Positions 1-61,976 of a stretch of 61,976 bases of DNA are shown in pieces. The notes under the pieces are model-generated. The model did not search any database. It saw nothing but the letters and a program-made list of their open reading frames with translations, and was not told the origin of the DNA. The stretch is from NCBI GenBank assembly GCA_947378425.1, contig CANCJV010000022.1, positions 1 through 61,976 of the forward strand, written 5' to 3'. The translations under genes were made by a program, and so were the position numbers. Origin of the DNA: Synechococcaceae cyanobacterium (GTDB taxonomy: Bacteria; Cyanobacteriota; Cyanobacteriia; PCC-6307; Cyanobiaceae). The stretch's first letter is position 1, and every line of letters begins with the position of its first letter.

Positions 1-46
1 GGGTCTGTTCCGGGTTCCAGGGACGGAAGGTCTTGGACTTGCTCAT
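1..46 (-). CDS. IS1182-like transposase, N-terminal fragment (runs off window)
   Basis: Only the first 15 codons are inside the window. They start at an ATG on the minus strand and read MSKSKTFRPWNPEQT. This resembles the N-terminus of IS1182-family transposases, where a K-T-F-R-P-W-N/D-P-x-Q stretch is followed by a Leu/Pro-rich segment. The rest lies beyond the left edge, so completeness and the insertion sequence ends cannot be judged. It would place a mobile element next to the siroheme/nitrate genes. The call rests on recall of the motif from a very short sequence. Confidence 0.5.
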   Translation of the reverse strand, partial: MSKSKTFRPWNPEQT

Positions 47-60
47 GGCCCATTTTCTCA

Positions 61-91
61 CCCAGATCCACTGCAGCAACTGGGATCTGGG
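61..91. repeat. Perfect 9-bp inverted repeat upstream of the transposase start
   Basis: CCCAGATCC (61-69) and GGATCTGGG (83-91) are perfect inverted repeats around a 13-nt loop. They lie just upstream of the transposase start. It may be part of the element's terminal region, or a hairpin between the element and cobA. No T-run follows on either strand, so it is not an obvious terminator. Confidence 0.4.
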
Positions 92-145
92 CAGATCTAA
101 GGGCGTCTGTGGAGAAGTGGGGGCTGGTCTATGTGCGACAGGCTC

Positions 146-1021
146 CTAGAAGGGAATCGGCATCGTCACATCGGCGGGCTCGGGTGCGCAGGCCGGCACC
201 CGCTGATTCACCACCTCGCCGATCACCACGATCGAGGGGGAGGCGAAGCCCTCGGCTTCCACCCGCGCGGCCAGCTCGGCCAGGGTGGCCACCAGGGCCC
301 GCTGGCCCCGCACCGTGCCCTGCTGGATCACCGCCGCTGGCGTGGCCTCCGACAGGCCTCCGGCGATCAGCTCCGCCACGATGCGAGCCAGGTTGTGAAG
401 CCCCATGTAGATCACCAGGCCATCGCTGCTGCGGGCCAGGCCGCGCCAGTCGACACCGGCACGCCCCTTGTCGATCTCCTCATGGCCGGTGACGAAGGTG
501 ACGCTGGAGCCGGCCTTGCGATGGGTGACGGGGATGCCGGCGTAGGCCGGGGCGGCGATGCCGGCGGTGACTCCCGGCACCACCTGCACCGGAATGCCCC
601 GCGCCGCCAGATGGGCCGCCTCCTCGCCGCCGCGGCCGAACAGGAACGGATCACCGCCCTTGAGCCGCACGATCGTGCTGTGACGGCTGGCCAGCTCCAC
701 CAGCACGGCGTTGGTGCTCGGCTGGGGCACCGAATGGTGGCCGCGGCGCTTGCCGACGAAATGGCGCTCGCAGCCTGGTGGCACCAGCTCCAGCACCGCC
801 TGGGGCACCAGCGAGTCGTAAACGAGGGCGTCGCAACGGCGCAGCAGCCGGTGGGCCTTGAGCGTCAGCAGTTCGGGATCGCCCGGCCCCGCACCCACCA
901 GGTAGACGGTGCCCGGGCGCTGCGGAACCGGCGGCAAGCTGCCCGCCCCGGCAGCTGCAGGGTCAGCCATGGCAGGTCCAGCACTGGCGGGGTCGGGCGT
1001 GGCGGCGGGATCGCGGCTCAT
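146..1021 (-). CDS. cobA: Uroporphyrinogen-III C-methyltransferase
   Basis: This 291-residue enzyme adds two SAM-derived methyl groups to uroporphyrinogen III, giving precorrin-2, the entry to siroheme and cobalamin. Visible motifs are the N-terminal YLVGAGPGDPELLTLKA segment, the KGGDPFLFGRGGEE loop, VVPGVTAG and the PVTHR segment; the length fits a single-domain CobA. Start: an ATG at 1021 overlaps the stop of the upstream chelatase-like gene by 4 bp (ATGA), so the two are probably translationally coupled. The first 30 or so residues (Ala/Pro/Asp-rich) precede the conserved core. Siroheme is the nitrite reductase cofactor, which fits the neighbouring nitrate-related genes. Confidence 0.95.
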   Translation of the reverse strand: MSRDPAATPDPASAGPAMADPAAAGAGSLPPVPQRPGTVYLVGAGPGDPELLTLKAHRLLRRCDALVYDSLVPQAVLELVPPGCERHFVGKRRGHHSVPQPSTNAVLVELASRHSTIVRLKGGDPFLFGRGGEEAAHLAARGIPVQVVPGVTAGIAAPAYAGIPVTHRKAGSSVTFVTGHEEIDKGRAGVDWRGLARSSDGLVIYMGLHNLARIVAELIAGGLSEATPAAVIQQGTVRGQRALVATLAELAARVEAEGFASPSIVVIGEVVNQRVPACAPEPADVTMPIPF

Positions 1022-2004
1022 GGCAGCGCGGCCAGTTGCTCGAGCAGCAGCTGGCGCAGCCGTGGCCGCTCCAGCAGGGGCGCTGCCTGAAGCGAACCGA
1101 GCAGGGGCTCCAGCCGCTCGGTGAGCCGGTTGGCGGCCAGGGCCAGGGGGAGTACGGGGCCGTCGATGGCCAGGGCGAGCTCCTCGGAAACCTGCGAACT
1201 GTATGGAGCCGCCAGGCAGCGGCAGCCGAGGCGCCGCTGCAAATGGGCCAGGTAGCGAAGGGCGAGCCCCCCCTCGAGCGGGTGATGCAGCAGCAGCGGT
1301 GGCGCTTTGACCCGCCCGGCGCTGGCGGCGGCATCCGCGAGAGCGGCCAGCTCGGCAGCCAGGGCGCTCTGCCAGGCCGGCCAGGCCCCCAGGAACGGCA
1401 GGCGCCGCACGCCAGGAGCTGGAGCCGGAACGGCTTCCAAACCAACACCATGGTTTCGGCATGCAGCGGCGACAGCCTCGGCCCCCCTGGCGCCGGAGCC
1501 ATGGTGACAACCGACGCCTAGGGCCGCAGATCCAGCCACAACAGCCGACCCCGCTGGGTTGACACTGAAGCCAAGCCCGGAACCAGGACGAAGGGCAGCG
1601 CCAGGCTCCCCAACGACGCCGGGGGCATCATGTCCAGCCATGGCGGCCGAGGCCGGGCTGGCGCCAGCACCAAGGCCACCGCCAGCTCCTTGCTCCGCGC
1701 CGGCAACCGCGGGGGCAAGCCCCTCGCCTGCGGCCAGGAGGTCAGCGCCGGCCGTTGCGCGCAACAGCTGAGCCAGGGCCGGCACATCGACGCGGGCGTG
1801 GTTGCCCGGCAGCAGCAACAGGGGCACCAGGGTCAGCCCAGGCCCCCCCATGGCGGGTTCATCACCCGGCTCCGGCGCCGTCAAGGCCCGAAGGCCCACC
1901 GGCGCCTGACGGCGCTGCTCCAGCTCCCGGGCCAGCTGCCGATACACCTCGGGAATCACGCCGCCGGTGCGCCCATGCACCACCAGCAGCAGGGGAGTTG
2001 CCAT
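1018..2004 (-). CDS. CbiX/SirB-like sirohydrochlorin chelatase family protein
   Basis: This 328-residue protein begins MATPLLLVVHGRTGG, the usual start of the CbiX/SirB N-terminal chelatase domain, where the early His-Gly belongs to the metal site. A second half (from about residue 170) contains RRLPFLGAWPAWQ and LLLHHPLEGG, fitting a two-lobe chelatase of about 300 residues. The likely role is metal (Fe or Co) insertion into sirohydrochlorin, directly downstream of CobA in the pathway. It overlaps cobA by 4 bp. Only 42 bp separate its start from the divergent narM-fusion gene. The middle section is Gly/Ala-rich and poorly conserved. The family call is fairly sure; the metal is not determined. 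Confidence 0.75.
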   Translation of the reverse strand: MATPLLLVVHGRTGGVIPEVYRQLARELEQRRQAPVGLRALTAPEPGDEPAMGGPGLTLVPLLLLPGNHARVDVPALAQLLRATAGADLLAAGEGLAPAVAGAEQGAGGGLGAGASPASAAMAGHDAPGVVGEPGAALRPGSGLGFSVNPAGSAVVAGSAALGVGCHHGSGARGAEAVAAACRNHGVGLEAVPAPAPGVRRLPFLGAWPAWQSALAAELAALADAAASAGRVKAPPLLLHHPLEGGLALRYLAHLQRRLGCRCLAAPYSSQVSEELALAIDGPVLPLALAANRLTERLEPLLGSLQAAPLLERPRLRQLLLEQLAALP

Positions 2005-2046
2005 GATCCGCTGCTCCACCTGCGCCGGGCTCCGGACCGAACCCCC

Positions 2047-3615
2047 ATGCTGCCTCCCGAGCCGGGCGATGGGCTGATCAGCGAGCGGCGCGGCCGCCAC
2101 AGCGCCGAGCTGGGCGCGGACACGCTGCGCTTCCGGGAGCTGATCGGCAAGCTCGGCAGCGGCGAGCGCACCAGCACCGGCCTCAGCCGCGAGGAGGCCG
2201 CCGAAGCCCTCGATCGCTTGCTGCAGGGGCGGGTGAGCGACGCCCAGGCCGCGGCCTTCCTGATCGCCCATCGGCTGCGGCGCCCCGAACCGCAGGAGCT
2301 GGCGGGCCTGATCGACAGCTACCGGCGCCAGGGGCCGACCCTGCTGCCGGCGGGGCGACGGGTGGTGAGTTTCGGCGTGCCGTTTGATGGCCGCTGCCGC
2401 ACGGCGCCGGTGCTGCCGCTGACAGCCCTGCTGCTGGCGAGCGCCGGGCTGGGAGTGGTGCTGCATGGCGGCGATCCGATGCCGGTGAAGTACGGGCTCA
2501 GCAATGCCGAGGCCCTGGCTGCCCTCGGCCTCGAGTTGCGCCAGCTGGACTGGCCGGCGGTGCAGGCCGGGTTCTCTGCCTGCGGCCTGGCCCTGCTGCA
2601 CCAGCCGCGCCACTTCGCCGCGGCCGAACGGCTGATTCCGATCCGCCGCCAGATCGGCAAGCGCCCGCCGCTCGCCACCCTGGAGCTGCTCTGGAGCTGC
2701 TGCCCCCAGGCCGATCTGCAGGTGAGCGGCTTCGTGCACGCCCCCACCGAGGCGTTGGCCTGGGAAGCGCTGGCGCAGGTGGGACAGGCAGAGGTGCTGC
2801 TGATCAAGGGGCTGGAGGGAGGCGTGGATCTGCCCACGAGCCGGGTGGCGATCGCCGCCCATCGCCGCGCCGGCCAGGCGCTGCCGGAGCGGCTGCTCCT
2901 GCAGGCGCGGGATCACGGCCTGCGGGGGCCGGAACCGGAGCTCACCAGCCTGGAAGCCTGGCGGGACGACGCCCTGGCGGCCCTGGTGGGCGAGGGACCG
3001 CTGCGGGACAGCCTGCTCTGGAACGGCGGCTTCCAGCTCTGGCGGGCGGGGCTGGCCACCACGCTGGCGGAGGGCCTGGAGCGGGCCGAGGCGCTGGTGG
3101 TTGAGGGAGCGGTGGAGCGCTGGCGCCAGACCTGCAGCGCCCGGCTGGAGCGACCGCGGCGCTGCTTTGCCTTCGAAGCCGATTTCGTCGACGATCTGCG
3201 CTGCCTGCCGATGGCGGTGCGCCGCAAACTCGATCTGGCTGGGGTGAAGCTCAAGCTCAACCACTGGCACGGGCTGGACGGCGCAGAACGCGAACAGCTG
3301 CTGGCCTGGCAGGACGATCCAGCCGCCATCACGGCGCTGGGCCAGTGGCTGCTGCAGCGCTGCGCCGCCCTGCCGCCCGCGCCACCGAGCCTGCTGGAGC
3401 CAGCCCGCGAGACCGCCTGGCAGCGGCAGGACGAGCTGCCGGCGGAGCTGCTGGCTTCCTGCGAACAACTGGGCCTGCGGTTAGCGCCAAGGCCCTGGGG
3501 CGCACTCGACGAGCTGGAGCGCTTCGCCCTGGTGAAGCTCAGCCACCCGGGCCACGAACACCACAACCTGCCCAAGGCGCTGGCGGAGTTCGGGATGCTG
3601 GCGTCAAACCCCTGA
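2047..3615 (+). CDS. TrpD2-like phosphoribosyltransferase fused to NarM domain
   Basis: This 522-residue protein has two recognisable halves in one open frame. Residues 1 to about 350 resemble the anthranilate phosphoribosyltransferase (glycosyltransferase family 3) relatives common in cyanobacteria: FRELIGKLGSGE, a helical N-domain, VVSFGVPFDGR and VVLHGGDPMPVKYG. From about residue 370, CFAFEADFVDDLRCLPMAVR, KLKLNHWHGL and a C-terminal ERFALVKLSHPGHEHHN match the nitrate-reductase-associated NarM family, needed for active NarB in cyanobacteria. No stop or frameshift lies between them. In-frame GTGs at 3097 and 3112 could start a separate 167-residue NarM, but the upstream domain would then have no stop. 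It ends directly against convergent cynS. The phosphoribosyltransferase-like half has no assigned substrate. Confidence 0.8.
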   Translation: MLPPEPGDGLISERRGRHSAELGADTLRFRELIGKLGSGERTSTGLSREEAAEALDRLLQGRVSDAQAAAFLIAHRLRRPEPQELAGLIDSYRRQGPTLLPAGRRVVSFGVPFDGRCRTAPVLPLTALLLASAGLGVVLHGGDPMPVKYGLSNAEALAALGLELRQLDWPAVQAGFSACGLALLHQPRHFAAAERLIPIRRQIGKRPPLATLELLWSCCPQADLQVSGFVHAPTEALAWEALAQVGQAEVLLIKGLEGGVDLPTSRVAIAAHRRAGQALPERLLLQARDHGLRGPEPELTSLEAWRDDALAALVGEGPLRDSLLWNGGFQLWRAGLATTLAEGLERAEALVVEGAVERWRQTCSARLERPRRCFAFEADFVDDLRCLPMAVRRKLDLAGVKLKLNHWHGLDGAEREQLLAWQDDPAAITALGQWLLQRCAALPPAPPSLLEPARETAWQRQDELPAELLASCEQLGLRLAPRPWGALDELERFALVKLSHPGHEHHNLPKALAEFGMLASNP

Positions 3616-4071
3616 TCACCACTTGCGATAGGGCAAAAACTTGCCGTTCATCGTCACCACCACCCGCTCGCCCCTGGGATCGTCCTGTTTGTCCACGGTG
3701 AGGGTGAAGTCGATCGCCGACATGATGCCGTCGCCGAACTTCTCCTGGATCACATCCTTCAGCGGCAGGCCGTAGACCTGCAGGATCTCGTGGAAGCGAT
3801 ACAGCAACGGATCGGTGGGGATCACCGGATCGAGCGCTCCCTTGACGGGATAGGTGCTGAGCGCCGCGACCAGGGCCGGCCGCTCAGCCTCCGGCAGCTG
3901 CAGGGCGTCGAGCAGCAGCTGCCCCTGCGCTGCTGTTGCGGTGGCCTGGCCGTACAGGAGGCTGGCCACCCACACCTCGTCCTGACCCAGGTGTGCACCC
4001 AGCTCAGCGAAGCTGAGGCCGCTGCGGCGCTTGGCCTCCAGCAGGGCCGCCGTGTGGGGTGAAAGCGCCAT
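3616..4071 (-). CDS. cynS: Cyanate hydratase (cyanase)
   Basis: This 151-residue enzyme converts cyanate plus bicarbonate to ammonia and CO2, supplying nitrogen. The N-terminal DNA-binding-like fold ([20 protein letters not shown]) and the catalytic C-terminal core are clear: [15 protein letters not shown], the [18 protein letters not shown] segment with the active-site region, and the terminal [10 protein letters not shown]. Length matches the family (about 147). The ATG at 4071 shares a CATG tetranucleotide with the divergent mobA start, so the two coding regions overlap by 2 bp at their starts. The stop abuts the stop of the convergent TrpD2/NarM gene with no spacer. No cyanate transporter gene lies beside it. 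Confidence 0.95.
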
Positions 4072-4804
4072 GGAACCAACCCGAGACTCCCAGGACCCTA
4101 CGAATGGGCGACGGCGAGCCAGGCCGCTGCCGCCCCAGCAGACCAGCGACGGTCCACCCCTGCGCTGCTGCCTGCTCAGCGGTGGCGCCAGCCGGCGCAT
4201 GGGCCGCGACAAGGCCCTGCTGCCCCACCCCGAAGGCGGCACCTGGCTGGAGCGCAGCCTGACGCTGCTGGCCCAGCTGGAGCGGCCGATCACCCTGCTG
4301 AGCCGCCATCCCGCCCACCTGGCGCTGGCCGCCGCCCTGCCCCAGGTGACCCCGATCGCCGAGCCCGCCCCCTGGGAGGGGCCGCTGCTGGCCCTGCACC
4401 GCTTGATGCAGCGCCACCCGGATCAGCGCCTGCTTCTCTGTCCGGTGGACATGCCGGAACTCAGCATGCCGGTGCTGCGGCAGCTGCTGGCGGCGGCGGC
4501 CCAGGAGCCCCAGGGGCTTCACCTGGCCCACGACGGCCGGCGCCTGCAGCCGTTGCTGGGGGTCTATCCCAGCGCGATCGCGCTGCGCCAGCACCTGGCC
4601 GCCAGCATCGACTCCGGCGAGCGGCGCCTGCAGAGCTGGCTGATGGCCCACCCTTTTGAGGCGGTTGCGCTGGATCCCCGGGCGCTGCGCAACGTCAACT
4701 GGCCCGACGGCGGCCGGACGGACTTCAACGGCCCGGAGTTCAACCGGCCGGACGTCAACCCGCCGAACCTCAGCCGGCCGCAGCGTGATCAGCCGAGTGC
4801 CTGA
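4070..4804 (+). CDS. mobA: Molybdenum cofactor guanylyltransferase
   Basis: MobA transfers GMP to Mo-molybdopterin to form the bis-MGD cofactor used by nitrate reductase and the YdeP-like enzyme nearby. Motifs: [19 protein letters not shown] (nucleotide-binding loop), PWEGPLLAL and CPVDMPELS (metal-binding region), and the family-typical closing RNVNWPD. The predicted 244 residues exceed the usual roughly 200: a 30-residue leader precedes the GG loop and a repeat tail of about 27 residues follows the normal C-terminus. The ATG at 4070 shares bases with the cynS start; a start further in is possible but no ATG precedes the motif. It overlaps the convergent HEPN gene by 16 bp. Confidence 0.88.
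4724..4783 (+). repeat. 15-bp tandem repeat, four units, in the 3' end of mobA
   Basis: Four consecutive 15-nt units encode [15 protein letters not shown] and LSRPQ; an earlier VNWPD just upstream may be a fifth diverged unit and is the natural end of MobA. The tract appends a pentapeptide-repeat tail and brings the mobA stop into the 3' end of the convergent HEPN gene. It looks like replication-slippage growth of the last conserved codons. Confidence 0.75.
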
Positions 4805-5160
4805 ACCGCGGCGTCACAGCGCTGCAGCATCGCCTCGAGTTCCGCCAGCAGCAGCCCCCGCTCCCCGGGCAACGGGAACGGACCCTCCTCATAGCGGGCT
4901 TCCACCGCAAAAACCTGCAGAGCCAGCAGTTGCGGAGCCACGCGCTGGCCAGCCAGATCGGCCAGTTCGGCGAGATCATGCACCCGCGGCGGCTGACGGT
5001 CCGCCAGCACGATCCAGGCCTTGAGCAGCTTCTCCAGCGTCTGCTGGGCTGTGCATCCCCAGTCCTCCTGCGGACAGGCCGGATCCAGGCCGATCCGCAG
5101 ACTGCACAGATGGCGACGCACAATCGCCAGCAGCAACCTGGCGTCCTCAGCCGGCGACAT
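4789..5160 (-). CDS. HEPN domain protein (putative toxin of HEPN/MNT pair)
   Basis: This 123-residue, largely helical protein has the HEPN layout: an N-terminal helix (AEDARLLLAIVRRHL), the central AQQTLEKLLKAWIVL helix, R55-x5-H61 followed by DL (the RX4-6H RNase-type motif), and an ARYEEGPFP segment near residue 100 typical of HEPN proteins paired with MNT nucleotidyltransferases. It starts at an ATG 14 nt inside the end of the upstream MNT gene, so the two form one transcription unit with the MNT first. Its 3' end overlaps mobA. In known pairs the HEPN protein is an RNase-like toxin neutralised by MNT-mediated AMPylation; activity here is inferred. Confidence 0.8.
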   Translation of the reverse strand: MSPAEDARLLLAIVRRHLCSLRIGLDPACPQEDWGCTAQQTLEKLLKAWIVLADRQPPRVHDLAELADLAGQRVAPQLLALQVFAVEARYEEGPFPLPGERGLLLAELEAMLQRCDAAVQALG

Positions 5161-5566
5161 ACAGCACCCGCCCCTGCCGGGCCACATCGCCGAACACATG
5201 CCAGCGCGACTGGCTCAGCCGCTCAGCAGCGGCCGCACCGGCCACCACGAGGTCGACTCCGACCCCCGAGGGGCCGATCAGCTGGCGGAAACGGCGCCAG
5301 CAGGAGGCCTTCTGCGCTGGTGTGAGCTCGGGCTGGGCCACGATCACGGCCAGATCCAGATCGGAATCAGCCCGGGCGTCACCCCGCCCCCGCGATCCGA
5401 ACACCAGCACGGCCCGCACGTCCGGCTGGCCGCAGAGACGGCCCAGCGCTGCGCCACACACCTCCTCCTCCAGCCCCGGCCCCAGATCCAGCACCCCTGG
5501 CAGCTCCTGCGCCTGGAGCCAGGGAATGGCCGGCGGGCGGAAAAGCTGGGTGGAGGGTGCAACCAT
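5147..5566 (-). CDS. MNT-type minimal nucleotidyltransferase (putative antitoxin)
   Basis: This 139-residue protein has the polymerase-beta-like signature: G57-S58-R-G-R-G-D-A-R-A-D-S68-D69-L-D71, with the Ser and two Asp of the metal site intact, and a further VGVDLVV strand carrying the third acidic residue. It lies directly upstream of, and overlaps by 14 nt, a HEPN gene, the standard gene order of HEPN/MNT (type VII) toxin-antitoxin modules. The first 35 residues before the fold are Pro/Leu-rich. A divergent moaA starts 50 bp away. The likely role is AMPylation of the HEPN partner. Confidence 0.85.
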   Translation of the reverse strand: MVAPSTQLFRPPAIPWLQAQELPGVLDLGPGLEEEVCGAALGRLCGQPDVRAVLVFGSRGRGDARADSDLDLAVIVAQPELTPAQKASCWRRFRQLIGPSGVGVDLVVAGAAAAERLSQSRWHVFGDVARQGRVLYVAG

Positions 5567-5615
5567 CCCCAGACGCTACCCCCGGCAACTGGGCCCCAGC
5601 CATAGCGTGAGCCCC

Positions 5616-6794
5616 ATGGCCAGCCCTGCCCCCCTCGACCGCCACCACCGGCCCCTGGGGGTGCTGCGGCTGTCGCTGACGGCCCGCTGCAACCTGGCCT
5701 GCCCCTACTGCCTGCCGGATGGCCAGGAGCCGCCGGGGCTGCTGAGCCTGGAGGAGCGCCTTTGGCTGGTGGAGGCAGCGGTGCAGCTCGGCGTCCACAC
5801 CGTGCGGCTCACCGGCGGCGAACCGCTGCTGCACCCCGATCTGGAAGAGCTGATCCGCGCCCTGGCACCGCTGCGCCAGCGCCCGCAAGGCGATCGCTTC
5901 GGCCAGCTGCGCCAGATCGCCCTGACCAGCAACGGCACCCTGCTGAGCGCCGAGCGGGCCGTGGCCCTGCGCCAGGCGGGACTGGAGCGGATCACCCTCA
6001 GCCTCGACGGCGCTGATGGCGCCAGCGTCGCCCGCATGGCGGGGCTGGCCTCAACGGCTGGGCAGCCGGCCACGGAGGACGCCACGCACAGCGCCCGTGG
6101 CGAGGCCCTGCTGGCCAGGGTGCTGGCAGCCATCGACCATGCCCGGGCGGCGGGCTTCGATCCGGCCGCCGGGGAGCTGAAGCTCAACGCCGTGATCACC
6201 CGCCACGGCAACGCCGACCAGCTGCTGCCCCTGGCGGCCCTGGCCCGGGAGCGGGGGCTGGAGCTGCGGCTGATCGAATACATGGATGTGGGCAACCGCA
6301 ACGGCTGGGATCCCACCCAGGTGATCGCCGCCGCCGAGATGGTGGGCCGCATCGACGCCCGCTGGCCCCTGGAGCCCCTGGGCCGCGACTGCCACGGCAC
6401 CGCCAGCCGCTGGCGCTACCGCGATGGCGGCGGTCTGCTGGCGGCCGTGGCCTCGATCAGCGCGCCGTTCTGCGGCGATTGCAACCGGCTGCGCATCACC
6501 GCCGAAGGCGTCGCCTACACCTGCCTGTTCGCCGCCGAGGGCCACGATCTGCGGCCCTGGTTGCGGCCCCACCTCGATCGGGACGGGCTGCGGGAAGCAC
6601 TCAGGTCGCTGTGGCAACAGCGCGGCGATCGCTACAGCGAGGAGCGCAGCCTGAGCGCCATGGCGACCTCCAGCAGCACCATGGCAACCCCCGGCTCGAT
6701 CGCGAACCCCGACTCCACGACGAAGCCCGACGCGATTCAGGCCCCACAGGCCAGGCCGCCAGCCCATGCCGAGATGGCCTACCTGGGGGGCTGA
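5616..6794 (+). CDS. moaA: GTP 3',8-cyclase (molybdenum cofactor biosynthesis protein A)
   Basis: MoaA is the radical SAM enzyme that with MoaC turns GTP into cyclic pyranopterin monophosphate. In 392 residues it has the N-terminal cluster C25-x3-C29-x2-C32, RLTGGEPLL, and the C-terminal second cluster C-x2-C-x13-C in APFCGDCNRLRITAEG. The essential C-terminal Gly-Gly is present (MAYLGG). A Ser/Thr/Pro/Ala-rich insert of about 40 residues lies between the last domain and the Gly-Gly tail, longer than usual. Start: ATG at 5616, just before the conserved GVLRLSLTARCN. Its last 16 bp overlap the end of the convergent oxidoreductase gene. Confidence 0.95.
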   Translation: MASPAPLDRHHRPLGVLRLSLTARCNLACPYCLPDGQEPPGLLSLEERLWLVEAAVQLGVHTVRLTGGEPLLHPDLEELIRALAPLRQRPQGDRFGQLRQIALTSNGTLLSAERAVALRQAGLERITLSLDGADGASVARMAGLASTAGQPATEDATHSARGEALLARVLAAIDHARAAGFDPAAGELKLNAVITRHGNADQLLPLAALARERGLELRLIEYMDVGNRNGWDPTQVIAAAEMVGRIDARWPLEPLGRDCHGTASRWRYRDGGGLLAAVASISAPFCGDCNRLRITAEGVAYTCLFAAEGHDLRPWLRPHLDRDGLREALRSLWQQRGDRYSEERSLSAMATSSSTMATPGSIANPDSTTKPDAIQAPQARPPAHAEMAYLGG

Positions 6795-9247
6795 GGCCGC
6801 ACCAGCACCGGCACCCGCTTGAAGGCCGGGGTGCCGCAGCGGGGATCCCGGTCACCCTTCATCAGCACATTGGCCTCGGGATAGAACATCAGGGCCGCGC
6901 CGGCACAGATCTCGCCGGGGATGATCTCGATGTCGTCGAGCCGGCCCGCCTCCCCCTGCACCCGCACCCGCTGGTGGGCCAGCAGGCCGCTGCGCCGCAG
7001 ATCGTCGCGATTCATCAGGATCGTCTGGCGATGGGGCATGCCCCGGTAGCTGTCGGCCTGCTTGTAGACGACCGTGTTGTGCTGGCCGTAGCTGCGGGCG
7101 GTGATCAGGCTCAGCACCAGCCCCGGCGGCTCCTCGGTGGCGTCAGGCCCGGCTGCGGCGGGATCGAGGCCGGGATCGCTGCCGGAATCCCGGGGGGAAT
7201 CCGGGTCGACCACAGGTCGGCGATCCGGGGCGGAGTCGGCGTCATCGGAAGTGAGGTCGGTGGCGGCTTCAGGGGCGAAATCGGTGCAGTGGTCCGGGAC
7301 ACCAGGGGGCGGCCCTGGCTCGAAATGGCGGCGATCCGGCAGGCTCAGTTCGGGCAGGGGCGTCACCGCCAGCCGTGCCCGGCCGCTGGGGGTGCGGAAA
7401 CAGGCCTCGCTGAACACCCGGCCCAGCACGCTGAACTCCTCGCCGCTGGCATCGATCCGGGCCAGGGGGCCATAGCCCGGCACGGTGCGGGCGATCAGCT
7501 GACGCACGTAGGCCGCATCCTGCAGGCGGCGCCAGTCGATCGGTGCCTCACCATGGACCCGGTGGGCCAGTTCGCCCAGGAACACCACCTCGCTGATCAG
7601 ATCGGCATCGCGCAGGTGGGTGCTGCCGGGTTCGTTGAGGCGCACCCAGTTGTTGCCCGATTCCACCGTGGTGCGATGGGGGGTCTCGAAGCGGTTGAAC
7701 ACCGGCAGCAGCAATGTCTGCCTGGCCCCCAGCCCATGGAAATGGCCGGTGTTGGGCTTGGTGGCCAGATACACGATCGTGTCGATCCGCCCCAGGGCCC
7801 GGCCAGCCTGGGTGGCATCGGGATTGGCGCCGTAGAGATTGCCCCCCAGACACAGCAGCGTGTCCACCGCTCCGGCCTCGGCGGCCTCGATCAGGGCGCG
7901 GGTGTCGTAGCCGGGCACCGGGCTGAGGGGCCGGCCCAGCAGGGTTTCCAGCGCCCTCTGCATCGGTTCGCGCAGCTGGGTGCTGACCCCCATTGAGCCG
8001 AAGCCCTGGACGTTGGAGTGACCCCGGATCGGCATCGTGCCGGCGCCGGGACGGCCGACGTTGCCGGTGAGCACCGCCGTGTTGGCGATCGCCTGAACGT
8101 TGTCGCAGCCATTGACATGGTGGGTGATGCCCATCGCCCAGGCGAACACCACCGCCGGAGCGGCGGCGATGCGCTCGGCCGTCAGCTCCAGCTCCTCGCG
8201 GCTGAGGCCGCAGCAGCGGCAGATCGCCTCCCAGGAGAGGCCTCGCAGTTGCTCGATCAACGGCTCCCAGCCCTCGGCATGGGCCTGCACAAAGTCCAGC
8301 CGCAGGCGATCCGCCTCCAGCAGGGCCTTCTGGATGCCCAGGAACACCGCCGTGTCGGAGCCGGGCAGGGGCTGCAGGAACAGCGAGGCGATCTCCGAAC
8401 CGCGCAGCATCGAACGGATCGGGAACGCCGGCGAACCGAAGCGCTGCAGCCCCACCTCCAGCACCGGGTTGATCACGATCACGGTGCCGCCCCGCTGCCG
8501 CAGCCGGATCAGCTCGTTCATCAGCCGCGGGTGATTGGCCGGCGCATTCGAGCCCACCAGCACGACACAGTCGGCCTGTTGCAGGCTCTCGAGACTGACA
8601 TTGGAGGTGCCGGAGCCGAACACCTGATTGAGCACCACGCTGGAGGCGGCGTGGCAGAGATCGGAGCAGTCGGCGAGGTTGTTGGAGCCGAGCGCCCGCA
8701 GCAACAGCTGCAGCAGCCAGGCGGCCTCATTGGAGGAGCGGCCGGAGCTGTAGGAGGCGAGCCGATCGGGCGGAACACGGAAGGCCTGCTCCGTCAGCGC
8801 ATACACCTCGTCCCAGCCGATCGGCTCGTAGTGGCTGCTCCCTTGGCGCAGGATCAGAGGCCGCGACAGACGACCCAGCTGATCGCATTCGGAGGAGCTG
8901 AGCTGCTGCAGTTCCGCCAGGTTGCGCGAGGCAAACACCTGCCGGGGCACGGCGAGCTGCAGTTCGGCCACCACCGCCTCGACGCTCTTGAGACAGCGTT
9001 GCAGCGGTTCGCCCAGTTCATCGCGGAAGCCCCCCTTCTGACCGCCGGTGCCCCAGGCGCAGGAGAGGCAGGCGCTGCTGTGATTGAGGGTCTGCCAGAG
9101 CCTGGGGCCGATGCCGGACAGGGTGGCGCGGGCCCAGCCGTCGATCAGGGGCCAGCCACCACCAACCGTGGGTGTCACCCCGGCTCCGGGGCTGGGGATC
9201 GGCTCCGGGGCGGCCGGGTCGGGAACGTCGGCGGCGGGATCGGCCAT
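6779..9247 (-). CDS. FdhF/YdeP-family molybdopterin oxidoreductase
   Basis: This 822-residue protein is of the formate-dehydrogenase-like FdhF/YdeP family. Near residue 60 is CLSCAWGTGGQKGG, the short C-x2-C region of YdeP-type proteins; then SYSSGRSSNEAAWLLQLLLR, DCSDLCHAASS (Cys at the position of the Mo-ligating Sec/Cys of formate dehydrogenases), MGITHHVNGCDNVQAIAN, GRPGAGTMPIRGHSNVQG, and a C-terminal molybdopterin-binding domain (SLITARSYGQHNT, GAALMFYPEANVL). Substrate unknown. An Asp/Pro/Ser-rich linker of about 55 residues separates the last two domains. There is no signal peptide, so it is probably cytoplasmic. It overlaps moaA by 16 bp and sits amid the genes that make its cofactor. 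Confidence 0.85.
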   Translation of the reverse strand: MADPAADVPDPAAPEPIPSPGAGVTPTVGGGWPLIDGWARATLSGIGPRLWQTLNHSSACLSCAWGTGGQKGGFRDELGEPLQRCLKSVEAVVAELQLAVPRQVFASRNLAELQQLSSSECDQLGRLSRPLILRQGSSHYEPIGWDEVYALTEQAFRVPPDRLASYSSGRSSNEAAWLLQLLLRALGSNNLADCSDLCHAASSVVLNQVFGSGTSNVSLESLQQADCVVLVGSNAPANHPRLMNELIRLRQRGGTVIVINPVLEVGLQRFGSPAFPIRSMLRGSEIASLFLQPLPGSDTAVFLGIQKALLEADRLRLDFVQAHAEGWEPLIEQLRGLSWEAICRCCGLSREELELTAERIAAAPAVVFAWAMGITHHVNGCDNVQAIANTAVLTGNVGRPGAGTMPIRGHSNVQGFGSMGVSTQLREPMQRALETLLGRPLSPVPGYDTRALIEAAEAGAVDTLLCLGGNLYGANPDATQAGRALGRIDTIVYLATKPNTGHFHGLGARQTLLLPVFNRFETPHRTTVESGNNWVRLNEPGSTHLRDADLISEVVFLGELAHRVHGEAPIDWRRLQDAAYVRQLIARTVPGYGPLARIDASGEEFSVLGRVFSEACFRTPSGRARLAVTPLPELSLPDRRHFEPGPPPGVPDHCTDFAPEAATDLTSDDADSAPDRRPVVDPDSPRDSGSDPGLDPAAAGPDATEEPPGLVLSLITARSYGQHNTVVYKQADSYRGMPHRQTILMNRDDLRRSGLLAHQRVRVQGEAGRLDDIEIIPGEICAGAALMFYPEANVLMKGDRDPRCGTPAFKRVPVLVRPQPPR

Positions 9248-9344
9248 CGGCGTCCTGAAAGCGGAAGTGCAGGCTAAGGGACGTCAATAAGCCAGGAACC
9301 CCACGTCGTTGCCTGGGGCAGCAGGGGAGCCTGGCCGCCGGCGA

Positions 9345-9602
9345 TCACGCCAGCAAGGGATCGAGCGCCCCCTGCCGCTCCAGCCGATGGAGGTCATCGC
9401 AACCGCCGATGTGGCGGTCGTCGATGAAGATCTGGGGCAGGGAACGGGAGCCGCCGGTGCCGCGCTGCACCATGGCCTGGCGGGCTGACTCGTCGCCATC
9501 GATCACGTACTCGAGGTAATCGACCCGCTTGCGATCCAGCAATTGCTTGGCACGGATGCAGAAGGGACAAGACGTCCAGACGTAGATCTCGACCTTGGCC
9601 AT
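9345..9602 (-). CDS. grxC: Glutaredoxin 3-type
   Basis: This 85-residue dithiol glutaredoxin begins MAKVEIYVWTSCPFCIRAKQ, with the C-P-F-C active site at residues 12-15, followed by LPQIFIDDRHIGGCDDL, the cis-Pro and GG glutathione-binding region. Length is normal. It reduces protein and glutathione mixed disulfides in the cytoplasm. It stands alone, with 97 bp to the oxidoreductase and 125 bp to moaB. A run of nine G lies 20-28 bp upstream of its ATG. Confidence 0.92.
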   Translation of the reverse strand: MAKVEIYVWTSCPFCIRAKQLLDRKRVDYLEYVIDGDESARQAMVQRGTGGSRSLPQIFIDDRHIGGCDDLHRLERQGALDPLLA

Positions 9603-9727
9603 AGCGGCAGGGCAGGGGAATGGGGGGGGGCACGTGGGGCTTCAGGAAGCGCCGTCAATTCGCAGCGGCACTGCAACCCTGAACCGTTGACAAGTATGGC
9701 GAACTGCCACCAAGGCCCGAGGCCGCT

Positions 9728-10246
9728 TCAGCGTCCCTCCCGCAGCCGTGGCAGCAGCTGCACCAAATTGCAAGGCTGGGTGGTGGCATCGAGCTGGGCG
9801 CGGATCAGCCGATCCCAGGCCGTTTCCACCGCATCGAGCGAGCCGGGCAGCACGAAGATCACCGTGCCGTTGGCCACCCCCGCCAGACAACGGCTCTGCA
9901 GGCTGCTGGTGCCGATCGTCTCGAACGAGAGCACCCGGAACAGCTCACCGAAACCCTCGATCCGCTTGTCCAGCAGGGGCGCCACCGCTTCGGGGGTGCC
10001 ATCGCGGCCCGTCAGGCCGGTGCCGCCGGAGCTGATCACCACCTGCACGGCCGGGTCGGCGATCCAGCGGCTCACCTCGGCGCGGATGCGGTAGCGGTCG
10101 TCGGGCACCAGGAGCCGCTCCACCAGCCCATGGCCGGCGCCTTCCAGGCGTTGCTGCAGGGCGTCGCCCGAGGCATCGTCCGCCAGGGTGCGGCTGTCGG
10201 AGATCGTCAGCAGGGCGATGGCGAGAGCCAAGCGGCAGCGGTGCAA
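9728..10246 (-). CDS. moaB: Molybdenum cofactor biosynthesis protein B (MogA/MoaB family)
   Basis: This protein of about 172 residues shows LAIALLTISDSRTLADD, VISSGGTGLTGRDGTPEA (the TGG-type molybdopterin-binding loop), VLSFETIGTSSLQSRC and FVLPGSLDAV, which place it in the MoaB/MogA family that adenylylates molybdopterin before Mo insertion by MoeA. No ATG precedes the conserved start in frame. TTG at 10246 or the TTG five codons later (10231) is the likely initiator, so the N-terminus is uncertain by a few residues. It is divergent from moaD-moaE with a 252-bp region between. Confidence 0.9.
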   Translation of the reverse strand: MHRCRLALAIALLTISDSRTLADDASGDALQQRLEGAGHGLVERLLVPDDRYRIRAEVSRWIADPAVQVVISSGGTGLTGRDGTPEAVAPLLDKRIEGFGELFRVLSFETIGTSSLQSRCLAGVANGTVIFVLPGSLDAVETAWDRLIRAQLDATTQPCNLVQLLPRLREGR

Positions 10247-10415
10247 AGCGACTCATTGTCACGCTCGCCGGGGGATTCGGAGCTTGCTGAAGGGCGACGT
10301 CCCTTGCCCCAGAGGCCTGCGGCGCTTGGCCGGCGGCGCCTTCAGAGGCTGATCAGCTGAAATCAGAGTGATCCCAACCAGAGCTTTCGCAACCAGAGCC
10401 TTGGAACGACGATCA

Positions 10416-10450
10416 TGGATCGGCTGCAGCCATGGTCCAGCCGATCCATC
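10416..10450 (+). promoter_or_regulatory. Perfect 12-bp hairpin in the moaD leader
   Basis: ATGGATCGGCTG (10416-10427) and CAGCCGATCCAT (10439-10450) pair perfectly around an 11-nt loop, ending 48 nt before the moaD ATG. Just upstream, AACCAGAGC occurs twice with a 15-bp spacing. No T-run follows the hairpin, so it is not a simple terminator. It may be a leader structure or protein-binding site controlling moaDE; function is inferred from position only. Confidence 0.5.
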
Positions 10451-10498
10451 CAGCGGCCCATGCCATCCAGACAGCCGCAGTTCCTTCAGCCGCTGACC

Positions 10499-10807
10499 AT
10501 GCCGTCGCTCCCCACCACCGCAACCCCAGCGACGCTGACAGTGCGCCTGTTCGCCGGTCTGCGTGAAGCCGCCGGCTGGGGCGAACGGCTGGTGGGCTGG
10601 GACGAGGCTGGCACCGCGGCCTGCCAGAACGCTGGCACCGGCGCCGGCGAGGTCACCCCCCGCAGCCTCTGGTCTCAGCTGCAGCTGGGATCGGTGGCAC
10701 TACCGGCCGGCCTGCGGGTGGCCGTCAACCACGCCTTCGCCCACCCCGAGCAAACGCTGCAGCCTGGCGATGAGGTGGCCTTTCTGCCCCCGATCAGCGG
10801 TGGCTGA
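10499..10807 (+). CDS. moaD: Molybdopterin synthase sulfur-carrier subunit
   Basis: This 102-residue ubiquitin-fold protein carries sulfur as a C-terminal thiocarboxylate for molybdopterin synthase. It shows LTVRLFAGLREAAGW near the N-terminus and ends DEVAFLPPISGG, with the essential terminal Gly-Gly. A short Ala/Gly-rich insert around residue 45 makes it slightly longer than the usual 80-90. The ATG at 10499 is preferred because it directly precedes the conserved strand; earlier in-frame ATGs lie within the leader hairpin. It overlaps moaE by 8 bp. Confidence 0.92.
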   Translation: MPSLPTTATPATLTVRLFAGLREAAGWGERLVGWDEAGTAACQNAGTGAGEVTPRSLWSQLQLGSVALPAGLRVAVNHAFAHPEQTLQPGDEVAFLPPISGG

Positions 10808-11294
10808 CCTCCTGCTCCCCCAGAATCCACCGGCGGAGCGGACACCGTTGCTGACGGTGCATCTGCACCCGGAGGCCTTTGAGCCGCTTGACGCCCTGGC
10901 CGGTTGGCAGGCCCAGCTGACGAATCTGCCTGGTGGAGCACCGGCCGCCGAGAGCCTGTTCATCGGCCGGGTGCGGGGCGTCAGCGCCACTGGAGAGTCC
11001 TTGCAGGCTCTTGAGCTGGAGCACTACCCCGGCATGACCGAAGCCTGCATCGTGAGCCTGGCGGATGCCGCCGCGAGGTGCCACGGAGTGACGGCGGTGC
11101 TGGTGCGGCACCGCCTCGGCATGGTGCTGCCGGGGGAGACGATCGTGCTGGTGGCGGTGGCGGCCGATCGCCGCGGGCCCGCCCAGCGCGGCGGCCAGGA
11201 ATTGCTGGAGGCGCTCAAACACGAAGCCCCCTTCTGGAAACGGGAGTGGAGCGGCGGTGTCGGGCGGTGGGTGGACGGGAACACGCCGCTGTAA
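10800..11294 (+). CDS. moaE: Molybdopterin synthase catalytic subunit
   Basis: MoaE uses the MoaD thiocarboxylate to convert cyclic pyranopterin monophosphate into molybdopterin. The 164-residue product shows FIGRVRGVS, ALELEHYPGM, VLVRHRLGMVLPGE, a basic stretch and KHEAPFWKREW, the family's conserved catalytic Lys region. The proposed start is GTG at 10800, eight bases inside moaD, giving tight coupling. A TTG further in (10849) is an alternative, and no ATG is available. The C-terminus is short and normal. Confidence 0.9.
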   Translation: MADLLLPQNPPAERTPLLTVHLHPEAFEPLDALAGWQAQLTNLPGGAPAAESLFIGRVRGVSATGESLQALELEHYPGMTEACIVSLADAAARCHGVTAVLVRHRLGMVLPGETIVLVAVAADRRGPAQRGGQELLEALKHEAPFWKREWSGGVGRWVDGNTPL

Positions 11295-11622
11295 GCAAGG
11301 CCGCGGCCACGAAGCCTGCCATCCGTATCAAGCGACATCGAAGACTGAGCCAATTCCGGCCGGGTCTGGGGCCTTGTTTCCGGAGTGGTTTCGCTTTGGC
11401 TGTCCCGGGCCAACAAGGGGCCCAGCGCCCAGAGATCTCGATGTCCGCTGCCGAATGGACCGCCAATGACGCTCAAAAACCGGCCACGCTATTGACACCC
11501 TGCAAGAGACCATCACGGATGGATTCGCCAATCCTATTCAAGATTCTGTTGCTCCATATACTCGAATTGGCGGGAAGAGGAGATTGGTCGTCAGGTTATT
11601 AGTGATTCATGACCATTGGGAT
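11295..11622. other. Non-coding gap between moaE and the DMT transporter
   Basis: About 330 bp with no convincing gene. GC content falls along it and the last 150 bp are clearly more AT-rich than the Moco genes, marking the left edge of a compositional island. A weak inverted repeat (CGCCAAT near 11525 and ATTGGCG near 11570) is present; nothing else is recognised. Confidence 0.5.
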
Positions 11623-12585
11623 CTACAGGTCTGCGGCAACAGTGGCCGCAGCATTCAGACAAGGCAGCATCACTCCGGCCATCACAATGCCAACACCGAT
11701 GATGGTGAGAAGGGCGAGAGGCTCACCCAGAAACACTGCACCGCTGACAACGGACACCACGACAGACAGGTTGGCCCAGAGTTCCACGGTGGCAACCGGC
11801 CAGGCCCCCAGTGAGCCGAGTTCAGCCATGCCACCCAAAAGCCTGATCAAGATGCCATAGATTGCGATCAAGCCCAGAGCCCACCAAACATCAAGCTGCA
11901 AGAGGTAGTGGGGTCCCAATCGCCACAGTTCGATTACAGCGAACACCAGCGCGCTGACCATCGACCCAACCCCCAGAGTGATTCCCTGGCCTAGATCAAG
12001 CCCCTCCAGGCTGCGATAGGCGATGTCGTACATGGCATAAGCCAGGACGGAGATCAGCACCAGCGCGATCCCCAGAAGCTCGTTCCCGCCTCCATCGGCC
12101 ATGCCACCCATGGATCCCGATGACAACACTAATCCGCAGGTGATCAGCGCCAGGCTCAGGCCAAATCTCCTCGGCAAACCTTCCTTAAGAAATACGAGAG
12201 CCAGCAGTGCTGATATCGGCAGCAGCGCAGAGAAAAAGATCAGGCTCTGACCAATTACGCTGAGATATTTGAGGGAGATAAAGTAGCTCAGTGGTCCGAG
12301 GAACATTCCGCAAAAGGCGCCGCCAGCAATTGCCCGGCTAGCTGACCCGTCCAGGCTCTTCCAATCGGACGGCAGGCGACGATAATCGGCAATCAGCAGG
12401 ATGATGCCCACCAGGAAGAAGGAGACGAAGTAGACGTTGCTGAAGCTGATTGGATTCAGCCCGCCGCCATGGGTCGCCAAGTGGTTGGATCCCTGATTCT
12501 GCAGCCATTTCAGCAGAGGAGAATCAATGCCGTCGAGGACCACATAAGCAGCCAGCGTGCCTATGGCCATTGATCGGATTTTCAT
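11623..12585 (-). CDS. DMT-superfamily transporter (EamA-like), copy 1
   Basis: This 320-residue integral membrane protein with about ten hydrophobic segments has the drug/metabolite transporter layout: MAIGTLAAYVVLDGIDS, AIAGGAFCGMFLGPLSYFIS, IALVLISVLAYAMYDI and GAVFLGEPLALLTIIGVG, the last being the EamA C-terminal repeat. Substrate unknown. It is a close paralog of the gene at 35729-36679, with long blocks nearly identical in protein sequence. Its DNA is less GC-rich than the Moco genes and it stands alone, divergent from the deoxyhypusine-synthase-like gene. The ATG at 12585 matches the start of the paralog. Confidence 0.85.
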   Translation of the reverse strand: MKIRSMAIGTLAAYVVLDGIDSPLLKWLQNQGSNHLATHGGGLNPISFSNVYFVSFFLVGIILLIADYRRLPSDWKSLDGSASRAIAGGAFCGMFLGPLSYFISLKYLSVIGQSLIFFSALLPISALLALVFLKEGLPRRFGLSLALITCGLVLSSGSMGGMADGGGNELLGIALVLISVLAYAMYDIAYRSLEGLDLGQGITLGVGSMVSALVFAVIELWRLGPHYLLQLDVWWALGLIAIYGILIRLLGGMAELGSLGAWPVATVELWANLSVVVSVVSGAVFLGEPLALLTIIGVGIVMAGVMLPCLNAAATVAADL

Positions 12586-13206
12586 GCACTATCAATACGC
12601 TTCTCCGCCATATTAACTCAAGGCGCCCCCAAAGCCCGATGGAATGGCCGGGTGCTTTAGGCGACGGTCAAGAGTCGGACACGTGCACTTGCATCAGGAT
12701 TCGCAACGTGCGCCCACAGGGCTCGGATTGCAATGAGGGATCCGATATGCTTGGCCACTCTTGCATTGCGCATCAGGAGTTATCAATGCCTGAACGGATC
12801 AGCAAGCTCCCCTTGGCAGACCCGCATCTACAACAGTCTCTGCCGTAAACCTTGCGCTCCACTCGATGTCTTCGATAGACACAATCACCGACTACTCTTT
12901 CATGAAAACGTCACAATTGCTGAATCGCATCGACACTTTCCCTGGCTCTTTGTGCAGCGGCTAATCCATCGCGGCAGCCGCAATAGGCTACGTTGCGGCT
13001 GAAGACCGCTATCGAGGCCCGCTGGCGAAAGAATCAGAAATTGTGACGTTCGGGGTCGGACTGGTGGTGGGACCCAAGCCAGGTTCAAAAACGACCCTGG
13101 CCCTGCTCCTGCCCAGCGCAGTTGAACTGTCCACACCTATCGCTTTGCCCCTTTCCTCGTGAGTTCAACCAGTTGCCGGGACGCCGCTGCAGTGAGCCGG
13201 CCTGCC
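12586..13206. other. Gene-poor, lower-GC intergenic region
   Basis: About 620 bp between two divergent genes. Short open frames exist on both strands but none carries a recognisable domain, a good start region or the codon bias of the neighbours. I read it as spacer or decayed sequence in the low-GC island; only the palindrome at its right end stands out. Confidence 0.5.
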
Positions 13207-13222
13207 AAGCTAATATTAGCTT
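13207..13222. promoter_or_regulatory. Perfect 16-bp palindrome upstream of the DHS-like gene
   Basis: AAGCTAATATTAGCTT is a perfect palindrome ending 25 bp before the ATG at 13248. Such a site close to a start codon, with an AT-rich centre in a GC-rich genome, looks like an operator for a dimeric regulator. No regulator gene is adjacent. Confidence 0.5.
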
Positions 13223-13247
13223 AAATCCATCAAAGGCTACAGGCAAT

Positions 13248-14225
13248 ATGGAGAAAGGCGCAGTTTCTCGTTTCATTGATCTTCACTTTCGGCACTTCAA
13301 TGCAGCCGTCCTGAAGGATGCCTCGGAAGCCTATTCTCGGCATATCGACTTGGGAGGCATGATGCTCCTTGCACTTGCTGGGGCAATGAGTACTGCAGAG
13401 CTGGGGATTTCGCTCGCAGAAATGATCCGCAAAGGCAAGATTCACGCCATCTCCTGCACCGGTGCAAACCTCGAGGAGGACATTTTCAACCTCGTTGCTC
13501 ACGACTTTTATGAGCGTATTCCTAACTGCCGTGATCTGACCCCAACCGATGAAAAAGCGCTTCTGGATCGAAACTTGAATCGAGTTACGGACACATGCAT
13601 CCCAGAAGTCGAGGCTCTTCGACGAATAGAGGGTGTGATGCTTTTGGAGTGGCAACTCGCCGATGCAAAAGGTGAGCACCTTTTCCCTCATCAATTCTTT
13701 TGGAGAATCCTTGACTCACCAGCACTACAAAAAGAATTCCAAATAGACCCCAAGAATAGCTGGGTACTTGCCGCAAAAGAAAAGAATATCCCAATTTTTG
13801 TCCCGGGCTGGGAAGACTCCACGCTGGGCAACATGTACGCCAGCCACTGCATCAATGGAACCATCAAAAATATTCACACTATTCGTACCGGCATTGAATA
13901 CATGATTGAATTGGCTGGCTGGTACGAGCTGAGCAGCCACAAGGCGCCCATTGGTTTTTTTCAGATTGGGGGCGGGATCGCCGGAGACTTTCCGATTTGC
14001 GTGGTGCCCATGCTTCACCAGGATCTCTCTCGAACTGATGTTCCACTCTGGGGATATTTCTGTCAAATAAGCGACTCAACAACAAGTTACGGCAGCTATT
14101 CTGGCTCTGTCCCCAACGAAAAAATAACCTGGGGCAAACTGACCGAGGCAACCCCAAAGTTTGTTATCGAGTCCGATGCCACAATAGTAGCCCCGCTAAT
14201 ATTTGCCAAAGTTCTCGGCTGGTAG
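13248..14225 (+). CDS. Deoxyhypusine-synthase-family protein
   Basis: This 325-residue protein is homologous to deoxyhypusine synthase. It shows GGMMLLALAGAMSTAELG, AISCTGANLEEDIFN (NAD-binding region), PIFVPGWEDSTLGN, GFFQIGGGIAGDFPI and, near the C-terminus, NEKITWGKL, where K297 matches the Lys that forms the enzyme-butylamine intermediate. Bacteria lack eIF5A, so the substrate is more likely a polyamine or related amine than a protein Lys; this is family-level inference. The ATG at 13248 precedes the conserved core; an extended frame from 13122 lacks conserved sequence. GC content and codon use are clearly below the neighbours, suggesting acquisition. No other polyamine gene is adjacent. 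Confidence 0.85.
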   Translation: MEKGAVSRFIDLHFRHFNAAVLKDASEAYSRHIDLGGMMLLALAGAMSTAELGISLAEMIRKGKIHAISCTGANLEEDIFNLVAHDFYERIPNCRDLTPTDEKALLDRNLNRVTDTCIPEVEALRRIEGVMLLEWQLADAKGEHLFPHQFFWRILDSPALQKEFQIDPKNSWVLAAKEKNIPIFVPGWEDSTLGNMYASHCINGTIKNIHTIRTGIEYMIELAGWYELSSHKAPIGFFQIGGGIAGDFPICVVPMLHQDLSRTDVPLWGYFCQISDSTTSYGSYSGSVPNEKITWGKLTEATPKFVIESDATIVAPLIFAKVLGW

Positions 14226-14242
14226 GCTCCTGCTTGCTCCAG

Positions 14243-14274
14243 AACTCAATGAGTCTTGAAGCTGAGAGTTTTTT
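14243..14274 (+). terminator. Weak rho-independent terminator candidate after the DHS-like gene
   Basis: AACTC (14243-14247) can pair with GAGTT (14266-14270) over a long loop, and a run of six T follows (14269-14274). It lies 18 bp past the stop codon. The stem is short, so it is only a candidate. Confidence 0.3.
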
Positions 14275-14771
14275 GTCACACCTGGATAAACTTTAGAGCT
14301 TGTTCGACTCGACTAGGCAGGCGGCATCCTGGACTGAATGTTTAAAGCGTTGCGCCCACAATGCACAGCATTGCCAGATGGGAACCCCGCAAGAGCAATA
14401 ATCTTTCAAGGGTTCCCTCCCCCCTTGCCTGTTAGGCAATGGTCTGTGGTGATGAGGGGTTTCGGCCTTGGCATACGTTGTCAGACGCCAAGTGCACCAC
14501 TGATGGCTAAATCCTGCTCAAGCCGTACTCATCCATCCGTCATGTCATCGCGTTGAGACTGAGTTGACCGAGCTGGCGTCGCAGCACAGGCCAGGCGGCT
14601 TGGCGGCCAGATCACTGGAACGATTCCATTTCTTCGGCAGAATCTCAGGAAGCTCCGCTACCCAGCTGAAGACCACCAAGCCTTCATCCCCTGGCCGCCG
14701 CCGGTGGGAACCATGGCATGGTTCACCCTCCTCCTTTTTTTAACTGATACGCCAGACGCCGCCGACACTCC
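14275..14771. other. Non-coding gap between the DHS-like gene and moeA
   Basis: About 500 bp without a supported gene. Near the right end a GAACCA/TGGTTC hairpin (14708-14724) is followed ten bases later by seven T (14735-14741), possibly a weak plus-strand terminator. A short minus-strand frame just left of it reads like degraded coding sequence, but I cannot name a family. GC rises again toward moeA, so this is the right edge of the island. Confidence 0.4.
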
Positions 14772-16118
14772 TCAGAACATCGGCAATCGCAACAGCTGCG
14801 CCCACAGCTCCGTTCCGGCCTCCAGGTTGCCGAGCTCGGCCGGAATCTCCAGCAGCAGATCGGCGCCTTGCAGCGAGCCGATGCGGGAGGAAGCCTGGGA
14901 GCCCTCCACCCGGGCCAGCAGGGTGCCCTCCGGGCTCACCTCCAGGCACGCCCGGGCCAGCTCCGGCCGGCCGGAGCCTCGGCGCAGCACCTGGGCCAGC
15001 CGCACCCTGACTCTGGGCAGGGCCTGCACCTGGCCCCCCTCCAGCCGCTGCAGCGCCGGCCAGAGCAACTGCAGCGCCGTGATCGCCGCCGCCACCGGAT
15101 TGCCCGGCAGGCCGAAGAACGGCGTGGCGCCGATCCGACCCCAGGCGAAGGGCCGGCCCGGCTTGAGAAACAGCTTCCAGAAGCTCACCTCCCCCAGGTC
15201 CGCCACCAGCGCGCGGATCCAGTCGCTGTCGCCGGCCGAGATGCCACCGGTGCTGACCACCACATCGCAGCTGGCGGCCAGCTCGACCAGAGCCTGGCGC
15301 AGCCGATCGGGCCGGTCGGCCACCACCCGTGCCTGCGCCACCGGCTGGCCCAGCCGCTGCAGCAGGGCCGTGAGCAGCACCGAGTTGCTCTCCCAGATCT
15401 GGCCGGGCCCGCGCCGCTCGCCGGGAGGCAGCAGCTCATCGCCACTGATCAGCAGACCCAGCCGCGGCCGTGCCGTCACCGTCAGCTGCTCGATGCCGCA
15501 GCTGGCCAGGCGACCCAGGTCGGCCACCCCGAGGCGATGGCCGCTGGGCACCAGCTCCTGGCCGGGACTGGCCTCCTCCTGGGGCGAACGGATCCAGGCG
15601 TTGGCTCCGCAGACGCCCACCAGCTCGATGCTGGATTCAGCGCGGGCGGCAAGGGTGGCGCCGGGGTTGGGCTCGCTCTCGTTGCCGTTCCCGCGGCGAT
15701 CCGGATCGCCGCTGCTCGCGGTGTCGGTGTCTCGCTCGCCTTCGGCATCCACAAGGCGCACCAGCTCCTGGGGCAGCACACGGCCGCTGCCTTCCGGCAC
15801 CACGGCGCCGGTGAGGATGCGCACCGCTTCACCCGCCGCCAGCTCGCGCCCGTAGGGAGCGCCGGCCGCCGAACGGCCCAGCAGGCGCCAGCGCTGACCG
15901 GGCTGCGGCACCGCGTCAGATGCAATCGCGTAGCCATCCATGATCGAGGCCCGGAAGCCCGGCACCGCCGCCACCGCCCGCACCGGCTCGGCGGTGATGC
16001 GACCCAGGGCCTGGGCCAGCGGCAGTGACTCTCGTCGTCCCAGGGGCTGCAGGGCCGCCAGGATGGGCCGGAGAGCCACCTCCAGGGGCAACCCCTCGGC
16101 GGGATAGGGATCAGCCAT
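14772..16118 (-). CDS. moeA: Molybdopterin molybdotransferase
   Basis: MoeA inserts molybdate into adenylylated molybdopterin. The 448-residue protein shows [28 protein letters not shown], a central [36 protein letters not shown] (MPT-binding loop), [13 protein letters not shown] and [12 protein letters not shown] disordered insert (Asp/Ser/Asn/Arg-rich, roughly residues 128-150) interrupts the domain after VPEGS. Start: ATG at 16118, overlapping the end of moaC by 8 bp, so moaC-moeA form a coupled pair. Confidence 0.95.
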
Positions 16119-16653
16119 GGCCACCGGATTGCGCCAGGGCTTCGCGCAGCCAGGCGCCATGGCGCCCGCCGTCCTTGCTGAGCAGCCGCACCGGCCCGAG
16201 GGTCATGGCCGGGTCCGCTGATTTGACCATGTCATAGAGCGTCAGCAGGCCCACCGAGACAGCCGTGAGCGCCTCCATCTCGACGCCGGTGCTGCCGTTG
16301 GTGCGGGCAGCCACCTGCAGGCGCAGGCCTGTGCCGTCGGCCGCCGGCTCGATCTCCACCTCCAGGCCCGTCAGGCCGATGGGGTGACACAGGGGAATCA
16401 GCTCCCAGGTGCGCTTGGCCGCCTGGATCGCCGCCACCCGCGCCACCGCCAGCACATCGCCCTTGCCGGCCCGGCCCTCCAGCACCAGAGCCAGCACCTC
16501 GGGCGCCATGGCGATGAAGCCCTCGGCCAGGGCCCGCCGATCCGTGGCGGGGCGATCACCCACCTCCACCATGTGCACCTCACCACGGGCGCTGAGATGG
16601 CTCAGCCGTGGCGCCGGGGCCACGGGGACGGGGGGCTCGGACAACTCATCCAT
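16111..16653 (-). CDS. moaC: Cyclic pyranopterin monophosphate synthase
   Basis: MoaC completes the first step of Moco synthesis, acting on the MoaA product. This 180-residue protein has [32 protein letters not shown] and [20 protein letters not shown], containing the conserved catalytic Lys and Asp region. Length is normal, with about 15 extra N-terminal residues (Pro/Val-rich). It is transcribed with moeA, which overlaps its 3' end by 8 bp. Confidence 0.95.
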
Positions 16654-16685
16654 GGTGCAGCCGGGCGACGAAGGCGGGCGGTGAG

Positions 16686-16707
16686 GCCAGCGGCGAAAGC
16701 CGCTGGC
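16686..16707. promoter_or_regulatory. 9-bp hairpin with GAAA tetraloop between moaC and the OpuB-like gene
   Basis: GCCAGCGGC and GCCGCTGGC flank a GAAA loop on the plus strand, a GNRA-type tetraloop. It lies 33 bp upstream of the moaC start and about 100 bp upstream of the divergent transporter. No T-run follows. It could be a leader RNA element for the plus-strand gene, since only that strand gives GNRA. Confidence 0.4.
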
Positions 16708-16810
16708 GAGGCAGGGCTGAGCCGAGGAGCCTCAAGCTAACGAGAGCCGTCAGAGTGGAGGCCATGACGCCGGCCTCACTCCCACCGACAACGCCTGCTG
16801 ACGGCCCCCC

Positions 16811-18376
16811 ATGAGCCTGGCGATCGAGATCCTGCAGCGCAGCGGCGAGCATCTGCTGCTGGTGGCGATCGCCATCGTCCTGGCCCTGTTGATCGCCCTG
16901 CCGCTGAGCCTCGCCATCCACCGCCGACCCCGCTGGGCCGCACCGGTGCTGGCGCTGGCCAATGCGGTGCAGACCATCCCCAGCCTGGCGATCTTCGGGC
17001 TGCTGCTGACGGTGCCCCTGCTCGGCGGCATCGGCACGACACCGGCGGTGGTGGCCCTCACCCTGTACGCCCTGCTGCCGTTGCTGCGGGGCATCCTCAC
17101 CGGATTGAACCAGGTGCCTGCGGGGCTGAAGCAGGCAGGCCGGGCCCTGGGGCTGAACGGGGCCCAGGTGCTGCGCCACATCGAAGCACCGCTGGCCCTG
17201 CCGGCGGCCATGGCCGGCCTGCGGGTGGCGACCGTGATCAGCGTCGGCGTCGCCACCATCGCCGCCGCCATCGGCGCCGGTGGCCTGGGGGTGTTCATCT
17301 TCCGCGGCATCGCCACGGTGGACAACGGCCAGATCCTGGCGGGCGCCCTGCCGGCGGCGGCGATCGCCCTGGCGGCCGATGCCGGCCTCGGAGCCCTGGA
17401 ACGGGCTCTGGCGCGGCGATCCAGCCGCATCGACGCCCAGCGACGGCACCCCGGCAGCCGGCTCCAGGCCGTCCTGGTGCTGGCGGGCCTGGCCGTCGTG
17501 ATCGGCCTCGGCCTGGCGAACCTTCGCGGCGACGCGCCGATCCGGATCGGCTCGAAGGACTTCACCGAGCAGCTGATCCTGGGCGAACTGCTGGCCCAGC
17601 AGATCGAAAGCGACACGACGCTGACCGTGAAGCGCAGCTTCGGCCTCGGCGGCACGGGCCTGCTGCACGACAGCCTGCGCCATGGACACCTGGACGGCTA
17701 CGTGGAGTACACCGGCACCGCCTGGACCGCGATCCTCAGGCAGCCGCCACCCAGCCCCGGCCCCGACGCCGCCAGGGAGATCTGGCAGAACACACGCACG
17801 GCCTACCGCCGACGCTTCGCTCTGCAGGTGTTCCCCTCCCTGGGCTTTGCGGACAGCTTCGCGATCCTGGTGCGCCAGGCCGAAGCTCGGCGCCTCGGCC
17901 TGCAGACGATCAGTGACGCCGCGGCCCACAGCCCCGGCTGGCGCGCCGGCTTCGGCTACGAGTTCCTGACTCGGGCCGATGGTTACCCCGGCCTGGCCCG
18001 TCGCTACGGGCTGCGCTTCGCGGCGCCGCCGAGGAGCATGGACCTGGGCCTCACCTACCTGGCCCTGGCCCAGGGCCAGGTGGATCTGATCGCCGGCGAC
18101 ACCACCAACGGCCTGATCCCGACCCTGAACCTGCAGGTGCTGCGCGATGACCGCGGCTACTTCCCTCCTTACGACGCCGTGCCGGTCTTCAGCAACGCCG
18201 TCCTGCGGCGCCATCCCCAGTTAGTGGGCGCCATCGATCGGCTGACGGGCCGGCTGAACGTGGCCACGATGCAGCGGCTCAATGCCGAGGTGGACCTGCA
18301 GAAGCATCCGGTGGAAGCGGTGGTGCGCCAGTGGCGCCGGCAGGCGGGGCTGGAGCAACAACCGCCGCGCAGCTGA
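16811..18376 (+). CDS. OpuB/ProW-type permease fused to substrate-binding domain
   Basis: This 521-residue ABC transporter component for a quaternary-amine or osmolyte substrate has two parts. Residues 1 to about 205 are a permease with several membrane segments and the inner-membrane EAA-like loop (GLKQAGRALGLNGAQVLRHIEAPLALP). After one more membrane segment (VLVLAGLAVVIGLGLA), residues from about 240 form an OpuAC/ProX-like binding domain: IRIGSKDFTEQLILGELLA, YVEYTGTAW, DLIAGDTTNGLI and YDAVPVFSN. Such permease-binding fusions are known in the family. The matching ATPase is not in the neighbourhood and would have to be elsewhere. Substrate (for example glycine betaine or choline) is inferred. 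Confidence 0.85.
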   Translation: MSLAIEILQRSGEHLLLVAIAIVLALLIALPLSLAIHRRPRWAAPVLALANAVQTIPSLAIFGLLLTVPLLGGIGTTPAVVALTLYALLPLLRGILTGLNQVPAGLKQAGRALGLNGAQVLRHIEAPLALPAAMAGLRVATVISVGVATIAAAIGAGGLGVFIFRGIATVDNGQILAGALPAAAIALAADAGLGALERALARRSSRIDAQRRHPGSRLQAVLVLAGLAVVIGLGLANLRGDAPIRIGSKDFTEQLILGELLAQQIESDTTLTVKRSFGLGGTGLLHDSLRHGHLDGYVEYTGTAWTAILRQPPPSPGPDAAREIWQNTRTAYRRRFALQVFPSLGFADSFAILVRQAEARRLGLQTISDAAAHSPGWRAGFGYEFLTRADGYPGLARRYGLRFAAPPRSMDLGLTYLALAQGQVDLIAGDTTNGLIPTLNLQVLRDDRGYFPPYDAVPVFSNAVLRRHPQLVGAIDRLTGRLNVATMQRLNAEVDLQKHPVEAVVRQWRRQAGLEQQPPRS

Positions 18377-18384
18377 GCTGACAC

Positions 18385-18406
18385 CAGGGGCAGCCTCCGG
18401 CCCCTG
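18385..18406. terminator. 7-bp hairpin between convergent genes
   Basis: CAGGGGC and GCCCCTG surround an 8-nt loop in the 45-bp gap between the transporter and the convergent cupin gene. It could act as a bidirectional terminator, but neither side has a T-run. Confidence 0.3.
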
Positions 18407-18421
18407 CCGAACCCCAGCCAC

Positions 18422-18727
18422 TCAGAGACGGCGCAGCACCTGCAGATCCTCGTCCTCGAGAGGGCTGGGACTGCCATGGCGCAGCTGAACGGCAAAACCA
18501 TCGTCCGTGCTGACCACCGTCAACAGGTCGACCCTGCCAGGGCCGGGATTGTCGAAGTCATGCAGGGAGCCCTGCGGCACCACCACGCCGTCACCGCTGC
18601 CGGCTTCGATCGTGGCGCCGTCGAGGTGGAAACGCAGCCGACCGCGCAGCACCAAACAGAGCTCGACCGCATGGGCGTGGCGATGGGGCGGCACCCGGTC
18701 GCTGGCGTCGTGGATCTCCAGCCTCAA
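18422..18727 (-). CDS. Small cupin-domain protein
   Basis: This single-domain cupin of about 101 residues has VPPHRHAHAVELCLVLRG (first motif, three His and a Glu able to bind metal) and VVPQGSLHDFDNPGPG (second motif). Function unknown; it could be a small metal-binding enzyme or sensor. No ATG is available before the fold; TTG at 18727 is the first start codon in frame, so the N-terminus is uncertain. It is convergent with the transporter gene and followed upstream, in the same direction, by the glutaredoxin-MauE gene. Confidence 0.75.
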   Translation of the reverse strand: MRLEIHDASDRVPPHRHAHAVELCLVLRGRLRFHLDGATIEAGSGDGVVVPQGSLHDFDNPGPGRVDLLTVVSTDDGFAVQLRHGSPSPLEDEDLQVLRRL

Positions 18728-18813
18728 CGTCGGCCCGCCAGCGAGCCGCCATCACACCCGGCCCCAGGCGCCTGGTTCGGGATCCGCAGACGCCGGGGCA
18801 CGAGGCGAAGGTG

Positions 18814-19563
18814 TCAGGCCCTGGCCACGACGAGCAACGCCACGCCCATCAGCACCATCATCAGGTTTTCGAGCACGCTCACCGCCCCCAGGGGCGTGCG
18901 GGTGTTGCCGCCGACGCAGGCGCAGTCGAGGTCGAGCTTGTCGACGTAGACCGCCTTGATCACCGAGAAGCCCCCCTCCAGGCCCATGGCGATGGCCAGC
19001 ACACCCACCGGCAGCGCCCCCAGGCGCGACAGGATCCCGAGCCCCACCAGCAGCTCCAGCCAGGGATAGGCCTGGCCGTAGCGGGCCCAGGTCTGGCTGA
19101 GCCGGTCGTACTTGCGGAAGGTGGTGCGAAAGGCTCCCGGATCCATCAGCTTCAGGCAGGCCAGCAAAGCCAGGGCCACCCCCATGAAGCCCTCCACCCC
19201 CAGCCCAGCGGCCAGGGCCACCAGCAGGGCGGTGCCGAACACCACCACCACCGCCCGATAGCTGCGCTCGCCGCTCTTTTCGGGCGTCACTCCAAGCCGC
19301 CTGGCCAGATCGGTGTAGCCGCCGATGCGCTCCTCGCCGGCGAAGATCTGGGGGGTGGCGGCGACGCCCTGCTGCCGCTTGAACCCCTCCACCGCCTCCG
19401 CCGTTTCCAGGGGGTGGTCTTCAAAGGGAATCCCCCGGGCCTGGAGCAGCTCAACAGCCTTCAGTCCATAGGGGCAGAGATGGTCCGGGGTGACCATCCG
19501 GTACAGCCGCACCGGTGCCGCCAGGGGGGCTGGGGCGTGGGCCCTGGAGCTGGAGAAAGCCAT
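18814..19563 (-). CDS. Glutaredoxin-like domain fused to MauE/DoxX-like membrane domain
   Basis: In 249 residues, the first 110 or so form a glutaredoxin-like fold (RLYRMVTPDHLCPYGLKAVELL with a single Cys in L-C-P-Y-G, then ATPQIFAGEERIGGYTDL). The rest has four hydrophobic segments like MauE/DoxX methylamine-utilisation proteins, ending with a C-x-C pair (LDLDCACVGG) and a final helix. This suggests a membrane-anchored thiol system passing electrons or disulfides across the membrane; that is inference. The ATG at 19563 gives a short Ser/Ala/Pro leader. It follows sdhB in the same direction after 165 bp. Confidence 0.8.
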   Translation of the reverse strand: MAFSSSRAHAPAPLAAPVRLYRMVTPDHLCPYGLKAVELLQARGIPFEDHPLETAEAVEGFKRQQGVAATPQIFAGEERIGGYTDLARRLGVTPEKSGERSYRAVVVVFGTALLVALAAGLGVEGFMGVALALLACLKLMDPGAFRTTFRKYDRLSQTWARYGQAYPWLELLVGLGILSRLGALPVGVLAIAMGLEGGFSVIKAVYVDKLDLDCACVGGNTRTPLGAVSVLENLMMVLMGVALLVVARA

Positions 19564-19728
19564 GGGACGGCTCAGGGATCGCAAGTCTGGCAAAGGCCGG
19601 TGCGGTCAACCGATCGCACGCCCCCCCCGATCCGGCCATCCCCGGCCCTGGCCCAGGGGCAGAGCGGGCCTCGAACCCAACACCGTCCCCCGAGACCGCC
19701 ACCCGCCGATCTCCTCGCGCCCACCGGC

Positions 19729-20478
19729 TCAGCGCCAGCTCTCGCGCCGCATCCAGCTGATCCAGTCGGCGGAGATCTGCTTGGGGCACACCGCCTCACA
19801 TTCGAGATGGTTGCTGCAGCTGCCGAAGCCCTCGGCCGCCATCCGCTGCTGCAACGCCACCCCCCGCCGGGCCCGCTCCGGCTGGCCCTGGGGCAACTGG
19901 CCGAGATGGGCCAGCTTCGCCGCCACGAACAGGCTGGCCGAGGCATTGGGGCAGCTGGCCACACAGGCACCACAGCCGATGCAGGTGGCGGTGTCGAAGG
20001 CGCTGGTGGCCTGGTCGCGGCCGATCAGGATGGCATTGGCCTCCGGGGCGCTGCCGGTGTTGACCGAGCAGTACCCACCGGCCATCAGCAGGCGATCGAA
20101 GGCCGAGCGATCGACGCTCAGGTCCTGCAGCAGCGGGAAGGCCCGGGCCCGGAAGGGCTCGAGCACCAGGGTGGCGCCGTCGGCGAACTGGCGCAGATAG
20201 AGCTGGCAGACGGTGGTGGCCGCCTGGGGCCCATGGGCCTGGCCATTGACCAGAAAACCGCAGGCGCCGCAGATGCCCTCGCGGCAATCGTGCTCAAAGC
20301 CGATGGGCCGCTCCCCGGCGGCGATCAACTGGCCATTGAGACGATCGAGGGCCTCCAGCAACGACAGATCGGTGGACACCTGTTCAAGCCGGTAGGAGGC
20401 GAATCCGCCGGTCACGTCCGCCGCGGTCTGGCGCCAGATGCGCAGGTTCAGGGAGATCGTGGCCGCTGGATCGCTCAT
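19729..20478 (-). CDS. sdhB: Succinate dehydrogenase/fumarate reductase iron-sulfur subunit
   Basis: This 249-residue subunit passes electrons from the flavoprotein to the quinone site. Clusters: CREGICGACGFLVNG (plant-type 2Fe-2S), CIGCGACVASCP (4Fe-4S) and CSNHLECEAVCP (3Fe-4S region). It is the last gene of an sdhC-sdhA-sdhB run, overlapping sdhA by 4 bp (ATGA). In cyanobacteria the complex feeds plastoquinone in the thylakoid membrane. Confidence 0.95.
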   Translation of the reverse strand: MSDPAATISLNLRIWRQTAADVTGGFASYRLEQVSTDLSLLEALDRLNGQLIAAGERPIGFEHDCREGICGACGFLVNGQAHGPQAATTVCQLYLRQFADGATLVLEPFRARAFPLLQDLSVDRSAFDRLLMAGGYCSVNTGSAPEANAILIGRDQATSAFDTATCIGCGACVASCPNASASLFVAAKLAHLGQLPQGQPERARRGVALQQRMAAEGFGSCSNHLECEAVCPKQISADWISWMRRESWR

Positions 20479-22436
20479 CGGTAGTTGCGCTGGCTGGGCT
20501 GAATGGCGCTGTAGGTGAGCGGTTCGCTGTGGCGCAGGGGTTCGGCTCCGGGCCGGTGTTCCCAGGCGGCGATATGGGCGAAGTGCTCATCGTCGCGGCG
20601 GGCCTCCCCCTCGGGGCTCTGGTGCTCCTCGCGGAAGTGGGCCCCGCAGGATTCCTCCCGGGCCAGGGCATCGCGCAGCATCAGCTCGGCCAGGCCGAGG
20701 AAATCCTGCAGACGCAGGGCCTTCTCCAGTTCGGGATTGTTGGCTGTGCCGTGATCGCTCACCCGCAGCTCCTCGGCGCAGCGCTGGGCCAGGGCCTCCA
20801 GCTCCAGCAACGCGGCCCGGAGCCGCCCGCCCTCACGGCTGATGCCACAGGCCTCGATCATCAACTGTCCCAGCTGGCGGTGATAGGCCTCCACCGGCCG
20901 CCGACCGGCCCCGCCAGCCAGTCCCCCGCCAGACAGCGGTCCATCGCCGGCCGGCACCAGCAGGGCGGCGATCCGGGCCGCCGCCACCGCCCGGGCCTCG
21001 CGGCAGGCGGGATGGTCGGGGTCCACTGGGGCATGGGGCTGGCCAGCCAGCCAGGCGGTGATCGTCGCCGGCGCGATGAAGTAGCCATCGGCGAGGCCCT
21101 GCATCAGGGCGCTGGCGCCGAGCCGGTTGGCGCCATGTTCGGAGAAGTTGGCTTCACCGAGCACGAACAGGCCGGCAATCGTGCTCATCAGGTGGTAGTC
21201 CACCCAGAGCCCACCCATCGTGTAGTGGGGTGCTGGATAGATGCGCAGCGGTGTGGTGGTGGGATCTTCACCGCTGATGCGGGCATACATCTCCAGCAGG
21301 TTGCCGTAGCGGCTCTCGATCGCTCCCTGGCCATCGCGGGCGATCGCCTCAGCCAGATCGAGATAGATGGAGCGGCCGCCCGGCCCGACGCCATGGCCGG
21401 CCAGGCAGAGCTCGCGGGCCCGGCGCGAGGCGACATCGCGGGGCACCATGTTGCCGTAGGTGGGGTACTGGCGCTCCAGGAAGTAATCCCGTTCGGCCTC
21501 GGGGATGGAATTGGGATCGCGGCGATCACCGGGCAGCAGCGGCAGCCAGATGCGGCCGTCATTGCGCAGGCTTTCACTCATCAGCGTCAGCTTGCTCTGG
21601 TCGCCATCGCCGCTGGGAATGCAGGTGGGATGGATCTGGGTGAAGCAGGGGTTGGCGAACAGGGCGCCGCGGCAATGGGCGCGCCAGATCGCCGAGACAT
21701 TGCTCTGTACCGCATTGGTGGAGCGATGGAAGACGTTGGAATAGCCGCCGCTCGCCAACACCACCGCATCGGCGAGGAACGTCTCCAGTTCACCGCTGAG
21801 CCGGTGGCGGCAGACCACCCCCCGGGCCACCCCATCGACGGTGATCAGCTCCAGCATCTCGCGGCGCGTGAACAGCTCCACCCGTCCCGCCTCCACCTGC
21901 CGCAGCAGCGCCTGAACGGCGCCGTAGAGCAGCTGCTGGCCCGTCTGGCCGCGGGCATAGAAGGTGCGACTCACCAGGGCGCCACCGAAGTTGCGCTGGG
22001 CCAGCAGGCCGCCGTACTCGCGCGCGAACGGCACCCCCTGGGCCACGCACTGGTCGATGATCGCGCCGCTGATCTCGGCGAGCCGGTGACAGCCCGCCTC
22101 GCGGGCGCGGAAATCGCCGCCGCGCACCGTGTCACGGAACAGGCGCTCGACACTGTCGCCATCGCCGGCGTAATTCCTGGCGGCATTGATGCCCCCCTGG
22201 GCCGCCACCGAGTGGGCCCGTCGCGGGCTGTCGTGATAAGAGAGCACCTGCACCCGGTAGCCCTGCTCCGCCAGGGTGGCCGCGGCCGAGGATCCCGCCA
22301 GACCGGTCCCCACCACCAGCACCCGCAGGCGCCGCTTGTTGGACGGGCTGATCAGGGGCAGGCCCTCCCGGGTGCGCTGCCAGGCGCTGCTCAGGGGCCC
22401 CTCGGGCAGGCGCGGATCGAGGCGGGTGGGGCTCAT
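20475..22436 (-). CDS. sdhA: Succinate dehydrogenase/fumarate reductase flavoprotein subunit
   Basis: This 653-residue catalytic subunit has the dinucleotide-binding LVVGTGLAGSSAAATLAEQG near residue 40, HSVAAQGGINAARNY with the His normally bound covalently to FAD, and an active-site region containing HPTCIPSGDGDQSKLT. C-terminal helices with LMQGLADGYFIAP and HREDH-like elements are followed by a Glu-rich tail. Length fits the type-B SDH/fumarate reductase group. It overlaps sdhC and sdhB by 4 bp on each side, so the three subunits are translationally coupled. Confidence 0.95.
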   Translation of the reverse strand: MSPTRLDPRLPEGPLSSAWQRTREGLPLISPSNKRRLRVLVVGTGLAGSSAAATLAEQGYRVQVLSYHDSPRRAHSVAAQGGINAARNYAGDGDSVERLFRDTVRGGDFRAREAGCHRLAEISGAIIDQCVAQGVPFAREYGGLLAQRNFGGALVSRTFYARGQTGQQLLYGAVQALLRQVEAGRVELFTRREMLELITVDGVARGVVCRHRLSGELETFLADAVVLASGGYSNVFHRSTNAVQSNVSAIWRAHCRGALFANPCFTQIHPTCIPSGDGDQSKLTLMSESLRNDGRIWLPLLPGDRRDPNSIPEAERDYFLERQYPTYGNMVPRDVASRRARELCLAGHGVGPGGRSIYLDLAEAIARDGQGAIESRYGNLLEMYARISGEDPTTTPLRIYPAPHYTMGGLWVDYHLMSTIAGLFVLGEANFSEHGANRLGASALMQGLADGYFIAPATITAWLAGQPHAPVDPDHPACREARAVAAARIAALLVPAGDGPLSGGGLAGGAGRRPVEAYHRQLGQLMIEACGISREGGRLRAALLELEALAQRCAEELRVSDHGTANNPELEKALRLQDFLGLAELMLRDALAREESCGAHFREEHQSPEGEARRDDEHFAHIAAWEHRPGAEPLRHSEPLTYSAIQPSQRNYR

Positions 22437-23092
22437 GGGCCGGCTCCCGCTGCAGCCGGGCCGAGCCAGAGCAGCAGCAGCGGCAGCAGGGCGAAGCCGG
22501 CGCCGAGCAGCAGGGCCAGCAACCGCCCACTGGCGCGGATGCGGCCGCCATTGCGGCCGTCGAGCAGGCCGAGGCTGCGGTGGGCGCTCTCATGGCCATG
22601 GAACAGATGCAGGGCCAGGGCCAGGCCCGCCGCCGCGTACAACAGCAGGGACCAGGGCGCGCCCAACACCGCCAGCAGCCTGGCCAGCTCCTGGCCGGCC
22701 AGGGGCCGCTGCCAGCGCAGCTGGCCCAGATGCACGATCAGAAACACCAGCAGCAGGGCGCCGCTGGCGGGCAGCAGCCGGGCGCTCCAGGCCGCCAGGG
22801 CCTCGGCCCCCGGGCCGCGGCGACTGACCAGCGGAGCGGCGACAGGGCCTCGGACCCCGGTCTGGGCCAGCCGTCTGACCAGCGCCAGCAGGGGATGGGC
22901 CAGCAACGCGGCAGCCAGGGCCAGCTCCAGCGGCGCCAGCCACAGCTGGCCGTGCAACCAGAGGGCCAAGCGCTCGAACCCGGCTGGATCGAGCAGGGCC
23001 AGACTCAAACCGCAGAGATGGGCCACCAGGAACAGCACCAGCGCCAGACCGGTGGCGGGAATCCAGAGCGGACGCGCAAGGGGAGCGGTCAA
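22433..23092 (-). CDS. sdhC: Succinate dehydrogenase cytochrome b subunit (type-B family)
   Basis: This 219-residue membrane anchor has about five hydrophobic helices and His residues in helix positions (VAHLCGL, IVHLGQL, ALHLFHGHES) that could ligate heme b. It resembles the single-subunit diheme cytochrome b558-like anchor of type-B SDH complexes, so no SdhD is needed and none is present. Start: TTG at 23092; no ATG is in frame nearby. It is the first gene of the operon; the divergence and helix count are judged by eye. Confidence 0.82.
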   Translation of the reverse strand: MTAPLARPLWIPATGLALVLFLVAHLCGLSLALLDPAGFERLALWLHGQLWLAPLELALAAALLAHPLLALVRRLAQTGVRGPVAAPLVSRRGPGAEALAAWSARLLPASGALLLVFLIVHLGQLRWQRPLAGQELARLLAVLGAPWSLLLYAAAGLALALHLFHGHESAHRSLGLLDGRNGGRIRASGRLLALLLGAGFALLPLLLLWLGPAAAGAGP

Positions 23093-23139
23093 GCGAGCCG
23101 AGGCCGCAGCATGGGCCCATGGTCCCCCATCGGCAGGCC

Positions 23140-25344
23140 TCAGGCCGGCAGCGCCTGTTGCCGCTGAGTCAGCAGGGCGGTGAAGCTCTCCACCTCCAGG
23201 GGTCGGGCGAAGTGACAGCCCTGGTAGCGATCGCAGCCCAGGCCCGCCAGCAGAGCCGCCTGGTCGGCGGTCTCCACCCCTTCCACCAGGGTCTGCAGGC
23301 CCAGTTCCCGGGCCATCGTCAGGGCCGCGCGCACAATCGTCCGGGCTGAGGCGCTGGTGGTGAGATTGGCGGTGAAGCTCTGATCGATCTTCAGCTTGTG
23401 GATCGGCAGGCGGTGCAGGGATTCCAGCGAGGAGTAGCCGGTGCCGAAGTCATCGATCGAAAGGGTCACCCCCAGGTTGGCGAGCCGTTCGAGCTCGCCC
23501 CTCACCCCGGTGATCGGCAGGATCCCCGACTCGGTGATCTCCAGTTCCAGCGATTGGGGGTCCAGCCCATGACGCTCCAGGGCGGCCGCCACGAGCTCCG
23601 ACATCGGCGTCACCGGCGCCAGCAGCTGGCACGGTGAGACGTTGACCGCCACCGGCGGTGGCTGGAGGCCGGCCAGCTGCCAGCGGCGCTGCTGGGCGCA
23701 GGCCTGCTCCAGCACCCAGGAGCCAAGGGACTGGATCAGACCGCTGCGCTCCGCCAGGGGGATGAAGGTGGTCGGACTGACGTCCCCCCGCTCCCCATCG
23801 CACCAGCGGGCCAGGGCCTCATTGCCGATCAGGAGACCGTGGCCATCCACCTGGGGCTGGTACACCACCCGCAGATCACCGCCCTCGAGGGCCCGCCTGA
23901 GGCGCCCCTCCAGGCTCAGCTCCGCCCGCAGGATCTCAGTGAAGCCGTTCTCGTAATGCATCACCAGCCCCTGGCCGGCGTCATGGGCCTGGTAGAGGGC
24001 CGTGGCGGCCTGGCGCAGCAGGCTGTCTTCATCACTGCCCTGGTCCGGATGGAGGCTGAGGCCGGCACAGAAGCCGATCCCCGAGCCATCGCCGCCGGGC
24101 AACTGCACCCCACAGGCCAGGGTGCGTTGCAGATCCGCCGCCATCGCCCAGGCCCCCTCCCGGTCGAGGCCCGGACGGATCACCAGGAACTCATCACCCC
24201 CCATCCGCGCCAGCCAGTCACCGGGAGCACACCAGAGCCGCAGGTGATCGGCCACCGCACAGAGCAGCCGATCACCGATCAGGCGGCCATGGGTGTGGTT
24301 GACCCGCCGGAAGCCATCGAGATCGAGCCACATCAGGGCCAGGGGATGATCGGCATCGCAGCTGAGCTGGTCGGCGAGGAAACGCCGGCTGCTCGCTTCG
24401 TTGCCCAGGCCGGTGAGCCGGTCACTGAAGGCGAGGCGCTCCAGCTCCAGCCGGGCCGCCGTCAATTCGCTCACATCCCGGGCCAGCAGCAGGGTGCCCT
24501 CATGCAGGCCCTCCCCGTTCCAGCGAGGGGTGAACTCCAGCTCCAGCAAGCGCTGGCGACCGCTGCCATCGAGGAAACCGAGCTGGCAACGGCCAGGCCG
24601 AGCCGCCAACAGAGAACCCTGCCGAGACTGCTGCCAGCTGAGCCGATCCTGCGGGGCCATGAACTCGCTGAGGCAGCGGCCCGTGGCCGCCTCGCCGGAA
24701 CAGCCCAGCAGGGCGGCCATGGTCGGATTGACGAACTGAAGCCGCTGATCGAGATCGAGCAGGGCCAGGCCATCGGCCAGCTGGTCCACCAGCTCGCGGT
24801 AGCGCGTTTCGCTGTGCCGCAACTCAAGGATCAGGCCCTGCTGAGCCTGCTGCATCACCGCACTGGATTCCAGCCGGCGGCGCTCACTGATGTCGCGCAG
24901 CGACAGGGTCCAACGGGCCTCGCTGGCCCCAGGGGCCGCCGGCAGTGGCAGACAGAGCGCTTCCAGCTCCATCGGCAGAGGATCGCCGGCAGCCCGGCGG
25001 ACAGCGACTTCGAGGCGCAGGGCCTGGCCGGCGCCGAGGGCCTCGAGGCTCTGCCGCAGCACCGCCACCTGGGAGGGCAAGGCCAGCCAGCGCTCCAGGG
25101 GCAGGCGATGGAGCTCCACCGGCGGTAACGCCAACAGGCTGGCCAGGCGGCCATTGCTCTCCAGCACCAGTCCCTCGCCATTGAGCAACAGCAGCAGATC
25201 GCCGCTGAACTCCACCATCTGGCGCAGATGGGGCAGCACCCCCACCGCCTGGGTCAGTTCGTACTCAAGCTGCCGCACCTGACGCCGCAGGCGACGGCTC
25301 TGATCCTGCTCGCCGAGATCTGCTCTGACCCCCAGGCCGTTCAT
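23140..25344 (-). CDS. PAS-GGDEF-EAL cyclic-di-GMP turnover protein
   Basis: This 734-residue protein has an N-terminal coiled-coil-like start (RRLRRQVRQLEYEL), two PAS-like domains (about residues 45-165 and 195-305), a GGDEF domain with an intact RMGGDEFLVIR, and an EAL domain with NEALARW, VNVSP, LELEITES, IDDFGTGYSS, LKIDQSF and LVEGVET, all catalytic positions present. The RxxD inhibitory site five residues before GGDEF is absent (APGD). It may make and/or break c-di-GMP according to a PAS signal, in the cytoplasm since no membrane segment is seen. It overlaps the upstream DsbA-like gene by 4 bp. Confidence 0.92.
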   Translation of the reverse strand: MNGLGVRADLGEQDQSRRLRRQVRQLEYELTQAVGVLPHLRQMVEFSGDLLLLLNGEGLVLESNGRLASLLALPPVELHRLPLERWLALPSQVAVLRQSLEALGAGQALRLEVAVRRAAGDPLPMELEALCLPLPAAPGASEARWTLSLRDISERRRLESSAVMQQAQQGLILELRHSETRYRELVDQLADGLALLDLDQRLQFVNPTMAALLGCSGEAATGRCLSEFMAPQDRLSWQQSRQGSLLAARPGRCQLGFLDGSGRQRLLELEFTPRWNGEGLHEGTLLLARDVSELTAARLELERLAFSDRLTGLGNEASSRRFLADQLSCDADHPLALMWLDLDGFRRVNHTHGRLIGDRLLCAVADHLRLWCAPGDWLARMGGDEFLVIRPGLDREGAWAMAADLQRTLACGVQLPGGDGSGIGFCAGLSLHPDQGSDEDSLLRQAATALYQAHDAGQGLVMHYENGFTEILRAELSLEGRLRRALEGGDLRVVYQPQVDGHGLLIGNEALARWCDGERGDVSPTTFIPLAERSGLIQSLGSWVLEQACAQQRRWQLAGLQPPPVAVNVSPCQLLAPVTPMSELVAAALERHGLDPQSLELEITESGILPITGVRGELERLANLGVTLSIDDFGTGYSSLESLHRLPIHKLKIDQSFTANLTTSASARTIVRAALTMARELGLQTLVEGVETADQAALLAGLGCDRYQGCHFARPLEVESFTALLTQRQQALPA

Positions 25345-25928
25345 CGGCAGCCGGGCCCCGGGGGACCTGCACGCAGGGCACCGAGCACGAAGGATTCCAC
25401 CGCCCGGCGATCCTGGAGGCCGAGATGGCGAGGGCCGGCGGGGGCCAGCATGCAGGGAATGCGATCGAGCTCCTGCCGCCACCAGGTGGTGGTGGCGGCC
25501 AGCTCCTGTTCATCGAGGAACGCCTCCTCCGTGAGGGTCACCCCGGCGGCCTCAAGGGCGGCATCCAGCTCCTCATCGGCGCCGATGTCCCGGCCCTGGC
25601 GCCAGAAGCGGCGAAACAGCTCCCGGCGGAAGCGATGGGCCAGCTCCGGCGCTTGATCCTCGACGGCTGCCTGCAGCAGCAAGGCCTTGCGGGAGTTGAT
25701 CCACACCGGCGGCAGGGTCACCCCCACCTCAGGCGCCCGCACGGTCACGTCGCTGACCTCCTGATGCAGGATCGTCAGATCGTCGGGGCGATTGGGCTGC
25801 AGGAAGCCGGAGGGGAGGTGGGGCTTGTGCTCCACCCCGACCCAGCGCACCTGATCCTCCAATCCCATGGCAACCAGCCATTCATTGAGCGTGAAGCAAT
25901 AGGGGCAGTTGAAATCCGAGATCACCAC
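25341..25928 (-). CDS. DsbA-family thiol oxidoreductase
   Basis: This protein of about 195 residues begins at the first strand (VVISDFNCPYCFTLNEWL) with a C-P-Y-C active site, then a helical insertion and a C-terminal segment with RIPCMLAPAG, which fits the FrnE-like cytoplasmic branch of the DsbA superfamily. There is no signal peptide. Only GTG codons (25928 or the next codon) are available as start. It is coupled by 4 bp to the GGDEF-EAL gene, suggesting co-expression. Substrate unknown. Confidence 0.75.
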   Translation of the reverse strand: MVISDFNCPYCFTLNEWLVAMGLEDQVRWVGVEHKPHLPSGFLQPNRPDDLTILHQEVSDVTVRAPEVGVTLPPVWINSRKALLLQAAVEDQAPELAHRFRRELFRRFWRQGRDIGADEELDAALEAAGVTLTEEAFLDEQELAATTTWWRQELDRIPCMLAPAGPRHLGLQDRRAVESFVLGALRAGPPGPGCR

Positions 25929-26142
25929 GACACGGGCGCTCAGCAGAGCGGGTGGCAGGGAAGGTCGGACCCCGCCCAGGGGCCCACCACCGGCTGCGCC
26001 AACCGTGGAGGGTGAGCTTAAGATCGGCTGATAGTCAACTGATCACAAGGTTAGGACCTGGTGCGGCGAGTCCCCGCGCCAGTCACCAAGTGAAACCTGC
26101 CAGCCCCGGCCATGGGAGGGTGACCCTCACCGTGGATGGTTC

Positions 26143-27414
26143 ATGCGACTCAAGCGCCCCTCGACGCTGCTGAGCGCCTTCCTCACCCTGCTCAACGACC
26201 GCCTGGGCGAAAGCATCGTCTTTCCACTGCTGCCGTTTCTGCTGGCCGGCTTCAGCAGCGACGGTCGCAACCTCGGCCTGACGGTGGGCCTGCTGGGGGG
26301 CTGCTACGCCCTGGCCCAATTCACCGTCACTCCCCTGATCGGCGCCATGAGCGACCGCTTCGGCCGCAAGCCGGTGATCACGGTCTGCGTGGCCGGCTCG
26401 GTGCTGGGGCTGGCCCTGTTCGCCCTGACGATCAGCCTGCCCTGGCAGCGACTCTGGCCGGGAGCCACGGCGGCGGGCCTGCCACTGGCGCTGATGTTCG
26501 TGGCCCGCCTGATCGACGGCGTCAGCGGTGGCACGGCGGCCACGGCCGGCGCCGTGCTGGCCGACATCTCGCCACCGGAGCAGCGGGCCCGGGCCTTCGG
26601 CCTGATCGGCGTGGCCTTCGGCCTGGGCTTCATCCTTGGGCCGGCCCTGGGGGGACTGCTGGCGGGGATCTCGGTCAACCTGCCGGTGCTGGTGGCCCTG
26701 GGCTTCGCCGTGCTGAATCTGGTGGTGGTGCTGACCCTGCTGCCGGAGACCCATCCGCTCGAAGCGCGCCTGGCCCTGCCCCGCAAGCGGGAGCTGCAGC
26801 CCTTCAGCCAACTGGCGCGCGTGTTCCGCAATCCCCAGGTGCGGCGCCTCTGCCTGGCTTTCTTCCTGTTCTTCCTCGCCTTCAGCGGCTTCACCGCCGA
26901 GCTGGTGGTCTATTTCAAACAGCACTTCGGCTGGGGGCCAGGCCTCTCGGCCAGCGCCTTCGTCGTGGTGGGGGTGGTGGCCACCGTGGTCCAGGGCGGC
27001 CTGATCGGCCCGCTGGTGAAGCGCTTCGGTGAATGGCGACTCAGCCTGGCGGGCGTCGGCCTGGTGGTGGTGGGCTGCCTGTTGATCCCCCTGGCCCGGG
27101 TGGATCATGCGGTGGCGGTGGTGTTTCCAGCCGTGGCGATCCTGGCCAGCGGCACCGGCCTGGTCACCCCTTGCCTGCGCAGCCTCGTCTCCCGTCGCCT
27201 CGATGACAGCGGCCAGGGGGCCGCCCTGGGCAGTCTCCAGGGCCTGCAGAGCTTGGGCAGCTTCCTCGGCCCGCCCCTGGCTGGCCTGGCCTACGTGAAT
27301 CTGAACCAGCAGGCTCCCTTCTGGCTGGGAATCACCCTGATGCTGGGGGTGGCGGTGCTGGTGGCCGGCGGGCTGCCCGGGCAAGGGCCGTCGATACATG
27401 GGCCAAGCCGCTGA
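26143..27414 (+). CDS. MFS transporter (TetA-like exporter)
   Basis: This 423-residue protein with twelve hydrophobic segments carries the major facilitator loop 2-3 motif GAMSDRFGRKPVI, LIDGVSGGTAATAGA, and the motif C region GVAFGLGFILGPALGG typical of drug/H+ antiporters of the TetA type. Substrate unknown. The ATG at 26143 immediately precedes the first helix. The 214-bp upstream region includes a 9-bp stem (CTGGTGCGG/CCGCGCCAG, one wobble) near 26060. Polyphosphate kinase follows after 44 bp. Confidence 0.88.
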   Translation: MRLKRPSTLLSAFLTLLNDRLGESIVFPLLPFLLAGFSSDGRNLGLTVGLLGGCYALAQFTVTPLIGAMSDRFGRKPVITVCVAGSVLGLALFALTISLPWQRLWPGATAAGLPLALMFVARLIDGVSGGTAATAGAVLADISPPEQRARAFGLIGVAFGLGFILGPALGGLLAGISVNLPVLVALGFAVLNLVVVLTLLPETHPLEARLALPRKRELQPFSQLARVFRNPQVRRLCLAFFLFFLAFSGFTAELVVYFKQHFGWGPGLSASAFVVVGVVATVVQGGLIGPLVKRFGEWRLSLAGVGLVVVGCLLIPLARVDHAVAVVFPAVAILASGTGLVTPCLRSLVSRRLDDSGQGAALGSLQGLQSLGSFLGPPLAGLAYVNLNQQAPFWLGITLMLGVAVLVAGGLPGQGPSIHGPSR

Positions 27415-27420
27415 GATTGC

Positions 27421-27426
27421 TACCTT
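27421..27426 (+). promoter_or_regulatory. -10-like element TACCTT upstream of ppk1
   Basis: TACCTT matches TAnnnT and lies 32 bp before the ppk1 ATG, in the short gap after the MFS gene. No clear -35 is seen. It would allow ppk1 to be expressed separately from the MFS gene. Confidence 0.3.
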
Positions 27427-27458
27427 CGAACCCCTGAGTGGCCTGAGCACGGAGCACC

Positions 27459-29585
27459 ATGACGCAACCGGTCGTTGCTCCTGAGCTGTACATCAACCGC
27501 GAACTGAGCTGGATTGACTTCAACCATCGCGTCCTGGCCCAGGCCCTGGACGAACACACGCCGTTGCTGGAGCAGGCGAAGTTCAGCGCCATCTTCAGCA
27601 ACAACCTGGACGAATTCTTCATGGTGAGGGTGGCCTCCCTCAAGTCCCAGCTGGAAGCCGGCATCACCACCCGCAGCGACGACGGCCTCACTCCCCAGGA
27701 ACAACTGCAGGCCATCCACGCCAAATTGCGGCCCCTGCTGGAACTCCAGCAGCAGCACTACCGCCATTCGCTCAAGAGTCAGCTGTTCGAGTACGGGGTG
27801 CAGCTGATCGATTATCTGCGCCTTAACGAACAGCAGAAGGCCTGGGCGGACGACTATTTCCAGCGCCTGATCTTTCCGGTGCTGACGCCCCTGGCCGTCG
27901 ATCCGGCCCACCCGTTCCCGTTCATGAGCAACCTCAGCCTCAACGTGGCGGCCCTGATCCGCGATCCGGACACGGGACAGCAACAGTTCGCCCGGGTGAA
28001 GGTGCCCCAGAAAATCCTGCCGCGCTTCGTGCAGATCCCCACGGAACTCTGCGCCCGCGTCCCTGCCCCCTGTTTCACGGCCGTGCCGCTGGAGCAGCTG
28101 GTGGCCTTCAACCTGCAACTGCTCTTCCCCGGCATGACGGTGGAGGGGCACTACTTCTTCCGGGTCACCCGCGACGCCGATCTGGAACTGAGGGATCTCG
28201 AAGCCGATGACCTGATGGAGGCCCTGCAGGAAGGGCTGCGCAAGCGCCGCATGGGCGGCGAGGTGGTGCGACTCGAGGTGGCCGACGAGATGCCCGACGA
28301 GATCGTCCAGGTGCTGATGGAAGGCACGGATGTGGACGCCGAGGACCTGTACCGCATCAATGGCCCGCTGGGACTCGATGACCTGATGAGCCTCACCGGC
28401 ATCCCCCTGCCCCAGCTGCATGACACCCCGTACCAGGGCCGCACCGTGCCCAGGCTGGCCCGGGCCCAGCGCAGTCGCCTGGCCGATGGCTCGATCAAGC
28501 AGGAGGAGTTCGAGAGCATCTTCCGGGTGATCCGCCGGGGCGATGTGCTGCTGCACCACCCCTACGACCTGTTCGCCACCTCGGTGGAGGAATTCCTGCA
28601 TCAGGCCGCCGAAGACGCCTCGGTGCTGGCGATCAAGATGACCCTCTACCGCACCTCCAAGAACTCCCCGGTGGTGGCGGCCCTGATCCGCGCCGCCGAA
28701 AACGGCAAGCAGGTGATGGCCCTGGTAGAACTCAAGGCCCGCTTCGATGAGGACAACAACATCCAGTGGGCCCGCCAGCTGGAACATGCCGGCGTGCATG
28801 TGGTCTACGGGGTGATCGGTCTGAAGACCCACACCAAGGTGGCGCTGGTGGTGCGGCGGGAGAAGGAACGGCTGCGCAGCTACATGCACATCGGCACCGG
28901 CAACTACAACTCAAAAACCTCGAATCTCTACACCGACATCGGGCTGCTCACGGCACGCGAAGACTTCGGCCAGGACGTGGTGGAACTCTTCAACTACCTC
29001 ACCGGCTTCTCCAAGCAACAGAGCTTCCGCAAATTGCTGGTGGCCCCCGTCACCCTGCGCAAAGGCATGGAGGGCCTGATCCGCCGCGAGATCGAACACG
29101 CCCGCAACGGCCGCGGCGGCCACATCCGCGGCAAGATGAATGCCCTGGTGGATCCCGCCATCATCGCCCTGCTTTATGAGGCCTCCCAGGCAGGGGTGCG
29201 CATCGAGCTGGTGATCCGCGGCATGTGCTCGCTGCGGCCGGGGGTGCAGGGAGTGAGCGAAACGATCAGTGTCACCAGCGTGATCGGCCGTTTCCTGGAA
29301 CACTCCCGCCTGTTCTGGTTCGGCAATGGCGGCCACAGCGAATTGTTCATCGGCAGCGCCGATTGGATGCCCCGCAATCTGGACCGACGCGTCGAGGCCC
29401 TCGCGCCGATGGAAGATCCCCAGCTCCGCAGCCAGCTCGAACGGCTGATCGAGCTCTACCTCGAGGACAGCGGCGCCTGGCATATGCACAGCGACGGCCA
29501 CTTCGGCCAGCGCCAGCCGGAAGGGGATCAGCGACGGGTGCAAGCCACCCTGATGGAACGCTGGCGCGGCGGACTGCCTAACTGA
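27459..29585 (+). CDS. ppk1: Polyphosphate kinase 1
   Basis: This 708-residue enzyme polymerises ATP gamma-phosphate into polyphosphate. The N-terminal domain begins LYINRELSWIDFNHRVL; phospholipase-D-like catalytic regions include KMTLYRTSKNSPVV, KTHTKVALVVRRE (the His of this region is autophosphorylated in the family), MHIGTGNYNSKTSNLYTDIG and the second domain with RGMCSLRPG and GSADWMPRNLDRRVE. Length and domain order are normal. Phosphate-related pstS lies elsewhere in the window, but no pho box is evident here. Confidence 0.97.
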   Translation: MTQPVVAPELYINRELSWIDFNHRVLAQALDEHTPLLEQAKFSAIFSNNLDEFFMVRVASLKSQLEAGITTRSDDGLTPQEQLQAIHAKLRPLLELQQQHYRHSLKSQLFEYGVQLIDYLRLNEQQKAWADDYFQRLIFPVLTPLAVDPAHPFPFMSNLSLNVAALIRDPDTGQQQFARVKVPQKILPRFVQIPTELCARVPAPCFTAVPLEQLVAFNLQLLFPGMTVEGHYFFRVTRDADLELRDLEADDLMEALQEGLRKRRMGGEVVRLEVADEMPDEIVQVLMEGTDVDAEDLYRINGPLGLDDLMSLTGIPLPQLHDTPYQGRTVPRLARAQRSRLADGSIKQEEFESIFRVIRRGDVLLHHPYDLFATSVEEFLHQAAEDASVLAIKMTLYRTSKNSPVVAALIRAAENGKQVMALVELKARFDEDNNIQWARQLEHAGVHVVYGVIGLKTHTKVALVVRREKERLRSYMHIGTGNYNSKTSNLYTDIGLLTAREDFGQDVVELFNYLTGFSKQQSFRKLLVAPVTLRKGMEGLIRREIEHARNGRGGHIRGKMNALVDPAIIALLYEASQAGVRIELVIRGMCSLRPGVQGVSETISVTSVIGRFLEHSRLFWFGNGGHSELFIGSADWMPRNLDRRVEALAPMEDPQLRSQLERLIELYLEDSGAWHMHSDGHFGQRQPEGDQRRVQATLMERWRGGLPN

Positions 29586-29689
29586 AGACCGCACGCTTCG
29601 AATGTAACCAACAACACCATACAAACGATGCTACGCAATGCATACAGGAAATCTTCAGGTTACAAACAACACCTCTGCCTCAGCGGTGC

Positions 29690-29695
29690 TACATT
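29690..29695 (+). promoter_or_regulatory. -10-like element TACATT upstream of the sigma factor
   Basis: TACATT lies 31 bp before the sigma factor ATG in an unusually AT-rich 140-bp gap following ppk1. A GGAGG ribosome binding site (29713-29717) follows at good spacing to the ATG at 29727. Confidence 0.4.
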
Positions 29696-29726
29696 CCGGC
29701 CAAATTCATTTCGGAGGCCTGGGGTG

Positions 29727-30869
29727 ATGGGGACACCTCTGCATTCCGCTCTCGATCTGCTGCATGCCGATGGCACCAGCAGTGAGGAGGGCCGGGCAGT
29801 GACCTTGTCTGCGCTTGCAGACCTGACCATTTCAGCTGATTCAATCCCAGCTGAATCCAGTTCAAGTTCTGAAAGTCTGCACCAATCTGCGCCACAACCA
29901 CCACCTGTCAAGGCAAGCCTGATCAAAACCAGCCTGAAAACGAAGGCCGCCGCCACCAAGGCCGCCAATCAGCGGGCAACGGGGAGGCTCAGTGCTGACT
30001 CGATCGGCTGGTATCTGAGCACGATCGGACGGGTGCCCCTGCTCACCCCTGCCGAAGAGATTGAACTGGCCCACCATGTCCAGGCCGCCAAACGCCTGAT
30101 TCAGGAGATCGGCGAGGGCTACACGGCCAAGCAACAGCGCCAGCTGCGCATGGGCCAACGGGCCCGGGATCGGATGATGGCCGCCAATCTGCGGCTCGTG
30201 GTGAGCGTCGCCAAGAAGTATCAGAACCAGGGGCTGGAGTTGCTGGATCTGGTCCAGGAAGGGGCCATCGGTCTGGAACGGGCCGTCGACAAGTTCGACC
30301 CGGCCATGGGCTACAAGTTTTCCACTTACGCCTACTGGTGGATTCGCCAGGGCATGACCAGGGCGATCGACAACAGCGCCCGCACGATTCGCCTGCCGAT
30401 TCATATCAGCGAGAAGCTCTCGAAGATGCGGCGCATCACCCGGGAGCTCTCCCATCGGCTGGGGCGTCAGCCCAACCGCCTGGAGCTGTCCCACGCCCTG
30501 GGCATGGCACCCGAGGAGCTGGAGGAGTTGCTGGCCCAGAGCGCCCCCTGCGCCTCCCTCGATGCCCATGCCCGCGGCGAAGAGGATCGCAGCACCCTGG
30601 GGGAACTGATCGCCGATCCGGCCAGTGGTGAGCACTTCGACTCGATGGACCGCCATCTGCAGAAGGAGCACCTCGGCACCTGGCTCGCCCAGCTCAATGA
30701 CCGGGAGCAGAAGATCCTCAAACTGCGCTTCGGCCTCGAGGGCAGCGAACCCCTCACCCTCGCCGAGATCGGACGGCAGATCAATGTGTCGCGGGAACGG
30801 GTGCGGCAACTGGAGGCCAAGGCGATCATGAAGCTGCGGCTGATGAGCAACATGCAACAGGCCGCCTGA
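29727..30869 (+). CDS. Group 2 RpoD-type sigma factor
   Basis: This 380-residue sigma factor resembles cyanobacterial SigB-SigE types. After an N-terminal Ser/Ala/Lys-rich stretch of about 90 residues comes DSIGWYLSTIGRVPLLTPAEE (region 1.2), MAANLRLVVSVAKKYQNQG (2.1-2.2), VDKFDPAMGYKFSTYAYWWIRQGMTRAI (2.3-2.4), region 3, then LNDREQKILKLRFGLEG and SRERVRQLEAKAIMKLR (4.2 helix-turn-helix). It lacks the long acidic N-terminus of the primary sigma. The ATG at 29727 has GGAGG nine bases upstream; the adjacent GTG at 29724 is an alternative. It is probably a stress- or nitrogen-responsive sigma; which group member is not decided. Confidence 0.93.
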   Translation: MGTPLHSALDLLHADGTSSEEGRAVTLSALADLTISADSIPAESSSSSESLHQSAPQPPPVKASLIKTSLKTKAAATKAANQRATGRLSADSIGWYLSTIGRVPLLTPAEEIELAHHVQAAKRLIQEIGEGYTAKQQRQLRMGQRARDRMMAANLRLVVSVAKKYQNQGLELLDLVQEGAIGLERAVDKFDPAMGYKFSTYAYWWIRQGMTRAIDNSARTIRLPIHISEKLSKMRRITRELSHRLGRQPNRLELSHALGMAPEELEELLAQSAPCASLDAHARGEEDRSTLGELIADPASGEHFDSMDRHLQKEHLGTWLAQLNDREQKILKLRFGLEGSEPLTLAEIGRQINVSRERVRQLEAKAIMKLRLMSNMQQAA

Positions 30870-30885
30870 GCCCTGAATCTTGGGC

Positions 30886-31569
30886 ATGCCGAGCCACGGA
30901 TGGGGTCAACAGCTGATCGGTTCAGCTGCCGTGCTGCTCTGGCTGCTGGTGCTCGCGGGTCTCGCCCTGGGCGTGCGGACGCGCTGGCCGGAGCAGCCGG
31001 AATGGAGCCGCAAGCTGGTGCACATCGGCGCCGGTCTGGTGGTGCCCCTGGCCTGGGGCCTGGGCATCGATCGCTGGATCGCCATCGGCGCAGCGGGCCT
31101 TGTCACCCTGCTGGCCGCCTACAACCATCGCCACCGACTGCTGCCGGGGATTGAGGACGTCGGCCGGCCCAGTTACGGCACCATCGGCTATGGCGCCTCC
31201 ATCACCCTGCTACTCCTGTTCTGGTGGCCAGGCCACCCCGCCGCCGTGACGGCCGGCGTGCTGGTGATGGCGTTCGCCGATGGCCTGGCCGGCCTGGTCG
31301 GTTCGAGCGTCGTCTCGCCCAGCTGGACGGTGCTGGGCCAGCGGCGCTCCCTGGTGGGCACCCTGATCATGGCCCTCACCAGCCTGGCGGTGCTGCAGGG
31401 CCTGGTGCTGGTCTGCGCCGCCGCCGGCCTGCCGGCGCCGACCCACCTGGAGGTGATCGGCCTGGCCCTGGCGGCCGTCCTGCTCGAGCAGGTCGCCGTG
31501 CTGGGCCTGGACAACTTCACCGTACCGATCGGCATCGGCCTGCTCTGGCGGCTGCTGAGCCCAGCCTGA
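30886..31569 (+). CDS. Phytol kinase / dolichol kinase family (VTE5-like)
   Basis: This 227-residue protein with six or seven hydrophobic segments shows WSRKLVHIGAGLVVPLAW, YGTIGYGASI, MAFADGLAGLVGS (the conserved metal/nucleotide-site Asp region) and a terminal LGLDNFTVPIGIGLLWRLL, which fit the VTE5/FOLK phytol kinase family. It would phosphorylate phytol released from chlorophyll for tocopherol or chlorophyll recycling. The ATG at 30886 is 16 bp after the sigma factor stop, so the two may be co-transcribed; the TTG at 30880 is less likely. Confidence 0.82.
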   Translation: MPSHGWGQQLIGSAAVLLWLLVLAGLALGVRTRWPEQPEWSRKLVHIGAGLVVPLAWGLGIDRWIAIGAAGLVTLLAAYNHRHRLLPGIEDVGRPSYGTIGYGASITLLLLFWWPGHPAAVTAGVLVMAFADGLAGLVGSSVVSPSWTVLGQRRSLVGTLIMALTSLAVLQGLVLVCAAAGLPAPTHLEVIGLALAAVLLEQVAVLGLDNFTVPIGIGLLWRLLSPA

Positions 31570-31585
31570 TCTGCTCATTGGCACC

Positions 31586-31996
31586 TCAGACCTGAAGCAG
31601 GGCTTCGCAGCGCCGCTCCCAGTCCCTCTGGCTGCCCAGAGCCGCCACCAGCAATCGATCGCCCGGTTCCTGCCGCAGGCGCAGCTGCCACTGGCGAATC
31701 AGGTCGGCCCGCTCCATCCAGGCATCGAGCACGGTGCGCTGGATCGCCTCCCCATCCCAGTCGCGACCCCGGGCGGTGTCGAGGGCCCAGGCGAGCAGAT
31801 CATCGAGCTGGAACGAGCGAAAGCCGGCAAAGGCGGGGCCGGCGTCGGTGCGATCGGCTCCGCTGCTGCGCTGCTCGAGATAAAACAACTGCAGGGGGTC
31901 GGAAAGACCGCAGAGCTGGAGGAGGTAAGTCATGCACAAACCTGCGGAGACGATCAGGGCGACACCATAAGCAGAGCAAACAGCGATGCTGTCCAT
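31586..31996 (-). CDS. Unrecognised protein with N-terminal hydrophobic segment
   Basis: The frame gives about 136 residues from the ATG at 31996 (MDSIAVCSAYGVALIVS). A further ATG at 31933 (MTYLLQLCGLSDPLQLFYLEQ) leaves 115 residues and may be the true start, since the sequence before it looks like non-conserved extension. The C-terminal two thirds are charged and helical (DDLLAWALDTARG, DAWMERADLIRQWQLRLRQ). No family is recognised. It is convergent with the phytol kinase gene, with 16 bp between the stops. It is probably a real lineage-specific gene given clean codon bias. Confidence 0.5.
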   Translation of the reverse strand: MDSIAVCSAYGVALIVSAGLCMTYLLQLCGLSDPLQLFYLEQRSSGADRTDAGPAFAGFRSFQLDDLLAWALDTARGRDWDGEAIQRTVLDAWMERADLIRQWQLRLRQEPGDRLLVAALGSQRDWERRCEALLQV

Positions 31997-32325
31997 CTTG
32001 AACATTCGCTCAAGTTCCTGTTGATCTGGCACTTGCAGTCTGCGAGTGCCAGAAATAGCCGTCAGCCCTGTTTTGTCCTTGCTCTCTGAGGCCAACAGGG
32101 CCATGACGGCAGGCTGCCGGCGCTGATCGCGGCCAGTGTGGCTGCGGCAAGCCGTGGGCCCGGCGGCTGACAGGGGAACCGATCGTTCTCACTGGCTCCC
32201 ATGACCGAGACGCTCCCGGGACCCGGCAACAGCACCCCCCCCCCGGGGCAACGGCATAGGATCCGGCTCAACCAGACGCTTCTGCCGAACCGGACCCAGC
32301 CGATGCTGCATGAACAGCACGACCG
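31997..32325. other. Intergenic region upstream of the decayed DUF2141/carotenoid oxygenase operon
   Basis: About 330 bp with no supported gene. A run of ten C followed by four G (32235-32248) may be a slippage site. No N-terminal half for the truncated DUF2141 protein could be found here in any frame. Confidence 0.45.
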
Positions 32326-32643
32326 ATGGCAGCCACAGGGCACCCGGCGCTGACAGCGGACTGGTTGAAAACGGATCAGGCCTACAAACGGGCAGCCATC
32401 CCCTGTCCAGACGATGGGAGAGAACTTTCTATGGACTGGCCTGATTGCCCGGCCGGAATTTATGCCTGCTGCCTGTTGGTGGATCGGAATGGCAATTTCA
32501 AGATGGACCTGAATCTTGCAGGCTTTCCAATGGAAGACTTTGCCTTCAGCAACCCGGGCAGGGCCAACTTCGGCCCACCCAGCTTTGAGAGGGCCAGTTT
32601 TGTACACAGCCTGGAAACCACGGTGCCTCTCTCACTCCGATGA
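32326..32643 (+). pseudogene. DUF2141-domain remnant, 5'-truncated
   Basis: The frame encodes 105 residues that match the C-terminal part of DUF2141 proteins: AGIYACCLLVDRNGNFKMDL, then GFPMEDFAFSNPGRANFGPPSFERASF. The family normally has a signal peptide and an N-terminal strand region with a GQVCVSLF-like segment; here these are missing and the first 15 residues do not align, so the gene appears truncated. Its stop (TGA 32641-32643) overlaps the ATG of the carotenoid oxygenase pseudogene by 4 bp, so the two were once a coupled operon. DUF2141 proteins are probably exported; their function is unknown. Confidence 0.7.
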
Positions 32644-34022
32644 CCTCGCTCTGGCGAGGCTTCGCCGATGGGCTCCTGCCGACACGCCAGGTGGCAAGGC
32701 TGGAGGGGAGCTGGCCTGAAGGCCTGAAGGGAACGCTTCTTCGCAATGGTCCCGCTCTCTTCCAGCGCGGCGAGACCCTGTAAACCCATCTCCTGGATGG
32801 GGATGGCCTGGCTCAGGCCTGACACGTCAGCGCCCAGAGCATCCGCTACCAGGCCGCAGCCATCCGGACTGCCAAGTATCAGGAGGAGCAGAAGGAAGGT
32901 CGTTTTCTGGATCCCGGTTTCGCTTCAAACACGGCTGAGTATCGCCCTGTCTTCCGGCCGGATGACATCAATACCGCCAACACCAATCTGATTCGGCAGG
33001 GCAGCAGCCTCTCTGCCCTCTGGGAGGCAGGCTCAGCCCACGAACTCCACCCCGGGACCCTGGCGACCCTTGGCCTCAAAACCTGGAGCCCGGAGAGCGC
33101 GGGGTCACCCTTCGGAGCCCACCCCAAACGTGACCGGCAGGGCGTGCTCTGGAACATCGGCGTTGCGCCGGGGCGATTGCTGATCTACAGAATCAGTACC
33201 CAGGGCGAACTCCAGCAGGTCAAGTGCCATGCCATCAGAACCAGCGCCCTTGTGCATGACTTTGCGATCACAGATCGGTATCTGCTGATCTGGATGGCAC
33301 CGCTGGAACTGCTGGAGAGCAGACTGCAGGCCGGCGCCTCGCCCTGGGAGGCCATGCACTGGAATCCCCAAGGCTGTTCGCGCCTGGTGGTGATCGAGCG
33401 CTCCTAACTTGAGATCGTTCAGGTGCTGGAAGCGCGCGCCGATCTGCCGACCCATGTCGCCAATGCCTGGGACGATGGCGATTCCGTGCACCTGCATGAT
33501 GTGCGGTGTTCCTTCACCTATCTTTCCCAGGGCCTGGGCGCTGCTGGGGCTGCCTCAACGCCAGACCCTGAGCTGCAGGCGAGTGCGGTGCTGTGCCACA
33601 TCAACCTCTTCACCGGCCGCATGGCCTACGAGCAGGCCCCCGGCCACGTGGAGTTCCCCCAGATTGATCAGCGCCGTTCCGGCCGGCGTCATCGCATTGC
33701 TTTTCATCTGGAGATTCAGGCTCAAGCTGGGGCGGCAACGGTTGGATTCAACGGCCTTCAATGCACCGATCTCCAGAGCGGCTGCCAGAGTCGCTGGCTG
33801 GCGCCCCAGGGAGTTTCCCTGGAGGAGCATGGGTTTGTGCCCCGATCCAACGCGAGCGCAGAAGGCTGTGGCTGGCTGATCGGAACCGGCTTCGATGCCG
33901 ACAGGCAGGCAAGCTTCTGCAGTGTCTTCGAAGCGGAACGCCTTGCCGATGGTCCACTGGCGATGGCCTACCTGGATGGGCCGGTTCCGGCCTGTCTGCA
34001 TGGAAAATTCGTCAGCTGCTGA
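32640..34022 (+). pseudogene. Carotenoid oxygenase (RPE65/CCD family) with three in-frame stops
   Basis: One frame of 461 codons matches the carotenoid cleavage dioxygenase family end to end: LEGSWPEGLKGTLLRNGPAL, HLLDGDG, DDINTANTNL, GAHPKRDRQGVLWN, ALVHDFAITDRYLLIW, THVANAWDDGDSVHLHD, HGFVPRSNASAEGCGWLIG and a terminal CLHGKF. The four family His ligand positions appear intact. Stops interrupt it at 32781 (TAA), 32820 (TGA) and 33405 (TAA), without any frameshift. It is therefore a recently inactivated gene unless readthrough occurs. It begins in a 4-bp overlap with the truncated DUF2141 gene. The intact enzyme would cleave carotenoids or apocarotenals using Fe(II). Confidence 0.9.
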
Positions 34023-34088
34023 GAGAGCCTTCCGGAGACCATCGACTGGCCGTTGCCATGGGTGCCGAATGGCGAGCAGCGGTTCTGT

Positions 34089-35162
34089 TCAGGCGGGGAG
34101 GAGTCGCCGTTCGCGCAGCTCCCGCACGGCGCCGGCCAGGTGCTCCAGCAGCTCCAGCGTGCTGGGCAGATCGATGCAGGCATCGGTGACACTCTGGCCG
34201 TAGGTGAGCAGCGAGAGATCGGCGGGAATCTTCTGATTGCCTTCCACCAGGTGGCTCTCGATCATCACGCCCATCACGTGCAGCGAACCGGCGCTGACCT
34301 GCAGGGCCACCTCCTTGAGTACCTCGCCCTGGCGGCGGTAGTCCTTGTTGGAATTGCCGTGGCTGCAATCCACCATCAGCCGGGCTGGCAGGCCCTCGGC
34401 CGCCAGCTGGGCCGCCGCCGCCGCCACTGCCTCGCTGCGGAAGTTGGGCCCGGCTTTGCCGCCGCGCAGCACCAGATGACCATCGGGATTGCCGGTGGTG
34501 GTGACGATGGCCGCCTGGCCGTCCTTGTTGATGCCGAGAAAATGGTGGGACAGGGCCGCCGCCTCCATGGCGTTGATGGCCGTGATGGTGCTGCCATCGG
34601 TGCCGTTCTTGAAGCCGATCGGCATCGACAGCCCCGAAGCCATTTCGCGGTGCGTCTGGCTTTCGGTGGTGCGGGCGCCGATAGCGGTCCAGCTGATCAG
34701 ATCGGCGATGTACTGGGGCACCACCGGATCCAGCAGCTCGGTGGCCGCCGGCAGACCCAGCTCCGCCAGGTGCAGCAACAGCCCCCGGGCCCGCCGCAGG
34801 CCGGTGTTGATGTCGTAGCTGCCATCGAGATGGGGATCGTTGATCAGACCCTTCCAGCCCACGGTGGTGCGCGGTTTTTCGAAGTACACCCGCATCACTA
34901 CCTCGAGGTCGTCCCGATGGCGGCGCTGGGCCTCGGCGATGATGGCCGCATACTCCCTGGCGGCCGCCACGTCGTGGACCGAACAGGGCCCGACGATCAC
35001 CAGCAGACGGTGATCGCCGGCATGCAGAATTGCCTTGATCCGTTCTCTGGCCAGCTGCACGGTGCGGGCAGCCTGCTCACTGATCGGCAGCTCGGCGTGC
35101 AGAACCGCCGGCGGCACCAAGGGACGGGTTTCGACGATGTGGAGATCGGAGGTGGAAATCAT
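34089..35162 (-). CDS. aroF: 3-deoxy-7-phosphoheptulonate synthase (class I DAHP synthase)
   Basis: This 357-residue first enzyme of the shikimate pathway condenses PEP and erythrose-4-phosphate. Motifs: LLVIVGPCSVHD, MRVYFEKPRTTVGWKGLINDP, GARTTESQTHREMASGLS, GFKNGTDG, LRGGKAGPNF, MVDCSHGNSNKDY and GVMIESHLVEGNQ. Length and motifs match the AroFGH (type I-alpha) group. Feedback specificity is not deducible. aroE of the same pathway is at 53118. It stands alone, ending 66 bp from the pseudogene stop. Confidence 0.96.
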   Translation of the reverse strand: MISTSDLHIVETRPLVPPAVLHAELPISEQAARTVQLARERIKAILHAGDHRLLVIVGPCSVHDVAAAREYAAIIAEAQRRHRDDLEVVMRVYFEKPRTTVGWKGLINDPHLDGSYDINTGLRRARGLLLHLAELGLPAATELLDPVVPQYIADLISWTAIGARTTESQTHREMASGLSMPIGFKNGTDGSTITAINAMEAAALSHHFLGINKDGQAAIVTTTGNPDGHLVLRGGKAGPNFRSEAVAAAAAQLAAEGLPARLMVDCSHGNSNKDYRRQGEVLKEVALQVSAGSLHVMGVMIESHLVEGNQKIPADLSLLTYGQSVTDACIDLPSTLELLEHLAGAVRELRERRLLPA

Positions 35163-35199
35163 GCCGAAACCCGCAGACCAGAGGCCCTAGCCAAGCCAC

Positions 35200-35577
35200 T
35201 CACCCTAGGAGCGGGCCCCCCGGGCCCTGATTCAGCAGCCCACCTTCCACCGAGATCTGAGCCGTCGCGCCCGCAGGCAGCTGCGGCGGGTCCCACCACA
35301 CCGTCGAACCCGAGCCGAGCTCACAACCGTGGGATCCGCTGCAGGCGTTGCCGGGCTCGCCCCCGAGACGGCGGGGCAGCTCCGCCCAAGTATTGAGCCC
35401 TTGAGGGTCATCCTCCGCTGCCGGCAGGGGAATGCCGGTCTGCCTCAGCGCAGCATGCCGCCAGCTCACCAGGGTTGCGGCGGCGTTTCTGCCGCTCCGC
35501 TGGAGTACCCACCTCCCCAGGGGAGCCACCGCAGGAGCCGCCAGCGGATGCGGCATCCTCCAGCGCCCTGGAACCAT
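35200..35577 (-). CDS. Doubtful 125-residue ORF in a 566-bp gap
   Basis: This is the only frame worth listing between the DAHP synthase start (35162) and the second DMT transporter (35729). The product has GLNTWAELPRRLGGEPGNAC and SHGCELGSGSTVWWDPPQLP, with Cys and Gly/Ser-rich stretches, and a Leu/Ala-rich beginning that is not a clear signal peptide. No family is recognised. It could be a remnant of a larger gene. The remaining sequence of the gap shows no RNA gene or repeat. Confidence 0.25.
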   Translation of the reverse strand: MVPGRWRMPHPLAAPAVAPLGRWVLQRSGRNAAATLVSWRHAALRQTGIPLPAAEDDPQGLNTWAELPRRLGGEPGNACSGSHGCELGSGSTVWWDPPQLPAGATAQISVEGGLLNQGPGGPLLG

Positions 35578-35728
35578 CGACGCGGGCTGGGACGGGGTGG
35601 CCCTGATTCAGCCGCCAGATCGATCACGACCCGCCGGAAACCAGTGCCTCACGCCAGGTCGCACCTGCATGCTCTTCAGCCGGGCAGGCCCTAATCTGCT
35701 CGCGCAGCGCATCAGCAGAGGTTTAGGT

Positions 35729-36679
35729 GTGAAATCACTGGCCATTGGCACTCTGGCAGTCTATGTATTGCTTGACGGCATTGATTCCACCCTGCTCAAG
35801 TGGCTGCAGAATCAGGGAGCCAAGCATGTGCTGGCCACTGGAGGTGGACTGGATCCGATCCGCTTCAGCAACGTGTACTTCTTCTCCTTCCTGCTGGTAG
35901 GCATCACCCTGCTGTTCGCCGATCGTCATCGCCTGCCGACGGATTGGCAGCGCCTGAACAGACCAGCCCAACAGGCCATTGCTGGTGGGGCCTTCTGCGG
36001 AATGTTCCTCGGACCCCTGAGTTTCTTCATCTCCCTGAAGCACCTCAGCGTCATCGGTCAGAGCCTGATCTTCTCGCTGCTGCTGCCTGTCTCAGCCCTG
36101 CTGGCTCTGGTTGTTCTGAAGGAACGCCTGCCGAAGGGGTTCATCCTGAGCCTGGCGCTGATCAGCGCCGGATTGGTGCTGTCGTCGCAGGCGATGGGTG
36201 GCATGGCCGATGGAGGCGGGGACGATCTTCTGGGGGTCGCGCTGGTGCTGATCTCCGTCCTGGCCTATGCCACCTTCGACATCACCAATCGCAGCCTGGA
36301 GGGGCTTGATCTAGGTCAGGGCATCACCCTGGGCATCGGGGCGATCGTCAGTGCCCTGATTTTTGCTCTGATCGAAATCGCGCGTTTCGGGGCCCACTAC
36401 TTCTGGCAATTGGAGCTTTGGTGGGTGCTGGGCATGATTGGCGGCTACGGCCTGCTCGTCCGCTTGGTGGGCGGCGTCGCCGAGCGAGGCTCGCTGCTCT
36501 CCTGGCCGGTGGCCACGGTGGAACTCTGGGGCAGCCTGGCCGTGGTGGTGTCCGTCTTCAGTGCCACCGTGGTGTTGGGTGAACCGCTCAATCTCGGCAC
36601 GCTGGTCGGGGTGGGCACTGTGCTGGCCGGCGTCATTCTGCCCTCCTTGATCTGGCATCAAACCGCACGCCCTGAGTAG
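35729..36679 (+). CDS. DMT-superfamily transporter (EamA-like), copy 2
   Basis: This 316-residue, roughly ten-helix membrane protein is closely paralogous to the product of 11623-12585: the first 25 residues, AIAGGAFCGMFLGPLS and the RSLEGLDLGQGITLG block are nearly identical. The GTG at 35729 aligns with the ATG of the other copy, supporting this start over longer upstream frames. Differences cluster in loops and the last helix, whose C-terminus is more polar here. Its DNA is GC-rich like the surrounding genes, unlike copy 1. Substrate unknown. acnB follows 178 bp downstream. Confidence 0.87.
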   Translation: MKSLAIGTLAVYVLLDGIDSTLLKWLQNQGAKHVLATGGGLDPIRFSNVYFFSFLLVGITLLFADRHRLPTDWQRLNRPAQQAIAGGAFCGMFLGPLSFFISLKHLSVIGQSLIFSLLLPVSALLALVVLKERLPKGFILSLALISAGLVLSSQAMGGMADGGGDDLLGVALVLISVLAYATFDITNRSLEGLDLGQGITLGIGAIVSALIFALIEIARFGAHYFWQLELWWVLGMIGGYGLLVRLVGGVAERGSLLSWPVATVELWGSLAVVVSVFSATVVLGEPLNLGTLVGVGTVLAGVILPSLIWHQTARPE

Positions 36680-36857
36680 AGCCCTGGGGCAGATCCGCCG
36701 CCAGGGACGAGCCTCAGGCCACCCCGGGGGCCCGAACCCGATGCACCAGCCCATGGCGTGAGAGCCCCCCTGACAGGGACAGCTGTCGCGATTGCCACCA
36801 GGGGAGGGGCGGCCAGAGCGGAAAATGGGCTCCTTGCCCTGCGCTGAGCCCAAAGGA

Positions 36858-39488
36858 ATGTCCACCAACCCCCTCTCCCCCGCCGAGCTGCTGCCCGCCT
36901 ACCGCGCCGCTGCGGCCGAGCGCGAGGCCCTGGGGGTGCCGGCCCTGCCCCTGAATGCCCCCCAGGCCCAGGCCCTGACTGAACTGCTGCAACAGCCCCC
37001 CGCCGGCGAGGAGGCCTTCCTGCTGGAGCTGCTGAGCGAGCGGATTCCGCCGGGCGTCGATGAGGCCGCCTACGTCAAGGCCACCTGGCTGAGCGCCATC
37101 GCCCAGGGCAGCGCCACCAGCCCTCTGGTGAGCCCGATCGCAGCGGTGCGGCTGCTGGCGACGATGATCGGCGGCTACAACGTCGCCGCCCTGATTGCCC
37201 TGCTCTCCAGCGCCGATCCCACCATCGCCGCCGAGGCCGCCAGCGGCCTGAGCCGCACCCTGCTCGTCTACGACGCCTACAACGACGTGCTGGAGCTGGC
37301 CGCCACCAATGCCTGGGCCAGGCAGGTGGTGGACAGCTGGGCGACAGGCGAATGGTTCACCGCCAAACCCCCGCTGCCGGCTGAGATCACCGTGACGGTG
37401 TTCAAGGTGGAGGGTGAAACCAACACCGACGATCTCTCCCCCGCCACCCACGCCACCACCCGCCCCGACATCCCCCTGCACGCCAACGCGATGCTGGAAA
37501 CGCGGATGCCCGGCGGGCTTGACCTGATCGCCGAACTCAAGCGCAAGGGCCATCCCGTCGCCTACGTGGGCGATGTCGTCGGCACCGGCAGCTCGCGCAA
37601 ATCCGCCATCAACTCGGTGCTGTGGCACACCGGCACCGACATCCCCCATGTGCCCAACAAGCGCAGTGGAGGAGTGATCCTGGGCGGCAAGATCGCGCCG
37701 ATCTTCTTCAACACGGCCGAGGATTCCGGTGCCCTGCCGATCGAATGCGATGTCAGTGCCCTCAACTCCGGCGATGTGATCACGATCCGCCCCTACGACG
37801 GCACGATCGAACGCGCCGCCGGCGAAGCTGATGCCGGCGCCATCGTCGCCCACTTTGAGCTCAAACCCAGCACCATCACCGATGAAGTGCGCGCCGGTGG
37901 CCGCATCCCCCTGCTGATCGGCCGCTCCCTCACCGACAAGGTGCGCGCCCAGCTGGGCCTTCCCCCCAACGATCTGTTCATCCGCCCGGCAGCCCCCGCC
38001 GACAGTGCCAGGGGCTTCACCCTGGCGCAGAAGATGGTGGGCAAGGCCTGCGGCCTGGCCGGCGTGCGCCCCGGCACCAGCTGCGAGCCGCTGATGACCA
38101 CCGTCGGCAGCCAGGACACCACCGGGCCGATGACCCGCGATGAGATGAAGGAGCTGGCCTGCCTGGGCTTCTCGGCGGACCTAGTGATGCAGAGCTTCTG
38201 CCACACCGCCGCGTACCCGAAGCCGGTGGATCTGAAGACCCACGCCGAGCTGCCCGATTTCATCAGCTCCCGCGGCGGCGTCGCCCTGCGCCCCGGCGAC
38301 GGCATCATCCACAGCTGGCTCAACCGCCTGCTGCTGCCTGACACCGTTGGCACCGGCGGTGACAGCCACACCCGCTTCCCCCTCGGCATCTCCTTTCCGG
38401 CCGGTTCGGGCCTGGTCGCCTTCGCCGCCGCCATCGGCGCCATGCCGCTCGACATGCCCGAATCGGTGCTGGTGAAGTTTTCAGGCCAACTGCAGCCGGG
38501 CATCACCCTGCGCGATGTGGTCAACGCCATCCCCTATGTGGCGATCCAGCAGGGCCTGCTGACGGTGGCAAAAGCCGGCAAGAAAAACATCTTCTCCGGC
38601 CGGATCATGGAGATCGAAGGGCTCCCTGATCTCAAACTGGAGCAGGCCTTTGAACTCACCGATGCCACCGCCGAGCGCTCCTGCGCCGGCAGCACGATCA
38701 AGCTCTCGATCGAGACGGTGAGCGAATACCTGCGCAGCAACGTGGCGCTGATGAAGAACATGATCGCCCGCGGCTACCAGGATTCCCGCACCCTGGCCCG
38801 CCGCATCAAGGCGATGGAGGCCTGGCTGGCCGATCCGGTGCTGCTGGAGGCCGACGCCGATGCCGACTACGCCGCCGTGATTGAGATCAACCTCGACGAC
38901 CTTAAAGAGCCGATCCTGGCCTGCCCCAACGATCCCGACAACGTCAAGCTGCTTTCCGATGTGGCCGGAGAGCAGATCGATGAGGTGTTCATCGGCTCCT
39001 GCATGACCAACATCGGCCATTACCGCGCCGCTGCCAAGGTGCTGGAAGGCCAGGGTGCCAACAAGGCCAATCTCTGGGTCTGCCCGCCCACCCGCATGGA
39101 CGAGGAGATGCTGAAACAGGAGGGCTATTACGCCATCTTTGAGGCGGCCGGTTCCCGCATGGAGATGCCCGGCTGCTCGCTGTGCATGGGCAACCAGGCC
39201 CGGGTGGAGGACAACACCACCGTGTTCTCGACCAGCACGCGCAACTTCAACAACCGCCTCGGCAATGGCGCCCAGGTGTATCTGGGCAGCGCCGAACTGG
39301 CGGCGGTCTGCGCCCAGCTGGGCCGTATTCCCTCCCCCGCCGACTACCTGGCGATCGCTGCGGCCAAGATCGACCCCCTGGCCGATGAGCTCTACCGCTA
39401 CCTCAACTTCGATCAGATCGAAGGCTTCGAAGACAGCGGCCGGGTGGTGAGTGCCGAGGAGGAGGCGAAGGTGCTGGCGGAGGTGTAG
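36858..39488 (+). CDS. acnB: Bifunctional aconitate hydratase 2 / 2-methylisocitrate dehydratase
   Basis: This 876-residue AcnB-type aconitase of the TCA cycle has the N-terminal HEAT-like helical domain, then the swivel domain ([30 protein letters not shown]) ahead of the catalytic domains, the AcnB order. Cluster ligands: a Cys region near residue 455, [10 protein letters not shown] (about 714) and [12 protein letters not shown] (about 772-776). The ATG at 36858 begins [16 protein letters not shown], a typical AcnB start; a longer upstream frame is not conserved. Its last 67 nt are duplicated at 40781-40847. Confidence 0.97.
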
Positions 39489-39503
39489 GCGACCAGCCGA
39501 TCC

Positions 39504-40301
39504 TCAACGGGCCATCAGCAGCCGGTAGGCGGCATCCAGGCGCAAAAAGGCCTCGGCATCACCGCCGAGGTCGGGATGGTGGTTCTTGGCCAGCTGTCGG
39601 TAGGTGCGCTTGATCAGGTCACGGCTGGCGCCGGCCTCCAGGCCCAGCAGCCGGAGCGCCTCGCCGCGCGGATCGGGCTGCGGTGGCTTCCGCTTCGGCC
39701 TGGCGCCATCGGAAGGTCCAGCGGAGGAACTGCCGCTGGAGCTGTGGTTCGCGGTGCGGGTACCCCGGCGCTGGTCCCGCCTGTCCAGCCGTCGCCCCAG
39801 CTCCACCACCACCCGCAACGGCTCCTCGCTCAGCCACTCGGTCGCCCGCGGGCCGTAGAGGGCGAAGGCGGCGCGCACCGCCCAACGGCTGCGGCTGTGG
39901 GGCCCCCGCAGGGCAGCCGCCAGCTCGGTGCCGAGACCGGCTTGGCGGCGATTGAGCTCCTCCTCCAGGCTGAGGGCTGGATTCCAGGCCTGGGCGCGCA
40001 GCTCCTCGACCAGGCCCCGCAGGCCCCCGGGCGGGCCGATCCGCAACCCCGACCAGCCGGGATGGCGGGCCATCGCCTCCCCCCAGAGCTCCACCAGTTG
40101 GGGGGTGATGGTGGGCGCGGCGCCGTTGCTGACCCGCCTGCCACCGTCCTGGGGGCGGGGCTGCCGCAATTGCTCCAGCTGCTGGCGCAGTTGGCGCACC
40201 TCCCGGTGCAGGGACGCGTTCTCAGCCAGCAGGCCGTCCAGATTGGCGGTGACCGGCCGGCTGCCAGGGGATGGCCGCCAGCGGCGGGGATCAAAACCCA
40301 T
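39504..40301 (-). CDS. J-domain (DnaJ-like) protein
   Basis: This 265-residue protein has its J domain at the C-terminus: LGLEAGASRDLIKRTYRQLA, then KNHHPDLGGD with the HPD motif needed to stimulate DnaK ATPase. The first 50 residues are a predicted coiled coil (LLAENASLHREVRQLRQQLEQL); a helical mid-region and a basic Ser/Pro-rich linker follow. C-terminal J domains of this type are usual in small cyanobacterial co-chaperones. The ATG at 40301 precedes the coiled coil. It is convergent with acnB, 15 bp apart. Confidence 0.85.
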   Translation of the reverse strand: MGFDPRRWRPSPGSRPVTANLDGLLAENASLHREVRQLRQQLEQLRQPRPQDGGRRVSNGAAPTITPQLVELWGEAMARHPGWSGLRIGPPGGLRGLVEELRAQAWNPALSLEEELNRRQAGLGTELAAALRGPHSRSRWAVRAAFALYGPRATEWLSEEPLRVVVELGRRLDRRDQRRGTRTANHSSSGSSSAGPSDGARPKRKPPQPDPRGEALRLLGLEAGASRDLIKRTYRQLAKNHHPDLGGDAEAFLRLDAAYRLLMAR

Positions 40302-40415
40302 CCGGACCGCCCCGTGGACCAGGTGGACCCCATTGTGGAGGAGACCCCCTGGCCGCCGCTCAGCTGCGCCGGCAGGACCCAGGGCCCGAGGTGCTGGAGG
40401 CTGAACCCGGTACCC

Positions 40416-40780
40416 CCTGAACCAGAAAACTCTGCTGCTCAAGCCCGCCGTGCCGGCCACCCAGCGCCTACTCAGTAGGCATCACCAGCCTGGGCGATCA
40501 GGTGGTGTGGGCCACGCTGGCCCAGCGGCCGGATGTGGATGTGCGCTGCCTGTTCGCCGACCAGGGCGACCCGGCGCACCGGGATCCCGAGCTGTTCGGC
40601 CTCTCCCTCAGCTGGGAGCTGGATGGCCCGGTGCTGCTGGATCTGCTCGAACGCCAGCCCATCCCCCTGTGGAGCCACCCGCGCGGCGATCGCGATCCGA
40701 TCGTCTTCGGTGGTGGACCGGTGCTCACCGCCAATCCCGAACCACTGGCCCCCTTCCTCGATGGGGTGCTGCTCGGCGAC
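40416..40780 (+). pseudogene. Truncated 5' copy of the radical SAM gene
   Basis: This segment is homologous to 42893-43285, the first quarter of the intact radical SAM gene. The encoded VWATLAQRPDVDVR and FGLSLSWELDGPVLLDLLER stretches are nearly identical. It has a deletion of about 30 bp near its start and several substitutions, and it stops abruptly at ...GGCGAC (40780), equivalent to 43285. The radical SAM Cys motif is not included, so it cannot encode an active enzyme. It joins directly to a copy of the acnB 3' end. Confidence 0.88.
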
Positions 40781-40847
40781 AAGAGCTTGAGGACAGCAGC
40801 CGGGGGTGAGTGCCGAGGAGGAGGCGAAAGTGCTGGCGGAGGTGTAG
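40781..40847 (+). repeat. Duplicate of the last 67 nt of acnB
   Basis: From 40781 the sequence follows the acnB 3' end (39421-39488), including its TAG stop. The final 43 nt (40805-40847 versus 39446-39488) differ at one position; upstream there are a few substitutions and a one-base deletion. It begins exactly where the radical SAM homology ends, so the pair forms a chimeric junction. Not functional as coding sequence. Confidence 0.9.
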
Positions 40848-40868
40848 CCGAGCCGGGGCAGCCAGCCT

Positions 40869-42575
40869 CTAGGGATTGGCCAAGAACTCAGGATAGAGCT
40901 GACGCCAGAATCCACAGAAATGGGCCGCATCCGCATCGTGCAAGGCTGAACGCTTCGGCACCAGCAGCATCACATCATCCTTGCCGGAGTTGTATACCGG
41001 CCAGGCAGGTAGCCCCTTGGCCAAAGGCACACCCTGAGTCGCAAAACTCGCAACCAATGCCTGCATCTGGCCTGCCAGGAGCTGGGAATCGACAGGCAGA
41101 TCAGGGGCATCGATCCGCTTGGTATTGGAGAGATTGGGGAACAGATAATTGAGCGCAGCTGAATGCACGGCGCCAAAGTCCATGCCGGGATCAGGCTTGG
41201 CAGCAATGCCGACGCCAAGCACCAACGCCTTGGGATCAGCAAATTCAAACTGATAAATCGGCACCTTGGCAAAACGCCGAAAAGCGCTGGCGGTATGCAA
41301 GTAGAGACAGTTGTTGATGCCCACCGCCGGGTTGTAGTGAGACATCACCGAACCGACCTGCTCCGGTGCCCGCTGCGGATCCTGCAGCGGGAAACGAGCC
41401 AGAATCTGCTGCGGCCGATCTTCGTTGATCTGATCAGGTGTATAGCCATACTTGCCAATCAATCTTTGCTTGTAGTTCCCCGCAGTCACCACCCGCGCAG
41501 GGTCCTGGGACTGCTGGTCGTAGCCGATATACAGCCGCAACTCATCGCGCGCCCCACCCATCAACAACGGCACCTTCATCACCTGACCATTGCGCAGCGC
41601 ATCCCGAACGGTGCGCGGCGTGGCCTGGGCAGCCCCGATCGAGGGGCCAAACGACATGGTCTTGCCTGCCGTCACCTCGCCACCGACCTGTACCAGGCGC
41701 TGCACCGGGATGCGGCGCAAGCAGGCCAGGGCGTCGCCGACCTTGTCACAGCCCAGCCTGGCCGCGATCGGCAGACCCACCTCTTGCTCATAGGTCTGCA
41801 CCGAAGGCAAGGAAGCCAGGCAGCCGCCACTGATCACCAGCGCCTGATGAAAGAGACCTCGTGACAGCTCGGGTGCGGCGAGATGCATGCAGATTGAACC
41901 CGCCCCGGCCGACTCTCCACCCAGGGTGACGTTGGCCGGATCACCACCGAAGGCGGCAATGTTGCTCTGAACCCAGCGCAGGGCCTCGCGCTGATCCACC
42001 AGACCCAGATTGCCATTGGTGGCCGAATCAAAGGCTGGATGGGGCATGAACCCCAGCACCCCAAGCCGGTAGTTGAAACTCACCACCACCACGCCCTGTC
42101 TGGCCAGGGCATCGAGCCGATAGAGATTGGAGCCACCGCCCACGAAGGCGCCTCCATGGATCCAGACCAGCACCGGCAGCCGGCGCCCGGCGTGCCGCTG
42201 CTGCGGCACGCTCACGTTGATGCTGAGGCAGTCTTCGGCGTCACTGGCCTCGGTGAGATTGAAGCGCGCCTCCTGGGGGCAGGCCGGACCGAAGGCACTG
42301 GCATCGCGCAGCCCACTCCATGCGGCGGCGGGCACGGGCAGGGTCCAGCGCTTCTCCCGGGCCGTGGAGGCGGCGTAGGGAATGCCGCGGAACTCCACCA
42401 CGTGATGGCGAACCACGCCACGCAGCCAACCCTGCTGGATCCGGACCCTGGCGGGCTGGCTGATCAGCGGCTCCCCGGCCGCTCGGGCCGCGGCCATCCG
42501 GACCGGCAGCAAGGCCGCCGAAAGCAGGCACAGACCCAGTCCCAGGGTGCCCAAGGCTTGCTTTGGTGACTTCAC
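40869..42575 (-). CDS. Exported carboxylesterase/lipase (type B family)
   Basis: This 568-residue alpha/beta hydrolase has an N-terminal signal peptide (hydrophobic GTLGLGLCLLSAALL, then an Ala-rich cleavage region), EFRGIPYAAS, EDCLSINVSVP, VWIHGGAFVGG (oxyanion hole), NYRLGVLGF, GGESAGAGS (nucleophile Ser, near residue 220) and a late GAVHSAALNYLF with the catalytic His. It is likely periplasmic or secreted. Substrate unknown. Start: GTG at 42575. It lies between the chimeric scar and the intact radical SAM gene, on the opposite strand to both, and may be an insertion into an older acnB/J-domain/radical SAM block. Confidence 0.9.
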   Translation of the reverse strand: MKSPKQALGTLGLGLCLLSAALLPVRMAAARAAGEPLISQPARVRIQQGWLRGVVRHHVVEFRGIPYAASTAREKRWTLPVPAAAWSGLRDASAFGPACPQEARFNLTEASDAEDCLSINVSVPQQRHAGRRLPVLVWIHGGAFVGGGSNLYRLDALARQGVVVVSFNYRLGVLGFMPHPAFDSATNGNLGLVDQREALRWVQSNIAAFGGDPANVTLGGESAGAGSICMHLAAPELSRGLFHQALVISGGCLASLPSVQTYEQEVGLPIAARLGCDKVGDALACLRRIPVQRLVQVGGEVTAGKTMSFGPSIGAAQATPRTVRDALRNGQVMKVPLLMGGARDELRLYIGYDQQSQDPARVVTAGNYKQRLIGKYGYTPDQINEDRPQQILARFPLQDPQRAPEQVGSVMSHYNPAVGINNCLYLHTASAFRRFAKVPIYQFEFADPKALVLGVGIAAKPDPGMDFGAVHSAALNYLFPNLSNTKRIDAPDLPVDSQLLAGQMQALVASFATQGVPLAKGLPAWPVYNSGKDDVMLLVPKRSALHDADAAHFCGFWRQLYPEFLANP

Positions 42576-42892
42576 AGAACCTCGATCGCTGCTCTCGGTC
42601 TAACCCTGCGCCCGGTCATGCTCAACCGATCCCAGAGCTGGCAAGGGATCCCCGCCGTCCCCATCGCCAGCGGATGGCGTCCCCAGACTGCTGAGGCTCC
42701 CCGACATGGCCAGAGTCCCCCACCGCGCAGCTCCGACTTGAGCAACCAACCCGGATCGCCATCCGGCTCCCCGGGTGTTCTGGGCGGCCATCTGGCGCGT
42801 GGTGGCTGAGCAGGGCGGCGCCGTACGGCCGCCGCTGTGGCCGGCCCCGGTGACAGGCTGGGAGGTCACACCCCTCCGCAGCCCTCCCCGCC
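42576..42892. other. Intergenic region between the esterase and radical SAM genes
   Basis: About 317 bp between divergent genes with no supported gene. It must hold promoters for both, but no clear -10 or operator was picked out. The last 50 bp partly resemble the sequence before the truncated copy (GGCCGCCGCT and CCCTGAACCAG shared). Confidence 0.45.
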
Positions 42893-42943
42893 CTGAACCA
42901 GGAAACCCTGCTGTTTGAACCCACAGTTCCCGAGGCCGGGGCG

Positions 42944-44521
42944 TTGCGGACCGTGCTGGCTTTTCCCAGCACCTACACCGTGGGGATCACCAGCCTGGGC
43001 TATCAGGTGGTGTGGGCCACGCTGGCCCAGCGGCCGGATGTGGATGTGCGCCGCCTGTTCACTGACCAGGGCGACCCGGCGCACCGGGATCCCGAGCTGT
43101 TCGGCCTCTCCCTCAGCTGGGAGCTGGATGGCCCGGTGCTGCTGGATCTGCTCGAACGCCAGCGCATCCCCCTGTGGAGCCACCAGCGCGACGATCGCGA
43201 TCCGATCGTCTTCGGCGGCGGACCGGTGCTCACCGCCAATCCCGAACCGCTGGCCCCCTTCCTCGATGTGGTGCTGCTCGGCGACGGCGAACTGCTGCTG
43301 CCCGCCTTCATCGACGCACTGCTCGAGCGGCGCCACGCCCCCCGACAGGAGCGACTGCGGGCCCTGGCCCGGGTGCCGGGGGTCTATGTGCCCTCCCTGT
43401 ACGCACCCCGCTACAGCCCCGAAGGCGAGCTGCTGGCGATCGAACCCCTTGAGGCCACGATTCCGGCCACGGTGACCAAACAGACCTGGCGGGGCAACAC
43501 CCTCAGCCACTCCATGGTGATCACGCCGGAAGCGGCCTGGCCCTCGATCCACATGGTGGAGGTGGCCCGCAGCTGCCCGGAGCTGTGCCGCTTCTGCCTG
43601 GCCAGCTATCTCACCCTGCCGTTTCGCACCGCCTCCCTCGACGACGGCCTGATCCCGGCGGTGGAGACCGGCCTGAAAGCCACCCAACGGCTGGGCCTGC
43701 TGGGGGCCTCGGTCACCCAGCATCCCCAGTTCGCCGACCTGCTGAGCTGGCTCGATCAGGATCGCTTCGAGGGCACCCGCGTCAGCGTCAGCTCGGTGCG
43801 GGCCGCCACGGTCACGCCGCAGCTGGCCGAGATCCTGGCCAAACGGGGCAGCAAGTCGCTGACGATCGCGATCGAGAGCGGCAGCGAGCGCCTGCGTCGC
43901 GTGATCAACAAGAAGCTGACGGGTGAGGAGATCGTCGCCGCAGCCCGCTACGCCAAGGAGGGGGGCCTGAGCGCCCTGAAGCTCTACGGCATGGCCGGAT
44001 TGCCGACGGAGGAGGAGGCGGACATCGAAGCCACCGCCGAACTGCTGCTCTCTCTCAAGCAATCGGTGCCGGGCCTGCGCCTGAGCCTGGGGGTGAGCAC
44101 CTTCGTGCCCAAGGCCCACACGCCGTTCCAGTGGCTGGGGGTGCGGCCGGAAGCGGAGAAGCGCCTCAAAGGGCTGGCGAAACGCCTGAAGCCCAAGGGC
44201 ATCGAGCTGAGGCCCGAAAGCTACGGCTGGAGCGTGATCCAGGCCCTGATCTCCCGCAGCGATCGTCGCCTGGCGCCGGTGATCGCCGCCGCCCGGGGCC
44301 AGCACGAGAGCCTGGGGGGCTGGAAAAAGGCCTACCGGGATGTGCTTTGCGGCGACGCGCCCCTGGTCGATCCCCTCCACGCGGTGCTGCCGCCCTCCTG
44401 GGAGCAGGTGGTGCATGGGAACTGGAGCGACGAGCGAGTGCTGCCCTGGGAGCATCTGCAGGGCCCCCTGCCCAAAAGCACCCTGGCCGGCCATCGCCGC
44501 GAAGCCCTGGCCACCACCTGA
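42944..44521 (+). CDS. B12-binding-like radical SAM protein
   Basis: This protein of 525 residues or more has an N-terminal cobalamin-binding-like domain (FPSTYTVGITSLGYQVVWATL, GLSLSWELD, FGGGPVLTANPEP, LLGDGE), the radical SAM cluster motif C-P-E-L-C-R-F-C in VARSCPELCRFCLASY, and downstream SAM-domain elements (IAIESGSERLRRVINKKLTGEEI, LKLYGMAGLPTEEEADIEAT). Function unknown; homologs are widespread in cyanobacteria. The first standard start is TTG at 42944, but coding similarity to homologs and to the truncated copy extends upstream to a CTG at 42893 (LNQETLLFEP), with no ATG, GTG or TTG there. The true start may be a CTG. Confidence 0.85.
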   Translation: MRTVLAFPSTYTVGITSLGYQVVWATLAQRPDVDVRRLFTDQGDPAHRDPELFGLSLSWELDGPVLLDLLERQRIPLWSHQRDDRDPIVFGGGPVLTANPEPLAPFLDVVLLGDGELLLPAFIDALLERRHAPRQERLRALARVPGVYVPSLYAPRYSPEGELLAIEPLEATIPATVTKQTWRGNTLSHSMVITPEAAWPSIHMVEVARSCPELCRFCLASYLTLPFRTASLDDGLIPAVETGLKATQRLGLLGASVTQHPQFADLLSWLDQDRFEGTRVSVSSVRAATVTPQLAEILAKRGSKSLTIAIESGSERLRRVINKKLTGEEIVAAARYAKEGGLSALKLYGMAGLPTEEEADIEATAELLLSLKQSVPGLRLSLGVSTFVPKAHTPFQWLGVRPEAEKRLKGLAKRLKPKGIELRPESYGWSVIQALISRSDRRLAPVIAAARGQHESLGGWKKAYRDVLCGDAPLVDPLHAVLPPSWEQVVHGNWSDERVLPWEHLQGPLPKSTLAGHRREALATT

Positions 44522-44540
44522 GCCGGCCCGATCGGGACCC

Positions 44541-45824
44541 TCAGCTCAGCTCAGGCTCGGGCTGTGCCGCCATGCGCAGCCCCACCAGCAGCACCCAGCC
44601 GGCGATGTTGATGCGGCTGTCATAGAAAGGAATGTCGGTGGCATGCAGGCAGACCAGCACGAAGGCGGAGGCCCACCAGGCGCGCTCGAAGATCGCCGCG
44701 CACAGCATGCCCTGGCGGGCCGAACGCCACAGCAGCCAGATCACCAGAGCCACCACCAGGATCGCCACCGGCAGGCCATGGCTGACCGCCAGGTCGATCG
44801 GCAGATTATGGGGATGGCCATGCCAGTGGCCAGTGCGCAGGGGGTAAATGAGGCTGAAGGCAGCCGCTCCCCAGCCCAGCCAGGGCCGCTCGCCGATCAG
44901 GCCGATGGCGACCTGCCACTGGGCCAGGCGGGTCACGGCCAGCGGCCGTTGACCGGCGAACTGGAGATCGCTGAGCCGGCCCCAGATCGCCTCCGGCACC
45001 AGGGCTCGGGCGGGATGCTGCAGCAGCTCCGGCACCCAGGCCACGCTGGCGGCGGCCAGCAACAACACCGCCACGGCCAGCATCGGCAGCAACCAGAACC
45101 AGCTGGCGGGCCCGACCACCAGCGGCAGGGCCAGCAGCAGGGCCCCCCAGGCATTGCGGGAATCGGTCAGGAAGATCGCCGCCACCAGGGCGGCGGCGAG
45201 CACCAGGGCGACCCCCCTCAACCAGCGGGCCAGGCCGGGCTGCAGCAGGGCAGCCAGGGCGAAGGGCCAGGCCACGGCCAGCCAGGAGCCGGCGATGTTG
45301 GCGTAATCAAACAGGCCGGCCAGCCGGCCGGGGGGATTGCCGCCGGCATGGAGATGCCAGATGATCAGCCCTCCCAGCTGCTGGAAGGGCCCGCTCCAGC
45401 CCCACCACAGCTGGCCGAGCCCGGTGACGATCACCGGCACCGTGCCCGAGAGCAGCAGCAGGCCCACCCGGCGCCGGGCCGCGGCGCTGGCCAGATAGGG
45501 CTGGAATCCCCAGAAGGCCCAGAAAAACGGCAACCAGTTGCCCAGGCCGACCCAAGCCAGCCAGCCACTACTGGCCTGGATGCAGCCCAGCAGCATCAGG
45601 ATCGACACCACCAGCAGCACCAGGTTCAGCCGATCCTCGAAGGGCGAACGGCGGCCGCGACTGCCGAGGATCAGAGCCAGCAGCAACGGGATGGCCGCCA
45701 GAAAAGCACTGCTGGCCACCAGCAGCATCCCCAGCTGAAAACAGCGCCAGCCGAGCGGACTGGCCTGGGGCGGTCGATGGGCCAGCAGGCGCTGATCGAG
45801 AGCTGGTGGAAGGCTCGGAGTCAT
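44541..45824 (-). CDS. O-antigen ligase-like membrane protein
   Basis: This 427-residue protein with ten or more hydrophobic segments resembles the O-antigen ligase/Wzy family, including the cyanobacterial IctB-like branch: a large loop containing GGLIIWHLHAGGNPPGRLAGLFDYANIAGSWL, TDSRNAWG, and GERPWLGWGAAAFSLIYP followed by HGHPHNLPIDLAVSHGL with conserved His. It may ligate polysaccharide; IctB-type proteins were once proposed to take part in bicarbonate use. The ATG at 45824 begins 12 bp past the purU stop; a GTG at 45839 would overlap purU. Confidence 0.85.
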   Translation of the reverse strand: MTPSLPPALDQRLLAHRPPQASPLGWRCFQLGMLLVASSAFLAAIPLLLALILGSRGRRSPFEDRLNLVLLVVSILMLLGCIQASSGWLAWVGLGNWLPFFWAFWGFQPYLASAAARRRVGLLLLSGTVPVIVTGLGQLWWGWSGPFQQLGGLIIWHLHAGGNPPGRLAGLFDYANIAGSWLAVAWPFALAALLQPGLARWLRGVALVLAAALVAAIFLTDSRNAWGALLLALPLVVGPASWFWLLPMLAVAVLLLAAASVAWVPELLQHPARALVPEAIWGRLSDLQFAGQRPLAVTRLAQWQVAIGLIGERPWLGWGAAAFSLIYPLRTGHWHGHPHNLPIDLAVSHGLPVAILVVALVIWLLWRSARQGMLCAAIFERAWWASAFVLVCLHATDIPFYDSRINIAGWVLLVGLRMAAQPEPELS

Positions 45825-45835
45825 CAGGTTCCGGC

Positions 45836-46690
45836 TCACTCGAACACGGCCGTGCGGCCGCGGTACACCATCACCTGGCGCCTCAGGTAGAGACGCACCG
45901 CGCGGGAGAGGGCCAGTCGCTCCGTATCCCGTCCCTTGCGGATCAGATCGTCCACCTCGTCGCGATGGCTCACATGCACGGTGGCCTGCTCAATGATCGG
46001 CCCGCCATCGAGCTCCTCGGTCACGAAGTGGGCGGTGGCGCCGATCAGCTTCACGCCCCGCTCCCAGGCGCGGTGATAGGGCTGGGCACCCTGGAAGGCG
46101 GGCAGGAAGGAATGGTGGATGTTGATCACCGTGCTGAAGCGGGCCAGAAAATCGGGACTGAGCACCTGCATGTATTTGGCCAGCACTACCAGCTCGATGC
46201 CGTGCTCCGCCAGCAAGGTCAGTTGCTGCTCCTCGCCGGCGGCCCGGTTGCCGGCATGGATCGGCGTGTGGACAAAGCAGGCGCCGGCAGCCTCGGCCTC
46301 CGCCTGGAGATCGGGATGGTTGGACACCACCAGCGGCACCTGCATCGGCAGCTCACCGGAGCGGGTGCGCCAGAGCAGATCCACCAGGCCATGGCTCTGA
46401 CGGCTGACGAAGATCGCCACCCGGGGCAACACATCGGAAAAGTGCACCTGACCCTCTCCACCCAGGCGGGCCCCCAGAGCGACAACGGCCGGCGCGATCG
46501 CCTCGCGCGGCAGTCCGAATCCCTCCAGGCCCCATTCGATGCGGCTCAGGAACAGGCCGGCACCGGCATCGGTGTGGTGATCGGCATGGCGGATGTTGCC
46601 GCCGTTGGCCGCCACCCAGCCCGACAGCTCGCTGACCAGACCGGGACGGTCAGGGCAGATCAGCTGCAGGATTGCGGTTGGAGAAGGCAT
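45836..46690 (-). CDS. purU: Formyltetrahydrofolate deformylase
   Basis: This 284-residue enzyme hydrolyses 10-formyl-THF to formate and THF. An N-terminal ACT domain (LQLICPDRPGLVSELSGWVAANGGNI) is followed by the formyltransferase-like catalytic domain: VAIFVSRQSHGLVDLL, VSNHP, LAKYMQVLSPDF, INIHHSFLPAFQGAQPYHRAWERGVKLIGATAHFV and DGGPIIEQ. These contain the Asn/His/Asp catalytic set. The ATG at 46690 starts MPSPTAILQL. In bacteria that use PurT, PurU supplies formate; purT is at 59670. Divergent from psbQ. Confidence 0.95.
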   Translation of the reverse strand: MPSPTAILQLICPDRPGLVSELSGWVAANGGNIRHADHHTDAGAGLFLSRIEWGLEGFGLPREAIAPAVVALGARLGGEGQVHFSDVLPRVAIFVSRQSHGLVDLLWRTRSGELPMQVPLVVSNHPDLQAEAEAAGACFVHTPIHAGNRAAGEEQQLTLLAEHGIELVVLAKYMQVLSPDFLARFSTVINIHHSFLPAFQGAQPYHRAWERGVKLIGATAHFVTEELDGGPIIEQATVHVSHRDEVDDLIRKGRDTERLALSRAVRLYLRRQVMVYRGRTAVFE

Positions 46691-46724
46691 GACAGCTCGG
46701 AGCCATGGGCATTGTGGCTGCAGC

Positions 46725-46745
46725 AGAGCCCAGGCCATGGGCTCT
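46725..46745. promoter_or_regulatory. 8-bp hairpin in the purU-psbQ intergenic region
   Basis: AGAGCCCA and TGGGCTCT form a perfect stem around GGCCA. It lies 35 bp upstream of the purU start and about 90 bp upstream of psbQ. It may be an operator or leader structure; no T-run. Confidence 0.3.
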
Positions 46746-46800
46746 CGCTGGCTCCGTTGCGAGGGGCTACAGAACAGGCCGTGAAACCTACGACCCTCGG

Positions 46801-46806
46801 TAAAGT
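46801..46806 (+). promoter_or_regulatory. -10-like element TAAAGT upstream of psbQ
   Basis: TAAAGT lies 27 bp before the psbQ start and fits TAnnnT. Its position suggests a short leader of about 20 nt. No -35 is obvious. Confidence 0.35.
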
Positions 46807-46833
46807 CGCGCAATCGACCCGATCGCCTGCCCC

Positions 46834-47421
46834 ATGGCCGTGAGCATGTCCAAGGCCGTTCATCAGGCTCCAGCAGTCCTGCCGCTCCCCAGCCGCCAGC
46901 CCCTGTGGGGCGGTTGCGATGAAGCCGGCCCCGGGACAGGCGCCAGCGGCCTGGTTCAGGGCCTCAGGACACTGCTGATGCTCGTCCTGGCGGTGGTGCT
47001 GAGTGTGTCCCTGGTCGCCTGCGACAGCCAGTCCAAGGCCGCCGCCACCATCAGCCCCGACAACATCGCCGCGATCGAGCGCCAGGCGGAGGGCTTCCTG
47101 GCAGCCCGCGATCGTCTGCCCGAACTGGCCGCCCTGGTCAAGGATCGCAACTGGGTCTTCACCCGCAACCTCATCCACGGGCCGATGCAGGAAGTGAGCC
47201 GCGAGATGCTCTACATCAATCGCCTGCTGCTCCCGGCTGACCAGCCCGAAGCCGAAGCCCGCGCCAACCAGCTCAAGACCGCCCTGGCCCAGCTCGACGA
47301 GGCCGCCCGCCTTCAGGATCCTGAGTTGATGCGCAAGGCTTACATCAAGGTGGCCAGCGGCTTTGGCCTCTATGCCCAGGTGCTGCCCGAACAGGTGAAA
47401 ATCGATCTCAAACAGGTCTGA
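46834..47421 (+). CDS. psbQ: Photosystem II protein PsbQ (CyanoQ)
   Basis: This 195-residue lipoprotein on the lumenal side of photosystem II stabilises the oxygen-evolving complex. A hydrophobic segment ends in a lipobox (L60-V-A-C63), followed by a four-helix-type domain: QAEGFLAARDRLPELAALVKDRNWVFTRNLIHGPM and a terminal YAQVLPEQVKIDL. The N-terminal extension before the hydrophobic segment is unusually long (about 45 residues); the ATG at 46834 or 46846 may be too far upstream, but no better ATG gives a normal signal peptide. The FAD oxidoreductase gene follows after 10 bp. Confidence 0.92.
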   Translation: MAVSMSKAVHQAPAVLPLPSRQPLWGGCDEAGPGTGASGLVQGLRTLLMLVLAVVLSVSLVACDSQSKAAATISPDNIAAIERQAEGFLAARDRLPELAALVKDRNWVFTRNLIHGPMQEVSREMLYINRLLLPADQPEAEARANQLKTALAQLDEAARLQDPELMRKAYIKVASGFGLYAQVLPEQVKIDLKQV

Positions 47422-47431
47422 ACCGTTCGGG

Positions 47432-48565
47432 GTGGCTGAGTCCGCCTCGGCCGACAGCCACGGGTCCCGCCAGGCCAGCAGCGTCATCGTCGTCGGTGCT
47501 GGGCTTGTGGGGGCTGCCTGTGCCTGGCGCCTGCTGCTTCAGGGCCATGAGGTCCAGCTGATCGACCCCGGCAGCTGTCCGGACCGCCCCAATGGCAGCC
47601 GAGCGGCGCTGGGGGTCCTGATGGCCAGGGTGTTCCATCGCAGCAGCGGCCGCAGCTGGCGGCTGCGCCAGCAGAGCCTGGAACTCTGGGATCTGTGGCG
47701 AAAAGAGCTGGCCAGCCGCGACCGGCCGATCCCCTGGCGCCAGGGGCTGTTGCTGATCGCCACCAGTGCCGCCGACCTGGAACGGCAGCGGCTGCTGAGC
47801 AGCGATCCACGCCGCCGGTCCCTGGGCCTGGAGCTGTGGGATCAATCCCGCCTGGAAGCCCTCAGCCCCGAGCTGCCGAACGGAGCCCTGGGCGGATTGC
47901 ACAGCCCGGACGATGGCCAGATCGATCCGGGCGAAGCCCTGGAGGCCATCACCAGGGACACCGTTCGGCTGGGGATCACAGCCATCAGCGACAACGCCGT
48001 CGCCCTCGAATCCGTGGGCTGCCGCTGGCGGGTGCTGCTTGAGAGCGGCGGCCACAGCGAGGCCGACTGGGTGGTCCTGGCGGGTGGGGTCGGCCTGCGG
48101 GGGCTGCTGGCCAGCCTGGGCCGGGAGCTGGCGATGGAGCCGGTGCTGGGCCAGGCCCTGGAGCTGGAACGGTGCGATGCGGGGACAGCCCGCACCCCCG
48201 GCTGGAACTGGCCGGGCGTCATCAACTGGCAGGGCGCCAACCTGATCCCCAGGCCCGATCTGGCGGGAGGCGATCGCTTCTGGCTCGGAGCCACACTTGA
48301 ACCGGGCCACGCCGCCGATGAAGCCTCCCTCTCGGCGCTGCGCAGCCTCAACGGCACCGCCCCAGCCTGGCTGCAGCAGGCCCAGGAACGGCGCCGCTGG
48401 CAGGGGCTGAGGACCAGGCCGGTCGGGCAGGCGGCGCCGGTGCTGGAGGCGATCGCCCCTGGAGTGCTGCTGGCCAGCGGCCATTACCGCAATGGGGTCC
48501 TGCTGGCGCCGGCAACGGCCGTCTGGGTGCTGGAGCAGATCGAAGCCGGCAGGATGGACACCTAA
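47432..48565 (+). CDS. FAD-dependent amino-acid-oxidase-family protein
   Basis: This 377-residue DAO-family oxidoreductase has a dinucleotide-binding loop VIVVGAGLVGAACAWRLLLQG, GSRAALGVLMAR, a mid-domain FAD contact region (WVVLAGGVGLRGLL), and a C-terminal RTRPVGQAAPVLEAIAPGVLLASGHYRNGVLLAPAT with the family's conserved Arg and Gly-rich closing. It resembles glycine oxidase/ThiO-like enzymes of cyanobacteria; substrate unproven. Start: GTG at 47432, 10 bp after psbQ, suggesting co-transcription. Confidence 0.82.
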   Translation: MAESASADSHGSRQASSVIVVGAGLVGAACAWRLLLQGHEVQLIDPGSCPDRPNGSRAALGVLMARVFHRSSGRSWRLRQQSLELWDLWRKELASRDRPIPWRQGLLLIATSAADLERQRLLSSDPRRRSLGLELWDQSRLEALSPELPNGALGGLHSPDDGQIDPGEALEAITRDTVRLGITAISDNAVALESVGCRWRVLLESGGHSEADWVVLAGGVGLRGLLASLGRELAMEPVLGQALELERCDAGTARTPGWNWPGVINWQGANLIPRPDLAGGDRFWLGATLEPGHAADEASLSALRSLNGTAPAWLQQAQERRRWQGLRTRPVGQAAPVLEAIAPGVLLASGHYRNGVLLAPATAVWVLEQIEAGRMDT

Positions 48566-48592
48566 GGTCCAGCCGGTCCCGTCAGATCCTTC

Positions 48593-49570
48593 ATGACTGC
48601 GCCGGCCCGCCGCAGATTCACGAACGCCCTGGTGTTCAGCGCCGCCTGCCTTGGCCTGGCCGGTTGCAACACCCCTGGCCTCAGCGGAGCAGGAGCGTCC
48701 TTTCCGGCCGCCATCTACCAGCGCTGGTTCCAGCAGATGGCCAGCCAGGGGACCAGGGTCAACTATCAGTCGGTGGGATCCGGGGCCGGTGTGCGCCAAT
48801 TCATCGCCGGCACCGTCGACTTCGCGGCCAGCGACGTGCCGATGAAGGCTGCAGAAATCGCCAAGGTGCCCAGGGGGGTCGTCCAGCTGCCGATGACAGC
48901 CGGTGCGATCGCCGTGGTCTACAACGACAGGGGATGCGAGCTGAAACTCAGCCAGAGCCAACTGGCCGACATCTTCCTCGGCAAGATCAACGACTTCAGG
49001 CAACTGGGCTGCGCCAGCAAACCGATCAGGGTGGTGGTCCGCTCGGACGGCTCCGGTACCACCGCCAACTTCACTGCCCACCTGGCTGCCATCAGTCCTA
49101 CCTGGAAGGCAGGTCCGGGCCAGGGCAAGGCCGTCACCTGGCCCACCGGGGTGGGTGCCAAGGGGAATGAAGGGGTGGCCGCCCAGCTCAGCCAGATGGA
49201 TGGCTCCATCGGCTACCTGGAAATGGCCTATGTCAAAGGGAACCTGCAGGCAGCCAGCCTCAGGAATGCCTCAGGTGCCACGCTCAAGCCCAGCATCGAG
49301 AACGCAGCCGAGGCCCTGGCCTCCATCCACCTCGGTGCCGATCTCACCGGCAGCAACCCCAACCCCCGGACGGGCTACCCGATTGTGACCTTCTCCTGGA
49401 TCCTGCTCTACAGGAGTGGCAACGGCGCCAAGCTGCCGGTCCTGAAGCAGACCTTCGGCTACACCCTTTCCGAGAGCGCCCAGGCCGCCGCCCCCGGCCT
49501 CGGCTATGTGAGCCTGCCGGCACCGGTGCTGGCCCAGTCGCGCCGCTCCCTGGAAACACTGAAGCCCTAG
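48593..49570 (+). CDS. pstS: Phosphate-binding lipoprotein PstS/SphX-like
   Basis: This 325-residue substrate-binding protein for phosphate ABC uptake has a signal peptide with lipobox L22-A-G-C25, then GAGASFPAAIYQRWF, VNYQSVGSGAGVRQFIAGTVDFAASDVPM and VRSDGSGTTANF (the TGSGT-type phosphate-contacting loop). The C-terminal half has GYLEMAYVKGN and PIVTFSWILLY. The ATG at 48593 is 27 bp from the upstream stop. The pstC/A/B genes are not adjacent, as often in cyanobacteria. No clear pho-box repeats were seen upstream. Confidence 0.95.
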   Translation: MTAPARRRFTNALVFSAACLGLAGCNTPGLSGAGASFPAAIYQRWFQQMASQGTRVNYQSVGSGAGVRQFIAGTVDFAASDVPMKAAEIAKVPRGVVQLPMTAGAIAVVYNDRGCELKLSQSQLADIFLGKINDFRQLGCASKPIRVVVRSDGSGTTANFTAHLAAISPTWKAGPGQGKAVTWPTGVGAKGNEGVAAQLSQMDGSIGYLEMAYVKGNLQAASLRNASGATLKPSIENAAEALASIHLGADLTGSNPNPRTGYPIVTFSWILLYRSGNGAKLPVLKQTFGYTLSESAQAAAPGLGYVSLPAPVLAQSRRSLETLKP

Positions 49571-50259
49571 GAGCCTGTCGCCCACAGCTCCACGCCCGAG
49601 CCCTCCACAGACGCCCCTGAACCAGGCCAGAACGTAGTGACTGCAAAGAATCTGGGCGAGACTCGGCTACGGGCACAGCCTTCCGCGCAGCGGTTGACGA
49701 TGCTGCTGCTCCAGGCCAACTGCCAACCGCAACAGATTCAGGCCTGCTGTAACGATCCACTTCAGAGATCGCACGCTATCCCGGCCAATTGCGAATTGAC
49801 AACCCACAGATCATCAACCGGATTTGTGGCAAGTGAAGATCAGGAGTCAACAACTGTTCCGCCATGAAGCTCGGTGATCGCAGCCCCACACCCAGCATTG
49901 CCGGCACCCCTGTGACGGTTCTTGCTTCAGCCGCTGATGAGAACAGCCACCCGATGCCGTCCAGATGTGCACCACCGCTTGATCGCGAGGTTCCGCCCGG
50001 ATCACCGGATGTCACAAGCGTGGCCCAAATGGCAGGTGAGTACGGCCTCATGTTCCACATCTGCTGAGGCAGAAACCTCGTTTCTCGTTATCGCGCCATA
50101 AGGTTGTCGCACAACAATGCACTGAACCGAACCCGTGATCCGCGCGCGGACCTTGGACTTACCTTGTTCGCCACACTCAAGCGACCCTGGTTGCTGCTGG
50201 GTCAGACGCACCACGACCATGCAGCACCAATCTCATACGGCAATCCAAGGGGAACATCC
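49571..50259. other. Gene-poor region between pstS and the small cupin
   Basis: About 690 bp with lower GC than the flanks. Short frames (for example 49864-50067 on plus, 49776-50060 on minus) have no recognisable domain. A GTTGT/ACAAC mini-hairpin lies near 50103-50115. It may be decayed sequence or the remnant of an insertion that brought in the cupin gene. Confidence 0.45.
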
Positions 50260-50610
50260 ATGCAAGTGACACGCCTCTACACCGGATCGGATGGAGAGTC
50301 CCACTTTGAGGATCTTGAAATTCCCTTGAGCGATCAGGGGTCCATTGGCCGCTTGTCTGGCTGCATCCCGGCAACAGGACTCATCCTGCGAGAAACCGGC
50401 CCTGAGTATAATTATGACTGGCATCCTGCGCCTCGGCGACAAGCGATTCTCCTGCTCGCCGGGGCGGTGGACATAGAAATCGGCGACGGTAGCATCCGAC
50501 GCTTCGGTCCGGGAACAATTCTGTTCGCAGAGGATACGACCGGACGGGGACATCGGAGCCGCGCCGTTGATGGCCAAGCGCGGACGTCCGTGTTTGTCAC
50601 GCTCGATTGA
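50260..50610 (+). CDS. Small cupin-like protein
   Basis: This 116-residue protein shows YDWHPAPRRQAILLLAGAVDIEIGD, FGPGTILFAEDTTGRGHRSR and a closing strand, the pattern of a common single-domain cupin family with an E/N-Y-x-W-H-x-A-P-R-R-Q start. The first cupin motif lacks the usual two-His metal site but W-H and G-H are present. Function unknown. The ATG at 50260 has AAGGGGAA about 10 bp upstream; a longer frame from 50104 is not conserved. It stands alone in lower-GC sequence and may be acquired. Confidence 0.8.
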   Translation: MQVTRLYTGSDGESHFEDLEIPLSDQGSIGRLSGCIPATGLILRETGPEYNYDWHPAPRRQAILLLAGAVDIEIGDGSIRRFGPGTILFAEDTTGRGHRSRAVDGQARTSVFVTLD

Positions 50611-50899
50611 AAAGCCCGCTGGCCTGGGTGATGGCGAAGCAGACGTCCCGCGAATCACGCAGGAGTACACACCAAAGAGGCATGACGGAGCCAATTGGAT
50701 GGGGCCATGGGGTCAGCAGCCAGGTCTTCGCTTGTTTCACCCCAATCTCCACGGTCACAGCGGAATCGAGGCCTATCGCCAGGCGATTACGACGCCGCAG
50801 GGCATGAATCCGGCTGCCCTCGATCGGCGCTGCTTTGGTCAGGACCACTCGCGGGCCCAGGATGGATGGAGCCCAGGGACAGAAAGGGCCGCTGGCCAC
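50611..50899. other. Non-coding stretch between the cupin and the dnaK terminator
   Basis: Frames of more than 130 codons exist on both strands here (50567-50995 plus, 50597-51007 minus), but neither has a recognisable domain. Both run through the dnaK terminator, so they are not credible genes. Confidence 0.5.
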
Positions 50900-50924
50900 A
50901 AAAAAGCCTCCGATTGCAGGAGGC
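50900..50924 (-). terminator. Rho-independent terminator of dnaK
   Basis: On the minus strand GCCTCC (50924-50919) pairs with GGAGGC (50911-50906) across a 7-nt loop, followed by six U (50905-50900). It lies about 100 bp past the dnaK stop. A clear stem-plus-U-tract. Confidence 0.85.
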
Positions 50925-51025
50925 CTGGTGAAAGAATCGTTGACCGGGCGGCGTACAGACGCTGCATCAACAGCTGTCACGCCACCGCTGGGTGAAGGGG
51001 CCACCAAGGCGGCCCCTGCCGGGCT

Positions 51026-52930
<1,905 letters not shown>

Positions 52931-53117
52931 GGGTTCCCAACTCCTGGTGTGAATGAAATCTGACTTGGTGCATCTTCAGCAGTGGCCCTGCACCCCGGCG
53001 AGGGGTGGTTCCCGAACCGTTGCCGTACCGGCCGAGGGGCATAACCCTGTCTGCGCCTACGGTCTGGAGGAAGTGAACGGCCTTCACGTCGCCCCGATCC
53101 GCCCCATCTGCAGCCGC

Positions 53118-54071
53118 ATGTCCAGCCCCGCCCACGACCTTTCCGCCTCCACCGCCCTGGCCGGGGTGCTGGGCAATCCCGTGCGCCATTCCCTCTCGCC
53201 AGCGATGCACAACGCCGCTCTGGCAGCCCTGGGGCTCGACTGGGCCTACCTGGCCCTGCCGGCCATGGCCACCGATCTGGAGGTGGTGCTGGCGGGGCTG
53301 AGGGCAATCGACTGCCGGGGCCTCAACGTGACCCTGCCCCACAAGCAGCAGGCCGCCCGACTGGCCACCCAGCTGACGCCGCTGGCCGCCCGGCTGGGGG
53401 CCGTGAACACCCTGGTGCCCCTGGCAGAGGGCGGCTGGCTGGGCACCAACACGGACGTGGAGGGCTTTCTGGCCCCGCTGAGCCCTGGCCCGGCGGGCGT
53501 GGCCGCAGGTGTTGTCACCCCCTGGCAGGGTCGCCAGGCACTGGTGCTGGGCTGCGGCGGCAGTGCCCGGGCCGTGGTGGCGGCCCTGGCGGAGCTGGGG
53601 CTGGCGCGCATCCTGGTGGCCGGCCGCCAGCCCGGCTCCCTGGCTGCCTTCATGGAGGACTGCCGCGGCTGGGCGCCGGGGCTGGCTGCCCTGGCCTGGC
53701 CCACGGGCGAGCCGCAGAACAACCGGACCCAGGACGCCTTCCAGCAGGCCCTGGCCGGCAGTGATCTGATCGTCAACACCACCCCCGTGGGCATGGCCTC
53801 CAACCGGGATCCCGAGGCGGCGAGCCGCTGTCCGCTCACTTCAGCCCAGATCCAGAGCCTGCAGGCCGGCAGCACCGTCTACGACCTCATCTACGTGCCC
53901 CGCCCCAGCGCCCTGCTCCGGGCCGCGGCCGAACGGGGCTGCCGGGCGATCGACGGCCTGGAGATGCTGGTGAACCAGGGGGCCGCCAGCCTGCGCCTCT
54001 GGACCGGCCTGGCCGAGGTGCCGGTGGCGGCGATGCGACAGGCCGCTCTGCGGCGGCTGGACGCGGCCTAG
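53118..54071 (+). CDS. aroE: Shikimate dehydrogenase
   Basis: This 317-residue NADPH-dependent enzyme converts 3-dehydroshikimate to shikimate. Motifs: LGNPVRHSLSPAMHNAAL (substrate site), CRGLNVTLPHKQQA with the catalytic Lys, GAVNTLV, LGTNTDVEGF, VLGCGGSARAVVAAL (NADP loop), VNTTPVGM and DGLEMLVNQGAASL. Length is slightly over the usual 270-290 because of a short loop around residues 155-165. The ATG at 53118 precedes the conserved core; a longer frame from 52953 is not conserved. Ycf60/Tic20 follows 23 bp downstream. Confidence 0.96.
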   Translation: MSSPAHDLSASTALAGVLGNPVRHSLSPAMHNAALAALGLDWAYLALPAMATDLEVVLAGLRAIDCRGLNVTLPHKQQAARLATQLTPLAARLGAVNTLVPLAEGGWLGTNTDVEGFLAPLSPGPAGVAAGVVTPWQGRQALVLGCGGSARAVVAALAELGLARILVAGRQPGSLAAFMEDCRGWAPGLAALAWPTGEPQNNRTQDAFQQALAGSDLIVNTTPVGMASNRDPEAASRCPLTSAQIQSLQAGSTVYDLIYVPRPSALLRAAAERGCRAIDGLEMLVNQGAASLRLWTGLAEVPVAAMRQAALRRLDAA

Positions 54072-54094
54072 CCTGGGCTGCCGCGAGCGAGTCA

Positions 54095-54562
54095 ATGGAC
54101 GGACCCCCGATCTGGCAGCGGCCGCTGGCCGCCCTGGCCTATCTGTTGCCCCTCAGCGATGCCATTCCCTTCGGCAAGGCGTTGCTGCTGCAATTTCCCG
54201 TACTTCAGCTGCTGGCCCTGCCCGCCCTGCCGCTGATCACCCTGCAGCAGGCCATTCCCTTCGGGGGGCTGGTGGTGTTCCTGGCGCTCTATCTGCTCGT
54301 GGTGCGCAACAGCCAGGTGCCGTACCTGATCCGCTTCAACGTCCTGCAGGCGATCCTGCTGGACATCGTGCTGGTGCTGCTCACCCTCGCTTTCGACACC
54401 CTGCTCGGGCCTCTGGGCGCCAGCTTCGCGGTGCGCACCCTGGAGAACACGATCTTCCTCGGCACCGTCGTGCTGGTGCTGTTCGCCCTGGTGCAGAGCC
54501 TGCGGGGCAAGGAGGCGGACATTCCCACGGTCTCCGAAGCGGTGCGGATGCAGCTCAACTGA
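54095..54562 (+). CDS. Tic20/Ycf60-family membrane protein
   Basis: This 155-residue protein with four hydrophobic segments has ALAYLLPLSDAIPFGKALLLQFP, VPYLIRFNVLQAILLDIVL and a short C-terminal DIPTVSEAVRMQL, which match the Ycf60/Tic20 family, the cyanobacterial relatives of the chloroplast inner-membrane import component. Role in cyanobacteria is unclear. It lies between aroE and rpsF. Confidence 0.85.
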   Translation: MDGPPIWQRPLAALAYLLPLSDAIPFGKALLLQFPVLQLLALPALPLITLQQAIPFGGLVVFLALYLLVVRNSQVPYLIRFNVLQAILLDIVLVLLTLAFDTLLGPLGASFAVRTLENTIFLGTVVLVLFALVQSLRGKEADIPTVSEAVRMQLN

Positions 54563-54659
54563 AGCTGTTGGCGCAGCAATCTCCAGGCTCGCGATGCCTT
54601 CGGCAGAACCAGAGCAGTTCACAGCCGGGCTGCTGGCCTGGAGCCGTCGGGCCCTGAGG

Positions 54660-54665
54660 TAAGGT
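54660..54665 (+). promoter_or_regulatory. -10-like element TAAGGT upstream of rpsF
   Basis: TAAGGT fits TAnnnT and would give a 5' leader of about 60 nt before the rpsF ATG at 54733. The same hexamer occurs 20 bp before the LCP gene. Confidence 0.4.
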
Positions 54666-54732
54666 TCGGAATCCGTCGCTGATGGATCCTTTCCCTCAGC
54701 CCCTCGCGCAGGCGACCACGACGCTTTCGACC

Positions 54733-55110
54733 ATGAGCCAGCCTTACTACGAAACGATGTACATCCTCCGTCCGGATATCCCGGAAGAGGAAGTTGAAAA
54801 TCACGTCACCAAATACCGCGACATCGTCGTTGAAGCCGGTGCTGAAGTGCTCGACACCCAGATGCGGGGCAAGCGCAGGTTGGCCTACCCGATCGCCAAG
54901 CATCGCGAAGGTATCTACGTTCAGCTCAATCACAACGGTGACGGCCAGCAGGTGGGCCCCCTTGAGCGGGCCATGCGCCTCTCGGAAGACGTGATCCGCT
55001 ACCTCACCGTCAAGCAGGACGGCCCCCTGCCCACTCCCCGTTCCGTGACGACCGGCGCCAGCGGTGCTGGCGAGAGTGCGGCGGCCGCCACCGAAACCGT
55101 CGAGGCCTGA
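54733..55110 (+). CDS. rpsF: 30S ribosomal protein S6
   Basis: This 125-residue protein begins [20 protein letters not shown] and has [22 protein letters not shown] and a VIRYLTVK strand, all typical of S6. The C-terminal tail is Ala/Thr/Glu-rich. The ATG at 54733 is chosen over 54682 because it starts the conserved first strand. It binds 16S rRNA with S18; rpsR is not in the window. Confidence 0.96.
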
Positions 55111-55236
55111 ACCCTCGTAGTCTGCGCCTGGTTCTGCGACCGGGCCCTTCCCCGTGAGGGCCGCTTCCTGAGCAGTCCGGGTGCTTGTGTACACAATCCA
55201 ATGCCCTTACAGTCCACCGACGTGGGCTGGTAGGGC

Positions 55237-56145
55237 ATGAATGATTCTGGTGAAACCAATACCGGCGCACGAAACTCCCCTGCGCGAAACCGGTTCCAGG
55301 GAACGGCTTCCACCCGCCAACTCCAGGATGCCGGCGATGTCGACCGTCGCTGGTGGGAAGCGGAGGAGCGCAACAGAGCATCGGCCCGAACCACGCCAAC
55401 CCAATCGGTCGACCCTCACCAGCCCCTCGGCGCAAGCTTCTATCCGCCACCGCCACCGCCACCTCTGAACCCGGAGTGGTTCAGAGCGCCAGGCCAGCGT
55501 TCCCAGGAATCCGGCGCTCCGGAGCCAGGCACCAGCACAACCATTCCTGTCACTTCGCACTGGGGCGCCGGCACGTCCGTTCCAGGCAGTGCATACCTGC
55601 CAAGGGGTTCGAAGGGTGCAGGACAGTCGCCTGTTGCAGGCAACTCAGCTCTTCCCGGTCCCTTCGCCGCCTCTGGCACGCCAGCTGACCATGGCGCACC
55701 GGATGGGCCATCGGCCCCCAAGGCTGCCCACCACACGTCGGCGGCTCCGGTCAAGACAACGGATCAGAGCGGACTTGATGCGCTCACCGTGCAGCGCCTT
55801 GAGATGGAACTGGCGGCGTGCCGCGATGAAGGGGCGGCTCTGCACGAGATGCTCGAAGATCTGCCGGAGATCTTTGAGCGCAAATTCCGGCAACGCCTGC
55901 AGAGCATCCTCGAACAACAACAGCAACTGCTGGCCGACAACCAGGCCCTGAGGGAGCAGCTTCTCTCCCTGGCTCCAGGAGCTCCAGCCGTGGAAACGAG
56001 ACCCAGTCGCCTGTTGCTGCCGGCGTCCCAGCAGAGCATGCCACCGCTGACGAAGCGCAACCCCCTGGGCGAAACCCTGCGCAGAGTCCTGGGGCTGGGC
56101 CGGCCGGCCGGCCCTGGGACGATTGATCCGAACCGCTTCAGCTAG
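55237..56145 (+). CDS. Unrecognised Pro/Ser-rich protein with coiled-coil segment
   Basis: This 302-residue protein has a low-complexity N-terminal half (Arg/Ser/Thr/Pro-rich, with a run of seven Pro at about residues 70-76) and a helical coiled coil around residues 180-245 (RLEMELAACRDEGAALHEMLEDLPEIFERKFRQRLQSILEQQQQL and more). The end is basic and Pro/Gly-rich. No membrane segment or signal. Function unknown. It lies between rpsF and argG with ordinary GC. The architecture suggests a scaffold or partner-binding protein, but this is only shape-based. Confidence 0.65.
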   Translation: MNDSGETNTGARNSPARNRFQGTASTRQLQDAGDVDRRWWEAEERNRASARTTPTQSVDPHQPLGASFYPPPPPPPLNPEWFRAPGQRSQESGAPEPGTSTTIPVTSHWGAGTSVPGSAYLPRGSKGAGQSPVAGNSALPGPFAASGTPADHGAPDGPSAPKAAHHTSAAPVKTTDQSGLDALTVQRLEMELAACRDEGAALHEMLEDLPEIFERKFRQRLQSILEQQQQLLADNQALREQLLSLAPGAPAVETRPSRLLLPASQQSMPPLTKRNPLGETLRRVLGLGRPAGPGTIDPNRFS

Positions 56146-56150
56146 CTGGC

Positions 56151-57452
56151 TCAGCCGGCCCGATGGCGGGCCGACCACAGCCGTGTGGGCAGACCCCAGA
56201 CATAGATGAAACCCTCGGCGGCGCGGTGATCGAACAGATCCTCGGCGCCGTAGGTGGCCATGTCCGGCACATAGAGGCTGTCACTGTCGCTGCTGCGACC
56301 CACCACGGTGGCATTGCCCCGATGGAGCTTGATCCGCACCCGGCCGTTGACCGTTTCCTGGGTGCGATCGAGGAAGCCATCCAGGGCCTGCTTGAGAGGG
56401 CTGTACCAGAGGCCCTGATAGACCAGATCCGACCAACTCATCTCCACCTGGCGCTTATAGCGCTGGACATCGGCGGCGAGGGTGAGGCTTTCGAGCTCCT
56501 GGTGGGCCTTGATCAGCAACAACAGCCCCGGCGTCTCGTAGATCTCGCGGCTCTTGATGCCCACCACCCGGTTCTCCACCATGTCGAGGCGACCGAAGCC
56601 ATGGCTGCCGGCCAGGGCATTGGCGCGCCGGATCAGGGTCACCGGATCGAGCCGTTCGCCATCGAGGCTCACCGGATTGCCGTGCTCAAAGCCGATCTCC
56701 ACCACCTGAGGGACGGCGGGGGCGCCATCGACCGAGCAGGTCATGGCGTAGATCTCCTCCGGCGGCTCCACGTCGGGATCCTCGAGGCTGCCGGCCTCGA
56801 TCGAGCGCCCCAGAAGGTTGAGGTCGATCGAATAGGGCGACTTCTTGCTCACCGGGGCGGCGATACCGCAGCGCTCGCCATAGGCGATCGTCTCCTCGCG
56901 ACTCATGCCCCACTCCCGGGCTGGCGCCAACACCTTCAGTTCGGGGGCCAGGGCGCCGATGGCGACATCGAAGCGCACCTGATCGTTGCCCTTGCCCGTA
57001 CAGCCGTGGGCCACCGCATCGGCCCCCTCCTGGCGGGCGATCTCAACGAGACGGCGGGCGATCAGGGGCCGGGCCAGGGCGGTGGACAGGGGGTAGCGCC
57101 CCTCGTAGAGGGCATTGGCCCGGATCGCCGGGAAGGCGAACTCGGTGATGAAGGGCTCAATCAGATCGGAAACGATCGACTGGCTGGCGCCGGAAGCGAG
57201 CGCCTTCAGACGAATCGGCTCGAGTTCATCGCCCTGACCGAGATCGGCGGCGAAGGTGATCACCTCCTCCACGCCCCATTCCTGCTTCAGGTAGGGAATG
57301 CAGACGCTGGTATCGACCCCGCCGGAATAGGCCAGCACGGCCTTGCGGGCCCGCGATGCCGGTATGGCGGGCTGCTGGTTCGGCTGCGGGCAGAACTGCT
57401 GCTGCGGCAATGGCCGCTTCGATGGCTGTGCCGACTGGCCCGTACCCACCAT
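56151..57452 (-). CDS. argG: Argininosuccinate synthase
   Basis: This 433-residue enzyme joins citrulline and aspartate with ATP in arginine synthesis. Motifs: [18 protein letters not shown] (PP-loop), [56 protein letters not shown] and [15 protein letters not shown]. There is an N-terminal extension of about 35 residues (Gln/Pro-rich) before the PP-loop. The ATG at 57452 overlaps the stop of the small membrane protein upstream (TGATG). It is convergent with the coiled-coil gene, 5 bp apart. Confidence 0.97.
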
Positions 57453-57709
57453 CACTCCTGCTCCTGGATCGATTGCTCCGATTCTCCCTCCTGGCCGGGC
57501 GGGGTCAACGCGGACGCGGGCGGCAGAGACCAGCGCCCCAACAGCAACAGCACCATTGCCAGGGAGGGCAGCAGCAGCAGACCCCAGACCAGCGAGTCTC
57601 CGATCGGCAGGGGCTCACTCCAGCGCTGCCCGGCGGCCGCCAGGGCGGCGCTGATCGCCAGGGCGAGGGCCCAGAGCTGAAGCACCTGACGGATCTTGGC
57701 GGAGGTCAT
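57452..57709 (-). CDS. Small two-helix membrane protein, unknown
   Basis: This 85-residue protein has two hydrophobic segments ([19 protein letters not shown] and [20 protein letters not shown]), a short N-terminus and a polar C-terminal tail rich in Glu and Gln. No family is recognised. It is likely co-translated with argG, whose start overlaps its stop. The ATG at 57709 is clear. The DUF3134 gene starts divergently 53 bp away. Confidence 0.7.
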
Positions 57710-57762
57710 GGACTCGGGGCGGTAGGGTGGTGGATCGGTCCCGCGGAAGCCAGGCAGGCGGT

Positions 57763-58014
57763 ATGAGCATTCTCGACACCATCAACCCCTCGCTGACGCG
57801 CTACCGCCGGGACGAACCGGCGCCGGTGCTGCCCCTGAGGGACGAACCCGATCTGCTCAGTCTGCTCGAGGCCAGTGGCCGACTGGTGGCCGATGAGGAA
57901 AGTGCCAGCACCGATGTCAGCACAGTGGAAGAAGAAGAACTCTCGGCGCTGATGGGCGAGAAGGAGGACTACAACCAGGCCGACGAACAGTCCGAAGAAG
58001 ACTGGGAAGACTGA
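57763..58014 (+). CDS. DUF3134-family protein
   Basis: This 83-residue protein has [20 protein letters not shown] and [17 protein letters not shown], the conserved pattern of the cyanobacterial DUF3134 family (a short basic patch then a helix ending in SGRL). The C-terminal 35 residues are strongly acidic. Function unknown. The ATG at 57763 has a TAGGGT -10-like hexamer 35 bp upstream. mraY follows 14 bp downstream. Confidence 0.8.
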
Positions 58015-58028
58015 ACCCGGCCCTCTCC

Positions 58029-59105
58029 ATGAACCGCTCCCACGGCCGACTTGCGGCCGGCCTTCTCGGCCTCATCCTTCTGGCTGGCTGCCTGCTGAGC
58101 GACGCCTTGGTGGCCAACTCGATGCTCACCCTGCCGCTGGTGCTCGGCGCCGCGGTCAGCGCCGGGGTCTGTCGCTGGGGAGTGCCACGGCTGCGGCAGC
58201 TCAAGCTGGGTCAGGTGATCCGCGAAGAGGGGCCCCAGGCCCATCACAACAAGGCCGGCACCCCCACCATGGGAGGCCTGCTGGTGGTGCCGGTGGGGGT
58301 GCTGATCGGGGCACTGGTGAGCCCCGGAGATCCGCGGCTGCTGGCCGTGGCCGCCGTCAGCCTGGCTTACATGGCGATCGGCGCCGTCGATGACTGGCGC
58401 AGCCTCACCAAGCGCACGAACACCGGCCTCACCCCCAGGGGCAAGCTGCTGCTTCAGGGCGGGGCGGCCGTGCTGTTTCTGCTCTGGGCCTGGTTCGGCG
58501 GTTGGCTGGGTGGAGGCGTGCCGGGCGATGTGGCCCTGCCCTTCGGCTGGATCCTGCCCCTGGGGCTCCTGATCTGGCCCCTGGGGCTGTTCGTGTTCCT
58601 GGCCGAGAGCAACGCCACCAACCTCACCGATGGCCTCGACGGCCTGGCGGGCGGCTGTGGCGCCGTGGTGTTCACCGGCATGGGGCTGCAGTTGATGCTG
58701 CGCGGCCATGGCGGTGATCCGGCCCTGGCGGCCTTTGCTGTGGCGATGGCGGGCTCCTGGCTGGGCTTCCTCAGCCAGAACCACCATCCGGCCAGGGTGT
58801 TCATGGGGGACACGGGATCCCTGGCGATGGGGGCGGCCCTGTCCGCCGTGGCCCTGCTCAGCAACAGCCTCTGGCCCCTGCTGCTGATGGGTGGCGTCTT
58901 TCTGGCGGAATCCCTCTCGGTGATCCTGCAGGTGTGGGTGTTCAAGGCCACCAAGGGGCCGGACGGCCAGGGGCACCGGCTGTTTCGCATGGCCCCCCTG
59001 CATCACCATTTCGAGCTGGCAGGAATCCCCGAACAGGGTGTGGTGATCGGCTTCTGGGGTGTCAGCCTGGTGTTGGTGCTGCTGGGCCTGGTGCTGCTGC
59101 CCTGA
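58029..59105 (+). CDS. mraY: Phospho-N-acetylmuramoyl-pentapeptide-transferase
   Basis: This 358-residue, ten-helix membrane enzyme makes lipid I in peptidoglycan synthesis. It shows [60 protein letters not shown] with the catalytic Asp residues, [21 protein letters not shown] loop and [13 protein letters not shown] with the metal-site His. Length is normal. It starts 14 bp after the DUF3134 gene. Confidence 0.97.
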
Positions 59106-59162
59106 GCAGTCAGCCCCGGGCCCGATCGGCAGCCACCGATCACCGATATCAGGAGTTCAGCC

Positions 59163-59399
59163 ATGGCGTACTTCACCTGGAGGGAAGCGGGCCTCACCGG
59201 CGACTGCGCCAGCCTTGATTCCATGGCGGCCCGCTTCGAAGAGGCGGCTGCCCTGATGCGACGCCTGGCCGCCGAGGGATTCCGGCTGGAACGGGACAGC
59301 CTGGGCCAGCGCATCACCCACCCGGACCCGGCGGTGTTCGAGGCCTATGGCTTCATCAGCGAGGAAACGGCCGAGCGCCAGCTGACGGTGTTCAACTGA
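59163..59399 (+). CDS. Small conserved-looking protein, unknown
   Basis: This 78-residue soluble protein reads MAYFTWREAGLTGDCASLDS, then a helix (RFEEAAALMRRLAAEGFRLER) and a closing GFISEETAERQLTVF. No domain is recognised; similar short proteins occur in picocyanobacteria by my recall. It has an ordinary start with AGGAG about 8 bp upstream of the ATG. Confidence 0.7.
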   Translation: MAYFTWREAGLTGDCASLDSMAARFEEAAALMRRLAAEGFRLERDSLGQRITHPDPAVFEAYGFISEETAERQLTVFN

Positions 59400-59421
59400 G
59401 TGACCGTGCTCCTGTCAGGCC

Positions 59422-59598
59422 TCAGCGCCGCAGCAGACCGATCACCCAGACCGCCACGAAGCCCAGGGACGAGAGGCCCAGATAGATCAGCGTCCAGGTC
59501 TGGAGATCGGCCATCTCCAGGCCGAACGGCAAAGCGCCTCCGACCGCATCGCCAGCGGTCTGCAGCGCCAGAGGCAGGCTCAAGGTGGTGCGAAGCAT
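59422..59598 (-). CDS. 58-residue single-helix membrane protein
   Basis: A short frame between convergent neighbours reads MLRTTLSLPLALQTAGDAVG, then a linker with PFGLEMADLQTW, then the hydrophobic helix TLIYLGLSSLGFVAVWVIGL and a terminal L-R-R. The single C-terminal helix with a positively charged end and clean codon use support a real gene, likely a small thylakoid or plasma membrane subunit. No family assigned. ATG at 59598. Confidence 0.6.
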   Translation of the reverse strand: MLRTTLSLPLALQTAGDAVGGALPFGLEMADLQTWTLIYLGLSSLGFVAVWVIGLLRR

Positions 59599-59669
59599 GG
59601 CGGAACGCTACGTGAAGCCGCGCTCGCCAGAGGCCCGCAAGGCAAGATCAGAGGGTTGGCGACCGTCCG

Positions 59670-60863
59670 ATGGCATCCCGATCAGCCCGCTTCCCCCGCA
59701 CCTTGATGCTGCTGGGCAGCGGCGAACTGGGCAAGGAGGTGGCCATCGCCGCCCAGCGGCTGGGTTGCTGCGTGATCGCCGTGGACCGCTACCCGGGGGC
59801 GCCCGCCATGCAGGTGGCCGATCTGGCTGAAGTGGTGGCCATGACGGACCCGGAGGCCCTCAAGGCCGTGGTGCGCCGCCATCAGCCCGACCTGGTGATT
59901 CCGGAAATCGAAGCTCTGGCCGTCGATGCCCTGGCGGAGCTCGAACGTGAGGGGATCACGGTGATCCCGACGGCCCGGGCCACGGCAGTGACGATGAACC
60001 GGGACCGCATCCGCGACCTGGCCGCCGGCCCTCTCGGCCTGCGCACGGCCCGCTTCGCCTATGCCGAAAGCGCCGCCGAACTGGCTGCCGCCGCCGCCCC
60101 CCTCGGCTGGCCCGTGGTGGTCAAACCGGTGATGAGCTCCTCCGGCAAGGGCCAGAGCGTGGTGAGCGGACCGGAGCAGATCGCCGCTGCCTGGGATGGG
60201 GCCATGGCCGGAGCCCGCGGCGCCGGAGCCCGGGTGATCGTTGAGGAATTCCTGCGCTTTGAACTCGAGATCACCCTGTTGACCGTGAAACAGTGGGATG
60301 GACCCACCCTCTTCTGCCCGGCGATCGGCCACATCCAGGAACGGGGCGACTACCAGTGCAGCTGGCAACCGGCGCTCCTGGGAGCCAGCCAGCTGGAGGC
60401 TGCCCAGACGATGGCCCGCCGTGTCACCGATGACCTGGGGGGTGCCGGCCTGTTCGGCGTGGAGTTCTTCCTCTGTGGCGACCCCGGCCAGGAGGAGGTG
60501 GTGTTCTCGGAACTCTCCCCCCGCCCCCACGACACCGGCCTGGTCACCCTGGTGGGCCAGAACCTGAGCGAATTCGAGCTGCACCTGAGAGCTGTGCTGG
60601 GCCTGCCGATCCCCGAGATCCGCTCCCTGGGCCCAGCGGCCAGCCGGGTGATCCTGGCCGGCTCCGCCGCCGAGGAGGTCCACTACGAGGGGGTGGCCGA
60701 AGCCCTGAGCATCCCCGAAACCCAGGTTCTGCTGTTCGGAAAAGCCGATGCCAGGCCCCTGCGCCGCATGGGCGTCGCCCTCGCCCGCGGTGACAACGAG
60801 GCCCAGGCCCGTCAGCGCGCCGATACGGCCGCCGGCCGCATCCGGGTGGGTGCCAGCCGTTAA
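59670..60863 (+). CDS. purT: Formate-dependent phosphoribosylglycinamide formyltransferase
   Basis: This 397-residue ATP-grasp enzyme makes formyl-GAR from GAR, formate and ATP in purine synthesis. Motifs: LMLLGSGELGKEVAIAAQRLG, EIEALAVDALAELE, PVVVKPVMSSSGKGQSVV, IVEEFLRFELEITLLTV, GDYQCSWQP, GVEFFLCG and SPRPHDTGLVTL. It uses formate that PurU (45836) can provide. The ATG at 59670 leaves a normal short N-terminus. Confidence 0.97.
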   Translation: MASRSARFPRTLMLLGSGELGKEVAIAAQRLGCCVIAVDRYPGAPAMQVADLAEVVAMTDPEALKAVVRRHQPDLVIPEIEALAVDALAELEREGITVIPTARATAVTMNRDRIRDLAAGPLGLRTARFAYAESAAELAAAAAPLGWPVVVKPVMSSSGKGQSVVSGPEQIAAAWDGAMAGARGAGARVIVEEFLRFELEITLLTVKQWDGPTLFCPAIGHIQERGDYQCSWQPALLGASQLEAAQTMARRVTDDLGGAGLFGVEFFLCGDPGQEEVVFSELSPRPHDTGLVTLVGQNLSEFELHLRAVLGLPIPEIRSLGPAASRVILAGSAAEEVHYEGVAEALSIPETQVLLFGKADARPLRRMGVALARGDNEAQARQRADTAAGRIRVGASR

Positions 60864-60901
60864 ACCCGCCGACACCCCTGGCCTGGACTGTCTTTGGGCC
60901 G

Positions 60902-60907
60902 TAAGGT
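60902..60907 (+). promoter_or_regulatory. -10-like element TAAGGT upstream of the LCP gene
   Basis: TAAGGT lies 19 bp before the ATG at 60927, the same hexamer as before rpsF. A very short leader would result. Confidence 0.35.
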
Positions 60908-60926
60908 GCACCCAGCCAGAAGAACG

Positions 60927-61952
60927 ATGGGACAGGCAGCATCCCCTCCGTCAGCCCCGACCCCATCGCCATCCAGGCGCTCGAAGGGTCCCCACGGACG
61001 CTCGACGTCCGAACCCCTGTCGATTGCCGTGCCTGAACTGCTCATGCGCCGCCAGGCCATGCCCCCGCCAAAACCAAAACGCGCCCGGGGCCTGTTCACC
61101 TTTGCCCTGGGGATCGCCCTTGGCTATGGCCTCGCCAGCCCCTACAGCCGACAGCTGCCCCAGTTGGCCGCTCAACTGCTGGCGGGCCTGAGCCGCGGCC
61201 CCAACACCCTGGCGGCGATGGTGAACCCCCTGAGCTTCACCCACCACCGCGTGTTGATTCTGGGCCGCGACAACGTGGCCGACAACACCGATGTGATGTT
61301 CACCGTCGAGCTCAAAAACGGCATCACCCAGATCACCCAGGTGCCAAGAGACACCTTCATCGAATCTGAAAAACTGGGGACCATCAAGGCCAATGCCCTG
61401 TATGAACTCGGGGGCATTGATACCGCCAAGGCTCAGGTGGCCCAGTTGGTGGGCGCTCCTGTCGAACGCTATCTGAAGCTGAATCTCAATGCCGTTGCCA
61501 AGGTGGCCGACGCCCTCGGCGGCGTGGTCATCGATGTACCCAAGCGGATGCACTACACGGACCAGACTCAGGGTCTGTACATCGATCTGCAGCCCGGACC
61601 CCAGAAGCTCAAGGGCAAGGATCTGGAGGGCTTCCTGCGCTTCCGCCACGACGAACTCGGCGATCTGGGTCGCATGGAGCGGCAGCGTTTGGTGCTGGCG
61701 AAGGTCTTCGAAAAACTGGCTCAGCCCAGCACCCTGGCGAGCCTGCCTGCCCTGCTCAAGATTGCTGGCGATGATGTCATCACCGATCTGTCGCCGATCG
61801 AGCTCACCCAACTGCTGGGCGGCATGGCCCATACCAAACTGAGCACCCAGAGATTGCCAGGTCGGCCCTACTGGCAGGACGATCTCAGTTACTGGATGCC
61901 GAATTCCAACACCCACTATCCAAGCGGCAACGGCGAAGAACCCAGAAACTGA
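60927..61952 (+). CDS. LytR-CpsA-Psr (LCP) family protein
   Basis: This 341-residue protein has a long basic, Ser/Pro-rich N-terminus, a hydrophobic anchor (GLFTFALGIALGYGLASPY), then the LCP domain: VLILGRDNVADNTDVMFTVEL, ITQVPRDTFIES, KANALYELGG, YLKLNLNAVAKVADALGGV and EGFLRFRHDELGDLGRMERQR with the conserved Arg residues. LCP proteins transfer glycopolymers to the cell wall or make them surface-linked; the substrate here is unknown. The ATG at 60927 is preferred to the upstream TTG at 60894. Confidence 0.9.
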   Translation: MGQAASPPSAPTPSPSRRSKGPHGRSTSEPLSIAVPELLMRRQAMPPPKPKRARGLFTFALGIALGYGLASPYSRQLPQLAAQLLAGLSRGPNTLAAMVNPLSFTHHRVLILGRDNVADNTDVMFTVELKNGITQITQVPRDTFIESEKLGTIKANALYELGGIDTAKAQVAQLVGAPVERYLKLNLNAVAKVADALGGVVIDVPKRMHYTDQTQGLYIDLQPGPQKLKGKDLEGFLRFRHDELGDLGRMERQRLVLAKVFEKLAQPSTLASLPALLKIAGDDVITDLSPIELTQLLGGMAHTKLSTQRLPGRPYWQDDLSYWMPNSNTHYPSGNGEEPRN

Positions 61953-61976
61953 GCTGGAAGGGGAGCAGAGCCTGGG

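Follow-up and report, generated by a model that had tools for sequence, protein, structure and literature searches.

NarM is required for an active nitrate reductase, NarB, and to our knowledge no mechanism has been established for NarM or for CnaT. In PMC9430850, cnaT is described as acting positively on expression of the nirA operon in Anabaena, and the nitrate region of Synechococcus WH7803 is said to include cnaT (all0601) and cynS. Since CnaT is already described for nir-operon expression, its link to this pathway is not new. The Anabaena gene numbers given in PMC7699953 and PMC3898017 are all0602 for ntcB, all0605 for nirB and alr0607-0612 for the nir operon. The fold of the CnaT family is that of anthranilate phosphoribosyltransferase (AnPRT, TrpD) and of Escherichia coli YbiB (TrpD2), both of which are described as dimers in PMC10123104 and PMC9835598. 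TrpD2 proteins of the YbiB type bind nucleic acid in a basic groove. For freshwater picocyanobacteria, PMC10161378 describes an "anthranilate phosphoribosyltransferase" flanking nrtABCD and calls it unrelated. In this study, we analysed a window of 61,976 nucleotides from a Synechococcaceae cyanobacterium (genome G000; contig CANCJV010000022.1 of assembly GCA_947378425.1, here contig C22), in which a CnaT-family domain and a NarM domain share one gene.

The fusion gene lies at 2047..3615 on the forward strand. The open-frame reading of the window showed no stop from ATG 2047 to TGA 3615, giving a single frame of 522 aa. In profile searches, residues 28-363 (2128..3135, forward strand) matched the CnaT family model NCBIfam NF005635 (PRK07394) at 404 bits against a cut-off of 287, and two Glycos_transf_3 domains matched the same residues. 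Residues 373-515 matched Pfam PF09655 at 142 bits (cut-off 25), and the NarM model TIGR02664 scored 141.6 bits (cut-off 110). The NarM domain (3163..3591, forward strand) is full-length, covering positions 1-144 of 144, and stands above both cut-offs. The searches of the GT3/TrpD2 and NarM families therefore recovered both domains, and the first-pass annotation, which had described one uninterrupted frame with a TrpD2-like and a complete NarM-like domain, is borne out. The window also contains an 816-aa open frame on the opposite strand in the open-frame list. Open frames are cheap in GC-rich DNA, so it is homology and selection that carry the case for the fusion.

From gene order and from the naming used in the papers, CnaT (Anabaena all0601) is the best identification of the TrpD-like half. 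The NF005635 gene adjoins a LysR regulator in L140 and L143, two Nostoc-like loci; beyond other genes lie a HEAT-repeat protein and then the protein ahead of nirA, which is a Rieske protein in L140. Set beside the Anabaena gene numbering, this order puts the NF005635 gene in the position of all0601, cnaT. NirB was rejected as an identity for the TrpD-like half: the HEAT-repeat protein holds the NirB place between the LysR gene and nirA in both loci, and the NF005635 gene stands beyond the LysR gene, in the place of all0601. We also examined 20 loci across the phylum, which we picked from the CnaT search of 292 phylum genomes. In 12 of these, a LysR gene lay no more than 400 bp from the NF005635 gene, and, two query loci excepted, these LysR genes were 53-90% identical to the one of L140 or L154. 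Strong matches to nirA, narB or nrtA lay within the same 20 kb in nine loci, and four (L140, L143, L154 and L158) had both the LysR neighbour and nirA in the stretch. In eight further family loci, cynS lies about 0.5 kb from the NF005635 gene. The window copy resembles described CnaT in scoring well above the family cut-off, but it belongs to a distinct paralogue clade, is fused to NarM and, within the window, lacks nirA, nrt and narB as neighbours. It also has no LysR neighbour, and the contig begins just beyond cobA.

We compared the CnaT half with its structural relatives. The CnaT profile scored 117 bits to the AnPRT structure 4hkm and 98 bits to the YbiB structure 4muo, and the best Foldseek match of the CnaT model was 4hkm_B (E 5.4e-14, TM 0.80 by target). 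The CnaT half shares its fold with AnPRT but reached 69 bits against an AnPRT cut-off of 199, and its pyrophosphate/Mg-binding residues and KHGNR loop are replaced. In a profile alignment read by eye, the PRPP/Mg site was gone, with GxPxD in place of GTGGD and x-D in place of D-E. The AnPRT ligand residues N117, S119, T120, K135, N138 and R139 (Mtu numbering, from PMC9835598) were likewise replaced in CnaT. A nucleotide- or phosphoribosyl-handling role, as first proposed from the sequence, is weakened by the replacement of these PRPP- and Mg-binding residues. Like CnaT, YbiB has the TrpD fold without the PRPP motif, and CnaT K148 aligns by eye with YbiB Arg123, as numbered in PMC10123104. The fusion nevertheless fell below the YbiB model NF006005 (78.4 bits, cut-off 185), and CnaT has its own invariant motifs DGR, GKRPP, HxPTE and KGxEG. 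Among 38 CnaT sequences, 44 columns were invariant, including these motifs and K148, which argues for a conserved predicted binding pocket rather than a decayed one; CnaT may have some other catalytic role. Since YbiB and AnPRT are dimeric, a CnaT2 dimer would bear two NarM domains.

The fused NarM keeps the 25 columns that are invariant in a 42-row alignment in which it is included. It resembles described NarM proteins in being a complete domain, but it forms the C-terminal half of a longer protein, and the molybdoenzyme next to it is FdhF/YdeP-like, not NarB. Modelled alone, NarM was mostly helical (pLDDT 88.6). The search against solved structures by sequence profile gave no significant match (best E 0.25), and by structure the best match in the PDB had an E of 3.7, and none of 74 chains reached a Z of 2. 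Judging from the model, NarM (window 3139-3612) possibly has a fold not yet in the PDB.

The unbroken two-domain frame was found in five of 42 genus genomes, namely G000 (the window), G025, G027, G037 and G034; the contigs of the four other genomes are L065, L066, L064 and L071, and the G034 copy starts at a contig edge. Across the six pairs among G000, G025, G027 and G037, the CnaT half had a dN/dS of 0.08-0.21 and the NarM half one of 0.14-0.28; the 17-codon junction gave 0 to 1.64, on too few changes for a verdict. Between G000 and G034, the values were 0.26 for the CnaT half and 0.43 for the NarM half, the latter covering a mosaic region. By these ratios, both halves are under purifying selection. 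A sequencing error hiding a stop near 3100, which had been raised as a way for the fusion to fail, does not fit an intact frame in five genomes with both halves under such selection.

In a census of 400 family genomes, 314 of which had a match, no other fusion was found among the matches listed, and within those matches the fusion is confined to one clade. In eight genomes (G372, G396, G503, G470, G572, G562, G577 and G496), cnaT and narM share a reading frame that is interrupted by one TGA; these genomes were considered as independent fusions and rejected, because the TGA splits two genes. Among CnaT matches above the cut-off in the 292 phylum genomes, long frames elsewhere were seen only in G052 (509 aa) and on contig C13 of G000 (497 aa), and no NarM was present within the 20-kb stretch around the G052 frame. 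Elsewhere among the loci examined, CnaT and NarM are encoded separately, frequently by neighbouring genes. We found no report of a CnaT-NarM fusion in open-licence papers, a scope outside which most older cyanobacterial papers fall. Contig C13 of G000 carries a separate cnaT/narM pair with a 4-bp ATGA overlap, 56% (cnaT) and 62% (narM) identical to the fused halves, within a nitrate cluster of narB, nrtA/B/C, nirA, a cbiX-like gene and cobA. Contamination is unlikely as the source of this cluster, since nirA of G025 is 97% identical to it and part of G025 narB 96%. In G000, cynS, mobA and moaA are each present twice: one set belongs to the nitrate cluster (L004:1-4133), and the other lies beside the fusion (window 3616-6794).

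In a tree of 121 CnaT rows, the fused CnaT fell within a paralogue clade of 21 rows (SH-aLRT 100), here called CnaT2; six of the rows belong to the fused clade, eleven are stand-alone genes from the genus, and four come from other genera. A cbiX-like gene adjoins all eleven stand-alone genes and cobA accompanies it in ten; the one without a visible cobA (L044) is at a contig edge. About 95 kb separates CnaT2 from a narM-mobA-moaA-YdeP module in G002 and G010. In the fused clade, the siroheme-side module (cobA, the cbiX-like gene and cnaT2) abuts the molybdenum-side module (narM, cynS, mobA, moaA and the YdeP-like molybdoenzyme gene), and the fusion is the seam. CnaT2 is dispensable, as shown by G016 (L168), in which the copy beside cobA and the cbiX-like gene is reduced to two fragments, and by G033, in which it is missing beside cobA and a cbiX-like gene.

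The NarM tree placed G000, G025, G027 and G037 in one clade (100/99), while G034 grouped with G018, G029, G008, G019, Vulcanococcus and GreenBA-s (99/93). Compared with G000 at the DNA level, residues about 391-510 of G034 matched at 58-76% by block and the flanking blocks at 88% or more, and the odd tree place of G034 NarM arises because only these residues diverge. The pattern is the mark of an exchange, in which the NarM core would have been replaced by a divergent allele within an already fused gene (L169/L040). CnaT, the NarM C-terminus and cynS of this mosaic remain close to G000.

The fusion could be a near-neutral accident, in which tandem genes lost the stop between them and the product was tolerated because its two ends are free, the link itself bringing no benefit. 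The single in-frame TGA between the genes of the eight relatives puts the fusion one step away, its known occurrence is limited to one clade among the matches listed, and the CnaT half was unharmed both by the NarM core exchange in G034 and by the loss of NarM in two relatives (G023 and G036). However, the fused state has stayed unsplit over a dS of about 0.2-0.3 in five genomes that retain the molybdenum module, and we consider such an accident fairly unlikely.

The genes around the fusion were assigned by profile. On one side lie cobA (uroporphyrinogen-III C-methyltransferase; 146..1021, reverse strand, start ATG 1021 or 970; TIGR01469 308 bits, cut-off 185) and a cbiX-like, sirohydrochlorin chelatase-like gene (1018..2004, reverse strand; PF01903 21.6 bits, just below the cut-off of 22), which is divergent from the fusion with 42 bp between them. 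On the other side are the cyanase gene cynS (3616..4071, reverse strand; TIGR00673 184 bits, cut-off 113), a mobA-like gene for molybdenum cofactor guanylyltransferase (4031..4804, forward strand; TIGR02665 78.9 bits, below the cut-off of 151.85), whose homology starts near 4163, and a moaA-like gene for GTP 3',8-cyclase (5592..6794, forward strand; TIGR02666 259 bits, below the cut-off of 284). The gene at 6779..9247 on the reverse strand encodes an FdhF/YdeP-family molybdo-oxidoreductase (TIGR01701 748 bits, cut-off 582); NarB was ruled out, as nitrate-reductase models gave at most 115 bits. The setting among molybdenum-cofactor and siroheme genes seen by the first-pass annotation thus holds, and the molybdoenzyme found there is FdhF/YdeP-like, not a nitrate reductase.

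The YdeP-like gene is present in 32 of the 42 genus genomes, where it is frequently linked with narM, mobA and moaA and could pass for NarB. In raw counts that ignore kinship, NarM was found in all 32 genomes with the YdeP-like gene, and the YdeP-like gene in none of the six genus genomes without a full NarM. In 22 genus genomes, NarM and the YdeP-like gene lie within 12 kb of each other; for NarM and narB the same holds in nine. NarM accompanies the YdeP-like gene in four genomes (G007, G015, G027 and G037) where no narB was found; both narB and nirA were not found in G015 (100% complete, 50 contigs) or in the MAGs G027 and G037 (85% complete). Two observations count against a link between NarM and the YdeP-like enzyme: G146, outside the genus, has the YdeP-like gene and narB with NarM absent, and in non-picocyanobacterial loci NarM lies by narB (for example L154, L158 and L159). 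Also to be set against the explanation that we favour is narB without NarM in G033 (99% complete) and G039 (73%). In G033 (L171), narB and nirA are present and narM and moaA were not found; its narB may be inactive.

Two relatives carry natural deletions at this locus. G036 (L163) follows the window collinearly on either side of a missing stretch at about 3350-9342. G023 (L164) is without that stretch too, apart from remnants of narM and mobA. The lost segment holds the NarM 3' part, cynS, mobA, moaA and the YdeP-like gene, and no moaA, YdeP-like gene, narB or nirA was found in either MAG (G023 88% complete, G036 91% complete). Both genomes keep, next to cobA and the cbiX-like gene, an intact CnaT half that is 92% identical to that of G000, with a dN/dS of 0.13-0.23. 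The two genomes carry differing deletions of one segment, with a likely loss of molybdenum cofactor synthesis. The key genomes are mostly MAGs (G023, G036 and, at 85%, G037), so a gene recorded as absent may be unassembled. A hand count in the genus gave 34 genomes with both NarM and moaA, two with NarM only (G009 and G037), one with moaA only (G039) and five with neither (Fisher p 1e-4, uncorrected). CnaT or a fragment of it was retained in four of these five (G023, G028, G033 and G036). Since NarM was lost with the molybdenum genes while CnaT2 was kept in G023 and G036, NarM follows the molybdenum module and CnaT2 does not; and since these relatives lost the NarM half alone along with those genes, the halves appear to have separable jobs.

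Across the 292 phylum genomes, a hand count gave 110 with both CnaT and NarM, 11 with CnaT only, six with NarM only and 165 with neither. Six of the 11 CnaT-only genomes have nirA, and two of these also have narB (G033 and G146); in G182, G265, G304 and G315, nirA is present and narB was not found. Neither nirA nor narB was found in G155, G206, G263 and G092, and G128 gave a NirA match of 28% at most and no narB. NarB and NarM occur without CnaT in G202, G249 and G299.

We examined the cobA neighbourhood in 60 picocyanobacterial loci, of which four without CnaT and nine shorter than 9 kb were dropped, leaving 47. cobA was near CnaT in 39 of the 47, a non-random sample, and seven of the eight loci without a nearby cobA (L090, L092, L095-L097, L099 and L100) form the Candidatus Synechococcus spongiarum group in the tree. 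Only two of the 20 phylum loci (L144 and L157) had cobA, and both are picocyanobacterial. In G155, G206 and G263 (L204, L205 and L157), CnaT is divergent from cobA with 23-35 bp between the aligned regions. That these small genomes keep CnaT by cobA, with nirA and narB not found, is a hint of a role outside nitrate assimilation. In G092 (L153), CnaT retains an ntcB-like LysR neighbour, and nirA and narB were not found in the genome. The cobA neighbourhood may reflect the siroheme need of NirA instead of CnaT function.

These counts bear on the idea that the fusion is a single nitrate-reductase maturation factor, with CnaT and NarM acting jointly on NarB and the covalent link marking a shared step. 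The high co-occurrence of the two proteins fits it, as do the adjoining separate genes in many loci, including the pair in G000 with its ATGA overlap. Against it stand the intact CnaT2 after NarM and molybdenum gene loss, the CnaT genomes in which narB, or both narB and nirA, were not found, and the three genomes with NarB and NarM but no CnaT; we regard the idea as decidedly doubtful. The proposal that the TrpD2-like protein acts in the same process as NarM therefore stands for the broad pathway, through CnaT and nitrate assimilation, and is not supported for a single common step, given the deletions in G023 and G036 and the occurrence of CnaT without NarM.

The junction (3109..3162, forward strand) was defined from an AlphaFold2 model and a DNA alignment. 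The model of the fusion had a pLDDT of 84.5 and a pTM of 0.73, with residues 257-295 poor, and in it the last CnaT helix (residues 355-371) enters NarM directly, with no flexible linker predicted (local pLDDT about 73-76). In the alignment of G000 with six relatives, GTG 3097 occurred only in G000, and GTG 3112 was kept in all seven sequences. Release of NarM alongside the long form, by a start at GTG 3112 or by cleavage, is highly improbable: GTG 3112 is common to all seven sequences, several of which have a G-rich stretch ahead of it, but that stretch varies and is not clear in G025, a GGAGG core is absent from all seven, and the start would fall within the last CnaT helix of the model. A full-length product would follow from the open frame, given translation of the gene. 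An exact NtcA site (GTAN8TAC) was absent from the window and from L004, and none with one mismatch was seen on the forward strand of the stretches scanned.

The reading that we favour, at a probability of about 55%, is that one chain carries two helpers, CnaT2 and NarM, fused at the seam of two modules, with NarM serving a molybdoenzyme and CnaT acting as a non-catalytic, siroheme-linked binder or regulator. The siroheme-side and molybdenum-side modules would have become neighbours, and the stop between cnaT2 and narM would then have been lost. The NarM half is probably the maturation partner of a molybdoenzyme, perhaps of its YdeP-like neighbour, alone or together with NarB. The CnaT half would act without catalysis, probably as a dimer, in binding or regulation within a process linked to cobA and siroheme. 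The link would set co-production and stoichiometry without creating a new reaction, and the fusion would be maintained wherever the molybdenum module is maintained, its halves having separable duties. We infer the service of NarM to the YdeP-like enzyme and the siroheme-linked binding role of CnaT2 from neighbourhood and co-loss. A broader proposal, which we hold to be unlikely, is that NarM matures both NarB and an FdhF/YdeP-family enzyme, if not further molybdoenzymes, and that the fusion couples molybdoenzyme assembly with a siroheme-linked process through a TrpD-fold dimer whose PRPP site is dead.

The fusion and the two deletions make two questions testable, namely whether NarM serves the YdeP-like enzyme and what CnaT does in genomes where nitrate and nitrite reductase were not found. 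By extrapolation from other genomes, the "anthranilate phosphoribosyltransferase" beside nrtABCD in the strains of PMC10161378 is suggested to be CnaT. The group that bears the fusion consists of lake-dwelling freshwater picocyanobacteria, in which two nitrate-assimilation helpers are carried in a single chain. Together, the fusion and the two natural deletions part the roles of its halves: NarM goes with molybdenum enzymes, and CnaT needs none.
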